From a virus: a DNA stretch of 44,485 nt. Position 1 is the first letter of the stretch; each line of letters begins with the position of its first letter. The notes under the pieces were generated by a model. The model was not told the origin of the DNA, did not search any database, and saw only the letters and a program-made list of their open reading frames with translations. Below are positions 1-44,485 of this stretch, in pieces. The stretch is taken from the IMG/VR virus record IMGVR_UViG_3300028030_000023, positions 1 through 44,485 of that record; one strand, given 5' to 3'. The translations under genes and the position numbers were made by a program.

Positions 1-164
1 ATGTCAAGCTTTTTCATGTAAATATGTAAATTTGTAGAACATTTTAACATCTAACAAAATGCAACAATAACCTTAAAAGTAGCTTAAACTGAAAAAATTT
101 TTTGAAAAATCGAAATTTGCTTAGAGTTTTAAAAAAGTCACACGGATTTTTTTTGAAATTTTTT
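1..164. other. Non-coding A/T-tract region at the left end
   Basis: No convincing gene is seen. The stretch is rich in A and T runs (around 90-103, 128-137 and 147-165), which suggests intrinsically bent DNA. Positions 38-50 carry two copies of the half-site ATGTT (minus strand), resembling the AATGTT operator half-sites found elsewhere in this genome. A TTGACA hexamer reads leftward at 2-7, but no -10 box follows within the window. If the genome is circular or cohesive-ended, this region lies between the gpZ-like gene and the small terminase gene, the usual place for a packaging site. That role is inference. Confidence 0.45.
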
Positions 165-746
165 TCAAAGCGCTCCAAGATGACGTAGCCGCCCCACGTA
201 CCGGTCGGCGAACGACTCCATAAACACATTGACGAATTTTTCAGCACCCTGTTGGTCGAACATCGAGGTTGGTGTAATTGCATATTGTGCTGTAATCGGT
301 GCACCCTGTGGTGAGCGACGGCGTGTAAACACTTCATCACGACCACCATTGAACTTAGAAGCTTTGATAAATGAGTTTCCACCTAGCGTTCTGTATCCAC
401 GCTGTTTCTTTTTGAGTTTGTATTTGACACCTGCGCCACCTTTACGACGCTTACCGGTTGGTGTGAGTGATGTGACATAATCTTTTGCGAAGACTTTAAG
501 CGGTATGGGAGCTGATTTCATTTCAAAAGTCAATGTCAGGTCAGAGTTCTTTGCAAGTTTCATTTTAGAGTTCTTCTTCAGGTCGGCAGCCTTGATGTTC
601 CAATCTTCACGTGTAAGTTTCAATGCAGCTGTCCTTGCCTTACGACCTGTATCATTTAGAGCTTGTCTTGATGCAGTTGCATTGTACTTGACATACGCGT
701 TCATATTTTTGATGAGGTCATCTATACCTGTAACGTTGAGTACCAT
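165..746 (-). CDS. Minor tail protein Z-like (lambda gpZ family)
   Basis: A 193-residue basic protein. The N-terminus resembles the phage minor tail protein Z (GPZ) family: helices with the pattern RQALNDTGRKARTAALK, then a Lys/Arg-rich, Gly-containing middle, and a conserved-looking C-terminus. Lambda gpZ acts at the head-proximal end of the tail and is needed for productive DNA passage. The start ATG at 746 is preceded by AGGAG with suitable spacing and by an extended -10 box. In lambda, Z lies between FII and U, but here that place (between 37424 and 37421) is closed and Z lies more than 7 kb away, upstream of the small terminase if the ends are joined. The family call is from sequence pattern only. 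Confidence 0.75.
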   Translation of the reverse strand: MVLNVTGIDDLIKNMNAYVKYNATASRQALNDTGRKARTAALKLTREDWNIKAADLKKNSKMKLAKNSDLTLTFEMKSAPIPLKVFAKDYVTSLTPTGKRRKGGAGVKYKLKKKQRGYRTLGGNSFIKASKFNGGRDEVFTRRRSPQGAPITAQYAITPTSMFDQQGAEKFVNVFMESFADRYVGRLRHLGAL

Positions 747-776
747 CGCTGCGCTCCTAAAAGTTTATATGCTGTA

Positions 777-805
777 ATTATATCATAAGCTGTAGATTTT
801 CAAAT
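777..805 (-). promoter_or_regulatory. Extended -10 promoter for the gpZ-like gene
   Basis: Reading leftward, TGA-TATAAT (box at 777-782) forms an extended -10 element about 30 bp upstream of the ATG at 746. The -35 position (800-805, ATTTGA) matches the consensus poorly, which is acceptable for extended -10 promoters. Confidence 0.5.
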
Positions 806-819
806 CCTAGAAAATTCGA

Positions 820-860
820 TTTTGAGGATTTTTCGATTTTGAGAGTGAGGGTATTTTGAG
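820..860. repeat. Three TTTTGAG repeats with exact 17-bp period
   Basis: TTTTGAG occurs at 820-826, 837-843 and 854-860. The first two copies extend to TTCGATTTTGAG. They lie between the dNMP kinase stop codon and the gpZ promoter. Protein binding is possible but unproven. Confidence 0.6.
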
Positions 861-877
861 AGGGCATAGAAGCTTTT

Positions 878-1459
878 TTAAGCCTCAACCCTCATCAGAC
901 TATGGATTTTGTCTAAAAATGGCTTTAAGGTGTATAGAATTGACGCATTTTTAGCAGTATTGTCAATTACAAAATCATATTCAAAGCCCTTTAAAGCATT
1001 TTCAGAAATATGAGAGTCCGGTTTCAAATTCAAATCCTCAACTTTTACTTTTATAACATTGCCATATTTTGAGAGCCCTGTGTATTCTTCAGGAAAACGC
1101 CAATCGCTTATGATGACTGTGCCGTTATTAGGTAGGCGTTCACCAAGCATCCTTACCCACACATCATCACCAAACCATTTCTTCATTCCCTCAGTTCCGA
1201 AACGCTGTAGTAGCTCACGCGCATTTGTGCTGAGGTTGTACTTAGCCTCATAGGAGTTCGTCTCTATTTTCAAATCCTCATTGTTTTTAAAATCGTCAAG
1301 TGCCTCTTTTGAGATACCAAGTGCTGTAGCTACAATATCCTTTAACGGTTCAGCAAAACTGAACTGCTCTATTTTACCATCAAACACATCACACACTAAC
1401 TCACTGATAAAATCTTTACCGCTACCTTTTAAACCACTCATTAATATAATGTTCAACAT
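878..1459 (-). CDS. Deoxynucleoside monophosphate kinase (phage type)
   Basis: A 193-residue P-loop kinase that would phosphorylate dNMPs to dNDPs and raise the dNTP supply for phage replication. Visible signs: Walker A GLKGSGKD at residues 9-16; the stretch ELLQRFGTEGMKKWFGDDVW near residues 82-102, typical of phage dNMP kinases (T4 gp1-like family); and ISDWRFPEEY in the middle, matching the nucleotide-binding D-x-R region. The length fits the family. The ATG at 1459 follows an AAGGAT ribosome binding site. The gene lies downstream of the primase-helicase gene on the same strand, separated by the candidate origin region, and complements the MazG-like and ThyX enzymes of the plus block. Confidence 0.85.
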   Translation of the reverse strand: MLNIILMSGLKGSGKDFISELVCDVFDGKIEQFSFAEPLKDIVATALGISKEALDDFKNNEDLKIETNSYEAKYNLSTNARELLQRFGTEGMKKWFGDDVWVRMLGERLPNNGTVIISDWRFPEEYTGLSKYGNVIKVKVEDLNLKPDSHISENALKGFEYDFVIDNTAKNASILYTLKPFLDKIHSLMRVEA

Positions 1460-1481
1460 TTTTACATCCTTTAATTATAAA

Positions 1482-1690
1482 CCCCCACAACAGTAAAACA
1501 GTAAAACAGTAAAAAAAGTTGGGTTTCCTATATATATATTTTTTTTCTCTTTTTATATATTTATAACTTAACCAATCTAAATTACTGTTGTAACTGTTGT
1601 AAAAGTCTTATATTCACCTACACTAGGGAGTTCTAGAGCAAAACAGTAAGTCATATAACTGTTTTTTTACTGTTTTTACCGTTTTGCATG
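1482..1690. other. Candidate replication origin: iteron-like repeats and AT-rich tract
   Basis: This non-coding region (about 276 bp between primase and dNMP kinase) holds three tandem 8-bp units ACAGTAAA at 1490-1513. Further copies in both orientations lie near 1582-1589, 1591-1598, 1642-1649 and 1666-1673. Between the groups lies a nearly pure A/T stretch at about 1530-1570 suited to strand opening. An inverted repeat (AAACCC..AAC and GTTGGGTTT) flanks the first repeats. The 13-bp operator palindrome lies at the right edge (1725-1737). Iterons plus an AT tract beside a primase-helicase gene is a classical origin layout, but no origin function can be proven from sequence. Confidence 0.5.
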
Positions 1691-1722
1691 TTCAACAATC
1701 TGCACTACAATACTGCAAATTC

Positions 1723-1739
1723 AAAATGTTAAACATTAA
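1723..1739. promoter_or_regulatory. Operator palindrome AATGTT-W-AACATT, copy 1
   Basis: AAAATGTTAAACATTAA, with the perfect 13-bp dyad at 1725-1737. The same 17-mer occurs at 9407-9423 and, with one base changed at the centre, at 15588-15604. This copy overlaps the last codon and stop of the primase gene beside the candidate origin. Confidence 0.6.
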
Positions 1740-3874
1740 ACCTCATATCCACGACTCATTTTCAACACAAAACTTTTTTCTTTAGTTAAGTACGGTTTTA
1801 CAAAATGTGCAACAACTAAGCGTGTTGAAATAACCTCTACCTTTTTACCAAGACTAACAGCATATAGATTTGTTAGCAAACTGTTAGTCCAAAATCTACT
1901 TTTAAAAGCCTTTTCAAGTTCTTTCAAATCTATCTCTAAAGTATCCTCATCCAAACCTAAAAAGTCTTTCATATCATCTACAGTACCATTTTTAATGATG
2001 TTTGCCAACTTTACAAGAGGTGATGATGTCTGCTCAGAAACTGCAATCTTAGCCTCAGATGCTTCCATAGGTCTGGTAGCTTTTCTAATATCAACCTCAA
2101 ACTTCATCAACCAAACACCGAACTCATAACTCTTTTCAAGTATCTTATCACCTGTCACACCAACTTCAAACCATTTGCAATCCTTTAGGGGTTTTTGAGC
2201 TTCAATCATATTCCATCTTCTATCATCCATATCGAGTTCAAGAGGATTATGTTTGTTACTGTTCAAAATCACATTACAATAATTTCTACAATTCACAGCA
2301 GCTATACCTTTTCTATTTATAAGAACAGTATCATCTGTTGTGAAAGCTTTTATCTTACCTGCCACACCGTGACGACCGTGAAAGTCAGATGCAATCTCAT
2401 TAAGTTGCAGGAACATAGTTTCGTGGAGATACTCATTGAAATCTGATTGTAAAGCCGCGTCACCAACATTCATACTTGCATTTTTATGACCTACCAAGCG
2501 CATCATAATATCTGATATTATCCCCTTACCTGTACCCGACGCACCATAAAAAGCCCAAGCCACCCCTGTCTTCCTATGTGTCTGCACAATGTACGCCATC
2601 CAATGCAAGAAATATTCCTTAGCTTCAGGCTGCGATAAAAAGAGATTGTCTAACAACTTATTAATCAGTTTAGGTATCTTTTTACCTTTTGCTTTCTCAT
2701 AACTTACAGGTGTGTAAGAGTTTATAGCCGGATTACCATTCTCATCCATTATATCTCTCCCAGCCATATCAGGAGCATATATCAAACGCTTTACAGGTAC
2801 AGTGTGTAATAGTTCAGAAACTTCGGACGGCTTCATATACCCGCTTGCACTCATAACCACCTGTGTGAAATTAGATTTTGGATAACGTACTATTGATGTT
2901 TCACGTACCTCACAGTATTCACCGGTTAAAGGGTCGAAGATTATATCACCCTCAAAGAATGAAGATAATCCACTTCCACCACTTTTGGCTTCTGCAAGTA
3001 TCTCTTTTTGAGTACCGATACTGACTTTTAATTTCTGTTTGATTTGTTTCATAACGCGCTCTAATTCTAAAGCCCCTCCACGCTCAGCTTTCACAAGCAT
3101 ATCACGCACTTCGCTATCATCAAAATCACCGCCAATCTCTTCAGGTTCAGAAGTTGGAACACTTTTTGCTTTCTCCAACTTATTTCTAAGGTGATACTTG
3201 TAACCGTCCTTGATACGCGCCATCATCAGCTTCATTTCACGTGGTGTACCGCCCAAGTAGCGCTCGACATATTCAATTCCATTCGCAACGACCTCATCGT
3301 AACTTAGACCTGCTGCAAAATCTTTTCCAATATATGAAAGTGTACCGTCGTGGATGCCTCCTTTTTCAATACGCTCCCATTGCCCGCGTTTCTTAGCGAC
3401 TTTACTTTTAATTTCCATAAGTTCACGTAAGCGCTTCTCCAATTTCTTTGGCATCTTTTTATAAATCTTACCGGTTTCTTTATAAGATATGTTTTTATCT
3501 TTACCAATATATTTTGCAAATATCAAACCACCGTCAGACCTAACGTCAATGAGTTCTGAGTATGATGCCTTATTGACAAATTCATTTGAGCGTTTGAAAT
3601 TGAAATAGTAGTGATAACCACGCTTAGTTGTGACTGTCGGTGTAAGTTTTTTAAGTTCCTCACCGATTATCTTATCAATCTCATCGAGGTTCTTTGTGTC
3701 AACATCAACAACAACAAGCCCCTTACCTGTTTTGAAACCTATTGTGTTTGCTTCTTCGCGCTGTATTTCACCCCAATACTTTCCAAAGCTTGTGGTTTTT
3801 TTATTCGTTTGTTTATCCCACCCCACTTTAGCATAGATTATTCTATCGGATAAATCATTGAGTTTTTTATACAT
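1736..3874 (-). CDS. Primase-helicase: Prim-Pol domain fused to a P4/D5-type SF3-like helicase
   Basis: A 712-residue replication protein expected to prime and unwind DNA at the phage fork. N-terminal archaeo-eukaryotic primase (Prim-Pol) signs: the metal-binding DVD at about 57-59, KRGYHYYF at 84-91, and DVRSDGG at 110-116. The C-terminal half carries a P-loop GASGTGKG at about 444-451, a Walker B-like MFLQLNEI near 487-494, and a downstream NSNKHNPLELDMDDRRW stretch typical of phage/plasmid D5-type (DUF5906-like) ATPases. The ATG at 3874 follows TAGGA with good spacing. It lies downstream of the RHH regulator gene, and a structured non-coding segment separates the two. No second replicative helicase is recognised, so this is probably the main one. 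Confidence 0.88.
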   Translation of the reverse strand: MYKKLNDLSDRIIYAKVGWDKQTNKKTTSFGKYWGEIQREEANTIGFKTGKGLVVVDVDTKNLDEIDKIIGEELKKLTPTVTTKRGYHYYFNFKRSNEFVNKASYSELIDVRSDGGLIFAKYIGKDKNISYKETGKIYKKMPKKLEKRLRELMEIKSKVAKKRGQWERIEKGGIHDGTLSYIGKDFAAGLSYDEVVANGIEYVERYLGGTPREMKLMMARIKDGYKYHLRNKLEKAKSVPTSEPEEIGGDFDDSEVRDMLVKAERGGALELERVMKQIKQKLKVSIGTQKEILAEAKSGGSGLSSFFEGDIIFDPLTGEYCEVRETSIVRYPKSNFTQVVMSASGYMKPSEVSELLHTVPVKRLIYAPDMAGRDIMDENGNPAINSYTPVSYEKAKGKKIPKLINKLLDNLFLSQPEAKEYFLHWMAYIVQTHRKTGVAWAFYGASGTGKGIISDIMMRLVGHKNASMNVGDAALQSDFNEYLHETMFLQLNEIASDFHGRHGVAGKIKAFTTDDTVLINRKGIAAVNCRNYCNVILNSNKHNPLELDMDDRRWNMIEAQKPLKDCKWFEVGVTGDKILEKSYEFGVWLMKFEVDIRKATRPMEASEAKIAVSEQTSSPLVKLANIIKNGTVDDMKDFLGLDEDTLEIDLKELEKAFKSRFWTNSLLTNLYAVSLGKKVEVISTRLVVAHFVKPYLTKEKSFVLKMSRGYEV

Positions 3875-3920
3875 TCAAATCCTAGACTTTTTTAAATTTA
3901 AGGGTGAGCTATTTTTGAAA

Positions 3921-4040
3921 GCGTCCATTTTTCAACAACTCCTTGTAAACCCTTATGAGAGCCAATCACTAAGGCGTTGAGGAAATGGACGTAACCTGTA
4001 ACTTCAGCGGATTGACTCACATAAGAGCTCGCGTGCGAGC
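3921..4040 (-). ncRNA. Structured segment with interleaved inverted repeats upstream of the primase
   Basis: Two long inverted repeats interleave. Stem A pairs CGTCCATTT (3922-3930) with AAATGGACG (3983-3991) and is extended by CAAC/GTTG. Stem B pairs 16-base arms at 3952-3967 and 4010-4025. The arms cross, so A and B can only form together as a pseudoknot or else exclude each other. A small hairpin CCTTA/TAAGG (3951-3955/3970-3974) fits inside A and competes with B. A short strong hairpin GCTCGC/GCGAGC follows at 4027-4040. Of the two non-Watson-Crick positions in B, one becomes a G-U pair only in a minus-strand RNA. That favours a transcript from the RHH promoter, i.e. a leader of the primase gene. 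A DNA role (cruciform, origin) is an alternative. Confidence 0.5.
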
Positions 4041-4045
4041 CCCTT

Positions 4046-4210
4046 TTAACGTTTTTTCTTATCCTCTTTATAGAGAAATCGCAAGTATCGGCTCATCGTA
4101 ACACCAATCTCTTCACAATGTTTTTTAAGTTCATCGTGTTCTTCAGGAGTGAATTTCACCCCAACCATCTTTGTTCTGCGTTGATTTTCAAAGTTTTCAA
4201 CAGTTGCCAT
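4046..4210 (-). CDS. Small ribbon-helix-helix (Arc/CopG-like) regulator
   Basis: A 54-residue basic protein. The pattern VGVKFTPEEHDELKKHCEEIG followed by VTMSRYLRFLYKEDKKKR fits the ribbon-helix-helix fold: one short beta strand, then two helices. Such proteins bind palindromic operators as dimers. The ATG at 4210 is chosen over upstream in-frame ATGs because a perfect sigma-70 promoter (4241-4269) lies between them, and AAAGGTG precedes this ATG. The promoter spacer contains a partial copy of the AATGTTTAA operator, so autoregulation is likely. It faces the plus-strand replication block across a divergent control region of about 100 bp and is the best candidate for the regulator of the promoter network. 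Confidence 0.75.
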   Translation of the reverse strand: MATVENFENQRRTKMVGVKFTPEEHDELKKHCEEIGVTMSRYLRFLYKEDKKKR

Positions 4211-4240
4211 AACCACACCTTTATATAAATATGTAAGCGT

Positions 4241-4269
4241 ATTATAGTAGAGATTAAACATTTTGTCAA
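4241..4269 (-). promoter_or_regulatory. Consensus sigma-70 promoter of the RHH gene
   Basis: Reading leftward: TTGACA (4264-4269), 17-bp spacer, TATAAT (4241-4246). Both hexamers are perfect matches. The spacer holds AAAATGTTTAAT (complement of 4253-4264), also present in the spacer of the terS promoter. A predicted start near 4234 gives a leader of about 24 nt. Confidence 0.9.
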
Positions 4270-4290
4270 GCCTTTTGATAAACAAATCGT

Positions 4291-4323
4291 TTAAGCTTTT
4301 TCAAAGGTGACTTATATTATAAT
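4291..4323 (+). promoter_or_regulatory. Phage promoter P1 (TTAAG / AAAGG / TATAAT class)
   Basis: TTAAG at 4291, AAAGG at 4303 and TATAAT at 4318. Offsets (27 bp TTAAG to TATAAT, 15 bp AAAGG to TATAAT) are identical to those of P2, P3 and P4. It drives the replication block; the predicted start is near 4330. Confidence 0.75.
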
Positions 4324-4336
4324 TCTCCTATGCAAC

Positions 4337-4360
4337 GACAAATTGTCGAACAAATTGTCA
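4337..4360 (+). repeat. Tandem 12-bp operator-like repeat at the P1 start site
   Basis: GACAAATTGTCG (4337-4348) is followed directly by AACAAATTGTCA (4349-4360). The first copy with the preceding C is a perfect dyad, CGACAA-A-TTGTCG. The repeats cover the first 30 bp of the P1 transcript, a position typical for a repressor site. Confidence 0.6.
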
Positions 4361-4386
4361 AGCAAATAACTTTAAAGGACTCTAAA

Positions 4387-4887
4387 ATGAGTAAATCAAT
4401 GATACAAGCAATGATTAAGGGACAATATAATGCTCTTAATGCTAAGGACAACAAGGAAAGACTGCGGTATATGGTAGCCGGAATTAAAGATGGTAAGTTC
4501 TATGATTTTGTTGGAACGAACTACGGTGTATTCGATGAGAATGTAGAAGACACTGAATTTATCAAAGAGAGTGATTTGGAGCTTAGCCGTATTACAGGTG
4601 CAAAAATTGCAAGCATCACAATCGCTATGCAAAAATTCTTCGATACATATAATGGTGTAGTAACAGAAGAGGAGAATGAACCAGAAACTGAAGCTCTCCC
4701 TAAAACTGAACTTACAAAAGATACAAATGTAGCTGAGGAAGAGGCAGATTATGAAGCTCTTGAAAAAGCTTGTAAAAAAGCCATTAAAAAAGGTGATGTT
4801 AAAAAAGCATCTAAAATTCTTAAAAAATTAGAGGGTAGAAAAAGTCACAAAAAACTTTCTAAAAAACTTAAAAAAGTGAGTGAATAA
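4387..4887 (+). CDS. Unknown protein with charged C-terminal tail, first gene of the replication block
   Basis: A 166-residue protein that I do not recognise. The first 95 residues look folded and alpha/beta. Residues about 100-130 are acidic and Thr/Pro-containing (linker-like). The last 40 residues are strongly basic with repeated KKAIKKGDVKKASK-like helices, suggesting nucleic-acid contact. The ATG at 4387 follows AAAGGAC; an in-frame ATG at 4330 is rejected because it coincides with the predicted P1 start. Its stop overlaps the next ATG by one base. Being first after P1, and co-transcribed with an SSB-like gene, it may act early in replication, but no function can be assigned. Confidence 0.8.
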   Translation: MSKSMIQAMIKGQYNALNAKDNKERLRYMVAGIKDGKFYDFVGTNYGVFDENVEDTEFIKESDLELSRITGAKIASITIAMQKFFDTYNGVVTEEENEPETEALPKTELTKDTNVAEEEADYEALEKACKKAIKKGDVKKASKILKKLEGRKSHKKLSKKLKKVSE

Positions 4888-5318
4888 TGAAAATGCAAGA
4901 TGAACAAATAGCTTTTATTCTAGCTGCAATGATAGATAGTAATATGGACGTGTTGGGTGTCGATAACCTTGATGAAGCAATCAACAAACTTCTAAAAATT
5001 AAAATTAAAACGTCAGAGTTTGAAAAACTTACAAGTCTTGAACTCAACGCTAAAATTCTTAGCATTGCCACTGAAATCAAAAGACGTGGCAGTACGGCAA
5101 TCGCGTCATTGCTTGGATACATTCGCGAAATGTCTAATCAGAAACACGTAGCAATTCCGCGCGATTGGTTATCTATATCTGTAGTTGATTCTGTAACAGG
5201 ATTTTCCGGTATTGTAACTGCGGTATGTGAATACGCTAATGATGAAACTGCACAAGTTCAAATTGAAAATGACAAAGAAACTCGTTGGGTTTCTTTAAAC
5301 AGAATTAAGGAATTATAA
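4887..5318 (+). CDS. Conserved-looking unknown protein of the replication block
   Basis: A 143-residue protein. Residues 1-90 are predicted helical (hydrophobic heptad-like spacing, KLLKIKIKTSEFEKL). Residues about 95-143 look like a small beta barrel (RDWLSISVVDSVTGFSGIVTAV then VQIENDKETRWVSLNRI), which recalls KOW/SH3-like folds. No family is recognised. ATG at 4887 overlaps the previous stop by one base and the next gene starts 2 bp after its end, so all three early genes are translationally linked. A replication-accessory role is only suggested by position. Confidence 0.75.
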   Translation: MKMQDEQIAFILAAMIDSNMDVLGVDNLDEAINKLLKIKIKTSEFEKLTSLELNAKILSIATEIKRRGSTAIASLLGYIREMSNQKHVAIPRDWLSISVVDSVTGFSGIVTAVCEYANDETAQVQIENDKETRWVSLNRIKEL

Positions 5319-5319
5319 A

Positions 5320-5943
5320 ATGGCAACTGAAAAGACAAAAATCGAAACACCAAAAGGTGATTTAATGTACGTGAACGTATCAGGTCAAGGTAAACTTGAT
5401 TATGATGGTAAGTATTATGAATATACAGCTGGTGTAAAGCTTAACAAAAAAGATGCAAAGAAACTCTATGCTGAGATTTGTGAGTATTTTGAAGAGAACA
5501 AACCAAGCTGGTTCAAAGGTGATAAGCCTACCAACAAAATCAAACGTAAACAAGATGACGGTGACTTCTTGTTCAACTTTAAAACTCGTGCAGAGTTTGA
5601 AAACGATGATGGTGATGTGCGCAAAACACAAATAAAAATTGTAAACGCACATAACAAAATTGTAAACTTACCAGAGGGTGAGGGAATTGGTAACGGTTCT
5701 TATGGACGTATCAGCGGTACAATGACAATCCACTCTGACAAAAAGAAAGGTGAGGCTGGGGTTTCACTTTGGTTATCCGGTATCAAGATTTTAAAATACG
5801 TCAAGTATATTCCTGATGCTGGCTTCTCAGATGATGATGAGGGTGACTTTGAAGACTTCGGCGGCGCTGATGGCGACTTTCCAGAAGAAGAGAAAAAGTC
5901 TAAAAAGAAAGACAAAAAGAAAAAAAAGTCTAAAAAAGATTAA
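5320..5943 (+). CDS. Single-stranded DNA-binding protein-like
   Basis: A 207-residue protein. Residues 1-165 resemble phage SSB-like proteins encoded near small PolB polymerases: an OB-fold-like run of beta strands with FLFNFKTRAEFEND, QIKIVNAHNK and VSLWLSGIKILKYVKY. The tail (about 168-207) is acidic and Phe-containing (DDDEGDFEDFGG), as in SSB/gp2.5 proteins that recruit partners. It then changes to nearly pure Lys (KKSKKKDKKKKKSKKD). The basic extension after the acidic tail is unusual. Coupled to the preceding gene (2-bp gap) and followed at once by promoter P2. The assignment is by pattern and context, not by a diagnostic motif. Confidence 0.6.
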   Translation: MATEKTKIETPKGDLMYVNVSGQGKLDYDGKYYEYTAGVKLNKKDAKKLYAEICEYFEENKPSWFKGDKPTNKIKRKQDDGDFLFNFKTRAEFENDDGDVRKTQIKIVNAHNKIVNLPEGEGIGNGSYGRISGTMTIHSDKKKGEAGVSLWLSGIKILKYVKYIPDAGFSDDDEGDFEDFGGADGDFPEEEKKSKKKDKKKKKSKKD

Positions 5944-5946
5944 ACT

Positions 5947-5979
5947 TTAAGTTAAACTAAAGGTTTAATAGTTTATAAT
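5947..5979 (+). promoter_or_regulatory. Phage promoter P2 (TTAAG / AAAGG / TATAAT class)
   Basis: TTAAG at 5947, AAAGG at 5959 and TATAAT at 5974, with the same offsets as the other three. The predicted start is near 5986. It drives the structured leader and then the methyltransferase and DNA polymerase genes. Confidence 0.8.
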
Positions 5980-6006
5980 TACATTGTCGCAAGGGAGAGG
6001 TTTTTA

Positions 6007-6186
6007 ATGAATTTTCCCAACCCCTTGTCTTCAGTAAACGTACAACAACACCCTCCATCCACCTCTCAAAGAAGTGTCAAAGATGGAGGTCATATCTTGT
6101 GGTCTCTGATGGGAGAGCGGTCTTTTCCAGCCGTGTGGCTTCGATGCCACCCACAAGTCCTTATTTTAATCTCACATTCTCCTTAA
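6007..6186 (+). CDS. Possible 59-residue leader ORF, atypical composition
   Basis: This ORF starts 20 nt after the predicted P2 start site and follows a good ribosome binding site (AGGGAGAGG, 7 nt from the ATG). The product would be rich in Pro, Ser, His and Trp and has almost no Lys, unlike every neighbour. The same bases form a strong hairpin and a tRNA-like fold. So the ORF may be a leader peptide, or may be fortuitous within a structured RNA. No homologue is recognised. Confidence 0.35.
   Translation: MNFPNPLSSVNVQQHPPSTSQRSVKDGGHILWSLMGERSFPAVWLRCHPQVLILISHSP
6052..6089 (+). ncRNA. Strong hairpin in the P2 leader
   Basis: A perfect 8-bp stem, CCTCCATC (6052-6059) with GATGGAGG (6082-6089), continues inward as CACCTC/GAAGTG (one mismatch) closing a TCAAA loop. 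It ends seven bases before the tRNA-like fold. High stability in an AT-rich genome suggests selection on the RNA. Confidence 0.55.
6096..6158 (+). ncRNA. tRNA-like structure (non-canonical, about 63 nt)
   Basis: A perfect 7-bp acceptor-like stem pairs CTTGTGG (6096-6102) with CCACAAG (6151-6157). Inside are, in tRNA order: a D-arm-like CTC..GAG with a GGG-containing loop (6104-6117); a CGG/CCG arm with a long loop TCTTTTCCAG (6118-6133); and a T-arm-like GTGGC-TTCGAT-GCCAC (6135-6150) abutting the acceptor strand. The base after the acceptor is T, followed by CC. Deviations from a working tRNA: only one base before the D-arm, a 3-bp anticodon-like stem, almost no variable region, and a 6-nt T-loop. 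It may be a decayed tRNA, a tRNA mimic or a regulatory RNA. Confidence 0.45.
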
Positions 6187-6454
6187 AGGTTTTTGCTTGA
6201 ACCTTGTATGTGTGTGTTTATCTATTTGACGGGTCTTTGAATTACCTGTCATCGCGCAACTTCTTCCCTCTTGTCAGGTTTACCCTATTTCCCTGATGAG
6301 AGGGTCTTTAAATTAATTCAAATCTTCTTAGGATGGTTTTGATTAGTTTAAGATTACAGAACTTTTGACTTTTGGTGAACCGTCATTTTGTGGAACGGAA
6401 ATAAAATCCAAATTCGTCAAAAAATCTTAAATGATTATTTAAAGGACTTACAAA
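6187..6454 (+). other. Remaining non-coding P2 leader
   Basis: No gene of credible quality is seen up to the methyltransferase ATG. It holds further short inverted repeats: AAGGTT/AACCTT near 6186-6205, ACCTG/CAGGT near 6252-6288, a CCCT/AGGG hairpin near 6300, and AATCTT/AAGATT near 6320-6357. None is followed by a clear U-run, so none is called a terminator. Parts are richer in GC than the neighbouring genes, which supports RNA structure. Confidence 0.4.
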
Positions 6455-7183
6455 ATGAATGTACTATCATTATTCGATGGTTTGTCAGGTGGAAGAATTG
6501 CATTAAAGCGTGCTAAAATAAATGTTAAAACTTATTATAGTAGCGAAATTGATAAATATGCAATACAAATTGCTAATAAAAATTACCCACAGGATAGTAA
6601 ATATCGCTTAGGTGATGTTACAAAACTTAGTAAAAAACAATTAAAAAAGCTTAATATAGATTTGCTTATTGGTGGCTCACCTTGTCAAGGATTTTCAATG
6701 ATAGGTAAACTACAAGGCAGTTCAACAAAAAATGGTATTGAGGTTACAACATTAAAACAATATAAAAAACTTAAAAAACAAGGTTTTGAGTTTGATGGTC
6801 AATCATATTTATTTTGGGAGTTTATTAGAATTCTGCATATTGTTAAACCTAAGTATTTTATGTTGGAAAACGTAAGAGTTACTAAAAAATGGCTACCTAT
6901 GTTTAATACAGCATTGGGTTGTGAGCCTATATTTATAAACAGTAATTTAGTATCTGCTCAGAATAGACCGCGTTTTTATTGGACTAATATACCTATGAAA
7001 AAAATGCCTAAAAATAAAGGTATTTTATTGAAAGATATTTTATTGAAAGATATTGAAATGAGTTTACCTCTCCCACAACACTTTACTAAAACTTTTGATG
7101 GAATTAGCAGATTAGACAAAGGGTTATTTTCAGATACAAGTAACGATAAAGCTTGTTGTTTATCAACAGGGAGTACACATTAG
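6455..7183 (+). CDS. C5-cytosine DNA methyltransferase, N-terminal part (motifs I-VIII)
   Basis: 242 residues of a DNA cytosine-5 methyltransferase, which may shield phage DNA from host restriction. Motif I LFDGLSGG (6-13), the catalytic PCQGFS with nucleophile Cys77, ENV (138-140) and QNRPRFYW (169-176) are all intact. The coding frame stops at a TAG (7181-7183) in the target-recognition region, and the missing motifs IX-X continue in the same frame at 7220-7414. Only 12 sense codons, with no further stop, separate the TAG from that ATG. Either an amber mutation broke the gene, or two chains assemble as in split enzymes such as M.AquI, or the TAG is read through. ATG at 6455 follows AAAGGAC. 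Confidence 0.85.
   Translation: MNVLSLFDGLSGGRIALKRAKINVKTYYSSEIDKYAIQIANKNYPQDSKYRLGDVTKLSKKQLKKLNIDLLIGGSPCQGFSMIGKLQGSSTKNGIEVTTLKQYKKLKKQGFEFDGQSYLFWEFIRILHIVKPKYFMLENVRVTKKWLPMFNTALGCEPIFINSNLVSAQNRPRFYWTNIPMKKMPKNKGILLKDILLKDIEMSLPLPQHFTKTFDGISRLDKGLFSDTSNDKACCLSTGSTH
7021..7050 (+). repeat. Exact 15-bp tandem duplication in the methyltransferase
   Basis: TATTTTATTGAAAGA occurs twice in tandem (7021-7035 and 7036-7050) in the target-recognition region, doubling the residues LLKDI in frame. It looks like recent replication slippage. Confidence 0.8.
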
Positions 7184-7219
7184 AATAAATATTTAATCCA
7201 TAAATATTATGGTGGCTCT

Positions 7220-7414
7220 ATGGCTAGTGTGGTTATTGACGAAACCAAAACCGAATATCTATATAGAAAAATAACACCACTTGAATGTGAAAGATTGCAA
7301 ACTTTACCAGAAAATTATACAGAGGGTGTATCAAATACACAAAGATACAAAATGATAGGTAATGGTTGGACTATTAATGTAGTGCAACATATATTTAAAG
7401 GACTTAAAAAATGA
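7220..7414 (+). CDS. C5-cytosine DNA methyltransferase, C-terminal part (motifs IX-X)
   Basis: 64 residues carrying the end of the same enzyme: RKITPLECERLQTLPENYTE (motif IX region) and RYKMIGNGWTINVVQHIF (motif X, SAM binding). It is in the same frame as the upstream part (7220 minus 6455 is divisible by 3). Its own ATG is preceded by GGTGG, a mediocre ribosome binding site, so separate translation is possible. The C-terminus overlaps the DNA polymerase start by 4 bp, the tight packing of a living gene. Without motif X on the same chain or in trans, the N-terminal part should be inactive. Confidence 0.75.
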   Translation: MASVVIDETKTEYLYRKITPLECERLQTLPENYTEGVSNTQRYKMIGNGWTINVVQHIFKGLKK

Positions 7415-9408
7415 AAACACCAATGATTTGTGATATTGAGACATATCCGAATTACAATTTGTTTGCGTTTATGAAAAACGGGAAAGTTACAACTTTTGAA
7501 AGTTGGCATAAGTTTACTAAAAAGCAATGTAAGAAAATCACAAAGCTTATGGAAAACAATCTTATAGTTACATATAATGGTAATAACTACGATATACCTT
7601 TGATTAACTACGCTGTAAAGAAAAATGCGTCTGTAAATCAAATGTATATGGCGAGTAAAGCCATAATCGAAGATAGATTGAAACCATTTGCGTTGTATCG
7701 TAAAATGAATTTAGCGTTTGAAGACAGATTGAAAATCAATCACATAGACCTTAAAGAACCTGCACCCGCGGTTATGATTTCTTTAAAACTCTATGGCTCA
7801 CGCTTAAATAGTAAAGTTTTATGGGATTTACCATACGACCCCCATACACCGCTCACCATTAAACAGGCTGAGACTATCGTTGAATATTGTGAAAATGATT
7901 TACAAATAACTTTAGACCTCTTTAACGGGATTAAAGACAGACTCGAACTTCGTGAGCAGATGTCAGAGCAGTATGATATAGACCTGCGTTCAAAATCAGA
8001 TGCGCAAATCGCTGAAGCTGTAATGAAGTCTGAATTGGCTAAGGATGGTATTCACGCAGAGAGACCCCATCTCGACGATGGTTACAACTGTTATTATAAA
8101 CCTCCGAAGTATATTAAATTCAAGACAAAGCAATTAAAACAACTATTCAAAAAAATAAAAAACCAAAACTTTTTATTAGACAATGGCGGTTCAGTCAAAA
8201 TACCGGCAGCGTTAAGTCAAGAAGTAATAACTATCGGTAACACAAGTTACAATATAGGTATCGGTGGATTACACTCTATGGAAAAAAGTCTTGCAGTAAC
8301 TAAAGGTAAGATGATGAACGCTGACTATAGCTCATATTATCCTTTTATCATTTTAAAGAATGGATATTATCCATTACACTTAGGTAAAAAATTCCTTGAT
8401 GTATATAAAAACATTGTTACGACAAGACTTAAAGCAAAAGCTGAGGGTGACACACTTGTCGCAAATTCTTTAAAAATTACAATCAATGGTTCATTTGGTA
8501 AGTACGGCAGTAAATGGTCGGTACTTTACAGCCCTGACCTATTGTTACAAGTAACACTCACAGGACAGCTCACACTTTTAATGCTTATCGAAAAACTTGA
8601 AAGTAAAGGTATAAGTGTCGTCAGTGCAAATACAGATGGTCTGGAAATGAACATCCATACTAAAAAGCAAGAAAAAAAAGCTCGTAAGATTATCAAGAAG
8701 TTCGATGAGGTTACAGGTTATGAAATGGAAATTGGTGAATATAAAGCCCTTTTTGCTCGTGATGTGAATAATTATGTGGCAAAATACGATGGTTATGTAA
8801 AAGCAAAAGGCGTTTATGCTGACCCTTTGGATAAAAACAACTATTTAAAAAAGAACTCACAAACTCCAATAGTATTTGAATCTGTACGAGAATTTATAAA
8901 TAATGGAACACCTATAAAAAAGACTATCAATAAATGTGATGATGTTACAAAATTTTTGTCAAGTCGTAATGTTAAGGGTGGAGGTGTATTCGGTGTTGAC
9001 CTTGAATATGTGCCCGTAATCGTATCAGAGATACAATGGGTCGGCGAAAGATTGGCTGCTGTCCCCTTACCGGAGCGCTGGGAAGCATCTTTAAAGCGCA
9101 ATAAACGTGTAACTAAAAGTATCCTTGAAGAGATTGAAAAGAACGAAGCTCAATATATAAAAGAAAACGGGCAGTATCTTGGAAAAGTTGTGAGATGGTA
9201 CTATTCGACAAAAGGCAGCGCTATATACTATAAATCAAATGGTAATAAAGTACCTAAGACAGACGGGGCTATGCCTATGATGACCCTTAAAAAGAAAATA
9301 CCAAAGGATTTAGATTACACTTGGTACTATAATGAAGCTGAACAAATGCTACTTGATTTAGGGATAGGTCTTGGTTTAGTTGAGAAAGATTTTTTCAAAA
9401 CATCATAA
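7411..9408 (+). CDS. DNA polymerase, family B (small phage type) with 3'-5' exonuclease
   Basis: The 665-residue replicative polymerase. Exonuclease motifs: Exo I DIETYPN (8-14), Exo II YNGNNYDIP (55-63), Exo III YCENDLQITLDL (159-170). Polymerase motifs: A DYSSYYPFIIL (305-315), B KITINGSFGKYG (355-366), and C SANTDG (405-410). Motif C has NTDG where most family B enzymes have DTDS: the second, metal-binding Asp is kept and the first is Asn, a form I recall from other phage PolB enzymes. It is shorter than T4-like polymerases and lacks an extended N-terminal domain. The ATG at 7411 overlaps the methyltransferase end by 4 bp. It works with the Prim-Pol helicase and SSB-like protein. Confidence 0.92.
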   Translation: MKTPMICDIETYPNYNLFAFMKNGKVTTFESWHKFTKKQCKKITKLMENNLIVTYNGNNYDIPLINYAVKKNASVNQMYMASKAIIEDRLKPFALYRKMNLAFEDRLKINHIDLKEPAPAVMISLKLYGSRLNSKVLWDLPYDPHTPLTIKQAETIVEYCENDLQITLDLFNGIKDRLELREQMSEQYDIDLRSKSDAQIAEAVMKSELAKDGIHAERPHLDDGYNCYYKPPKYIKFKTKQLKQLFKKIKNQNFLLDNGGSVKIPAALSQEVITIGNTSYNIGIGGLHSMEKSLAVTKGKMMNADYSSYYPFIILKNGYYPLHLGKKFLDVYKNIVTTRLKAKAEGDTLVANSLKITINGSFGKYGSKWSVLYSPDLLLQVTLTGQLTLLMLIEKLESKGISVVSANTDGLEMNIHTKKQEKKARKIIKKFDEVTGYEMEIGEYKALFARDVNNYVAKYDGYVKAKGVYADPLDKNNYLKKNSQTPIVFESVREFINNGTPIKKTINKCDDVTKFLSSRNVKGGGVFGVDLEYVPVIVSEIQWVGERLAAVPLPERWEASLKRNKRVTKSILEEIEKNEAQYIKENGQYLGKVVRWYYSTKGSAIYYKSNGNKVPKTDGAMPMMTLKKKIPKDLDYTWYYNEAEQMLLDLGIGLGLVEKDFFKTS

Positions 9409-9423
9409 AATGTTAAACATTAA
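9407..9423. promoter_or_regulatory. Operator palindrome AATGTT-W-AACATT, copy 2
   Basis: A 17-bp sequence identical to that at 1723-1739, with its dyad at 9409-9421. It overlaps the TTAAG element of promoter P3, so a bound protein would be expected to control P3. Confidence 0.65.
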
Positions 9424-9452
9424 GTTAAACAAAAGGCTTACTACGTTATACT
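9420..9452 (+). promoter_or_regulatory. Phage promoter P3 (TTAAG / AAAGG / TATACT class)
   Basis: TTAAG at 9420, AAAGG at 9432 and TATACT at 9447, with the same geometry as P1, P2 and P4. It lies 45 bp upstream of the first accessory gene at 9497. From 9420 to 9452 it differs from P4 by only three bases. Confidence 0.8.
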
Positions 9453-9496
9453 TTTCTCATATAAAAATTAAATGATGACAAGAGGAGAATAAGATT

Positions 9497-9742
9497 ATGG
9501 TAAATGTGAAAGTAGATATTGATAAAAACAATGAACATATAGCGGTTGTTGTTGATTGCAACCCTTTTTATTTTTCATACGGAGAAGATTTTATGCTTGA
9601 TGCTGATGGAGAATCAATGTATGATGATGCAGAAGATTTTATTATGGATAATATGTCTGGCTTAGATGAAGACTTAGTAGAAGATGTTGTTCCTCAAATT
9701 GCAACAAAGCTACACCCTTTTATAGAAAAATACCTACCATAA
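9497..9742 (+). CDS. Small acidic unknown protein
   Basis: An 81-residue, very acidic protein (many Asp/Glu, e.g. DADGESMYDDAEDFIMDN) with a beta-rich N-terminus (VNVKVDIDKNNEHIAVVVD). No family is recognised. Small acidic phage proteins are often DNA mimics or host-protein inhibitors, but nothing specific supports that here. First gene after P3, with a strong AGAGGAG ribosome binding site 8 nt before the ATG, so it should be well expressed. Confidence 0.75.
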   Translation: MVNVKVDIDKNNEHIAVVVDCNPFYFSYGEDFMLDADGESMYDDAEDFIMDNMSGLDEDLVEDVVPQIATKLHPFIEKYLP

Positions 9743-9750
9743 GGAGATAA

Positions 9751-10341
9751 ATGATGACTAAAGAACAAGTAAAAAAACACGGTAAAGTGATTAAGTGGTT
9801 CTGTGATAACTCCAGTAAGGGTGTCTATAAACTTACTTCTATTGGGTGGAAACAGGTATTCGAACCTAATTTTTACCCTACAGACAAATATGTCCAAAAT
9901 GATGAATATGTTGAATTTCGTAAAGCATTAGCTGATGGTAAATTAATTCAATATCTTAATGGTCATACTTGGGTAGATATTTCTATTGCTGCTTTTTCAC
10001 TCCCTGTAGAGAATTATAGAATCAAACCAGATGAGCCAAAGTTTGAAAAAGGAGATTGGGTAATATACGACAATCAATCCGAATACGAATTAGGACAATG
10101 GAATGAAGTAAGTAATGAAAAATATAACAAATCTACTTGTAAAGATTGTTATACAAAATGGAAACCACAAGGTGGAGAATTGTGTGTATTTTGGGACAAT
10201 GATAATATTCATAAAAGAGAATTTTGGGTAGTAAGCAAATTTGAAAGTATTTGTAAAGATAAATATTATCAAGATATAAACGGAAATCGATGGGATAATA
10301 TAGCTCCATTAGAATATGTAAATACATTAAAGGATAAGTAA
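9751..10341 (+). CDS. Unknown accessory protein with repeated phage-specific module
   Basis: A 196-residue protein. Residues 90-196 carry a module (FEKGDWVIYDN ... REFWVVSKF ... NGNRWDNIAPLEYVN) whose outline recurs in the product of 10454-10876 (FKKGDSVFSYS ... NGNTWDNIVYV), so the two are probably distant paralogues. Short beta strands around KGDWVIYD suggest a small barrel. It has two Cys pairs around residues 130 and 145 (CKDC, then a single C). AAGGAG precedes ATGATG at 9751; the second ATG (9754) is equally possible. The stop overlaps the next ATG by one base. Function unknown. Confidence 0.7.
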   Translation: MMTKEQVKKHGKVIKWFCDNSSKGVYKLTSIGWKQVFEPNFYPTDKYVQNDEYVEFRKALADGKLIQYLNGHTWVDISIAAFSLPVENYRIKPDEPKFEKGDWVIYDNQSEYELGQWNEVSNEKYNKSTCKDCYTKWKPQGGELCVFWDNDNIHKREFWVVSKFESICKDKYYQDINGNRWDNIAPLEYVNTLKDK

Positions 10342-10457
10342 TGGCTTGGCTACCTTGTGATATATGTGGAAAACATGGGGTTGCTCAAGGAAGCTGGGAC
10401 ACTCCGTTTAAAATAGTTTGTAAAGAATGTGCAAATAAATTAAAGGATAAAAGATGA
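10341..10457 (+). CDS. 38-residue zinc-ribbon-like protein
   Basis: Very short but well supported. It has CDIC near the N-terminus and CKEC near the C-terminus, a CxxC-x19-CxxC pattern suited to binding one zinc ion. Its ATG shares a base with the preceding TAA, it follows AAAGGAT, and its stop overlaps the next ATG (ATGA). Such mini zinc ribbons occur in phage accessory regions, but the role is unknown. Confidence 0.7.
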   Translation: MAWLPCDICGKHGVAQGSWDTPFKIVCKECANKLKDKR

Positions 10458-10876
10458 AAACAAAATTTAAAAAAGGCGATAGCGTTTTTAGTTACTCATT
10501 ACAAGAGTTTGGTGAAGTAACTGGAATTGACAATTCTCATGACAGACCATTACACGTAAAATTTGATAAATCGGGTTTTTGCTATTTTACAGAGAATGGC
10601 AGACGTTCTCCAAAGGACAAAGCAATAGATTTATTCTATGATAAAGTGTCTATCATAGCACCGCCAAGACCTTTACAAGATAAAGACATAGTTAAATATT
10701 CAGGTGATGAAAAACAAAAATTTGTAATATGTTTTGGCTTCTATGATAAAAAATATAACAAACTTTTTGATAGCTATGGACGAAGAAATGGTAATACTTG
10801 GGATAATATAGTGTATGTACCCGATGAAGAAGCTCCGCAAGAACTGGTAGCTATGAGAGATGAGTTGGAGGATTAA
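10454..10876 (+). CDS. Unknown accessory protein, paralogue-like to 9751-10341
   Basis: A 140-residue protein. It begins MKTKFKKGDSVFSY, continues with a beta-rich segment (VKFDKSGFCYFTENGRR), and has KFVICFGFYDKKYNKLF and NGNTWDNIVYVPDEE near the end. The last two parts echo the module of the 196-residue protein at 9751. The final residues RDELED are encoded by bases containing GGAGG, which also serve as the ribosome binding site of the next gene. The same 16-bp end (GATGAGTTGGAGGATT) recurs at the end of 11601-11858. Function unknown. Confidence 0.7.
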   Translation: MKTKFKKGDSVFSYSLQEFGEVTGIDNSHDRPLHVKFDKSGFCYFTENGRRSPKDKAIDLFYDKVSIIAPPRPLQDKDIVKYSGDEKQKFVICFGFYDKKYNKLFDSYGRRNGNTWDNIVYVPDEEAPQELVAMRDELED

Positions 10877-10878
10877 AA

Positions 10879-11097
10879 ATGGATAAAGAGAATATGACCT
10901 TAGAACAACTAGAAAAAGCTATTTATGATATAGCGAAGAAGCCTTTTAGAATAGATGTAACTGCTGAATACAAATGTAAAAGAATTTATGTCTATTTTGA
11001 ACAGAACATTACTTTTAAAAATTGTGGTACACATATAGACGACATATTCAAAAGTGTATTAACCAAGATACAAGGGTATTTCAATGAGAGAGCTTAA
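10879..11097 (+). CDS. Small unknown protein
   Basis: A 72-residue protein with an N-terminal helix (LEQLEKAIYDIAKKPF) and a beta/alpha remainder. No family is recognised. Its GGAGG ribosome binding site lies inside the preceding gene, and its end overlaps the YopX-like gene by 14 bp, so it is embedded in a translationally coupled chain. Confidence 0.65.
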   Translation: MDKENMTLEQLEKAIYDIAKKPFRIDVTAEYKCKRIYVYFEQNITFKNCGTHIDDIFKSVLTKIQGYFNERA

Positions 11098-11608
11098 ATT
11101 TAGGGCATTGACAACGACAAATAAAAAATGGGTATATGGTATACCTGTTGGTGGTTTTATGTTTAGTCCTGAAATAGAATTTTTACATATTGTAGATGAA
11201 CAACATTGCTCAATAGCAATTCGACCATTGATTGAATATTACACATTTGAAGTACATGAAGCTGAATCGATTGATATGACAACTGTATCTATTAATACAG
11301 GATTAAAAGATAAAAACGGTGTTGAGATTTATGAGGGTGACATTATTAAACTCCCGTACAAAACTACAAAAGAAATAGATTATTACGGAGATTACTGTTA
11401 TAATACACAGATTTTGCCAAGTGGGAATTATGTTTACGCTTATGTTGAAAGAAGTGATAGTGGCGCATATATTATCAAACTTATAAATAAAGAGGATAAT
11501 AAAAAGCTACAACATTGCAACACTTATAGTGATATAGTTTCTCATTATAATAAATATATTGAAGTAATCGGAAACATCTACGAAAACAAGGAGCTTTTAA
11601 ATGAATAG
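11084..11608 (+). CDS. YopX family protein
   Basis: A 174-residue protein with the typical YopX pattern: MRELKFRALTTTNKKWVYG at the start, TVSINTGLKDKNGVEIYEGDIIKL in the middle, and IEVIGNIYENKELL at the end. YopX proteins are widespread in phages and prophages of low-GC bacteria; they form a beta-rich fold of unknown function. The ATG at 11084 lies inside the preceding gene and the last codons overlap the next gene by 8 bp. An AATGAGAG-type context gives only a weak ribosome binding site, so expression is probably coupled. Confidence 0.85.
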   Translation: MRELKFRALTTTNKKWVYGIPVGGFMFSPEIEFLHIVDEQHCSIAIRPLIEYYTFEVHEAESIDMTTVSINTGLKDKNGVEIYEGDIIKLPYKTTKEIDYYGDYCYNTQILPSGNYVYAYVERSDSGAYIIKLINKEDNKKLQHCNTYSDIVSHYNKYIEVIGNIYENKELLNE

Positions 11609-11858
11609 AGAACAGCAAAAAGCATACAACGCAGAGAATTATCCTGCTAGTGTACTCACATGGTTAAATGAGGCTACTGATAGGGCTTTTGATGAGTGTG
11701 AAAAGAAATTATCAAACATAACAAGAGTTGAAGTTATAGGAGAAAAAGGAAGAGAATTTTCAAAATGGCTAAAAAACAAAAGATATTTAATTTTATTTCA
11801 AGATGAAAATAGAACTATTAAATTATTTGAAGATATGAAAGATGAGTTGGAGGATTGA
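11601..11858 (+). CDS. Small unknown protein
   Basis: An 85-residue, mainly helical, charged protein (REQQKAYNAENYPASVLTWL, then RVEVIGEKGREFSKWLKNKR). No family is recognised. AAGGAG precedes its ATG, which lies in the last codons of the YopX-like gene. It ends in KDELED, encoded by the same 16-bp sequence that ends 10454-10876; this carries GGAGG for the following gene. Confidence 0.65.
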   Translation: MNREQQKAYNAENYPASVLTWLNEATDRAFDECEKKLSNITRVEVIGEKGREFSKWLKNKRYLILFQDENRTIKLFEDMKDELED

Positions 11859-11860
11859 TT

Positions 11861-12019
11861 ATGAAATATAAAATAGATAATGCAATAATCATGCTATTTA
11901 TAGTAATAGCTATTTTAGGTTATAAAGATAGTACTATATTCTATGCTAATCTTATACTAGCATTTATGCTTGCTTGCACAAGAGAAATAAAAATACATAT
12001 CGATAAGGTGTTAAGATGA
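11861..12019 (+). CDS. 52-residue membrane protein
   Basis: It starts 2 bp after the preceding stop, with GGAGG at good distance. Residues 8-20 (AIIMLFIVIAILG) form one hydrophobic segment and residues 26-41 (TIFYANLILAFMLACT) a second, suggesting a two-pass inner-membrane hairpin with charged ends. Its stop overlaps the next possible ATG (ATGA). The N-terminal codons for YKIDNAII recur about 176 bp downstream as a 23-bp exact repeat. Function unknown; a superinfection or host-envelope role is conceivable only. Confidence 0.6.
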   Translation: MKYKIDNAIIMLFIVIAILGYKDSTIFYANLILAFMLACTREIKIHIDKVLR

Positions 12020-12068
12020 GTGGTAAATCATACCAATTAACTTACAAAATAGATAATGCAATAATCAT
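11870..12068 (+). repeat. 23-bp direct repeat (11870-11892 and 12046-12068)
   Basis: The two copies are identical over 23 bp (beginning AAAATAGATAATGC) and lie 176 bp apart. Both are read in frame as YKIDNAII. They bracket most of the 52-residue gene, suggesting a duplication or recombination scar. Confidence 0.85.
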
Positions 12069-12078
12069 TAAAGGATAA
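12016..12078 (+). CDS. Possible 20-residue ORF, probably a remnant
   Basis: An ATGA overlap with the preceding gene and a stop just before the AAAGGAT of the next gene fit a translated mini-ORF. Its last half (YKIDNAII) is the copy of the upstream N-terminus, so it may be a recombination remnant that only keeps ribosomes moving. Confidence 0.3.
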   Translation: MSGKSYQLTYKIDNAIIIKG

Positions 12079-12081
12079 ATA

Positions 12082-12273
12082 ATGAGTAAAGAACAAGCTA
12101 ATATTAATAAAGTGTTCTCAGTTTTAAAATCACACAAAAATATAGAATTTGGTATCAAAACTAGAGTAGACAACTTAAATTCTTTTTATGTAGTACAAGA
12201 AGATGGTTTCATTGTACATAGTGGTAAAGATTATGATGAAGCACTTAAAATATATAAACAATTAAAGAATTAA
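12082..12273 (+). CDS. Small unknown protein
   Basis: A 63-residue alpha/beta protein (helix NINKVFSVLKSHK, strand pair SFYVVQEDGFIVHSG, helix YDEALKIYKQL). It follows AAAGGAT with good spacing and ends 3 bp before the next ATG. No family is recognised. Confidence 0.65.
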   Translation: MSKEQANINKVFSVLKSHKNIEFGIKTRVDNLNSFYVVQEDGFIVHSGKDYDEALKIYKQLKN

Positions 12274-12276
12274 GAA

Positions 12277-12759
12277 ATGATTACTAACAAAGGATACATA
12301 CACGTAGTTGATTTTTGCAAAGAGTTCAACTATCCACGAAATGCAATTTATATTAAGTTCGCTGAAAAACATCCGTTGGTTCATAAAAATGGGAATAACA
12401 TTTATGTTGACTATAACGGGATTATAAAGCGTCACGAATTTCGTAAAAAAGTTTGGTTACAGTCTCACGATGCGTACTTTGAATTAATGGAACATTTTGG
12501 TTCTGAAAATAAATTTGCAATATGGCTTGCAAAGTATTCGGATTTCAGTAAAGGTAGTTGGGTGACTTTTTTAGCTATAGACCTATTTGCTGAAATGAAT
12601 GATGATATGTTTGGATATAAAATTCCAAAACGATTGTGGTTCTTTTGGAGAGCCACTAGAATTGTGTTGCGCTATCGTAACAGACGCATTAAACGTATTT
12701 ACAAGCGATTATCGAATCGTGATATGTACGATGAAATTTATAAAAAAGAGAGGATGTGA
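12277..12759 (+). CDS. Unknown basic protein with HTH-like N-terminus
   Basis: A 160-residue protein. Residues 1-40 (GYIHVVDFCKEFNYPRNAIYIKFAEKHP) could be a helix-turn-helix. Residues 80-115 are aromatic and partly hydrophobic (WLAKYSDFSKGSWVTFLAIDLF). Residues 118-160 are very basic (RYRNRRIKRIYKRLSNR). No ideal ribosome binding site precedes the ATG (TTAAGAA only), so coupling to the upstream gene is likely. It lies directly before the exonuclease gene. A DNA-binding role is guessed from charge alone. Confidence 0.65.
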   Translation: MITNKGYIHVVDFCKEFNYPRNAIYIKFAEKHPLVHKNGNNIYVDYNGIIKRHEFRKKVWLQSHDAYFELMEHFGSENKFAIWLAKYSDFSKGSWVTFLAIDLFAEMNDDMFGYKIPKRLWFFWRATRIVLRYRNRRIKRIYKRLSNRDMYDEIYKKERM

Positions 12760-12762
12760 AAG

Positions 12763-13551
12763 ATGAAAAAGCGTGATATTGTAATTGATGCAGACCATAT
12801 AGCATTTCTAGTAGCTAAGTCAAAGACGTATAAAAGTGGTTTTACGGATGATGACGGTGAAGATTATGATTGTGATTGGGGTGAAGAGCCTGAATTGGAT
12901 TTAGAGCCATATAAGCGGCACTTTAAAGCGATTGTCACAGATTATGTACTGACAGCTGAGGTCGAGAGTATAGCTTATAATTGGACTATCGGTAAGACGC
13001 GTGTTATTATGTCTGACAAAACAAACTTCAGATATGAAATTTATCCTGAGTATAAAGACAACCGTAGCAAAATGCCGGAAGATGAAGTTTTGGATGCTCT
13101 TAAAAAGTGGGCTAGAAAAGAATATACATTTGTAAAAAACTGTGAGGCTGACGATGTTGTGGCTTATTATGTACGCAAAGGGGCGCTTGGTTTTACAACA
13201 GATAAAGACCTTTTTAAAGGTGTTGAGGGAATATGGTATAATTGTCATTATATGCACAGAAATTGGATACGCACATCAAAAGCTTCTGCTGAGCATTTCT
13301 TTAAATGTCAAGCGTTAGCTGGCGATGGTGTTGACGGTATCCCTGCAATAAAAGGCGTGGCACTTCGCGGTGCTGAAAAGCTACTTGACGAATATGGTGA
13401 CAGTTGGTCTGACATTCTACAAATTTATCTCGACAAGGGATACGATGAAAAGTATATGCAGACTATGATTCGCCTTGTGGCTATGAATCAATGGAGTCCA
13501 AAGAAAGGTATAAAGCTTTGGAACTTAAAAAAGGAGTTGAAAAAATGTTAG
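12763..13551 (+). CDS. 5'-3' exonuclease / flap endonuclease-like (PIN/FEN domain)
   Basis: A 262-residue nuclease expected to remove RNA primers or degrade DNA 5' to 3', as T7 gp6 and the T5 flap nuclease do. Metal-site and fold signs in order: IDADHIAFL (7-15), PEYKDNRSKMP (arch region), NCEADDVVAYY and TTDKDLFKG (acidic cluster), and ALAGDGVDGIPAIKGVALRGAEKLL (helix-hairpin DNA-binding motif with the GDxxDGIPxxKG signature). The N-terminus has an unusual acidic insertion (DDDGEDYDCDWGEEPELD). ATG at 12763 is preceded by GAGGATG. It overlaps the next mini-gene by 7 bp. Confidence 0.85.
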   Translation: MKKRDIVIDADHIAFLVAKSKTYKSGFTDDDGEDYDCDWGEEPELDLEPYKRHFKAIVTDYVLTAEVESIAYNWTIGKTRVIMSDKTNFRYEIYPEYKDNRSKMPEDEVLDALKKWARKEYTFVKNCEADDVVAYYVRKGALGFTTDKDLFKGVEGIWYNCHYMHRNWIRTSKASAEHFFKCQALAGDGVDGIPAIKGVALRGAEKLLDEYGDSWSDILQIYLDKGYDEKYMQTMIRLVAMNQWSPKKGIKLWNLKKELKKC

Positions 13552-13655
13552 TAGAAAAACAACTTGGAAGTAAAGATAAAATAGTTTTAAAATTACTTGA
13601 TGAGGGTATGAAGTCTAAAGAGATAATTGCATTGAAAGAAGCTGGATTGTTATGA
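13545..13655 (+). CDS. 36-residue HTH-like mini-protein
   Basis: A short gene supported by a strong AAGGAG site at good spacing, overlap with the exonuclease end, and an ATGA overlap with the next gene. The pattern KIVLKLLDEGMKSKEIIALKEAGLL resembles the helix-turn-helix of small regulators (DEGMKSKEI as turn and recognition helix). Too short to classify firmly. Confidence 0.55.
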   Translation: MLVEKQLGSKDKIVLKLLDEGMKSKEIIALKEAGLL

Positions 13656-13912
13656 AAGCTGCATATAAAGAACTGAGAAAAAAGCTGCAAGATAGTTATA
13701 CTCCTGATGGGAGAGACTATCGTGTGAACAGTAGTATAGGTCAATGGGTTAGATACAGTGGCATAAAACCAACACTTAAACATACAAATATTATCTGTAC
13801 AATTTTTGGCTCTGTTCCTTATGTATATCAGCCAAAAGACAGAAAAGTTATACTTGATTATCTTAAAAAACATAAATACAAAGAATTTAAAAATGAAAAG
13901 CTTACTAAATAA
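13652..13912 (+). CDS. Small basic unknown protein
   Basis: An 86-residue Lys-rich protein (YKELRKKLQDSY, GQWVRYSGIKPTLKHTN, DYLKKHKYKEFKNEKL). No family is recognised. ATGA overlap with the previous mini-gene, and its end overlaps the helicase start by 20 bp, so it is probably translated together with them. Nucleic-acid binding is plausible from charge. Confidence 0.65.
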   Translation: MKAAYKELRKKLQDSYTPDGRDYRVNSSIGQWVRYSGIKPTLKHTNIICTIFGSVPYVYQPKDRKVILDYLKKHKYKEFKNEKLTK

Positions 13913-15176
13913 AGCGCAACAGCAAGCCTCTAAAGAGATTACAAAGCGTTTGCAGCAATATGGCATAGCTTGTTTGTGGGGCGAAGCGCGCGCAGGTAAA
14001 AGTAGGGCGTTTCTAAACGCAACAAAAGGATACCGGACGCTTGTAATAACTGAAAAAAGTGCTATAAGTGGTGTGTTGTCAGAAGCTAAAGAGATTGGTG
14101 TTGAGGTCGATTGTATAAATTATCAATCGGTACATAAAATGAACCCCGACGATTATCAGTTGATTGTGTGTGACGAGGCGCATAGATTTATAGCTAAACC
14201 AACCCCAAAGCCATCTGTAACGTGGAAAGAGGTTGTAAAGTTCACTAAAGGTAAATTTTTAATGCTTGCATCAGCGACACCGACTGCTGAGGGTTACGGC
14301 GGTATGTACTATCAGTTAGGTCTGAGTAGTTGGTCTCCATTCAAATTTCCACGTTTTACAAAGTTCTTTGAAGAGTACGGCATCCCATCTAAAATATACA
14401 CAGGTACACGTGAAGTACCTAGTTATAAAAAGACAAAGGTCGATAAGATTAAACGAGATATGCAACACCTTGTAGTCACACTTACACGCAAGGCTGCCGG
14501 GCATAAGCACGAGTCAAAAGATGTGCTACACCACGTTGGTATGAAAAAATGGCAGAAGAAGATTGAAAAGCGTTTAAAAAAAACATTGTTGTATGTTAAA
14601 GATGATTATGTAATACTTGCCAACACACCTGTTAAATTGTTAGGAAAACTTCATCAACTTGCCGGTGGTATAGGGATAAAAGCAGAACCGGAAAGTAAAC
14701 CAAATCCAAACTTTATTAAACTTAAAAAGAAAATTGTCAAAAAGATGAGTGAAAAAGAGCGTGATGAATATGAAGAGTCAAAATATATATTCACTCCAAA
14801 AACGTTAATGTTTGAAAAAACCCCACCAAAAGTAAGTTACATCCATGAGAATTTTGATATTGAGAACACTATCATTTTGAGCTATTACAAGCACGAACAA
14901 GAATATTTAAGTAAAATATTTTCACACACAGGTAGTGTTACTAAATTAAGTACGGGTGTTGATTTGTCACACTACAAAACTATGATAATATATTCTATGG
15001 GTTTTAGCAGTGCTAACTATTTTCAAGTAAAAGCTAGATTGATGAATGTGAAACGAAAAACAAAAATGAGCGTTCACTATTTGCTATCTGGAATTGATGA
15101 ATATGTTTTAGAGGCTGTTAAAGCAAAAGAAAATTTTACATCAAGTTGGTTTAAGAAAAATGTTAATAAAAAATAA
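13893..15176 (+). CDS. SF2 DNA/RNA helicase (DEAH-box type)
   Basis: A 427-residue helicase. Motif I GEARAGKS (30-37), motif II DEAH (94-97) and motif III SATP (127-130) are clear. The C-terminal RecA-like domain is recognisable (TIILSYYKHEQEYLSKIF) but motif VI is divergent (QVKARLMNVKRK). Phage SF2 helicases of this type act in replication restart or recombination. The ATG at 13893 (residues MKSLLNKA) is chosen because an upstream in-frame start at 13806 would lie deep within the preceding gene. No strong ribosome binding site precedes it, which fits coupling. It clusters with FEN-type and VRR-NUC nucleases. Confidence 0.85.
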   Translation: MKSLLNKAQQQASKEITKRLQQYGIACLWGEARAGKSRAFLNATKGYRTLVITEKSAISGVLSEAKEIGVEVDCINYQSVHKMNPDDYQLIVCDEAHRFIAKPTPKPSVTWKEVVKFTKGKFLMLASATPTAEGYGGMYYQLGLSSWSPFKFPRFTKFFEEYGIPSKIYTGTREVPSYKKTKVDKIKRDMQHLVVTLTRKAAGHKHESKDVLHHVGMKKWQKKIEKRLKKTLLYVKDDYVILANTPVKLLGKLHQLAGGIGIKAEPESKPNPNFIKLKKKIVKKMSEKERDEYEESKYIFTPKTLMFEKTPPKVSYIHENFDIENTIILSYYKHEQEYLSKIFSHTGSVTKLSTGVDLSHYKTMIIYSMGFSSANYFQVKARLMNVKRKTKMSVHYLLSGIDEYVLEAVKAKENFTSSWFKKNVNKK

Positions 15177-15180
15177 AAAT

Positions 15181-15336
15181 ATGTCAATCCCTATGGATTT
15201 GTATGAGGTGCTTTTAAAGCTTTCAAAATTTCGTGGAGTTACAATTCCAGAACTGTTACGAGAATTTATCGACAATGAAATTGATGAGTTTGAACTTATG
15301 GAGATAGACTTTGAAGAATATACCTCTGGAAAGTAA
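15181..15336 (+). CDS. 51-residue second ribbon-helix-helix-like regulator
   Basis: Short ORF just after the helicase gene. MSIPMDLYEVLLKLSKFRGVT then IPELLREFIDNEI fits the ribbon-helix-helix pattern (strand, helix, turn at RGVT, helix), and an acidic tail follows. An in-frame ATG at 15160 would add seven residues. No strong ribosome binding site; coupling to the helicase is likely. Its end overlaps the VRR-NUC gene. It could be a second regulator of the operator network, but no binding data exist. Confidence 0.55.
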   Translation: MSIPMDLYEVLLKLSKFRGVTIPELLREFIDNEIDEFELMEIDFEEYTSGK

Positions 15337-15598
15337 GATACAAAGTGATATACTAAAATGGCTTAAAAGCCGCCCTAACACATTTACCTACAAACACGAA
15401 CCCGTACCGGCTGGTATCCCTGACATCCATCATATTGAAAACGGCATATCATTTTACTTTGAAGTAAAGCGTACTGCTAAAGATAAACCTAGAGAAATAC
15501 AAAAATTACGTATAAAACAACTCAAAAAAGCTGGGGCTGTTGCTAAGGTTGTGCGCAGTTTGAGAGAAGTTAAGGATATTATCTACAAAAATGTTTAA
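15311..15598 (+). CDS. VRR-NUC domain nuclease (TTG start)
   Basis: A 95-residue, single-domain VRR-NUC protein (PD-(D/E)xK superfamily). Signs: ESKIQSDILKWLK at the N-terminus, GIPDIHHI (catalytic Asp), FEVKR (catalytic Glu and Lys), and QKLRIKQLKKAGAVAKVV. Stand-alone VRR-NUC proteins of phages cut branched or structured DNA and are often encoded beside SF2 helicases, as here. No ATG exists at the start; TTG at 15311 is preceded by GGAG at 8 nt. It overlaps the RHH-like gene by 26 bp. Confidence 0.85.
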   Translation: MKNIPLESKIQSDILKWLKSRPNTFTYKHEPVPAGIPDIHHIENGISFYFEVKRTAKDKPREIQKLRIKQLKKAGAVAKVVRSLREVKDIIYKNV

Positions 15599-15604
15599 CA
15601 TTAA
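15588..15604. promoter_or_regulatory. Operator palindrome AATGTT-W-AACATT, copy 3
   Basis: A 17-bp motif with dyad at 15590-15602, differing from the other two copies only at the centre base. It overlaps the end of the VRR-NUC gene and the TTAAG element of P4, exactly as copy 2 does at P3. Confidence 0.65.
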
Positions 15605-15633
15605 GTTTAACGAAAGGTTTACTACGTTATACT
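15601..15633 (+). promoter_or_regulatory. Phage promoter P4 (TTAAG / AAAGG / TATACT class)
   Basis: TTAAG at 15601, AAAGG at 15613 and TATACT at 15628, the fourth copy with identical spacing. It drives the last plus-strand segment (15663-18071). Confidence 0.8.
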
Positions 15634-15662
15634 TTTTCATCTAAACGAAAAAGGACGACAAA

Positions 15663-15842
15663 ATGTTAACACGTGACGAACGAGAAGACATAGAGGTTAT
15701 GGAAATGATAAACACTTTAAAATTAGTGTTTATTTTTTTATTAGGTATGGCTATAGGTGGTTCAATAATGGGGACTATGTATAAAGATAAAGTTGATGGT
15801 TACGAACAAGCCATTGAAAAATATAATGTGAGTATCCGATGA
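15663..15842 (+). CDS. 59-residue single-pass membrane protein
   Basis: First gene after P4, with AAAGGACG as ribosome binding site. A charged N-terminus (TRDEREDIEVMEM) is followed by one hydrophobic segment at about 19-38 (LKLVFIFLLGMAIGGSIMG) and a charged C-terminus. The GxxxG-like glycines could allow helix packing. The stop overlaps the next ATG. No family is recognised; its position away from the tail genes argues against a holin. Confidence 0.65.
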   Translation: MLTRDEREDIEVMEMINTLKLVFIFLLGMAIGGSIMGTMYKDKVDGYEQAIEKYNVSIR

Positions 15843-16006
15843 AAGATATAATTGAAACACGCAAAGACCTTATCGCGTTTAAGCGTAAAACAACAATGGC
15901 AATAAACGCCGGAGTTGATGCGTTTTTATTTAAAGGGCGAACTGTGCTTGTGTCTTATGCTAAATTGAAGATACAAGTCGCTGAAGATAGATTAAAGGAT
16001 AACTGA
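15839..16006 (+). CDS. 55-residue basic unknown protein
   Basis: Supported by ATGA overlap with the upstream gene and TGATG overlap with the downstream one. Helix-rich and basic (RKDLIAFKRKTTMAINAG). No family is recognised. Confidence 0.6.
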   Translation: MKDIIETRKDLIAFKRKTTMAINAGVDAFLFKGRTVLVSYAKLKIQVAEDRLKDN

Positions 16007-16326
16007 TGCAACATTTACCTATAGTTGAATTTACAGAACATAAAACTAATTATGGTATTGCGTTACGTGCAACACTCGAAATAGCTCATCAGATTACGAT
16101 GCCTATTCATGAAAGTAGTATTGACCATCGCAAACGAAGTGAAGTATACCTGCTAGATGCAATAAAAGAAGATTGGGTACGATTACGTGGGCGTTACAAG
16201 TTGATTGAAGCTATTAAAAAGTTAGAAGCCTATTCGGATGACGGAGGGATTGCGTTAAATGTTTTAAAAGAACTTTTAAAAGAGTTAGACGAACCTCAAT
16301 TCATTACAAAAGGAGAAAAACGATGA
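16006..16326 (+). CDS. Unknown protein
   Basis: A 106-residue, mainly helical protein (ALRATLEIAHQIT, YLLDAIKEDWVRLRGRYKLIEAIKKLEAY, ALNVLKELLKEL). AAAGGAT precedes the ATG by about 8 nt. It overlaps the MazG-like gene by 4 bp, so a role in nucleotide metabolism is conceivable only from position. Confidence 0.65.
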   Translation: MQHLPIVEFTEHKTNYGIALRATLEIAHQITMPIHESSIDHRKRSEVYLLDAIKEDWVRLRGRYKLIEAIKKLEAYSDDGGIALNVLKELLKELDEPQFITKGEKR

Positions 16327-16919
16327 ATACAAAAGAATTAAATGAACGTTTAGAAGTGTGGGCAGCCGAGCGAAGTATTAGCTTACAAACCCCTAGTATT
16401 ATTGATTATGTTGCGAACATAACTGAAGAGAATGGTGAATGGTTAGCTGGATGTAAAGCTAATGACCAAACTGAAATGATTGATGCTGTGGCTGACAAGT
16501 TCATTTTTACTAATGTCGAACTGTTGAAATTCACTTATAATATTAACGACCAAATTTTCTTTACAAATGATTTAGCTTATATCAAAGCTGCATTACAAAC
16601 TGAAGTGCTCAGTAGAAACGAGTTTAATCTTTTGATTGTAAATAACTTAGGAATATTGACAAATCTTAACGAACAAGTCGATGGTGACATTTTCATAGGT
16701 GTTATGAAAGCTATAAACCGTAAATGTGTAACTCAGATGATTGCAATGGGTTATGACCACCGTAAAGTTTTTGATGAGGTTTTAAAAGTGATTGAAAGTC
16801 GTGTTGGAGCGTGGTCGGATGTACACGGAAAATGGATGAAAGATACTTCACCGGAAGCACAAACACATTGGCACACACCTGATTATTCAAAATGTAAACT
16901 TAAAGGAGTATTGTTATAA
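16323..16919 (+). CDS. MazG-like NTP pyrophosphohydrolase
   Basis: A 198-residue all-alpha NTP pyrophosphatase. The metal-binding pattern is E36xxE39 (EENGEW), then E51xxD54 and D58 (EMIDAVADKF). The C-terminal part (SDVHGKWMKDTSPEAQTHWHTPDYSKCK) resembles the tail of phage MazG/HisE-like proteins. Such enzymes hydrolyse (d)NTPs or alarmones and may keep the nucleotide pool or host stress signalling in a phage-friendly state. A strong AAAGGAG site precedes ATG 16323. It lies near the ThyX-like gene, which together with the dNMP kinase suggests tuned nucleotide metabolism. Confidence 0.7.
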   Translation: MNTKELNERLEVWAAERSISLQTPSIIDYVANITEENGEWLAGCKANDQTEMIDAVADKFIFTNVELLKFTYNINDQIFFTNDLAYIKAALQTEVLSRNEFNLLIVNNLGILTNLNEQVDGDIFIGVMKAINRKCVTQMIAMGYDHRKVFDEVLKVIESRVGAWSDVHGKWMKDTSPEAQTHWHTPDYSKCKLKGVLL

Positions 16920-17059
16920 TGGCTGAACTTGAAATTAGATATAATAGTAATGGCAAATACACATTAGTTATTAACGGTAAGGTTATTGGTGATAAATATA
17001 CCAAAGCCTCTAAAGCTGCTGAAAAGGCAGCTAAATATTTGAAAGGTCAAAACTTATGA
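16919..17059 (+). CDS. 46-residue unknown protein
   Basis: Well packed: its ATG shares a base with the preceding TAA and its stop overlaps the next ATG. Two beta strands (LEIRYNSNGKYTLVINGKVIG) are followed by a basic helix (TKASKAAEKAAKYLKG). AAAGGAG lies 9 nt upstream. Possible nucleic-acid binding from the helix charge; no family. Confidence 0.6.
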   Translation: MAELEIRYNSNGKYTLVINGKVIGDKYTKASKAAEKAAKYLKGQNL

Positions 17060-17229
17060 ATAAAGATATAAAATTGAATATTGTTGTAAAACAAGATACC
17101 CAAAAGGATATTAAAATTGCCCACGTAAAATCGTACTATTTTGATAAACAATATTTAGTTGTAACAACAGTTGATGGTTTAAAACAATGGTTTAAAACCT
17201 CTACAGTATTAGAAATTCAGGAGAGTTGA
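17056..17229 (+). CDS. 57-residue unknown protein
   Basis: ATGA overlap at its start, and its stop lies one base before the ThyX-like ATG. Predicted beta-rich (IKLNIVVKQD, KSYYFDKQYLVVTTVDGLKQWFKT), like a small barrel. The last codons contain CAGGAGAG, which serves as ribosome binding site for the next gene. Confidence 0.6.
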   Translation: MNKDIKLNIVVKQDTQKDIKIAHVKSYYFDKQYLVVTTVDGLKQWFKTSTVLEIQES

Positions 17230-17230
17230 A

Positions 17231-17986
17231 ATGAATATTTCAGAATTAAAACCTAGAAGTACATCACAGGCTGATTTGGAAGTTTACATTGCTCATTGTA
17301 GCAGTGTTGTTCGTGATAAATCACCAAAAAGTGCTCAAAAGTTATTTAAAAGACTTCTAACAGAGTCTTATGGCGGGACGGCTAGTCGTGTGCTAGAATT
17401 TATCCCTTGCACTATTGACAAAATTGATTTAACACACAGTCAATTTTTTGGTTTTGTACAAGATAAAAAATATTACACAAATGCACGCGAACTTTTAAAT
17501 TGGGGATGGAGTCTCAAAGATGTTTTAAAGACAGTTGACTTTACTCATTACAAAGTTTTTAAATGCGAAACACCGTATTTTATGTATGGTCAAATCTCAA
17601 CACATACACAACTCACAACTGTATCACATTCACAGCGCTTTGCAAACTGTGATAGAGGTTATTGGAAACCGGATGAGGTTAAAATGACTCAAAAAGAGTG
17701 GGATGAATATGTGCCTACACATTCACCTATTCATTTACAGTCGCTTATGAAAGATGGTTACGGTATCACCCGTAAAGAAGTTTGGAATAGAGGTATTGAT
17801 ATGCTGCAAAATCGTGTCTTTACTATTGGGGGATATACTAATAATCCTAATGCGTGGGAACACTTTATTAAACAACGTACTGATAAACATACGCAGTTAG
17901 AAACACGTGAGTTTGTTAAAGATTTACGTCAAGAGTTGTTTCCGAATTTATATGAAAAACCACCGTCGGAGGAAAACAATGATTGA
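17231..17986 (+). CDS. Divergent flavin-dependent thymidylate synthase (ThyX-like)
   Basis: A 251-residue protein with the overall ThyX plan: dUMP to dTMP conversion using FAD and NADPH. The C-terminal stretch (WEHFIKQRTDKHTQLETREFVKDLRQEL) matches the ThyX pattern with the conserved Gln-x-Glu-x-Arg arrangement. The ThyX signature RHRxxSxNxxSxR is replaced by THTQLTTVSHSQR (about 124-136): spacing, central His, second Ser and last Arg are kept, but both Arg of RHR are Thr and the Asn is Val. These Arg residues normally contact FAD or substrate, so the activity may differ. A hydroxymethylating or other pyrimidine-modifying role is possible. Confidence 0.65.
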   Translation: MNISELKPRSTSQADLEVYIAHCSSVVRDKSPKSAQKLFKRLLTESYGGTASRVLEFIPCTIDKIDLTHSQFFGFVQDKKYYTNARELLNWGWSLKDVLKTVDFTHYKVFKCETPYFMYGQISTHTQLTTVSHSQRFANCDRGYWKPDEVKMTQKEWDEYVPTHSPIHLQSLMKDGYGITRKEVWNRGIDMLQNRVFTIGGYTNNPNAWEHFIKQRTDKHTQLETREFVKDLRQELFPNLYEKPPSEENND

Positions 17987-18071
17987 TTTAATAAAGAAAA
18001 TTATCGCTGAGGTTATGTCCGGCGATAGACTTCGCTATTTCACTAGAGATAGACGTATAAACAAACGCTAG
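17979..18071 (+). CDS. 30-residue basic mini-protein (possible)
   Basis: Last ORF of the plus block. GGAGG lies 7 nt before the ATG and the start overlaps the ThyX-like end by 8 bp. An amphipathic start (MIDLIKKIIAEVM) is followed by an Arg-rich end (RLRYFTRDRRINKR). The terminator begins at its stop codon. Real translation is plausible; function unknown. Confidence 0.45.
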   Translation: MIDLIKKIIAEVMSGDRLRYFTRDRRINKR

Positions 18072-18088
18072 AGCCCATACGGGCTTTT
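18072..18088 (+). terminator. Rho-independent terminator ending the plus-strand block
   Basis: AGCCC-ATAC-GGGCT (18072-18085) is followed by TTTT. It lies exactly between the convergent plus and minus blocks and overlaps the stop region of both last genes. The stem is short but the loop and U-run are ideal. Confidence 0.7.
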
Positions 18089-18725
18089 AGCTATTTTGAA
18101 ACTTCCTGCTCATACTCTTATCCATAAACCAAAAGCCAATTACAGTTGATGTTGTGAATGTTAAAAGTTTTATCATATCTTGTATAATATGATATAAATC
18201 TTCAGATGATAATTGTAAACCCATCTGTTGATACATAGTGAAAGCATAATATGTAACATACATTGAAAATCCAACTGACCCGTAAGTTATCACAGGGCGC
18301 ACCAAAGTTCTTAAAATATCTACAAAGCCTTGTAATGTGATTATCAATAAACCTATAGGAATTGCAAAATATGATTTCCAACCATGTGATTTAAAAAGCA
18401 TTTTTTCTAAGAATGATGACTCGATTGTATTTTTTGACAACCGTTCAATCGCTTGATTACGACCCGCAGTTTCAGCCAACTCAATTTGACCCTCTGTTGC
18501 AATTTTAGTTTTACGAATATTTGCTTCAACTTCACGAACTGCTGCATCGGTTTCAGCTTTTATCATTTCAACTTCGTGTTTTTGTTTAGACTTTAACTCA
18601 GCTAATCGAAATTGTCTTTCAGCTTTATCGTCACTGTACTTTAACCAAGCTGTGCCAAGACCGCCAAGTATGCCGAATAAACCACCGCTTAGTCCTCCGC
18701 CTAAAAAATTAAGTATCGTTTCCAT
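18087..18725 (-). CDS. Membrane protein with coiled coil, possible holin or lysis protein
   Basis: A 212-residue protein. Residues 1-28 are Gly-rich and hydrophobic (LNFLGGGLSGGLFGILGGLGTAWL). Residues about 30-100 are a charged coiled coil (ERQFRLAELKSKQKHEVEMI). Then two or three transmembrane segments follow (about 118-135 FAIPIGLLIITLQGFV, 145-165, and 185-202 LLTFTTSTVIGFWFM). This topology, as the last late gene beside the DUF5675 gene, suggests a holin-like or other envelope function, but classical holins are smaller. AAGGAG precedes ATG 18725. It overlaps the upstream gene by 17 bp. Confidence 0.65.
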   Translation of the reverse strand: METILNFLGGGLSGGLFGILGGLGTAWLKYSDDKAERQFRLAELKSKQKHEVEMIKAETDAAVREVEANIRKTKIATEGQIELAETAGRNQAIERLSKNTIESSFLEKMLFKSHGWKSYFAIPIGLLIITLQGFVDILRTLVRPVITYGSVGFSMYVTYYAFTMYQQMGLQLSSEDLYHIIQDMIKLLTFTTSTVIGFWFMDKSMSRKFQNS

Positions 18726-19146
18726 AGAAACTCCTTATATGTAATTGAAATTCACGACCATCCATAAACGTCATAAACTCACGAACAGCCGTACGACTAT
18801 TTAAAATGACCTTTTGGTCTCCCAGATAGCCTTTATGTAAACCAAGTCCAATACACCCGTTAAAGTTACTTTTATAACCTTTTTCTACATCACCCGCAAA
18901 ATTACCGGAGTGTATTAATATATATGAGCGACCTTTTACATTTGTGACATTATATAGAAAGCGTTTAAAGTGATGTGAATAGAAAAGTTTACAAGTATAA
19001 TCACCATTTGGTATGCAGCTTATGTTTCTCTGATTTTCTTTGTTCGGCAGTTCTATACTATGACAAAAGGTATTATCATATACAAAGTATCCAAATGTAC
19101 CTTGTTCTGAAGTTTCATATCTATACAGATAGCTATGTAATGTCAT
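18709..19146 (-). CDS. DUF5675 family protein, possible cell-wall enzyme
   Basis: A 145-residue protein matching DUF5675: SIELPNKENQRNISCIPNG, then YILIHSGNFAGD and FNGCIGLG. The IHxGN...GCIxxG arrangement recalls the His/Cys active site of L,D-transpeptidase-like folds, so a peptidoglycan role (lysis) is possible but unproven. No other endolysin candidate is recognised in the window, which increases interest in this gene. ATG 19146 is used; a TTG at 19152 is an alternative. It overlaps the tail gene upstream by 14 bp. Confidence 0.7.
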   Translation of the reverse strand: MTLHSYLYRYETSEQGTFGYFVYDNTFCHSIELPNKENQRNISCIPNGDYTCKLFYSHHFKRFLYNVTNVKGRSYILIHSGNFAGDVEKGYKSNFNGCIGLGLHKGYLGDQKVILNSRTAVREFMTFMDGREFQLHIRSFYGNDT

Positions 19147-19435
19147 CTTCAAGTAGCATCGTTCCGCGTAAATGCGTACTTATGATGCCTCCAATTTCTC
19201 TTTGTATGTCAAATTGATATTTACCAGCAACTTGAAAATCCTCAGCTGCCGGATAAAATTCAACCTCACCTTTATTTTGCGTTAATGTTCCATTTATAGA
19301 GCGCTTAGCTTCACTATTTGATTTGTAACTAAATGTCATAATGCTACCTGTGAGGTCTATTAACTTTCCATTTACTTTTATCGTCGCTGTAATGGGATAG
19401 TTATCACCACGAACTCTTGAAAATGTTACTGACAT
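19133..19435 (-). CDS. Small beta-sandwich tail-associated protein (BppU N-domain-like)
   Basis: A 100-residue protein of the type VTFSRVRGDNYPITATIKVNGKLIDLTGS..FSYKS...GEVEFYPAAEDFQVAGKYQFDIQRE, the repeating-strand pattern of small phage tail or baseplate immunoglobulin-like proteins (resembles the BppU N-terminal domain). GGAG precedes ATG 19435. It overlaps both neighbours by about 10-14 bp. Probably decorates the tail tip or fibres. Confidence 0.65.
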   Translation of the reverse strand: MSVTFSRVRGDNYPITATIKVNGKLIDLTGSIMTFSYKSNSEAKRSINGTLTQNKGEVEFYPAAEDFQVAGKYQFDIQREIGGIISTHLRGTMLLEDDIT

Positions 19436-19710
19436 AATGTAGCTCCTAATTTGGTATCTTTTAAATCAGCGCTTAGAATTAAAACCGGAATATCACCATC
19501 CAAGTTATTTTGTGTTAAGTCTAACGATATTGAAATTATATCTAAATTTGCCTGTAAATTATAATCACTTATCTCTGTTACAAAACTGTCGGTCGGTTTA
19601 AATACAATTTCACCACTCGGCGAACTCTCCTTAGGATGTAGTAGTAATTCCCTAATAGTTCCTGATGTCAATGAAGAGTTCGCAAGTATTTGTTCACCGA
19701 ATGTTGCCAT
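19426..19710 (-). CDS. Unknown tail-region protein
   Basis: A 94-residue protein with a short helix (FGEQILANSSLTSGTIRELLLHP) and then beta-rich sequence (EIVFKPTDSFVTEISD, LDIISISLDLTQNNLDGDIPVLILSADL). No family is recognised. AGGAATTG precedes ATG 19710, and it overlaps the next gene by 10 bp. Its position among tip genes suggests a structural role. Confidence 0.6.
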   Translation of the reverse strand: MATFGEQILANSSLTSGTIRELLLHPKESSPSGEIVFKPTDSFVTEISDYNLQANLDIISISLDLTQNNLDGDIPVLILSADLKDTKLGATLCQ

Positions 19711-19711
19711 C

Positions 19712-20821
19712 TTACAATTCCTTATTGATTATCTGTGTAGGTATATCGTCTTGAATAGTCAATGTCTTACCTACCAAGTTTGGTTGTGTAGCTCCATTCT
19801 CAACCGTGTATTTAAAACTACCTCTTGCTGTGATAGGGTCTCCCGTACAAGTAGCATCAACAACAAAATGACCGCTCTCGAAATCAAGACTCGCCATATC
19901 ATCGCCTTTTCTGTTTATAACTCTAAGTCCACCCATAAAACCACGAACAATGGCAGACTGACCTGTATTGCCAAAATCAACCTTAGCTGTATCTGTTCCT
20001 GCAACCAAAGAGTAGCATTGAATAAAAGAGGCTTGTGAACCGCCAGCAAGCTGTACTACTTTTTCGGTTAATCCACAGTCTATCATATACCCATTAAAAT
20101 ACTCTATCCCGTCAATCACACAGCGTATTAAAGCAGTATTGTTATCAAGTAGCCCTGTTATCGTAGCAGTATAAATTTCTGCATCTGTTGTGTCAGCTCC
20201 ATCTTCAATAGTGATATGTGTCAATAGAGGGTTAAGACCTTTGATGATTATCTTAGAAATATCATCTCCTGCTCCGAATGTTATGTCTCCTGAAACAGAC
20301 AATTCGTTTATCCCTAGCTTTTGCATTAGAATACGAGCATCTTGAATGTTATTAACGGGCTTACCTACTGTTCCGATAGGCGTTGATACACCTGCCTGAC
20401 CGTTGATTGGGTCTAATGTAACATAGCCTTGATATGCACTTGCCAGAAGCGTAGATAAATCTTGAAGTCCCGCCGAGTTATTTGGTGTAGGAATACCATT
20501 CGTGATAAGAGTGTTGTTATGAACATTAGTATTTGCTCCGTCAAATAGTGCTGAGTATCTTTCCGCAGTATCTTCGAGTTTGAGCTTGTAGTCATTTATC
20601 ATTAAAACAACTCTACCTAGAATTACATCCCCCGTATCGACAGGGGAATAGTATTTTATAATCGGTGGGTATGACAAGCCCTCATCTGGGTCAGCTTCCA
20701 ATGCACGGCATTTTCTTCTAAACTCATCCATATCTAGCTTGTATCTGTTTGGAGACAAATAAACCAAATCTGCACGTGGTATCGAAACGATACGTGCTTC
20801 CCAATCCACCGAATAAGCCAT
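19712..20821 (-). CDS. Tail tip/fibre protein with possible beta-helix
   Basis: A 369-residue protein. The N-terminal 90 residues (WEARIVSIPRADLVYLSPNRYKLDMDEFRRK ... PPIIKYYSPVDTGDVILGRVVLMI) look like a virion-attachment domain. The rest has short recurrent strands with turn residues (SVSGDITFGAGDDISKIIIKGL, HITIEDGADTTDAEIYTATITGL, ALIRCVIDGIEYFNGYMI), a beta-helix-like pattern common in receptor-binding or spike proteins. No enzyme motif is seen. 2-bp gaps to both neighbours. Confidence 0.6.
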   Translation of the reverse strand: MAYSVDWEARIVSIPRADLVYLSPNRYKLDMDEFRRKCRALEADPDEGLSYPPIIKYYSPVDTGDVILGRVVLMINDYKLKLEDTAERYSALFDGANTNVHNNTLITNGIPTPNNSAGLQDLSTLLASAYQGYVTLDPINGQAGVSTPIGTVGKPVNNIQDARILMQKLGINELSVSGDITFGAGDDISKIIIKGLNPLLTHITIEDGADTTDAEIYTATITGLLDNNTALIRCVIDGIEYFNGYMIDCGLTEKVVQLAGGSQASFIQCYSLVAGTDTAKVDFGNTGQSAIVRGFMGGLRVINRKGDDMASLDFESGHFVVDATCTGDPITARGSFKYTVENGATQPNLVGKTLTIQDDIPTQIINKEL

Positions 20822-20823
20822 TT

Positions 20824-22563
20824 CTAGCTCTCTCTGGTTAAGTTGATAGAGAAGCTAAAGCCTCCTGAGCCGATTGTTCCTGAAATAGGTTGCCAAATGT
20901 CTGGTGCAGTCTCTTTACCTTGTCTTACCCATCCTACAACATCAATAGTTGAGCCTTGATATACAAGAGTATTTGAAACTGTTTTAGCAACTGTACCGCC
21001 TGTTGCACTTTCATAGAAGATAGCAACGTGAGCCTTATCTCCATTAGTGATATCTCCGTCAAGTGTTCCGTCAAGTGTAAATGTAGTTCCACTCCAAGAA
21101 GTGTATTTGTAATACTCTCTTGATGTAGTTCCTGTTCTCAACACTCCAACATATCCTGTCTGTGGTACGTCTGCTCCAATAGCATCAACATCAATAGCTC
21201 CTGCTCCTGACGACTTAGCAGAACAAGTGTATGTATCATAGTCTGGTGCATTGAGTGAGCTATCTTTTTTAGCCAACATAACGTGAGGGTCATCAGCACT
21301 ATCTACACAGTTGATAGTACCCTGAATAGTAACATTATTTGGCGGTGTGATTGTATCCCCGTCAAGTGATGTAAAGCCGTCTGCCGATGTTACTTGTGTA
21401 GGCTCAAAACCAATACCGTAAGCACCAATCCAAGCACCTGTAAACTGACCCAAGTGGTTTGGAGAAGTGGAGAGTGCTGACGGTGTTCCAGATACTGTAG
21501 CTTTTGCTCCACCTGCTCCTGTTACCTCTAATGTATCAGCAGGAAATACACCTGTATTTAAGTGCAGTACCAATCTTGTTGCAGACGAACTTGTAGTATT
21601 ATCTACCGCAACGAGATTACCTGTTCCTGCCGTAGCTCCTGTACCCCAAGAAAGAGTTTCATTTTGTGTCCACGTACCTGTTCCTGAGCCAATAGCACAA
21701 TCATATAGGCGACCTGTCCATAGCTTACCATTAACACCATATAAAGTGTCTGAGCTATCCTCACATAGGATTGCCTTAACATACTCGTAAACGGCTCTCT
21801 TATTAGCCTGTGTTCCCCAATTCCATTTACCGATAAATGGTTTAGCCCCATTACCGTCAATGTCGATTAGATTGTACCCGTCTGTATTCGATACATCATA
21901 CCCTCGTACTGTTGCGATATCGGCAGTTGTATTCTGAGGGTCTTTTGCGTCTGCGGAAACAGATGCAACTTTCTCTCCAAGACCGAGTGTTGTACCCCAA
22001 GTAGCATACGGATATTGCCACTTATTCAAACGTACGTGAACAAGGCTGTTATCAATCTCTGTTCCGCCATCTTTAGTCTTAATACAAATTCTAGCAAGTG
22101 TATTACTGTCTGTCTGGTTTTTACCCGTACCCCAATGTGAAGTAAGGACTGTATTGTTCTGCAAAATGTTGATGTTTACTGTACCGTCTGTCTTACCAAG
22201 AATTTGGATGCCCGAATAAATGTCGTCTCCATTATTCTGAGTGACCGACCCGCCAAAATGATACTTCATTACTTCGTCTGTTACGTTGTAATTTATGCTG
22301 TAATCTGTTGAATGGTCGTACAATGTAATGATTGTACCAATCGCCTCTGATTTAGACGGGTTTGGATATGAAAGGTTGATTTCATCATCGCCACTAATCG
22401 CTGTATCATACACTATCTTTTGTAATGCTCTGTGCATCCAATAAACGTGAAATGTATCTGAGCCTGAAACAAATGTTATAGCTCCTGTTGATGCTACTTT
22501 AAACTGTGCTAACCAAGCGGTTACAGCAGTAGAAGCATCTGAACTTATGTCGTAAATTGCCAT
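20824..22563 (-). CDS. Tail structural/receptor-binding protein
   Basis: A 579-residue protein of Gly, Thr, Asp and Ser-rich beta structure, typical of tail fibres. The N-terminus (YDISSDASTAVTAWLAQFKV) resembles a conserved phage tail domain. A central part (GYVGVLRTGTTSREYYKYTSWSGTTFTLDGTLDGDI) looks like a small beta-sandwich. The C-terminus (IDVVGWVRQGKE ... SGTIGSGGFSFSINLT) resembles the C-terminus of the next protein, 22574-23926. AAAGGAT precedes ATG 22563. Confidence 0.6.
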   Translation of the reverse strand: MAIYDISSDASTAVTAWLAQFKVASTGAITFVSGSDTFHVYWMHRALQKIVYDTAISGDDEINLSYPNPSKSEAIGTIITLYDHSTDYSINYNVTDEVMKYHFGGSVTQNNGDDIYSGIQILGKTDGTVNINILQNNTVLTSHWGTGKNQTDSNTLARICIKTKDGGTEIDNSLVHVRLNKWQYPYATWGTTLGLGEKVASVSADAKDPQNTTADIATVRGYDVSNTDGYNLIDIDGNGAKPFIGKWNWGTQANKRAVYEYVKAILCEDSSDTLYGVNGKLWTGRLYDCAIGSGTGTWTQNETLSWGTGATAGTGNLVAVDNTTSSSATRLVLHLNTGVFPADTLEVTGAGGAKATVSGTPSALSTSPNHLGQFTGAWIGAYGIGFEPTQVTSADGFTSLDGDTITPPNNVTIQGTINCVDSADDPHVMLAKKDSSLNAPDYDTYTCSAKSSGAGAIDVDAIGADVPQTGYVGVLRTGTTSREYYKYTSWSGTTFTLDGTLDGDITNGDKAHVAIFYESATGGTVAKTVSNTLVYQGSTIDVVGWVRQGKETAPDIWQPISGTIGSGGFSFSINLTRES

Positions 22564-22573
22564 AGTATATCCT

Positions 22574-23926
22574 TTATACTGAAACAGGTGTTAATGTAAT
22601 CTCCACATTAATCCCGTTTGATGTTATCGTTCCACTAAAGTCCGATTGTTCATAATCTGTACCTGACAAATCTGCCTGTCTTGCCCAACCTACAAATTCA
22701 ATGTCTGCTGAGTAGTCTATGCTCGTAGAGTACACACCGCTTGAGTTAGTCGTCCCACTAACTATCTTAGTCTTATCTGATTTTTTAAGTATCATCACAT
22801 TTGCATTTTCAATACCTCCTTTTGTATTTACATCAACAACCTTTACAATTATGTCTGCCGATATTGTGTACGGTGCATCTTCGTATGTTCCTTTATCAAT
22901 GGAAAAATCTGCATTTAAAAGCTGATGAACGTAAGTGTTGTGAAACTGCTCTGTAACAGGCTTATCTAATGTAATTGAAAACTCTTCAATCTCTCCCTTG
23001 ATTGGATATGACGGGTCAGCCATTCCAATTACAACGGGTCTGTCTGCCGTGTTGTCAAAGTCTCCCTTGAAGCCAAAAGCATTTTGACCCAATCCCATAA
23101 GTACCCTTACGGTCTTATCTATTCGTATAGCAGAAAAGCCAGACCAATTACTTATATCAATATAGGCTGCATCAATACCACTAGGGTTGAAGTTAGTACC
23201 ACCAAATTCCCACCATAGCTCATTTGAGCTTTTCTGGAAGAAGAATGTATTTGTTCCAGATTGATTATAACTGCTTTCATCTCCGAACACACCAATCCAT
23301 CCTGTCTCAGCACTTTTTACAACCGCAAATATTGAGAAGTCTTTTGTCGAGAATTGTGAGAATTTAAAATCTGTAATCTTTAGGTACTGACTTCCACTAC
23401 TTGTTGTAAAAGCTGTTCCTCTAGGCGTTGATGTAAAGTTTGATGAAGAACATCCAGATTGGGAAATCGTATAGTTCCCCGTTCTATCTGTTACGTCTCC
23501 GTTTAGCACATCATCCGTTGGGAGATAAACCAATGTGTAATCACTCCATACTGCATATCTTCCGTATGTGTCTGAGTTACCATATAGATTGGCGTTTGAG
23601 TTCCCACCCCAGATATAAAATGACTGTAAGTTATCTGGTGCAACGATAGGAAGTTTTACCTTGATGTATAAGTTCTTATTCGCCTTATCAAAAAGAATGA
23701 TGTCAAAGGCTAGTTCGTTCTGCCCTTGTGCATCCGTAGTGAAGCGAATATCCCCACCATCTGTCTTAAATATACTAAAGAAACCGTCATCTATGTTTGC
23801 CTCAGTAAGAGACCATACAAAGTTTGAGTGAGCACCGTCAATTATCTCTGCGTTGCCTGTATCTGATGATGTAGCTCTAATGGTAAGTTTTTGCTTTTTA
23901 GTCCATTGTGTACTGTCTATAGCCAT
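22574..23926 (-). CDS. Tail protein with DUF2341-like and LamG-like lectin domains
   Basis: A 450-residue protein. Residues 1-125 resemble DUF2341 (WTKKQKLTIRATSS ... LYIKVKLPIVAPDNLQSFYIWGGN ... DTYGRYAVWSDYTLVYLP). Residues about 125-340 look like a concanavalin A-like/LamG domain (GRNYTISQSG..-type start, KDFSIFAVVKSAETGWIGVFG). Residues about 350-450 form a carboxypeptidase-regulatory-like fold (IIVKVVDVNTKGGIENANVMILKK) and end in a module shared with 20824-22563 (IEFVGWARQ ... SGTITSNGINVEITLT). Probably binds host-surface glycans. Confidence 0.7.
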   Translation of the reverse strand: MAIDSTQWTKKQKLTIRATSSDTGNAEIIDGAHSNFVWSLTEANIDDGFFSIFKTDGGDIRFTTDAQGQNELAFDIILFDKANKNLYIKVKLPIVAPDNLQSFYIWGGNSNANLYGNSDTYGRYAVWSDYTLVYLPTDDVLNGDVTDRTGNYTISQSGCSSSNFTSTPRGTAFTTSSGSQYLKITDFKFSQFSTKDFSIFAVVKSAETGWIGVFGDESSYNQSGTNTFFFQKSSNELWWEFGGTNFNPSGIDAAYIDISNWSGFSAIRIDKTVRVLMGLGQNAFGFKGDFDNTADRPVVIGMADPSYPIKGEIEEFSITLDKPVTEQFHNTYVHQLLNADFSIDKGTYEDAPYTISADIIVKVVDVNTKGGIENANVMILKKSDKTKIVSGTTNSSGVYSTSIDYSADIEFVGWARQADLSGTDYEQSDFSGTITSNGINVEITLTPVSV

Positions 23927-24186
23927 TATTGAGCCTTTTTTGTTTTGCTGTGAATAAGAGTCTTAATTACAGCTATATCTTTCTTATTTTCCCATACGGT
24001 CACCAATAATGCGTCTTGTTTAGTTGATATCTCATCTAGTTTTTTAGTGACTGTCGGCATCAATACTGTCACTTCTCTGTTACCAAGTATGGAACTCCCT
24101 GCCCAAGCAAATATCGCTAACATTATTGGTGCTACAAACATACTTATTAAAATATGTGGCACTGAATTTTTTACTATCTGAGGCAT
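23926..24186 (-). CDS. Small membrane protein, holin-like candidate
   Basis: An 86-residue protein. One strong hydrophobic segment near 8-30 (HILISMFVAPIMLAIFAWAG) follows a short N-terminus; then a helix with charged heptads (TVTKKLDEISTKQDALLVTVWENKKDIAVIKTLI) and a basic end. This one-TM plus coiled-coil plan fits small phage holin or tail-attached membrane proteins. ATG 24186 is chosen because AAAGGA precedes it at 8 nt; an upstream TTG (24201) is less likely. A sigma-70-like promoter (24208-24237) lies just upstream. Confidence 0.6.
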   Translation of the reverse strand: MPQIVKNSVPHILISMFVAPIMLAIFAWAGSSILGNREVTVLMPTVTKKLDEISTKQDALLVTVWENKKDIAVIKTLIHSKTKKAQ

Positions 24187-24207
24187 ATCAAATCCTTTCA
24201 ATGTGAT

Positions 24208-24237
24208 ATTATAACATATTTTATTTTAATTTGTTAA
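24208..24237 (-). promoter_or_regulatory. Sigma-70-like promoter for the distal tail/lysis genes
   Basis: Reading leftward: TTAACA (24232-24237), 18-bp A/T-rich spacer, TATAAT (24208-24213). It overlaps the stop of the upstream gene and lies before the small membrane protein, so it could boost the last nine or so genes. Confidence 0.6.
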
Positions 24238-25718
24238 TGACTGAAATGTATTTGTAATACATCTGTGTTGTACCTTGATGCTGTTATAGTTACATTTATA
24301 TCGTGATAATAATTACAATATATTGTAAGCCCTAGTGAGCCCGCATTATAATTTCTACCCTCACATATTGGCTCAGGTGTTGGTGTGCTGTGACCCTTAT
24401 ATCCACTACCTGTCACAACAACATCATATTCAGATACGTGAGCCAATGTAAAATGATAATCCCAAGCATCATTATCATAATCTGATGTGGAATTGTCATA
24501 TCTTACAAAACAACTTTCATACCCATTAAATAATGTATATGTTGATAATATTGTTGTAGTATCACCCTTATTATATTTATACACTCTACACAAACTATAA
24601 CCACTTTCACCTGTTGTACTTATAACAGAATTTGTTGTTATCTTTTGTGGCAATATTGATGGAGCATTATCATATTCGCAGTAATAATCATATTGTTCAT
24701 CATTTCCATAAAAAGTCCATTTTGCTGTTGGTGGACATTTTACTTGTTGTTCGTTATCATCTTCATAAGCAATAGGAGAATTTGTAATGAATAATTCTAA
24801 AAAACTATCGACTTCAAAATATAATAATGTTGGGTGGCTTTCATATTTATATTTATCTGTTGCAGTTATTAGAAAATATCCGTTGTAAACAAATCTAGTG
24901 TTATCTGTATATACTGTAAATTCACTATCTATATTTTTAATTTTTACAGTATCAACACTTATTGTTGCTTCATCGTATTCAACGTTCGCTGTGTATGAGC
25001 TGTATGTTTTATAATCATAGATATTGAATGTGTATTCTTTGTTCACAACAGTCCATGAGCCACTATCGTCAATTATAGGACTTTCACTTCGTACTTTTGT
25101 TAAAAAATCAATATAAGCAAAATCACTATCACAATTCGTTCCATCATTTGCTTTTATCCATAAACTGAACGACCAACCATCATGTATATCTCCTAACGTT
25201 AATGTTATAGTGCCGTCACCATTATCTACAGCGTATTCACTTTGTCTATCACAATAATCTTGAAATTCAAAATCTTCTGAAGTCCATAGACAACTATACG
25301 TTGTATTGTTATCATAATTTTTAATATTTATAACTACAACATCTTTTGATGACACCAAAGCTTTACCTATATCCGATGGGTAAAAGTGTGCTGTTTCAGG
25401 TTTACTTATGTCTTGTGGCACAACATCTCTATCTTCGTCAAAAGTTATATCATTTATTGTCGAAACTTCAAGTATAGGTAGGTCTGTAACGTCAGGACAT
25501 CCGTCTTCTTGTTTATCATCGGATGTAAGTTCAATGAATTTGTCATCAACTTCCCATTCGATACACTTTTCAAATGCCTCTGTCTTAAACTCTATACAGG
25601 GCGTGATTGTGTCTTTTTTGTATGTTACGCAGGATGGTGTTTTCTTCTTTGATTTTGTGGCTGTAACAGTGGTCTGTGTGTTTTGACCGCTCCCACTATA
25701 TGATATTACTTTTCCCAT
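24234..25718 (-). CDS. Unknown Cys/Tyr/Asp-rich tail-region protein
   Basis: A 494-residue beta-rich protein with repeated immunoglobulin-like stretches (TYSCLWTSEDFEFQDYC, GWSFSLWIKANDGTNCDSDFAYIDF, CEYDNAPSILPQKITT). It has an unusually high content of Cys, Tyr and Asp for this genome, and its T-ending codon use makes the gene look more AT-rich than the neighbours. The N-terminus is Thr/Ser/Lys-rich (VTATKSKKKTPSCVTYKKD). No family is recognised. AGGAATT precedes ATG 25718. Position suggests a tip or host-contact protein, possibly a later acquisition. Confidence 0.6.
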   Translation of the reverse strand: MGKVISYSGSGQNTQTTVTATKSKKKTPSCVTYKKDTITPCIEFKTEAFEKCIEWEVDDKFIELTSDDKQEDGCPDVTDLPILEVSTINDITFDEDRDVVPQDISKPETAHFYPSDIGKALVSSKDVVVINIKNYDNNTTYSCLWTSEDFEFQDYCDRQSEYAVDNGDGTITLTLGDIHDGWSFSLWIKANDGTNCDSDFAYIDFLTKVRSESPIIDDSGSWTVVNKEYTFNIYDYKTYSSYTANVEYDEATISVDTVKIKNIDSEFTVYTDNTRFVYNGYFLITATDKYKYESHPTLLYFEVDSFLELFITNSPIAYEDDNEQQVKCPPTAKWTFYGNDEQYDYYCEYDNAPSILPQKITTNSVISTTGESGYSLCRVYKYNKGDTTTILSTYTLFNGYESCFVRYDNSTSDYDNDAWDYHFTLAHVSEYDVVVTGSGYKGHSTPTPEPICEGRNYNAGSLGLTIYCNYYHDINVTITASRYNTDVLQIHFSH

Positions 25719-25729
25719 AATAATAATTC

Positions 25730-25888
25730 CTAGTTGGAAAGTTTACCTAAATCGACTGCCGTCAGTGTTGAACCGGCTTTGTACAATAATACTTTATTTA
25801 TTGTTAGTGTTTTTGTTTTATCAATATTGCTATCAACTATCGAAGTTAAGGTTTTTACGATTGATGTTGTACTTGTGTTACTACTCAT
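25730..25888 (-). CDS. 52-residue Thr/Ser-rich small tail-region protein
   Basis: Supported by AAAGGAT at good distance, an 8-bp overlap with the gene upstream, and its fit in the 160-bp space before the next gene. The product is Ser/Thr/Lys-rich (MSSNTSTTSIVKTLTSIVDSN) with beta propensity. No family. Probably structural or an assembly partner. Confidence 0.6.
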   Translation of the reverse strand: MSSNTSTTSIVKTLTSIVDSNIDKTKTLTINKVLLYKAGSTLTAVDLGKLSN

Positions 25889-26207
25889 AACGTAATCCTT
25901 TTATTGTTTGTTCTAATTTTGGAGGGCTAAAAGATAATGAAATTTCACGAACAATCCATTTTAAACCATCGTATTCGATAATGTCATTAGGTTTCAAGTT
26001 TGGTGTGTGTATTGTTTTAATGGTTATCCATCGCTCTTTGTAACCACCTTTTAATAATTCCGCTCTAGCTCTCGCTCTAGCAACAGTTTCGTCTGAGAGT
26101 AGGTTATCTTTTATTATCAACTGTTTCGTGCCTCTATCGTGCTCATATAGGCCCTCATAGCCATTATTTTCCGTACTGCAATACTCTGTGCTTGTAAACG
26201 TAGTCAT
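25881..26207 (-). CDS. Small tail-tip protein
   Basis: A 108-residue protein. The middle is an Ala/Arg helix (LLSDETVARARARAELLKGGYKERWITIKTIHT), followed by PNDIIEYDGLKWIVREISLSF, which resembles the OB/beta domain of tail-hub-associated proteins. It lies 2 bp after the putative hub gene. A tip role is inferred from position and composition. Confidence 0.55.
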   Translation of the reverse strand: MTTFTSTEYCSTENNGYEGLYEHDRGTKQLIIKDNLLSDETVARARARAELLKGGYKERWITIKTIHTPNLKPNDIIEYDGLKWIVREISLSFSPPKLEQTIKGLRYE

Positions 26208-26208
26208 T

Positions 26209-28047
26209 TTATACTACCCCCTGTGCGTCTACTGTGATTTTTCCATTCTCTTTGATATTTGAACAGATAATGTAATACAATTTAGCCGTTGTGACCGTTA
26301 CCTCTACCTTACCGAAATTATCTACAATGAGACTTCCGAAATCGCCTGTGACCTCTTTACCGAATACATCCTCAATCGGCAGTCCAAAGCTACCCGCTAT
26401 ATCAATTTTGAATGTAGCAGGAAGCGAACATAGTGCATTGTCATCTAGTACCCATTTCTGAGTGGCTGCACCGCCACATACAATAGCATCAAGTAGTGTT
26501 ACGGGATGTCCTGCTTGTGGCGCAGGTATCGTTATATCAACGAGGTCTATGCTCATTGAGATATCAACCTTTTTACCAACGTCTCCCGCCTCGTATGAAA
26601 TGTACGGTGTCGTACCCGTATCAACATAGCTGTAGTTCTGTACTGCCTGACTTCCAAAATATATTGCGTTGATTGACGTAATAGGTTTATCGAGGTATGT
26701 GACATACTTATCTAAATCGCTGTCGTAGATTATCTCCTGAGTTGTCGTCTCGATTGTTGTCTTTAGTGCATCCGTGATGTTGCCCATAAATGCCTTTTCA
26801 GTCCAATCCGTACTATCGTAAAGATACTTGATATAAAGTTTACCTGTTCCTGTTGATAGGTCTTGTGTCTTATAGTCCACTAGATTTGGCGCACCTTTTT
26901 TCTCTACAAATATAAGCGTAATATCAGTATCCTTAGATACTAAAACATCCCCACCTTTTTCGTACACTAGGGGGTCTATAATCTCACAATAACACGTACC
27001 ACTGTTCACAGTATTATCTGCAAAACTTTCTGGAATTACGTCCTCTATTTTATTACATTGATAAGTGATTGAAAACTGCATTGAGCTGTACGCGTACACA
27101 GTCACTGATTTTGTATTATAACTAACTGCCAACTCGCCTGTTTGTTTTGAAGCAAATCGTATTACGTTGTAGCCTTGATAGATGAAATAATCCGTGTCTT
27201 TTACGAGAGGATTTCCATTTATTGTAATTGATACGATATTGTCTATCCCACCTTTTGTTCTTGTAAAACTAACATCTGATAAATTTATAGTTTCATTAAC
27301 TACCGACTGCAAGGGTTCTCTTGCGCTCAATCCGTTTATTGAATATGAAAAACCTTTAGAAAGTGATGGATTAAAATATACCTCACCGCGCATATTGTCA
27401 TTATCATAATCAAATGAAATACTAGGTTCAGAGTAAATATCATCTGTTACAGGATTTGTAAGTATTGATTTAAGTTTTGCTGTTTTATCTCTTTTATCAC
27501 TATATGATTGTGCAAATACCTCTGACTTCAAAAAAGAGTGCGCTATTGTTGGAGAAGCATCTATGCTTTTAAGTTCTTCAAGATACAATTTTTCATTTAC
27601 CTCATACGCATCACCTCCAATAACTCTAACCATATCTAAAATACGGCTCATAGGTGTACTATCTTTTGCATAAGACTGATTTGTAAATGTTATTGTTGGT
27701 AAATTGTTAACAACTTCTATTGAACCGCGAGATTGTTCTATCAATTCATCAGAATTTGAATAAGAATAAGCATCATTCGTTGTCAATATATCAGTGAGCT
27801 CTATTGGCTTCCCACTACATTCAAAACTTATTGTATTTCGCTCATTGTAATTTTTTTGGTCTAATATAAATGTAAATATTTGTGAATTTATAGTAACCTT
27901 AACAGTATCACCAACATTACCTGAAATTCCTTTACCTGAAATGTTACAATTATTATACCCTCTTCCAATGCCCATAGTAATGGATACTGATGATGGGAAA
28001 ATTTGTGTACCTGCAACATCAACTGAAACAGACTCTAATCTTGTCAT
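26209..28047 (-). CDS. Tail tip/hub-like protein
   Basis: A 612-residue beta-rich protein. The N-terminus (LESVSVDVAGTQIFPSSVSITMGIGRGYNNCNISGKG) and the next part (GDTVKVTINSQIFTFILDQKNYNE ... SGKPIELTDILTTNDAYSY) are compatible with hub proteins of siphophage tips (gp27/Dit-Tal-like barrel), and the following helical part (RILDMVRVIGGDAYEVN) fits too. GAGGTG precedes ATG 28047, which overlaps the upstream stop (ATGA). It lies between the LamG protein and small tip genes. The hub assignment is by position and general pattern. Confidence 0.55.
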   Translation of the reverse strand: MTRLESVSVDVAGTQIFPSSVSITMGIGRGYNNCNISGKGISGNVGDTVKVTINSQIFTFILDQKNYNERNTISFECSGKPIELTDILTTNDAYSYSNSDELIEQSRGSIEVVNNLPTITFTNQSYAKDSTPMSRILDMVRVIGGDAYEVNEKLYLEELKSIDASPTIAHSFLKSEVFAQSYSDKRDKTAKLKSILTNPVTDDIYSEPSISFDYDNDNMRGEVYFNPSLSKGFSYSINGLSAREPLQSVVNETINLSDVSFTRTKGGIDNIVSITINGNPLVKDTDYFIYQGYNVIRFASKQTGELAVSYNTKSVTVYAYSSMQFSITYQCNKIEDVIPESFADNTVNSGTCYCEIIDPLVYEKGGDVLVSKDTDITLIFVEKKGAPNLVDYKTQDLSTGTGKLYIKYLYDSTDWTEKAFMGNITDALKTTIETTTQEIIYDSDLDKYVTYLDKPITSINAIYFGSQAVQNYSYVDTGTTPYISYEAGDVGKKVDISMSIDLVDITIPAPQAGHPVTLLDAIVCGGAATQKWVLDDNALCSLPATFKIDIAGSFGLPIEDVFGKEVTGDFGSLIVDNFGKVEVTVTTAKLYYIICSNIKENGKITVDAQGVV

Positions 28048-31000
28048 ATCAACACCTCAATATTTGTATAAAAATACTCAGCACCATCGTACAGCGGTGT
28101 AAATTCTAAATATTTTTTAGTTAAATCAAATTTCATATATTCAAAACTACCATCATCGAAAATTATCTTATGAACCCCAACAGCAGAAAGAGTTTTTAGT
28201 TGATTTACGACAACTTTATTTAACATTATAACATTATTACTCATAATTTTGTAGGGTCTCGAAAATTGTTTTTTAGGTAACACAGAATAAACAGTCGAAC
28301 CATCTAACATTTTAGTTGATGCAGCACTAAATGTATGTGTAACTAAATTTTGTTCCCATAACATTTTCTCATTAAAAGTAACTAAGCCTATCGACACAAC
28401 TCTCTTGTCTTTGTACGGTTGTGCAACACTTGATGTTACTACGGCAGTAAGTCCAAAAGAGTTCGGAAATACTCTGCTCCACAATGGCTCGTCTGTCTTC
28501 GTGATTTGTAATAGTAGTGACGGTGCTTTTACGTAAACATTCTCTCTTGTTTTTAAATACAACGGTACTATTCTCAACATAATTGACTGAGCCATTACCG
28601 TCGGATAAGTCAGTGTTGTGCCTGCTGTAAAAGCTCCAACATAGTTTGGTGTAATAACATCTAAAAAGTTTAATGTTGGGTACGGTGTGATTATTTGTGG
28701 AGCTGTTATATAATTCAAATCATCAAAAGTCAAATCTTGTAATGATTTTATTTCATCAATAGTCAATCCCCCATCCCAACCACGAACCATATTTATACTA
28801 CCTTTAAAGTGATAAACTGTATTATTTAAGTTTGCACCAATTCTTACAATTTTTGGTGAGTAATCAAATGACGGAACACTTCCTGCAAACGCACCATTTA
28901 TATAAACATCAGTTCCATTATTTAATACAAAATGATAAAATGAATTGAAATTTATTTTTACATTTGTTAAAATACCCTCATTCCCCTGAACATAATACCC
29001 CACATATCCATCACTATTTATATAAATATAAAATTCATAAATACCATCAGAATTTTGCTTACATAATAAAACATTTTTTTCTGTTGATGTTATCACATCA
29101 CATTTAAAACGCATATACGATGTATGACTATTATTTGAGTTGAAGTATATTGATGGTGTTATGTGTGATGTTGTACCGTTAAATATAGCATAGTTATACC
29201 CATCATTACCACTATTATCAGTAGAAAAAGTTATATCAACACCTGACCCATCCTTACCAAAAGCTTTATCTGTAAAGTCAGAATATAAAGGGTGAAATGT
29301 GTTTACTGTTGCCGATACAGGATTTGTCGGAGCAGGTTGTATATCAACATATCCTGTGACACGAACTTCTAACATTGTTGAAATAACCATCATAAAACCC
29401 TCAGTGTATATAATTGGCTCATTTAAAACTATATTGACTTTATAATTAAAATAATCAATAGCTAAATTTGGTGTCGCATAAGATTTATTCATTCCTATAA
29501 AAAACATATTTGGAATTGGTTGCTCATATAAGCTGTATTTTATAGGGTTTGTAACCTCAATAAAGAAACTACTTGTTTTTTCTAATACAATTATTGTTCC
29601 TTGTGACAATGGTATTAATTGTTCTATGACCAATGAGTACAAAACAGCATTTATAGTAGAGCTTGTTTTTACATTTACATCATATTGATTAGAAACTATC
29701 TCGTTTATAAACGCAACGACAGTCTTAGGTATAGACACAACAACATCATAATTTACTACTTCTATAAATATTGAATTTGGGTAAATTATAGGTGCTTGTA
29801 TTGTTGGGGTTTCAAGCGTAATGTTTATATCAATTATATTTGCTTCAATTAGTTTAGGAAGAGAAACTGACACAATATTTACGGCACTATCTATTGATAA
29901 ACTGTTTGGAAAAATGATTGGTTCCTGTACTTTTGATTGCAATAGTGTTATATCTAATGTCAATAACTCACTATGTGTCACAAATTTATACGTCGGCTCT
30001 AGTAACGTTGATGTGATTGTGTTTAAATCTGCACTAACCAATCCGCCTTTTACAAAATCATCTGTTCTTAGCTTTTCAATCTCTGCGTCGGTTAAGACCC
30101 TATCCCATACACAAATATCCGAAACGTAATCTACGTTGCTCTCTGAGTAAAACTCTATCTTTTTCGTGTTGTCGAAGTCTATCGTCTGACCAGTCAAATT
30201 TATCATCTGCGTACCGTTACGAGTAACCCGTATAGTACCGTCTGATTTGATAGTCATAGCGATATGTTGCCACTCTTCCCAAGTCTCAACTATCTCGTTT
30301 AGCCAATAGTATGTAGTGCCGATTTGGAATGTGTACTTAGGCACTCCACTACTATCACGCCAACCGACACCAAATGCCTTTGCAACAAAGTGACCGCCTA
30401 GAGATACAGACCCTTTCGCTATCGTTCCAGAAATATCTGGTTTAATCCAGAATGTAAGAGTAGCGTCATCTGCACCGCTAAACGGTTGATTATTTTGAGA
30501 GTATTGGTGCCCGCTATTCCCTTGCAGAGAATTTAGGCTATATGGCGTGTTGTGGTCTTCTACTACGTTAGATAGTGAGCTGAATGTGTTTCCACCCTCA
30601 ACGCAGTCTATTATAGCGTCTCCCGTATCGTTGTCCGTGAAAGTCCACATAGCAACGTCTGAGTTATCTCCGAATGGATTATTACCTCTATTTAGCCAAC
30701 TCCATTGTGTTGTTGCTCTAGGTGTATAGATAGAAAGATTTATCACGTCTGGTTGAGCTATGTTTTCGGAAGCTCCTGCAAAGTTATCATTCATCAAATC
30801 TGATATTTCAGTTGATGTCAAAACCCTGTCAAATACAGTAATGTCTGTCCCATAAACATCTGTGTCGTTTGTGTAAAGTCGTACCTTTTGGGTTGCGTCT
30901 GTGTTGATGTCTGCTTTATGTGATGTTTGACTTGTGCCGTCTTTAAACCATTCCGCAGTAACACCGTCATAGGTCATAGAGAAGTAGTGATAATCTGTAT

Positions 31001-31397
31001 CGTCTTCTGCTCCAAAGTCGTAGTAACTTGACCCGAATATACCCACGGCTTTTCCGTCATAATACCCGACACCTAAAGAGGTTGATGAAAAAGGTGTACC
31101 AATAAAAACAGCACATCTCTCATCTTTATCTTGAAGTCTCCCCCAAAAACATATTGTGAACGGGTCTCCTGCTCCAAAGCCGTGAGCCACCGTACTGTCT
31201 GCATTAGCTGTTGATGCGTTTAGTGAGTGTGGTGCGTTTTCTGATGTAGAGACATCGCTTATTGCACCTATTGTATTTGTTGCTGATTGTTCGCTGTCGT
31301 TGGTCGCACTATTATCATTCGGGTCTGTAAATATCCACGAGAATTTTAGTGAGCCATCTTCAAACGGGTCTAAACCCCTTTTGAGAACGAGTGCCAT
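28044..31397 (-). CDS. Large tail protein with three LamG/concanavalin-like domains
   Basis: An 1117-residue probable adhesion protein. LamG-like domains: about 1-205 (HSLNAST ... FTICFWGRLQDKDE ... ITVFDRVLTSTEISDL), about 215-450 (ATLTFWIKPDISG ... EWQHIAMTIKSDGTIRV ... ICVWDRVLTDAEIEKL) and about 700-910 (YAIFNGTTSHITPS ... FYHFVLNNGTDVYINGAFAG). Between the second and third is a repetitive strand region (VVSIPKTV and VSVSLPKLI-type repeats). The C-terminal 45 residues match the end of the small protein 31837-32205. By eye the first two domains are richer in GC than the central part, suggesting mosaic origin. Likely binds host-surface glycans. Confidence 0.7.
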   Translation of the reverse strand: MALVLKRGLDPFEDGSLKFSWIFTDPNDNSATNDSEQSATNTIGAISDVSTSENAPHSLNASTANADSTVAHGFGAGDPFTICFWGRLQDKDERCAVFIGTPFSSTSLGVGYYDGKAVGIFGSSYYDFGAEDDTDYHYFSMTYDGVTAEWFKDGTSQTSHKADINTDATQKVRLYTNDTDVYGTDITVFDRVLTSTEISDLMNDNFAGASENIAQPDVINLSIYTPRATTQWSWLNRGNNPFGDNSDVAMWTFTDNDTGDAIIDCVEGGNTFSSLSNVVEDHNTPYSLNSLQGNSGHQYSQNNQPFSGADDATLTFWIKPDISGTIAKGSVSLGGHFVAKAFGVGWRDSSGVPKYTFQIGTTYYWLNEIVETWEEWQHIAMTIKSDGTIRVTRNGTQMINLTGQTIDFDNTKKIEFYSESNVDYVSDICVWDRVLTDAEIEKLRTDDFVKGGLVSADLNTITSTLLEPTYKFVTHSELLTLDITLLQSKVQEPIIFPNSLSIDSAVNIVSVSLPKLIEANIIDINITLETPTIQAPIIYPNSIFIEVVNYDVVVSIPKTVVAFINEIVSNQYDVNVKTSSTINAVLYSLVIEQLIPLSQGTIIVLEKTSSFFIEVTNPIKYSLYEQPIPNMFFIGMNKSYATPNLAIDYFNYKVNIVLNEPIIYTEGFMMVISTMLEVRVTGYVDIQPAPTNPVSATVNTFHPLYSDFTDKAFGKDGSGVDITFSTDNSGNDGYNYAIFNGTTSHITPSIYFNSNNSHTSYMRFKCDVITSTEKNVLLCKQNSDGIYEFYIYINSDGYVGYYVQGNEGILTNVKINFNSFYHFVLNNGTDVYINGAFAGSVPSFDYSPKIVRIGANLNNTVYHFKGSINMVRGWDGGLTIDEIKSLQDLTFDDLNYITAPQIITPYPTLNFLDVITPNYVGAFTAGTTLTYPTVMAQSIMLRIVPLYLKTRENVYVKAPSLLLQITKTDEPLWSRVFPNSFGLTAVVTSSVAQPYKDKRVVSIGLVTFNEKMLWEQNLVTHTFSAASTKMLDGSTVYSVLPKKQFSRPYKIMSNNVIMLNKVVVNQLKTLSAVGVHKIIFDDGSFEYMKFDLTKKYLEFTPLYDGAEYFYTNIEVLI

Positions 31398-31415
31398 TGG
31401 TTAGCCTTTTAAAGC

Positions 31416-31832
31416 TTAACCAAGTCTAAACACACCGTCAGTATGCCATTGAATAATGAAGTCTCCTGCACTTGATGATTTGTCCGTAACGAAATCTACA
31501 TAAGCTACAAGTGTTGATGTTGAAGTCGTGCCTGTGTCTTTGTAAATGACAGCTCCTCTTGCAGTAATCGTACTATTTGCCCAAGTAACGTCATCTGCGT
31601 CATACTTCGCCCAATCGTTCGTATCGTCTCTAGTGACGGTCTTATTTGCTAGTGCAGCCCCACCTGCCGTATATCCTGTTCCTGATACCTCATTTGTAAT
31701 GTCATCAAAGTTTGAATGAGCGTCAATATCTAAAGTATATGAGCTTGTAACCAATGCCACCTTAATTGTGTCATTTGCCCAATCAATAGAGCCTATCTTC
31801 GCTTTAAATTCGTTGTAAATTGCACTTGCCAT
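31416..31832 (-). CDS. Conserved phage virion protein (tail-associated)
   Basis: A 138-residue protein of a family common in siphoviruses: AIYNEFKAKIGSIDWANDTIKVALVTSSYTLDIDAHSNFDDI, then GTGYTAGGAALANKTVT, WANSTITARGAVIYKDTG, and a final FIIQWHTDGVFRL. I recognise this pattern from phage structural proteins, but its exact place in the particle is not known to me. AAAGGAT precedes ATG 31832. It lies between the LamG protein and a small protein sharing a module with that LamG protein. Confidence 0.7.
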   Translation of the reverse strand: MASAIYNEFKAKIGSIDWANDTIKVALVTSSYTLDIDAHSNFDDITNEVSGTGYTAGGAALANKTVTRDDTNDWAKYDADDVTWANSTITARGAVIYKDTGTTSTSTLVAYVDFVTDKSSSAGDFIIQWHTDGVFRLG

Positions 31833-31836
31833 TTTT

Positions 31837-32205
31837 CTATCCTTTTAGTAGATTAATTTCAACATTATACCATAAACAACCCTCATAAAGTGGAGAAAAC
31901 TGTAAAGGTACTTTTGTATGGTCGTAGTAGTATGTTGCTGACGTATTATCGTCAAACTCTATGACCTTTGCACTTTCGTCAACTGTGTCAATCAACGCGT
32001 CTTTTGTTTCCTCTTTTATCCACCCTGATGATTTGGACGTTATTTGTACTTCATTGCTCATAGTACCCTTTGCCTGCACAAACACGACACTAGAACCATC
32101 AACAGCAATCTGTCGTTCTGCAATATAATCATCAATATCAAATTCTGTTGAAATAAAGCATTTATTATCAAGTGTAACACCATCAATTTTTGTGACTCTT
32201 TTCAT
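31837..32205 (-). CDS. Small tail protein sharing a C-terminal module with the LamG protein
   Basis: A 122-residue beta-rich protein. The C-terminal 45 residues (KVIEFDDNTSATYYYDHTKVPLQFSPLYEG) resemble the C-terminus of the 1117-residue LamG protein (KIIFDDGSFEYMKFDLTKKYLEFTPLYDG), so they probably have a common attachment or fold module. ATGA overlap with the tape measure end and AAGGAG ahead of it. Likely a tail-tip component; the order tape measure then tip fits. Confidence 0.6.
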   Translation of the reverse strand: MKRVTKIDGVTLDNKCFISTEFDIDDYIAERQIAVDGSSVVFVQAKGTMSNEVQITSKSSGWIKEETKDALIDTVDESAKVIEFDDNTSATYYYDHTKVPLQFSPLYEGCLWYNVEINLLKG

Positions 32206-35200
32206 AAAGTGCTCCTTGTTAAATATTCAGATAATGCAGTGGCCACTGACTCATCACTCAAAGTTGCAAACGTTCTGCCACCAATATTCAAATTCAAATT
32301 TACAGTACGCAATGGGTTTACTGAACCACCCGAACTAAATCGAGGTACTTTTGCTACCACTCCACCTTGATTGTAACGTGGTAACATACCTTGATTTAAA
32401 ATGTTCAATCGTTCAAGACCTAATGCTTTAACAGCTTCCTTACGAATAATGAACTCACCAGCCTCTAAAAGAGCTTTGATTTTATCACCACCACCGTACC
32501 CGGGTAATTTTCCTGTTTTTCTACTGTGACCTATACCATTATCCAAATGTCCGCCCGAATTAAATCTAGGTATCAATCCACCTGTTTTACGAGGTATTGG
32601 TGCTGGATGAAAAACCTCATAAGTATCTAACCTACGACTTATTGGTCGTTTTGCTTTTGCCACAAACGCATTATCTTTTTGAATAGCTGCGCGGGTATCA
32701 AAATTAAGTTTAGATGTTGGTGATGTCGCCTCAATATGATTTTTAAGTGTGTTAAATTGCTGTTGGGCTGGGTCATCATCTAATAAAAGGTCAGTTGTTA
32801 TACCTGTTTTCGTGTTGCGTGATGTGAACTCGTAAAAACCACCCTCAGCATCACTTGTGTCTAATTCAAGTTTACTTACAATTTGCCCAAACTCATTTTC
32901 AACATATTTTAATTTATCATTAACTTGCGTCGTATCAGCATCAACCTTTGGTTTTATTTTAGCCGCATCAGCTTTTTTTTCAACCTCATCAGTTATTTTA
33001 TTAGCTGTTTCGTTCAAGGTAACGGGGTCTGGCACAGCTTGTATTTTCATTTGACGTTGTTTGTCGAATATAGCATCAATATTTTTCTCAATATCTTTTA
33101 TATGCTCTTTAGCTCTATTTAAGTCTTCATCCCATTTAATACCTGTTATCTGAGAAATCATTTTAGTCATAAGCTCTATCGCTTGAACTTGTAAATCTAT
33201 CTCAGCTTTTACTAATTCTATCTGAGCTTTTTTAAGCGCCATTTCATTTTTGATTTTAGCAATAGCGCGACGCTCTTCTTCTTTTGAAAGTGCTTGCACA
33301 ATGGAATAACGTTTATTTTCATATTCTATTGCGTTTTGTGCTGTTTGTTTAGCAGTCTTGTCAATAACTTTAATTGTCTCTAACTTAAACTTTTTAGTTT
33401 TTTTATCATACTTTTGCACTTCCTCTTCGTGAGAAATTTCAGATGCAGCATATTCAGCAGCTAACCTATCAGCTTCTGCTAAATATTGTTTAGCTGTTAC
33501 TAAATTACCTTTTACAAGTTCAGCTTTAGCTTTTGAAAATGCTTGTTCGGCACGTAATTGAGCATTATTATATTTTTGTAAATCACTCATCCCTGTCGTT
33601 CGTAAATCTGCAATTTTTGCGTTATGGTCCAATGCTAATTTTGTTCGTTCATCAGCGTATTTTTTACGAGTATCTGCAAGTTTTTTCTCTAACTTAATCA
33701 AATCATTGACATATCGTCTTTCTTTATTTTTAAGTGTTGCTAGAGTATTCTCAGCTGTCTTCTTTCTATCTTCATATTTTTTTATAAGTTTGTCGACACT
33801 TTTAAGTTCTTTTTCATTGAGTAATTGTGCTTGTGACGATAATTGCACAGCCGCATTACGTGTTGCGTTCATAGCTGCTATTTCAGCATTACGTCGTTTA
33901 GTAACAGCAATGCCAATTTCTTTTGTTAATTTTTTATATTTTTCAGCATTTGCAATAATAGTTTTTTCAGCATTTATTTTATTTTTATATGCCTCAACCA
34001 ATGTTCTTTCAGCGTCGGTCATTGGTAGTAAACCACTTTTCAATTTACGAATAGATTTCTCATATTCAGCAATGGCATTTTTACTGTTATCTATAGCTTT
34101 ATTTAATCTATCTGTCTCTTCACGAACATCTTTCAATGTTGACTTAGTAGCATCCAACTTGCCAAAATCTGCAATAGCCCCATTTAGCTTTTTCCATCGT
34201 GCTTCACTATCTTCCAACGTATCATTTAAGTCTCCAAGTTCTGACTTTATAGCCTCTAACTTACCTATGATTAAACCTATAGCAATAAAAAACGCTGCGA
34301 ACGGATTAGCAGCTACCCCCATTAATGAATAAAATCCTGTAACTGCTTTTTTAAGTTTTTTGAAGTTTAATATTAAAAGTGCAATGACCATTATGAGTTT
34401 ATCTGAAGCACCTGTAAAATCCTGTAACGCTGATACAAAACCGAATGATAATTTAATTACTCCACCTAATGTTTCAGCAAACCATTCAATATCTTCAATT
34501 AATCGACTAATGGACTTCGCAAAATCTTTAATGGTTTTATCATCGATATTACGGATAAAGTTTGTCATACTATCCGTACTGCTAACTAATGCTGGGGATA
34601 ACTCTGAGCCTATTCTAATAGCCAATCCCTCTAACGCTGACATAAGCTCTTTGTACGCACCCATTAAAGTATTCATCATTTCACGAGCCGACTCAGAGGC
34701 GTAACCGTAAGATTTATTTAAGGTTTTAGTTTTACCTATAACTTTATCAATAGATTTAAGTAGTATTTCACCTGTAGCCGCAGACTCTGTTCCAAAAATA
34801 CGAGACAATTCAGCATTTCTTATTTCAGGTGTTAGATTTTTTACAGCATTTTTAAGGACTTTTAGTTGTTCCACTAGAGGTTTGACATTACCGTTTGCAT
34901 CATACATTGCGGTTGATACGCCGCCGGCTTTCTTTGAAAGGTCATCAAGATATTTTTTCACTTGATTATCAGCACTTAAACGCTGCATAACTATTTTAAG
35001 TTGTGTACCCGCACGCTCAGCACGAATACCTGAGTCAGCCATAACTTCAAGCGCAGCCGTAGTTTCATTCAAACTATTACCAAACTGTGTGGCAATAGGT
35101 GCAACTTTCTTAAATGCTTGTGATAACTGTGAAACTGTCTGGGCAGAGTCATTTGCAGCTCTTGCCATAACATCTGCGACAGTTGAAATGTCACTAGCTT

Positions 35201-35735
35201 CAAGACCAAAACCATTCATTGCGGCAGCAGCCATATTTGAAGCTTCCGCTAAATCCACATTACCGACTACAGCAAGGTCAAGAACACCTTTAATTCCCTC
35301 TAATTGTTGTTCAGCTGTAAAACCAGCACGACCCATTTCTGTCATTGCAGCAGCTACTTGTGAAGCACTGAAAACTGTACTTTCACCAAGTTCTTTAGCT
35401 TTATCACTCAATGCATCAAGTTGTTTGCCGGATGCCCCCGAAACAACACCTAGAGTTTTTATTTGCTGCTCAAACGATGCAAATTTTGTTACGACACCGG
35501 TTATGGCTTGAAATGCAGCGTAATATGTTGCAACACGGGCTAAGTGCTCACCGAGTTGTACAAAAGAACCAGATAAAGCCCTGACAGACTTTGTAGCCTT
35601 TTTCATACTTGATGTTGAATTTGTCGTTTGTTTTTTAAGTTTGTCAATTTGACCGTTAAGACGCTTTATTTCATTAGTGGCTTTTGCTGTTTCAGCTTTT
35701 ATGTTAATCTTGACGTTTTGAGTCTTATCAGCCAT
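32202..35735 (-). CDS. Tail tape measure protein (TP901 type)
   Basis: An 1177-residue protein setting tail length and leaving with the DNA. The conserved TP901-type core is clear at about 65-330 (FASFEQQIKTLGVVSGASGKQLDAL, ESTVFSASQVAAAMTEMGRAGFTAEQ, MAAAAMNGFGLEASDISTVADVMARAANDSAQT). Two hydrophobic helices near 430-490 (LIMVIALLILNFKKLKKAV, PFAAFFIAIGLIIGKL) are followed by long coiled coils (about 500-900) and a Gly-rich C-terminus with short RFNSGG-type repeats. Length predicts a tail of roughly 150-200 nm by the usual 1.5 Angstrom per residue rule. AAGGAT precedes ATG 35735. It follows the chaperone genes as in lambda. Confidence 0.95.
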   Translation of the reverse strand: MADKTQNVKINIKAETAKATNEIKRLNGQIDKLKKQTTNSTSSMKKATKSVRALSGSFVQLGEHLARVATYYAAFQAITGVVTKFASFEQQIKTLGVVSGASGKQLDALSDKAKELGESTVFSASQVAAAMTEMGRAGFTAEQQLEGIKGVLDLAVVGNVDLAEASNMAAAAMNGFGLEASDISTVADVMARAANDSAQTVSQLSQAFKKVAPIATQFGNSLNETTAALEVMADSGIRAERAGTQLKIVMQRLSADNQVKKYLDDLSKKAGGVSTAMYDANGNVKPLVEQLKVLKNAVKNLTPEIRNAELSRIFGTESAATGEILLKSIDKVIGKTKTLNKSYGYASESAREMMNTLMGAYKELMSALEGLAIRIGSELSPALVSSTDSMTNFIRNIDDKTIKDFAKSISRLIEDIEWFAETLGGVIKLSFGFVSALQDFTGASDKLIMVIALLILNFKKLKKAVTGFYSLMGVAANPFAAFFIAIGLIIGKLEAIKSELGDLNDTLEDSEARWKKLNGAIADFGKLDATKSTLKDVREETDRLNKAIDNSKNAIAEYEKSIRKLKSGLLPMTDAERTLVEAYKNKINAEKTIIANAEKYKKLTKEIGIAVTKRRNAEIAAMNATRNAAVQLSSQAQLLNEKELKSVDKLIKKYEDRKKTAENTLATLKNKERRYVNDLIKLEKKLADTRKKYADERTKLALDHNAKIADLRTTGMSDLQKYNNAQLRAEQAFSKAKAELVKGNLVTAKQYLAEADRLAAEYAASEISHEEEVQKYDKKTKKFKLETIKVIDKTAKQTAQNAIEYENKRYSIVQALSKEEERRAIAKIKNEMALKKAQIELVKAEIDLQVQAIELMTKMISQITGIKWDEDLNRAKEHIKDIEKNIDAIFDKQRQMKIQAVPDPVTLNETANKITDEVEKKADAAKIKPKVDADTTQVNDKLKYVENEFGQIVSKLELDTSDAEGGFYEFTSRNTKTGITTDLLLDDDPAQQQFNTLKNHIEATSPTSKLNFDTRAAIQKDNAFVAKAKRPISRRLDTYEVFHPAPIPRKTGGLIPRFNSGGHLDNGIGHSRKTGKLPGYGGGDKIKALLEAGEFIIRKEAVKALGLERLNILNQGMLPRYNQGGVVAKVPRFSSGGSVNPLRTVNLNLNIGGRTFATLSDESVATALSEYLTRSTL

Positions 35736-35738
35736 AAC

Positions 35739-36277
35739 TTATCCTTGTAAAAATTGTCTCATTTGAGACTCGTGGTCAACTACTAAGTTGGATTTACTGT
35801 CATCACCAAGTTTCATAAACTCAGCAAAATCTTCCTCACTAGCTTGTGCAACACGACTAGATATAGCATTATAGCGTAAATTTTCTTCAATATTATCATT
35901 GATTTCTTCAAGACATATCATAACAAAAGACATACGATAAGGTCTAGGGTCAATATGACCGTTACGAATAAGCCGTGCTTTAATATAACTTAGACTTTTT
36001 TTTTATCACTTTCTACATTAATATCACTAAAATCTTTTTCAGTTCCATCTTCGTTATAAAGCTCCGGATATGTTTCACGTTTGATTATCTCAAAAATCTC
36101 ATTTGCTTCGATACGTGTTAGTGCGCGTAACTGCTCAGTCGTTAAATCAGTTGCATCCAAAATTGCATCCCCAATAGACTCTTCTATAACTCCATTTTCA
36201 ACATCTTCCAAATATCCAAAAGTTAACGATTGAACAACAATCTTATTTCCATTATGGTCTTTGTATGTTTTAGCCAT
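35739..36277 (-). CDS. Tail assembly chaperone GT, product of -1 ribosomal frameshift
   Basis: The T-like frame (35739-35995) has no stop and no ribosome binding site of its own: its first ATG (35933) lies far inside an open frame that runs back to the A9 run at 35996-36004. Slipping back one base there gives a 179-residue protein: 94 residues of the G-like chaperone plus 85 residues including IKARLIRNGHIDPRPYR and ASEEDFAEFMKLGDD. This is the classical lambda G/GT arrangement, in which the fusion links the tape measure to the tube protein during assembly. The mechanism is known for the family; its use here is inferred from the sequence. Confidence 0.85.
35990..36277 (-). CDS. Tail assembly chaperone G
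   Basis: A 95-residue unshifted product: MAKTYKDHNGNKIVVQSLTFGYLEDVE, then LTTEQLRALTRIEANEIFEIIKRETYPEL. The latter is the helical pattern of tail assembly chaperones located between tube and tape measure genes. It ends KKKV just after the slippery run. AAAGGATT precedes ATG 36277. Needed to keep the tape measure protein soluble and start tail tube polymerisation; not expected in the virion. Confidence 0.8.
   Translation of the reverse strand: MAKTYKDHNGNKIVVQSLTFGYLEDVENGVIEESIGDAILDATDLTTEQLRALTRIEANEIFEIIKRETYPELYNEDGTEKDFSDINVESDKKKV
35996..36004 (-). other. Slippery A9 run, programmed -1 frameshift site
   Basis: On the minus strand GAT is followed by nine A residues, then GTC TAA in frame 0. 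A -1 slip anywhere in the A-run bypasses the TAA and enters the 85-codon T-like frame. An A-AAA-AAA heptamer is a well-known slippery sequence. Confidence 0.85.
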
Positions 36278-36305
36278 TTTTTAATCCTTTATAAATTTAA
36301 CAAGC

Positions 36306-36319
36306 CACTCCAAAGAGTG
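36306..36319 (-). terminator. Hairpin between tube and chaperone genes (weak terminator/attenuator)
   Basis: Minus-strand CACTC-TTTG-GAGTG hairpin (36306-36319), followed by an A/T-rich but imperfect U tract. It could lower transcription into the chaperone genes relative to the abundant tube protein. Weak evidence. Confidence 0.35.
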
Positions 36320-36329
36320 ACCTATAAAT

Positions 36330-37106
36330 CTACGCTGTTTTTTCAGCAGCTTCGATTTTAAATAGCTTAGAGACACCATCGCCCGAAACAAGTTCTGATG
36401 CAAGCATTGTACCCTCAAAGCTAAGTTTAACAAACTCTGACGCATTTTTAAGGTTAAAGTCACCACTCGCAAGTAATGATACACGATGAAAAGTGTATTT
36501 ATAGTTCACACCATTTGCAGCGCAAGACTCAAATACAAGTACACCCTCAATTTTACTTTCAGTGTAACCTTGAACATCAATGTCATCATAAGCAGCGTTA
36601 TCAAACGTAACGTGTGTAACATCATTTTTAGACACCCCGCCACCTGTTTTAAAAGTAATTAAACCTTTGTCAGCGTTAAGTGTGTAATCTGTACCCTCAA
36701 CATACGTCGTTGCATCAGAAGAGTCTTTTACAACAACGTTTGAAAGAAACTTAGTTCCAATGTAAATTGGCGTGTCAAGCTCTGTTGCTGTAACGTTAGC
36801 TGTAGTTGCTGTTGCAGCAGCAGTTGCTGTTCTTGTTAATTTACCTAAGAAAGCTCTTTCAAGCATTTCAGGACTAATTTCAAGAGTCTCAATAGACAAT
36901 TTACCTGTAATCTTTTTAAGAATGTTCATATCCTCATACGCGGTGCAAGTCTCTGTATTGTCATGAGTAAGTGTGTCAACTGTTGTGGAAAACGAAACAT
37001 TTTCTGTTTGCCCAAAATCAACCTCTGTACCCAAAACACCATCTACGATAGGTGTGAATTTTAATTCCCCACCACCTGTGTTATAATATTTACTTTGTGC
37101 AGCCAT
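36330..37106 (-). CDS. Major tail (tube) protein
   Basis: A 258-residue beta-rich protein in the lambda V position between the terminator-like gene and the chaperones. The pattern KYYNTGGGELKFTPIVDGVLGTEVDFGQTENVSFSTTVDTLTHDNTETC, then KITGKLSIETLEISPEMLERAFLG, fits siphophage tube proteins. The Thr/Ala segment (TRTATAAATATTANVTATE) may start an inserted surface domain (YIGTKFLSNVVVKDSSDATTYVEGTDYTLNADKGLITF). ATG 37106 follows AAAGG at 8 nt; a TTG nine bases upstream is unlikely. Expected to be among the most abundant proteins. Confidence 0.8.
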   Translation of the reverse strand: MAAQSKYYNTGGGELKFTPIVDGVLGTEVDFGQTENVSFSTTVDTLTHDNTETCTAYEDMNILKKITGKLSIETLEISPEMLERAFLGKLTRTATAAATATTANVTATELDTPIYIGTKFLSNVVVKDSSDATTYVEGTDYTLNADKGLITFKTGGGVSKNDVTHVTFDNAAYDDIDVQGYTESKIEGVLVFESCAANGVNYKYTFHRVSLLASGDFNLKNASEFVKLSFEGTMLASELVSGDGVSKLFKIEAAEKTA

Positions 37107-37118
37107 AGTAAACAACCT

Positions 37119-37421
37119 TTATTTTATATTTGCAATAATTGATGCTTCAAAATATAAATATGCAATATCCATATCACCTTGTAAATTCAATTCAGACCCT
37201 ACGAAATCAAGTTCATCGTAAGGTAAAACTGCTTTCACCATAGCATCAACTAATGTTATATTGTCAGAAGTCACAACAAGTGCAAATCTAACAACTCTAG
37301 TTAATGAGCGTTTTGGTTGTACTCTAGTCATAACAACAACTCTAGGACTTATTTCACCATTGTCTTTCGCCGATGATATTAATAAATCTATAACTTCTTG
37401 TTCTGTCATTGAGCAGCCCAT
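37119..37421 (-). CDS. Tail terminator-like protein (gpU position)
   Basis: A 100-residue alpha/beta protein (EQEVIDLLISSAKDNG, SLTRVVRFALVVTSDNITLVDAMVKAVLP, DIAYLYFEASIIANIK) with the size and order of strands of small tail terminator proteins. It lies directly before the tube gene as lambda U does. GAGGT precedes ATG 37421. No diagnostic motif; assigned mainly by synteny. Confidence 0.6.
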   Translation of the reverse strand: MGCSMTEQEVIDLLISSAKDNGEISPRVVVMTRVQPKRSLTRVVRFALVVTSDNITLVDAMVKAVLPYDELDFVGSELNLQGDMDIAYLYFEASIIANIK

Positions 37422-37423
37422 AA

Positions 37424-37726
37424 CTATACCTCTTGTAAGAAAATGTTAACACCATCACCAAACTCATCTGGTGATAAATCAACAACCCCATAAACTGTTC
37501 CATTTATTTCAAGCGTGTCATTCTTTTGAATATCTGAAATTTCAGAATAAGAAGCCCACGCGTGAAAAAATGTTGTGTCTAATTGGTCGAGACTTTGCTC
37601 AAAAAATTGAACAGTGACCTCTTTTAATGTGTCGCGTGATTTATAAATAGCTTGTGTTGCAAATTCTTGTAAAAAAATGTCTTTAACATCTAAGCTCATT
37701 TGTTCTTTAAAATCACGTAACAACAT
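37424..37726 (-). CDS. Head-tail connector, gpFII-like
   Basis: A 100-residue protein. The C-terminal part (DIQKNDTLEINGTVYGVVDLSPDEFGDGVNIFLQ) closely follows the pattern of lambda gpFII (RGDTLTIGEENFWVDRVSPDDGG), a beta-barrel head-tail joining protein. The N-terminus is longer and helical. It lies between the decoration-like protein and the terminator as in lambda, but the gpZ gene that should follow is missing here and found at 165-746. TAGGAT precedes ATG 37726. Confidence 0.7.
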   Translation of the reverse strand: MLLRDFKEQMSLDVKDIFLQEFATQAIYKSRDTLKEVTVQFFEQSLDQLDTTFFHAWASYSEISDIQKNDTLEINGTVYGVVDLSPDEFGDGVNIFLQEV

Positions 37727-37730
37727 AAAC

Positions 37731-38057
37731 CTATCCTATCTTAACGCCAACGTTACCGTCAGTTGATGCAGCTTTTGTACCCCAAGATACGCCTGCACGA
37801 ACATTTGCACCAGAGTTAGAGTCTGTTGTAACAACACTATTACCAGCATCCCAATAAACAACATCACCAACTTTAATTTCATCAGCGTTAGCCGCCGGAA
37901 ACTCATAAACACCAACAGTATCAACTGAAATTTTTTCACCAATCTCACCAGCTGTTTGAGCAATACCGATACTATCCGCAAAAACAACAACATCACGAAC
38001 AGCTGTCGCGACCAATGCAACCATAATTAATACAAAACCATCATATAATTTCTTCAT
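37731..38057 (-). CDS. Capsid decoration-like protein (DUF2190 type)
   Basis: A 108-residue protein. The pattern DSIGIAQTAGEIGEKISVDTVGVYEFPAANADEIKVGDVVYWDAGNSVVTTDSNSGANVRAGVSW matches DUF2190, a small beta-barrel family next to capsid genes that probably stabilises the capsid as lambda gpD does. The N-terminus (KKLYDGFVLIMVALVATAVRDVVVF) is more hydrophobic than usual. AAAGGAT precedes ATG 38057. Confidence 0.75.
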   Translation of the reverse strand: MKKLYDGFVLIMVALVATAVRDVVVFADSIGIAQTAGEIGEKISVDTVGVYEFPAANADEIKVGDVVYWDAGNSVVTTDSNSGANVRAGVSWGTKAASTDGNVGVKIG

Positions 38058-38080
38058 CTGAAAATCCTTTTATATAAAAT

Positions 38081-38102
38081 AACTAAGGCGCAAACCCTAG
38101 TT
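38081..38102 (-). terminator. Hairpin after the capsid gene (attenuator/terminator)
   Basis: Minus strand: AACTAGGG-TTTGCG-CCTTAGTT, an 8-bp stem with one G-U pair (38081-38102), overlapping the capsid stop codon and followed by ATTTTAT. It probably lowers read-through from the highly expressed capsid gene to downstream genes. Confidence 0.55.
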
Positions 38103-39482
38103 ATTACCTCTGTAAAGACCACGATAATCTTCACACATTACACCAATATCGAAGATACCCTCGAATGTTGTGCGAATAAGTGTTGAGTCATTGACTTTAA
38201 TTTGTGGAGCACGTCCCGTACCAGCCAAATAACCCATTTTAAATGTTCTTTCACCAGCAAGTAAGTACCAAGCAGTGTCTGATGTAATCTCAGGGTCAAC
38301 GACAAGTTCGTAAGCGCTTTGGTTAACATTAGGAACATTGACATTGTCTGCACCAAGTTTACTTTGTGCACCAAGAATTTCTTTAGCTGTAACTTCAAGT
38401 GCTGGTGACACAATAAGATACTTAGGTACAATATTGAGTGGTGTTTTACCATCAATGGATTTATGTTTAGACATAGCTAAACGACCAGCCGACAATGCCT
38501 CAGAAGATAATGCAGCAGTAGCTGTATTGTTACGACTCGTATGAAAGAATGATTTACCATCTGACATTTCATAGTTCTTATAGTCACCTTTTAACTGTAA
38601 AATGTCATAAGCAATACCATTTGCAGTTGTTTGTGCCATACGACCGAATGTACTGATGAGGTTTGTAAAGTTACCTAAATCATCATTGATAATCATTTGA
38701 CGTGTAAGTACAAATTTATTACCGAATGTTTCAATTTTCCAGCTCTCTGCTTTTTCAGCACCGCTAAGTTCTTTTAAGTCACCGTTTTCAAGTGTTTTAG
38801 AAAGACGACCACCACCAACAGTAGCTGTTAACTCAGTCATTGTTCTAAAATCAGGAACGTCAACCTCTTTCATCCAAGTCTTGTATGTACCTAATTGAGC
38901 ACTAAACTCAGATACTAAAACTCTTGCACCTACAGATTGAAGCAATAATGGAAAATCACCACTTACAAGTGAACGCTCAGCAGTAACCGCAGGGTCAAAA
39001 CTTCTTTCGCTCTCAGGTAAAAGTGCATTACCAATCGATACAAGTGATGCGTGACGATAACGCTCTGCACCCTCAGCTGGGTTTTCGATTTTAGCACCTG
39101 CACGCATTGCAAGACCATCAACCATAGCATCAATTTTTTTAGCTCTTTCAGCGTTTTCATCAGTTGCCGGAGTACCAACAGCCGGTGTTTCACCTGCAAA
39201 GTCTTTTAAAAGTAACGCTCTAAACTCGTTCGCTGTAACTTCTGGGTTTTCACCAAGAATTTTAGCTCCACGCTCACCGAAATCTAATGCAATAGCTTGA
39301 ACTTCTTTTTGACGTTCAACGTTTGCTTTTTCAGCAGCAAGTTTGGCTCTTTCAGCATCAAGTTTAGCTTTCTCATCAGCAACACGCATTTTTTCAAGTT
39401 TTGCCATTTCAGCAATCTCTTCTTTGTTACGCTTTGACATAGCTTCAAGCTGAGCAAGGCGTTCTAATTGTTCTTCATTCAT
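38097..39482 (-). CDS. Capsid precursor from an internal start (scaffold + major capsid protein)
   Basis: Within the fusion, ATG at 39482 (residue 182, MNEEQLERLAQ) is preceded by ATAGGAG at 7 nt spacing, as good as any gene start in this genome. The product would be 461 residues: coiled-coil delta domain plus capsid, lacking the protease. This mirrors lambda C/Nu3 (nested scaffold) and gives the needed excess of capsid over protease. Cleavage after the coiled coil is expected but the site cannot be read with confidence. Confidence 0.7.
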   Translation of the reverse strand: MNEEQLERLAQLEAMSKRNKEEIAEMAKLEKMRVADEKAKLDAERAKLAAEKANVERQKEVQAIALDFGERGAKILGENPEVTANEFRALLLKDFAGETPAVGTPATDENAERAKKIDAMVDGLAMRAGAKIENPAEGAERYRHASLVSIGNALLPESERSFDPAVTAERSLVSGDFPLLLQSVGARVLVSEFSAQLGTYKTWMKEVDVPDFRTMTELTATVGGGRLSKTLENGDLKELSGAEKAESWKIETFGNKFVLTRQMIINDDLGNFTNLISTFGRMAQTTANGIAYDILQLKGDYKNYEMSDGKSFFHTSRNNTATAALSSEALSAGRLAMSKHKSIDGKTPLNIVPKYLIVSPALEVTAKEILGAQSKLGADNVNVPNVNQSAYELVVDPEITSDTAWYLLAGERTFKMGYLAGTGRAPQIKVNDSTLIRTTFEGIFDIGVMCEDYRGLYRGNN

Positions 39483-40025
39483 TTCTGAACTCCTATTGAT
39501 AATACTTTCTCTTTTTGTTGCCCCGCTATCGAAACCAATTCCGACAGCTGAAACTTCAAAAATATCAAAGTTCGTAACAGTTACCGTATCCTGTTCATTA
39601 TTAGCACCTCTTGTCACCTCATAGTCACGAATTTCGTAACCGATTGACACATCCGTTAAGATACCCTCGTTATACTTACTGAATACACGTTGTGACTCAG
39701 CATCGCTCCCGAAAGTAACTTCACCTACAATCTGACCGTTTTCAACACGGGGATTGCTGACCTTACCAACAGCGCTGTCAACACTGCTTATGTGGTCTTT
39801 AAAGAAAGTATTTAAATGTTCAGTTGTTGCACCGTTTACATCCAACACTTCAGTATAATACTCTCCTGTACCCCAATCGAAACGTGTTCCGCCATTGTCG
39901 TCACTTACAAACACGAAAGTAAGGGTGTTATCTTCCGCATTGTCATTACGGCTAACGCTAACCCCCATACTCCGTGTTTGAGAAGTTCCGCGTAAAGCCT
40001 CTCGTTTGTTTATTTGTTTAGGCAT
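38097..40025 (-). CDS. Fused prohead protease, scaffold and major capsid protein
   Basis: A 642-residue polyprotein. Residues about 30-175 are a prohead protease of the HK97/U35 type: His78 (KDHISS), Ser127 (DVSIGY) and the later FEVSAVGIG motif. Residues about 182-260 are a charged coiled coil acting as scaffold or delta domain. Residues about 330-642 are the major capsid protein (ARVLVSEFSAQLGTYKTWMKEVDVP, ELTATVGGGRLSKTLENGDLKELSG, KFVLTRQMIINDDLG, HTSRNN, LAGERTFKMGYLAGTGRAPQI), of the Mu-like/HK97-fold group. ATG 40025 is preceded by AAGGAG and lies in the portal end. A strong internal start at 39482 should give much more capsid than protease. Confidence 0.88.
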   Translation of the reverse strand: MPKQINKREALRGTSQTRSMGVSVSRNDNAEDNTLTFVFVSDDNGGTRFDWGTGEYYTEVLDVNGATTEHLNTFFKDHISSVDSAVGKVSNPRVENGQIVGEVTFGSDAESQRVFSKYNEGILTDVSIGYEIRDYEVTRGANNEQDTVTVTNFDIFEVSAVGIGFDSGATKRESIINRSSEMNEEQLERLAQLEAMSKRNKEEIAEMAKLEKMRVADEKAKLDAERAKLAAEKANVERQKEVQAIALDFGERGAKILGENPEVTANEFRALLLKDFAGETPAVGTPATDENAERAKKIDAMVDGLAMRAGAKIENPAEGAERYRHASLVSIGNALLPESERSFDPAVTAERSLVSGDFPLLLQSVGARVLVSEFSAQLGTYKTWMKEVDVPDFRTMTELTATVGGGRLSKTLENGDLKELSGAEKAESWKIETFGNKFVLTRQMIINDDLGNFTNLISTFGRMAQTTANGIAYDILQLKGDYKNYEMSDGKSFFHTSRNNTATAALSSEALSAGRLAMSKHKSIDGKTPLNIVPKYLIVSPALEVTAKEILGAQSKLGADNVNVPNVNQSAYELVVDPEITSDTAWYLLAGERTFKMGYLAGTGRAPQIKVNDSTLIRTTFEGIFDIGVMCEDYRGLYRGNN

Positions 40026-41469
40026 TACTACTATCTCCTTTTTTATTAGATGATGAACCCTCAGCGCCCGTAGGATTTTCATCATAGTCCTTTGGGTCGC
40101 CTTTAGAATTTACCCCGTCGTCCATATTACTATTTTGCATAGTATAGTCAGGGATACCATATTGAGCTTTTAACTCAATTTCACGAGCTTTCTTACGTAA
40201 GATTTCCTCGTAATCCTCTCCCTCTGAATTTGCAACATCCGTTTCACAAGTGAGGTTGAGTCTAATTTTCTTTTCAATAGCTGTGATTTCTTTTAATGGG
40301 TCAACTAAGTCACGTTTTGGCATAATCCATTTTGGTTTTATCCACTTGTCAGGGGCTTTTGTAATACCTGTAGCTTTAACTTCACCTAAAAGTGCAGCAT
40401 TTTTTAACCAAGTTTCAAAAACATCATTTAAAATGTAATTTACAAAATGTTCTTGCTCAGCATCAAAACGTTTAAAGTCTTGTAATAAAGATGCTCTTGA
40501 TGATGCAAAATTCACTTTTGAATAATCTCTAAATGAAAGTTCGTAACTAAGCTTACGTGCTGTAGCAATAAGTCTAATTGTGTTCTCACTGAATTGTACA
40601 TAATCTGTTGATACAGAGTCGGGGTCAAGTTTCGTTATATCCTCACCCTTATCCATATATAAAACACTAACGCCATTTATTGTTTGTATCTTTTTGTTTA
40701 GGTTTGCCCCGAATGGGTCACCTTTACCACTCTGTTTTACAGCATACGCAATATTAGCACGAGCTCTAGCTGCCTGTATTGATGCGGTTTGAAATGCTGA
40801 AAAGTTTTTAAGGTCTAAAATAGCCTGTTTGTACTCAGACACACCGCGTACTTGACTAGGGCGGTCAGCTATGAAATAATTGATGATGTGTTTTGCATCA
40901 ATACTGAATGGAGTACCTTTAACATCTTTGAAATGATACTTGATAACGACACCGCTTGCATCAAGTTCTATCCCACCGTCAGTACGTCCTGTGTCTACGG
41001 CATCAGCTTCAATGAGCTGCAATTTAAGTCCTGTATCAGTCACGCGTTTGTATATGAAAATCTCACCATCAACCATACGTGATTTAAGCATCATACGCTG
41101 CATATCATAAAAAGTGAACTTACCTAACGCATCACAAGTTTTAGGGTTCGTAGCCCATTTTTTAAATGCCTCTTCAACAGTGTCATCATATTTCTTTTTT
41201 CCTGTTATTGATTGTAGATGTATCCCATTACCAATAACATTATTGATGATAGCATTGTCAATGTTATCCATAATAGCATTATTAGCACTAAGCCATCTAG
41301 CACGCGCACGAAGTCTATCTCTATCCGGCGCAGCTGTTGTTTCAAAATCCGATATAGCGTTCCAAAAATCTTTATTAGCATTAGTGACCTTTCCACCCTC
41401 ATAAAACCCGCGAACTTTCAAAATAGCTTTGACTACAGCTAACGCCGCTCTGTCTATAAATTCAAACAT
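40018..41469 (-). CDS. Portal protein (lambda gpB type)
   Basis: A 483-residue portal forming the dodecameric DNA gate at one capsid vertex. Family pattern: AAPDRDRLRARARWLSANNAIMDNIDNAIINNVIGNGIHLQ, VDGEIFIYKRV, LQLIEADAVDT, INYFIADRPSQVRGVSEYKQAILDL, and YSKVNFASSRASLLQDFKRFDAEQEHFVNYIL, all typical of Phage_portal_2. The C-terminus is acidic and Ser/Asn-rich (DDGVNSKGDPKDYDENPTG), probably disordered. GGAGAC precedes ATG 41469, which overlaps the gpW-like stop by one base. Confidence 0.92.
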   Translation of the reverse strand: MFEFIDRAALAVVKAILKVRGFYEGGKVTNANKDFWNAISDFETTAAPDRDRLRARARWLSANNAIMDNIDNAIINNVIGNGIHLQSITGKKKYDDTVEEAFKKWATNPKTCDALGKFTFYDMQRMMLKSRMVDGEIFIYKRVTDTGLKLQLIEADAVDTGRTDGGIELDASGVVIKYHFKDVKGTPFSIDAKHIINYFIADRPSQVRGVSEYKQAILDLKNFSAFQTASIQAARARANIAYAVKQSGKGDPFGANLNKKIQTINGVSVLYMDKGEDITKLDPDSVSTDYVQFSENTIRLIATARKLSYELSFRDYSKVNFASSRASLLQDFKRFDAEQEHFVNYILNDVFETWLKNAALLGEVKATGITKAPDKWIKPKWIMPKRDLVDPLKEITAIEKKIRLNLTCETDVANSEGEDYEEILRKKAREIELKAQYGIPDYTMQNSNMDDGVNSKGDPKDYDENPTGAEGSSSNKKGDSSNA

Positions 41470-41708
41470 TATTCTGAGTCTCCAAATTGGACTTGCGCAG
41501 CACCTCGTGACACTGTTGAGCCTGCTATTACGTCTCCGTAAGTATTGAGCATCTTAGTTAGCCACTCTTCACGTCTTTGTAGAAATTGTAAGTCAGCTCT
41601 TTGTACAACACGACCATTAATTTCATATCTTTGTGCAGTATTTACAGCATAGATTGCTTCCTGAACTTCAGCGAGTTGTTGACCGTATGTTTTTAAAGTA
41701 ACTGCCAT
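41469..41708 (-). CDS. gpW-like head-tail joining protein
   Basis: A 79-residue protein between large terminase and portal, the exact lambda W position. YGQQLAEVQEAIYAVNTAQRYEINGRVVQRADLQFLQRREEWLTKMLNTYG matches the helix-hairpin-helix plan of gpW, which closes the connector after packaging. A typical AAAGGAAG site precedes ATG 41708, and its own sigma-70 promoter lies just upstream. Confidence 0.8.
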   Translation of the reverse strand: MAVTLKTYGQQLAEVQEAIYAVNTAQRYEINGRVVQRADLQFLQRREEWLTKMLNTYGDVIAGSTVSRGAAQVQFGDSE

Positions 41709-41729
41709 AATAACTTCCTTTTATGTGAA

Positions 41730-41759
41730 ATTATAACACAATCCGTTAAAAATCGTCAA
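41730..41759 (-). promoter_or_regulatory. Sigma-70 promoter before gpW/portal/capsid genes
   Basis: Reading leftward: TTGACG (41754-41759), 18-bp spacer, TATAAT (41730-41735). It overlaps the end of the large terminase gene and would raise expression of portal and capsid over terminase. Confidence 0.7.
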
Positions 41760-43584
41760 GAAAGTTAGCTGTTTCGTTCATTATGTGAGCGTTTTGGTTA
41801 GTATTTTGAGCTGTTTTCGGTGCATCAGGTACTACCTTTCCGATACTTATTACAGGACGTTTCAGGAGATTTGGCTCAACATCCAATATTGATAACGCTG
41901 CTAACGCATAAATCCTAACGTCTAATGCCTCATTTCTTAACCTAACTTTAACATATTTACCTTTATCATCACGTTTTTCAGCTGTTAGCATATTAAAATA
42001 CTTGTCATTATATACGGGTTTGTTTGGAAAGTGACAATAATTCGCACCCTCTTTTCTCACCCCAAGTTTGGCAAAAAAGTCATCTTTCAATGTGTGCACA
42101 CCTATTGAAAAAAGTGTTAGCTCATCAGGTGACATATCATATATTGTCTTATTTGTTATAGGTGCTGTTATAGTATTAGCCCCCTTGATAGCAAAAATCT
42201 TATTAGGTATTCTATTCTCACAATATGTATAAATATCTTTTGTTCTGTGTCCACCGGTATCAATACACGTGCCCATAATTTTCATCTTAGCTCCATCTTG
42301 TCGTGTAAATGAACGAGAAAGATAATCATCAAGCATTTCTTGTGTTTCTTCAAATTGAGGGTCTCCAGCTATCACCTTGTAATCTATAGACCAAGTTTCA
42401 CCATTACGCCCATGCCCCAGAACTTCAAGCTCAAAACGGTCATCTTGTGTATCTACACCGCAAGTAAGCACATAAACATCATTCGGCACTTCACATCCAT
42501 ACTCTTCAACGCGGTCATTCGCGCTCTTAATGTCAATACCGGCTAAATTCTCTTTCCAGACCTCAGCATTACGTGTGTTCTTCCAAACCTGCATAGCACG
42601 TGTATCACCCTCTTGTAATAATCTATGCGCTTTTATAAACTCACGTGCTATATCGTTCCAAGATAGCCATCCAAGTGGAGAATAAAACGAAGTCAATTTA
42701 TACCCTCTATGCTGATGTCCCTCGTTTTTAGGTATCCATATACCTTTAGCCATCATTTCTGTTTTCTTAAACTCAGGTATAAGTGAGCCGCAATTTGGAC
42801 ACGCACATTTTACATCACCTTTTAAATAACCTCGTTTGTCTTTTTCAAATGTCATATACTCCCATTTAAAACCCATAAGTTCCCCACACTCATGACAAGG
42901 CATTTCATATTCACGTTGGTCACTATCCTCAAACTCAGGTTCTATGTTAGATAGTCCTGAAATAGTTGGTGTTGAGTTTATGTATATCTTTTTGTTAGCA
43001 AAAGCATCCGCACGAGCCTTACCGAGCTCCATAACATCACCCTCACCGAATGTACCAAAACCGTCAACATCATCCAGCATAACTACACGTGCTGAAAATG
43101 AACGAAACGATGCTGTTGAATTAGACCATCCGAGCGCGATGTTACCGCCGGCAACAGCTTTTGAATATGTTTCACCAATATCATTTTTACTTTTCCCGCC
43201 TATGATTTTCTTAGCGAGATGAGGTATTGCACGTATTGATGGTGTTAGTCTTCGTTTTGATGTACCTTTCGCAAGTGTTTCAGTTGGTAATATGTACAAA
43301 ATAGGACACGGATAAAAGTCAAGATAACACATAGCAATGTTATCCGCGATAGATGAGAAGCCTAACTGTGTTCCTTTTATAACTTTAACTTGCTGTGTAG
43401 GACTCGTTGGTGACATTTCATCCATAATCTCTTTAAGATACGGTGTTCTGTCTGTCCGCCACCGGCCGGCTTCAGCTGATGCCTCACTTGTAAGTATTCT
43501 ATATTTATCAGACCATTCACTCACAGTCAAACGTGGGTCAGGTTTGAAACCTGCGTTGACACCTTTTACAACAGGATTAATCAT
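41746..43584 (-). CDS. terL: Large terminase (GpA type)
   Basis: A 612-residue packaging motor of the lambda gpA family. ATPase: the atypical P-loop region KGTQLGFSS (about 70-78), Walker B VVMLDDVD (about 167-174), and STPT (coupling motif, about 204-207). Zinc motif CHEC (230-233) with CACPNC (260-265). Nuclease domain: CGVDTQDDRFELEVLGHGR and CIDTGGHRTKDI, with acidic residues expected to bind metal. GpA-type terminases generally cut at cos sites. ATG 43584 is confirmed by ATGA overlap with the 47-residue gene, so the longer form starting at a TTG (43599) is rejected. GGGGAT precedes it. Confidence 0.93.
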   Translation of the reverse strand: MINPVVKGVNAGFKPDPRLTVSEWSDKYRILTSEASAEAGRWRTDRTPYLKEIMDEMSPTSPTQQVKVIKGTQLGFSSIADNIAMCYLDFYPCPILYILPTETLAKGTSKRRLTPSIRAIPHLAKKIIGGKSKNDIGETYSKAVAGGNIALGWSNSTASFRSFSARVVMLDDVDGFGTFGEGDVMELGKARADAFANKKIYINSTPTISGLSNIEPEFEDSDQREYEMPCHECGELMGFKWEYMTFEKDKRGYLKGDVKCACPNCGSLIPEFKKTEMMAKGIWIPKNEGHQHRGYKLTSFYSPLGWLSWNDIAREFIKAHRLLQEGDTRAMQVWKNTRNAEVWKENLAGIDIKSANDRVEEYGCEVPNDVYVLTCGVDTQDDRFELEVLGHGRNGETWSIDYKVIAGDPQFEETQEMLDDYLSRSFTRQDGAKMKIMGTCIDTGGHRTKDIYTYCENRIPNKIFAIKGANTITAPITNKTIYDMSPDELTLFSIGVHTLKDDFFAKLGVRKEGANYCHFPNKPVYNDKYFNMLTAEKRDDKGKYVKVRLRNEALDVRIYALAALSILDVEPNLLKRPVISIGKVVPDAPKTAQNTNQNAHIMNETANFLDDF

Positions 43585-43724
43585 TTGTAAATCCCCCAAA
43601 ATAAATGTAAAAAAAGTTGCGTTTCAGTCCAATTTGGATGTTGAAATCTAAGGTATAGTACACTGCCTGCAATTATGAGTGATACAAAAACCGCAGCATA
43701 AAGTGTTAATGTGTCATCTTTCAT
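43581..43724 (-). CDS. 47-residue single-pass membrane protein between the terminase genes
   Basis: Embedded by ATGA overlaps with both the small and large terminase genes, with AAGGAT ahead. One hydrophobic segment (residues 8-24, LYAAVFVSLIIAGSVLYL) between charged ends. Such a membrane mini-protein between terS and terL is unusual. Role unknown; it may mainly keep translation coupled. Confidence 0.65.
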   Translation of the reverse strand: MKDDTLTLYAAVFVSLIIAGSVLYLRFQHPNWTETQLFLHLFWGIYK

Positions 43725-44365
43725 AAAAAACTATCCTTACTAAAACCATCTAACATCATCCCAAATTCTTTATATAAAAGTTCTTTTATGACGTGTGGGT
43801 CAGAGATACTAGCTAGCTCATTTGACATACGTTCCGGTATTGAAAGTATCTTATCACGTATCGCTCTTGATACAGCAAACGCTTTATCCTCCACTTCTTC
43901 GCGTGAGATTAAAAGACCTTTCTCTTTTTCATATTTAAGCTTTTCAAGTTTACCGGAATAGAGTGTCTTATATATGTTTGCATCGGTTATAGTTGGTTTT
44001 TCCCCAAGTTCTTCAATAACAAGCTCACCATATTCGTCTTTTGTCTGACCCTCTTTTGGAGGCTGCACTTTATCAAGCTTTTCAGTTATTGACTTTTTCT
44101 TTTTACGGGCTTTTTTCTCTAATTTAGGGTCATCAGGGTCAACATCGCGAAGACCTTTAATCACTATACCGCCTATACCCGCCATTTTTATAGCGTTAGC
44201 TACTTCATCATAGTCATAGAGTTTGTTACGCACTCCATCTTCATTGTGAAAAGGTATTTGACCTCTACTGACAGCTTCACTGAATGAAGATTTGTTGAAC
44301 TTAGCAACACCTCTCTTGTGAAGCAAGTTTAAAACCTCTTTTTGTGTGTAAAGCATCTTAGCCAT
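43721..44365 (-). CDS. terS: Small terminase (Nu1/DUF1441-like)
   Basis: A 214-residue protein that recognises the packaging site and loads TerL. N-terminal winged-helix-like domain (YTQKEVLNLLHKRGVAKFNKSSFSEAVSRGQIPF, then KLYDYDEVANAIKMAGIGG), a very basic linker (KKARKKKKSITEKLDK), and a helical oligomerisation part (ANIYKTLYSGKLEKLKYEKEKGLLISREEVEDKAFAVSRAIRDKILSIPERMSNELA) typical of DUF1441/Nu1-type proteins. ATG 44365 is chosen because the consensus promoter lies between it and the upstream in-frame start. AGGA precedes it. Confidence 0.85.
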   Translation of the reverse strand: MAKMLYTQKEVLNLLHKRGVAKFNKSSFSEAVSRGQIPFHNEDGVRNKLYDYDEVANAIKMAGIGGIVIKGLRDVDPDDPKLEKKARKKKKSITEKLDKVQPPKEGQTKDEYGELVIEELGEKPTITDANIYKTLYSGKLEKLKYEKEKGLLISREEVEDKAFAVSRAIRDKILSIPERMSNELASISDPHVIKELLYKEFGMMLDGFSKDSFL

Positions 44366-44393
44366 ATTAAATCCTGTTAAAAAATATGAAAAA

Positions 44394-44422
44394 AGTATAA
44401 CAAAATGTTTAATATATGTCAA
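44394..44422 (-). promoter_or_regulatory. Sigma-70 promoter of the morphogenesis block (terS)
   Basis: Reading leftward: TTGACA (44417-44422), 17-bp spacer, TATACT (44394-44399). The predicted start near 44387 gives a 22-nt leader. Its spacer contains the operator-like 12-mer. This is the main late promoter candidate. Confidence 0.88.
44402..44413. promoter_or_regulatory. Operator half-dyad inside the terS promoter spacer
   Basis: AAAATGTTTAAT, identical to the complement of 4253-4264 in the RHH promoter spacer. It matches 11 of 13 positions of the full palindrome when extended. A protein bound here would block RNA polymerase. Confidence 0.55.
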
Positions 44423-44456
44423 GTTTTTCGTTATAATGAAAAGTGGAACGATTTTT

Positions 44457-44485
44457 GCGTCCACCAAAAGTGCGTGGTTTGGGAC
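44457..44485. other. GC-rich dyad at the right end, candidate packaging site element
   Basis: In a very AT-rich surrounding, 44460-44485 is GC-rich and has dyad symmetry: GTCC..CAAA at the left pairs with TTTGGGAC at the right, with CCAC/GTGG inside. It lies upstream of terS, where GpA-type phages have their cos/terminase-binding region, and ends exactly at the window end. The cos identity is inference. Confidence 0.35.

Follow-up and report, generated by a model that had tools for sequence, protein, structure and literature searches.

What occupies the short gap between the genes for a ribbon-helix-helix (RHH) protein and a primase in this virus: a switch-like RNA, a DNA element such as a replication origin, or structure that is not under selection? 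The window, meaning the whole virus record analyzed here (44,485 bases, G+C 36%), had drawn attention in a preliminary description because two inverted repeats in this gap cross each other, a layout read there as a pseudoknot or a pair of exclusive folds controlling primase expression, or else as an origin element.

The replication set of the window comprises a Prim-Pol/DUF5906 primase, a gp2.5-like SSB, a DNA polymerase, an exonuclease and a helicase. Among named phages, the best-covered match to the primase is in Nitratiruptor phage NrS-1 (30% over 56% of the protein), a similarity that makes a Campylobacterota host possible. The same replication module is found in two IMG/VR contigs, L001 and L003, and the order divergent unknown gene, RHH gene, hairpin, primase is common to all three. 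More distant primase relatives (L004-L009) gave partial, diverged matches; in L006, the sole one of these that was opened, the primase matches at 43% over 150 residues and the genes upstream are different. A pattern scan of 84,980 species genomes for primase relatives gave none that was confirmed.

Transcription is likely to run on the minus strand, as had been proposed: a sigma-70-type promoter without a single mismatch precedes the RHH gene (Table 1), and a TTGAC...TATACT-like match can be seen by eye at the corresponding position of L001 and L003. A search of the window found no terminator-like site between the RHH and primase genes; taken with the promoter, this gives no sign of the missing transcript that would speak against a leader RNA, and transcription probably crosses the gap.

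Table 1. Features of the primase leader and of the gap after the SSB gene (window coordinates unless a contig is named).
Feature	Position	Strand	Remarks
Primase-polymerase/helicase (Prim-Pol + DUF5906)	1736..3874	-	Domain matches; 51% (L001) and 49% (L003) identical
Candidate upstream ORF, 17 codons, MDAFKNSSPLNLKKSRI	3875..3928	-	TGA abuts primase ATG (TGAATG); too short for coding score
Stem A, 3' arm in minus RNA, AAAUGGACG	3922..3930	-	Holds start codon of upstream ORF
Shine-Dalgarno AAGGAG	3939..3944	-	10 nt before ATG at 3928; read from sequence
Competing hairpin (3966-3975/3949-3958)	3949..3975	-	Compatible with stem A, excludes stem B
Stem B, 3' arm in minus RNA	3952..3967	-	Repeat search; extendable to 3947
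Stem A, 5' arm in minus RNA, CGUCCAUUU	3983..3991	-	In apical loop of extended stem B hairpin
Stem B, 5' arm in minus RNA	4010..4025	-	Repeat search
Hairpin after RHH stop, 9 bp, 4-nt loop	4023..4044	-	Directly behind RHH stop; U-run absent in minus RNA
RHH gene, 54 aa	4046..4210	-	Pfam NikA-like, E 4e-8; same-place homologues in L001, L003
Sigma-70-type promoter TTGACA-17-TATAAT	4241..4269	-	12/12 matches; predicted to drive RHH and, by read-through, primase leader
Conserved ~100-aa ORF between RHH and primase	L001 4724-5020; L003 4706-5011		Missing from window
tRNA-like cloverleaf between SSB gene and next replication gene	6096-6157	+	Loose descriptor
tRNA-like cloverleaf, same place	L001 2703-2794	-	Loose descriptor
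tRNA-like cloverleaf, same place	L003 2729-2802	-	Loose descriptor

Crossing repeats in the leader

The architecture first described is borne out in its parts. Stem A is present with 9 of 9 pairs and stem B with 14 of 16 Watson-Crick pairs, their coordinates are interleaved, the rival hairpin lies within the loop of A and is incompatible with B, and the hairpin beside the RHH stop codon exists. Stem B gains a G-U pair (3962/4015) in minus-strand RNA, where 15 of 16 positions are paired and one U-U mismatch (3958/4019) is left; with further G-U pairs it can extend to 3947-3967/4010-4030, a helix of 21 positions that, at a calculated stacking energy of -27.4, is the best in the leader. The post-RHH hairpin, the 3' arm of which runs into the three outermost pairs of stem B, likewise includes G-U pairs peculiar to minus RNA. 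A G-U pair confined to minus RNA had been offered as an argument for that strand; the pair is there, but the argument cuts both ways, as stem A is lengthened by two G-U pairs (3921-3932/3981-3992) in plus-strand RNA only.

How easily could such an arrangement arise without selection? The strongest rival to a functional leader, only a little less probable than the reading we favor, is that the structure is unselected and happens to lie in a short non-coding gap where the relatives carry a ~100-aa ORF, the primase using its own AGGA site. In local shuffles of a 176-nt stretch, a Watson-Crick crossing pair this good appeared in 1 of 3000, a figure that takes no account of the reader's choice from 44 kb; this low local chance speaks against an accident, as do the position in one of the few real gaps and the placing of one arm on a plausible start codon. 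Across the whole window, however, a minus-strand crossing pair at least as strong was found in 14% of shuffles (n=100, locally shuffled), and single repeats as good as these are frequent in it (about a dozen with a score of at least 10). The leader pair ranks second on the minus strand of the real window; the strongest crossing helix pair on that strand lies at 30356-30486, inside a coding region. The pseudoknot-free MFE z of the leader (-2.4 to -2.7) is ordinary for this phage, about 3-4% of its minus-strand stretches scoring as low. Given the whole-window frequency, the stronger pair elsewhere and the other stretches folding equally well, the crossing repeats are modestly better than chance: mildly unusual, not striking.

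Conservation also fits the chance reading. The crossing repeats are absent from both relatives found, L001 and L003, which keep the RHH gene, a hairpin (of other sequence, likewise after the RHH stop) and the primase; in place of the repeats is the ~100-aa ORF, 42% identical between the two, which leaves nothing there to covary. The leader was also considered as a decayed copy of this ORF and the idea rejected, no frame aligning better than shuffles. DNA similarity searches of the phage and plasmid collections with the leader gave no E-value below 0.2, and the exact stem B pattern was not found in viral contigs. The stem A pattern occurs there at seven places, five of them within long open frames and the other two in short stretches between genes, with no stem B sequence around any of the seven. 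No Rfam covariance model matched the leader at the gathering threshold, in agreement with the earlier statement that no known riboswitch or ribozyme class fits; weak matches to miRNA, snoRNA and sRNA families (E 1.3-7.3) were rejected as chance.

Forced folds give -49.0 with stem A only, -51.0 with stem B only and about -48 to -50 for the pseudoknot (assuming a penalty of 7.0 to 9.6 kcal/mol), all within ~3 kcal/mol. These gaps are within calculation error, and since the energies are indistinguishable, folding cannot show a switch: the calculations allow one and do not demonstrate it. The proposed control of the primase by a pseudoknot or exclusive folds thus has the layout right, and neither the energies nor the relatives lend support to its switching.

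A DNA-level element, such as a binding site or replication origin for the RHH protein, the primase or a recombinase, seems unlikely. In its favor, the RHH protein has a match to the family of the mobilization protein NikA, proteins that bind to inverted repeats in origins of transfer, and the gap adjoins replication genes and a strand switch. Against this, no relaxase was recognized by eye in the ORF lists, eight proteins having been scanned against Pfam, and the element is absent from relatives that retain the RHH gene. An origin in particular finds no support: no iterons were found, and the GC-skew change at ~4 kb coincides with, and is accounted for by, the change in gene direction. Likelier operators for the RHH protein are the TTGTCAAGC repeats at 4257-4271 and 4349-4363. 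The divergent promoter region (window 4338-4363 and 4257-4271) holds ACAAATTGTCGA/ACAAATTGTCAA and TTGTCAAGC repeats, which are possible RHH operators.

Least probable of all is a plus-strand small non-coding or antisense RNA ending at a hairpin followed by CCCCTTTT (4023-4046): stem A is longer in plus RNA and the hairpin is followed by T-rich sequence on that strand, but no promoter-like site lies upstream of the leader hairpins on the plus strand (only a weak 9/12 match at 4220-4248, reading away), no terminator was called, the hairpin is less stable as plus RNA, and the fold is little better than chance (z -1.3, vs -2.4 for minus RNA).

The primase start

New here is the observation that the 3' arm of stem A, AAAUGGACG, holds the ATG (3928) of a 17-codon ORF. 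The AAGGAG that precedes this ATG is spaced beyond the 5-9 nt allowed in the Shine-Dalgarno pattern search. In L001 and L003 the primase starts inside the end of the upstream ~98-101-aa ORF, and in NrS-1 a CII-like gene overlaps the primase start. Thus in all four phages examined (window, L001, L003, NrS-1) the primase start touches or overlaps an upstream frame, with differing partners, which suggests translational coupling at the primase start, the 17-codon frame being the putative partner in the window. The Shine-Dalgarno sequence of the primase itself is predicted to be paired (unpaired probability 0.05-0.3), in a weak local fold of -5.1 kcal/mol.

A 40-codon frame in the leader (4020-3898) was considered as a gene and is an unlikely one: by codon score it falls short of the 5th percentile of real genes, though it also exceeds the 95th percentile for non-coding frames, and a Shine-Dalgarno sequence is absent.

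Structure after the SSB gene

A tRNA-like cloverleaf after the SSB gene, common to three phages, is better supported than the primase leader element. Its outer stem has 7 bp and is joined directly by a T-like arm of 5 bp; the other arms are a D-like one and one whose loop has 8-14 nt. The loose descriptor used also picks out 10-25 of these shapes in every shuffled 44 kb (both strands), so that one match alone is not significant; the interest lies in three at the same place with stem sequences that differ among the window, L001 and L003. The L001 and L003 cloverleaves have the loop motif UUUnnACCCCUUU and the T-loop UGCAAAU in common, and that of L003 scores 26.2 bits against the Rfam tRNA model, just below the cut-off of 29 (E 0.0015). 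ARAGORN at default settings called no tRNA in the window.

The strongest fold z in the window scan (-5.26) also belongs to the gap that follows the SSB gene, before the next gene begins (6201-6350, plus strand). Two hairpins belong to it, one of 13 bp near 6265-6305 and an imperfect one of 12 bp near 6307-6355. Farther on, between the SSB and polymerase genes, is a cytosine-methyltransferase-like gene in two frames (6455-7183 and 7220-7414, plus strand); L001 and L003 have no gene at this place, and it may be an insertion, perhaps broken.

A tentative model for the leader

The reading we tentatively favor, unproven and with chance nearly as likely, is that of a lineage-specific structured leader in the RHH-primase mRNA, tuning primase translation by way of a coupled short ORF. 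The repeats, the promoter, the lack of a terminator-like site, the ORF geometry and the coupling-like overlap in relatives are directly seen; the RNA fold, translation of the 17-codon ORF and an effect of either on the primase are inferred. The model includes neither a ligand nor a trigger for switching. Transcription would start at the RHH promoter, with RNA running on through the leader. Stem B and its inward extension would form a long hairpin exposing CGUCCAUUU in its loop; this loop could then pair with the downstream AAAUGGACG as stem A, giving a pseudoknot in which the start codon of the 17-codon ORF would be buried. When that ORF is translated, ribosomes would stop at the TGA touching the primase ATG and so unfold the weak structure at the primase start; formation of stem A would lower both the coupling and the output of primase.

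Several features support such a leader: crossing repeats in a 171-nt gap, rare in local shuffles; minus RNA that folds better than plus; the perfect promoter; an AAGGAG with ATG, and an ORF end exactly at the primase ATG; a primase start region predicted to be paired; and the overlap with upstream ORFs in L001, L003 and NrS-1. It is weakened by the whole-window frequency of comparable pairs, by the many other stretches of this phage that fold more significantly, by absence from L001 and L003, by the plus-strand G-U preference of stem A, by the long Shine-Dalgarno spacing, and by energies that do not favor the pseudoknot. The more specific proposition, a phage primase under a pseudoknot that buries the start codon of a leader ORF, 17 codons long and coupled to the primase, is doubtful; to our knowledge, such control of a phage replication primase is known nowhere else.

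The nearest phage analogue is the autoregulatory pseudoknot of gene 32 in T4, T2 and RB69, which lies upstream of the start codon, is thought to govern translation, and has been lost in RB49 (PMC3014915); it is possibly the only viral mRNA pseudoknot in translational autoregulation (PMC3014915). As in T4, the crossing stems here lie upstream of the start of a phage replication gene, the primase, and, much as the T4 element is missing from RB49, this one is absent from the relatives L001 and L003. The T4 pseudoknot is bound by gp32 and precedes an SSB gene, with no upstream ORF involved, whereas the element in the window precedes a primase and has longer stems, a long inter-stem loop and no known binding protein.

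In the repZ leader of plasmid ColIb-P9, a hairpin loop pairs with downstream sequence near a coupled small ORF that precedes the replication protein gene; the resulting pseudoknot switches repZ on and is opposed by a competing antisense RNA. The window resembles this system in the proposed pairing of a hairpin loop with downstream sequence and in having a candidate small ORF, with its own if distantly spaced (10 nt) Shine-Dalgarno sequence, that ends at the start of the regulated gene. It differs in that the pairing would hide the start of the small ORF, and in that no antisense RNA was found. The repZ pseudoknot of ColIb-P9 (IncI-alpha) appears in the reference list of PMC10724649. The TGAATG of the window and the overlaps at the primase starts of L001, L003 and NrS-1 are also as in stop/start translational coupling; in the window the candidate upstream partner has only 17 codons. 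If real, the leader would work like that of T4 gene 32 or ColIb-P9 repZ, as an analogue rather than an established member of either.

If the arrangement is due to chance, it is a caution against taking crossing repeats seen in one genome for a switch. If the model is true, the primase would be a second kind of phage replication gene on the very short list of viral genes governed by an mRNA pseudoknot, and such control would have come to replace a coupled ORF in a single lineage.

Follow-up and report, generated by a model that had tools for sequence, protein, structure and literature searches.

The SSB-Polymerase Junction of the Window Phage

The window analyzed here is a stretch of 44,485 nucleotides of viral DNA that spans positions 1 to 44,485 of the record IMGVR_UViG_3300028030_000023. 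On its plus strand, the gene for a gp2.5-like single-stranded DNA-binding protein (SSB; 5320-5943; Pfam SBB_T7, E 4e-8; phrog_112, E 4e-16) is followed by a gap without genes (5944-6454), by a C5-cytosine methyltransferase gene (6455-7414) and by a DNA polymerase gene (7411-9408; phrog_1252, E 1e-172), which overlaps the methyltransferase gene. The sole open reading frame of at least 50 codons inside the gap (6007-6186, 59 aa) has a codon log-odds of -0.32 per codon, whereas the genuine genes of the phage, whatever their length, score +0.07 to +0.29; a homologue search returned no convincing homologue for it. Codon statistics thus led to its rejection as a gene, and the gap is non-coding. An earlier note on this DNA, made from the letters alone, had described a gene-poor and locally GC-richer stretch starting at a promoter that it called P2, and both features were recovered: GC content is 53% at 6050-6160 versus 36% genome-wide, while the 3' part of the leader is AT-rich. 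The same note had named conservation of the 59-codon frame as an argument against a structured RNA; the frame turned out not to be coding.

P2 itself (5940-5979, plus strand) is a promoter-like element consisting of a TTAAAC direct repeat with a period of 12, plus TATAAT, and the predicted start of the transcript lies at about 5986. Its -35 region is poor and one sequence-based site scan does not contain it; nevertheless, P2 is credible as a promoter upstream of the leader because two further copies of the core of its 40-nt element occur in the window, at 9413-9452 and 15594-15633, upstream of two other genes, and none in shuffles. Elements similar to P2 are present in two relatives (L199, at 10041; L201, on the reverse complement at 10582). 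Judging from their sequence, the members of this family, in which TTAAAC repeats of period 12 precede a TATAAT-like box, are probably bound by a phage regulator.

The methyltransferase gene contains one in-frame TAG (7181-7183). When this codon is read through, the product is 319 aa long, which equals the length of the relative in L007, and the TAG may be a nonsense mutation, a variant or a site of readthrough. The rest of the window phage does not use TAG as a sense codon. A recoded TAG served by a suppressor tRNA was considered and rejected, since opening TAG lengthens few genes and the tRNA-like fold described below has no CUA anticodon.

Folding of the Leader

For the whole leader, the fold has an energy of -127.9 kcal/mol (z -3.75), a value matched by none of 100 shuffles. 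Two subregions are also more stable than chance, 6045-6160 (z -3.8) and 6160-6305 (z -4.8); 6305-6454 taken alone is not significant against shuffles. Near the 5' end of the leader, the minimum free energy (MFE) fold has a hairpin at 5993-6018. A second hairpin at 6052-6089 (z -3.2), with an outer stem of 8 bp and an inner one of 3+3 bp, appears in both the MFE and the centroid folds, as the earlier note had read it from the letters.

Both folds also contain, at 6096-6157, a tRNA-like cloverleaf of 62 nt, formed by a 7-bp acceptor stem (6096-6102/6151-6157), a 5-bp D-like arm (6103-6116), a 5-bp anticodon-like arm with an 8-nt loop (6117-6134) and a 5-bp T-like arm with the 6-nt loop UUCGAU (6135-6150). 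All the stems are perfect, without mismatches, and there are neither linkers nor a variable loop. The acceptor stem and the order of the arms had been correctly recognized in the earlier note, which placed the 3' end one nucleotide too far, at 6158. In a strict cloverleaf search, only one of 400 shuffled leaders holds a cloverleaf as stable as this one (p 0.005). Downstream, a 7-bp hairpin (6186-6205) and an 8-bp hairpin (6227-6251) are followed by H3, a 13-bp hairpin (6266-6304), and, directly after it, by H4, an AU-rich and bulged hairpin of 19 pairs (6307-6352), all on the plus strand.

Synteny in Related Phages

Searches with the SSB and the polymerase returned only a sister group (L001, L090, L169, and L170; SSB 45-47% by tblastn). 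At the same SSB-polymerase place, these phages have a conserved non-coding block of another kind, GTGATGACGATTAGCA...TGGAACTCATGTCAGCC, which follows a hairpin and is not tRNA-like (L001, 3306-3370; L090, 5718-5776; L169, about 5398-5460; weaker in L170, about 5327); it has no match in Rfam. A terminase search gave access to closer phages, 66-74% identical, three of which hold the replication region, namely G003 (IMGVR 3300005095_000165), G004 (3300026484_000104) and G006 (3300028534_000041). The comparison that follows covers these three and the window, four genomes that are all metagenomic. Among phages with a name, Sulfurimonas phage SNW-1 has the best-matching terminase (53%), and the primase is similar to the one of Nitratiruptor phage NrS-1; by these protein similarities, the host is likely a member of the Campylobacterota. 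Prophages of this clade were sought in genome scans, which returned nothing beyond two distant primase matches.

Gene order in the three phages is that of the window, with the primase on one strand and two small genes, the SSB, the gap, the polymerase and the exonuclease on the other, except that no methyltransferase gene stands between the gap and the polymerase. Since these syntenic relatives are devoid of it, the methyltransferase gene is a later insertion between the RNA and the polymerase gene, and the RNA element belongs to the SSB-polymerase junction rather than to the methyltransferase. The idea that the leader is tied to the methyltransferase was abandoned: the relatives keep the RNA at the junction without that gene, and 80 methyltransferase relatives gave no leader match. 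In the 11 of them that were inspected, another gene lies close upstream, leaving a gap of at most about 130 nt. A trace of how the insertion took place is likely to be found in the 19 nt that precede the methyltransferase start (6436-6454), which are 94.7% identical to those preceding the polymerase start (7392-7410).

Short hydrophobic peptide-like frames lie just ahead of the polymerase start in L199 (7397-7489) and L201 (reverse complement, about 8441-8510). By eye, these two frames look akin, the one of G003 reading MSETEFVTIVGVTVILSCV and the one of G006 MNDT followed by TAG and by LISISGVIVILCNV.

A Cloverleaf Conserved in Shape

In the three relatives, too, the gap between the SSB and polymerase genes has a more stable fold than its shuffles (z -4.25, -3.44, and -4.11). 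A hairpin sits at the SSB stop, to which the window hairpin at 5993-6018 corresponds by position only, and a cloverleaf begins about 21-24 nt after that stop; the hairpin at 6052-6089 has no counterpart. G003 and G006 have a 7-bp acceptor stem and a 5-bp T stem whose 7-nt loop is UGCAAAU, the T arm adjoining the 3' acceptor strand. G004 carries the same loop on a 4-bp T stem plus a mismatch; its MFE fold contains a third inner arm and the strict cloverleaf descriptor misses it. A complement between the D-loop and the T-loop, noticed by eye in G003, is not shared by the other phages.

Over the four phages, with the window aligned by hand, 47 of the 48 cells of the acceptor and T stems are paired. 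Of the 12 pairs, 11 show changes on both sides from one phage to another, and the letters of the copies are almost entirely different. When the 3' strands are swapped, the best other arrangement pairs 41 cells, versus the 47 observed. Moreover, a covariance model built from G006 alone retrieves G003 (E 1.7e-11 in 141 kb) and G004 (E 2.6e-6 in its gap, 1.4e-4 in 15 kb). In the alignment of G003, G004, and G006, which was fitted to the model and hence leans towards structure, 95.6% of the cells pair and 13 pairs change on both sides, a number reached by none of 500 shuffles and compared with 0-4 in slid versions. These are the homologues with compensatory changes in the acceptor stem that the earlier note had proposed to look for; they were found in three related phages, the copy of the window being a weak match to the models. 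From this covariation, the element is very probably a real, conserved structured RNA of this clade. Its family is so far confined to a small clade, as a search with the covariance model R2 in 1.0 Mb of 92 more distant polymerase loci gave no match. Blast of the leader against phage, plasmid and near records returned chance matches only.

A role in DNA replication, with the transcript or a cruciform-forming DNA acting as primer or origin, could be suggested by the position among the SSB, primase-polymerase and polymerase genes, by the long inverted repeats and by the AT-rich 3' part. We consider this highly improbable: the turn in cumulative GC skew falls at about 4 kb, together with the divergence of transcription, and not at 6 kb, and the conserved T-loop and cloverleaf speak for an RNA.

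Membership of the Window Copy

The window copy is the most divergent of the four and does not have the UGCAAAU T-loop. Within the leader, the top match of the models falls on the expected position of this copy, with 10.0 and 12.2 bits (E about 0.02; 0.018 for the higher score); in a search of the whole contig its E-value is 1.6 and it ranks fourth, three chance places scoring as high. Further evidence comes from the region downstream. Downstream of the cloverleaf, all four phages have H3 (9-14 bp) and, 0-2 nt later, H4 (18-20 pairs, bulged, 44-49 nt). Of 600 shuffles of each region, 3, 3, 3, and 11 contain this tandem, as do 7 of 708 window tiles, figures that are optimistic because the criterion was chosen after the four folds had been seen.

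The weak score and the missing loop, together with the extra hairpins of the window and the position of its leader ahead of an inserted and interrupted methyltransferase gene, would also be expected if the window cloverleaf were a chance fold or a decayed copy and only the three relatives had a functional element. This explanation has little likelihood, given that the place and the helix register are the same, that the cloverleaf is rare in shuffles (the p of 0.005 given above), that the H3-H4 tandem is shared and that the stems are perfect. On the basis of synteny (SSB, RNA, polymerase, with the methyltransferase inserted before the latter), of the register and stability of the cloverleaf, and of H3-H4, the window copy is probably a member of the same RNA family as those of G003, G004, and G006.

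Relation to tRNA and to Known RNA Families

A genuine tRNA or tmRNA, or a member of a known RNA family, was discarded. ARAGORN reports no tRNA gene in the window or the relatives; its tmRNA search and Rfam show no tmRNA, and no model of Rfam 15, including T-box, C4, riboswitches and phage RNAs, matches at its gathering threshold. The Rfam tRNA model (RF00005, gathering score 29) finds nothing in the window or in G003, and gives the G006 copy 26.2 bits, just below the cut-off (E 0.0011 in 201 nt). The combination of a 7-bp acceptor stem, a 5-bp T stem and a 7-nt T-loop is exact in G003 and G006, while the window has the 7+5 bp with a 6-nt loop; all three thus present a 12-bp acceptor-T helix. 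The anticodon-like loop is not of 7 nt (8 nt in the window, 14 nt in G003, 12 nt in G006), no anticodon is conserved among the copies and a 3' NCCA is not encoded, the acceptor being followed by UCCU (window), UCCC (G003), ACAA (G004), or AACA (G006).

Possible Function at the Junction

The conservation of a shape whose sequence is free points to a reader of shape. RNase P is the enzyme that reads the acceptor/T stack. Cleavage by RNase P is documented for tRNA-like structures, for the phage M3 and C4 RNAs and for mRNAs, the first of which to be reported was that of T4 gene 32 (PMC11143913). In plant mitochondria, tRNA-like structures called t-elements are found at mRNA ends and have been proposed as RNase P substrates, although the message of the cox1 t-element was unaffected by an RNase P knock-down (PMC4368725). 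Because the shape is kept, because RNase P cuts substrates of these kinds and because t-elements are analogous, cutting at the SSB-polymerase junction is the reading that we favor. The host RNase P would recognize the 12-bp acceptor/T-arm stack and cut where the cloverleaf begins, at about 6095/6096, thereby separating the SSB message from that of the polymerase; the cloverleaf and H3/H4 would then define the 5' end of the polymerase message (here methyltransferase-polymerase) or shield it, and one operon could give much SSB and little polymerase. To this mechanism as a whole, a cis element cut by the host RNase P, we assign a probability of roughly 0.4. Taken to its full extent, the proposal is that an undescribed family of phage RNAs, composed of a tRNA mimic and tandem hairpins, uses a host tRNA-processing enzyme to split a replication operon message and to set the SSB:polymerase ratio, and in this form it is put forward tentatively.

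The main rival is a regulatory leader, in which the cloverleaf and H3/H4 act as an operator or switch bound by the SSB, the polymerase or a host tRNA-binding factor and set the translation of the polymerase operon. In all four phages the element indeed precedes the polymerase gene as part of its 5' leader, and it has been kept ahead of the inserted methyltransferase. In addition, an 8-bp complement links 6155-6162 to the ribosome site at 6442-6449, and similar short complements exist in the relatives; however, in none of the four is this complement better than in shuffles (p 0.13-0.22), and an anti-Shine-Dalgarno switch was dropped for this reason. Furthermore, the stems show no conservation of sequence, an argument in favor of recognition limited to the shape. 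On balance, a regulatory leader seems rather unlikely.

The element might also be a discrete RNA acting in trans, cut out or transcribed from P2, as a tRNA mimic, a decoy or a small RNA. Its compact, stable and tRNA-shaped fold, the T-arm of G006, which is close to the tRNA consensus, and the promoter-like element that precedes it in the window are in line with this possibility. It is nonetheless improbable, since in the relatives the short distance from the SSB stop to the cloverleaf leaves no room for a separate promoter, no anticodon is conserved, and a scan showed no terminator-like site. The earlier note had left the choice between a phage non-coding RNA, a tRNA mimic and a regulated leader for the methyltransferase and polymerase genes: the non-coding and tRNA-like character stands, strengthened by the compensatory changes in three relatives, and the assignment to the methyltransferase does not.

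Comparison With Known Systems

A limited search of the literature found no description of such a tRNA-shaped element between SSB and polymerase genes, which is weak evidence of novelty; the element is apparently undescribed so far and adds a structured RNA family without an entry in Rfam. Known examples of elements that are tRNA-like without being tRNAs come from plant viruses, organelles and a small number of stable RNAs. If the proposed cleavage is true, the message of a replication operon would be subject to “tRNA punctuation” without a tRNA, and a covarying tRNA-like element fixed in a phage replication operon would offer a natural case in which the punctuation of messages by tRNA shape could be tested in bacteria.

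With tRNA (RF00005) the element shares the 7-bp acceptor, the 5-bp T stem, the D and anticodon arms in order and, in G006, a T-arm that fits the consensus; it differs in the anticodon loops, in the unconserved stem sequences and, in the window, in the absence of linkers and of a variable loop. T4 gene 32 encodes the SSB of T4, and the SSB and polymerase of this phage (genes 32 and 43) regulate their own messages through operators that are a pseudoknot or a simple hairpin. Like the element, these autogenous operators are structured and lie in the leaders of SSB and polymerase genes of a phage; their architecture differs from the cloverleaf and tandem hairpins found here. The M3 RNA, the C4 antisense RNA and the gene 32 mRNA are phage RNAs cut by host RNase P, the last from an SSB gene as well; no sequence or Rfam relation to the element was found and, to our knowledge, they do not share its cloverleaf-plus-hairpins architecture. 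The nearest analogue of a tRNA shape at message ends is provided by the t-elements of plant mitochondria, which likewise place a tRNA-like fold in the leader or trailer of an mRNA; they are organellar, whereas the element described here lies in a phage replication operon, is accompanied by two more conserved hairpins and would be cleaved according to our reading of its shape.
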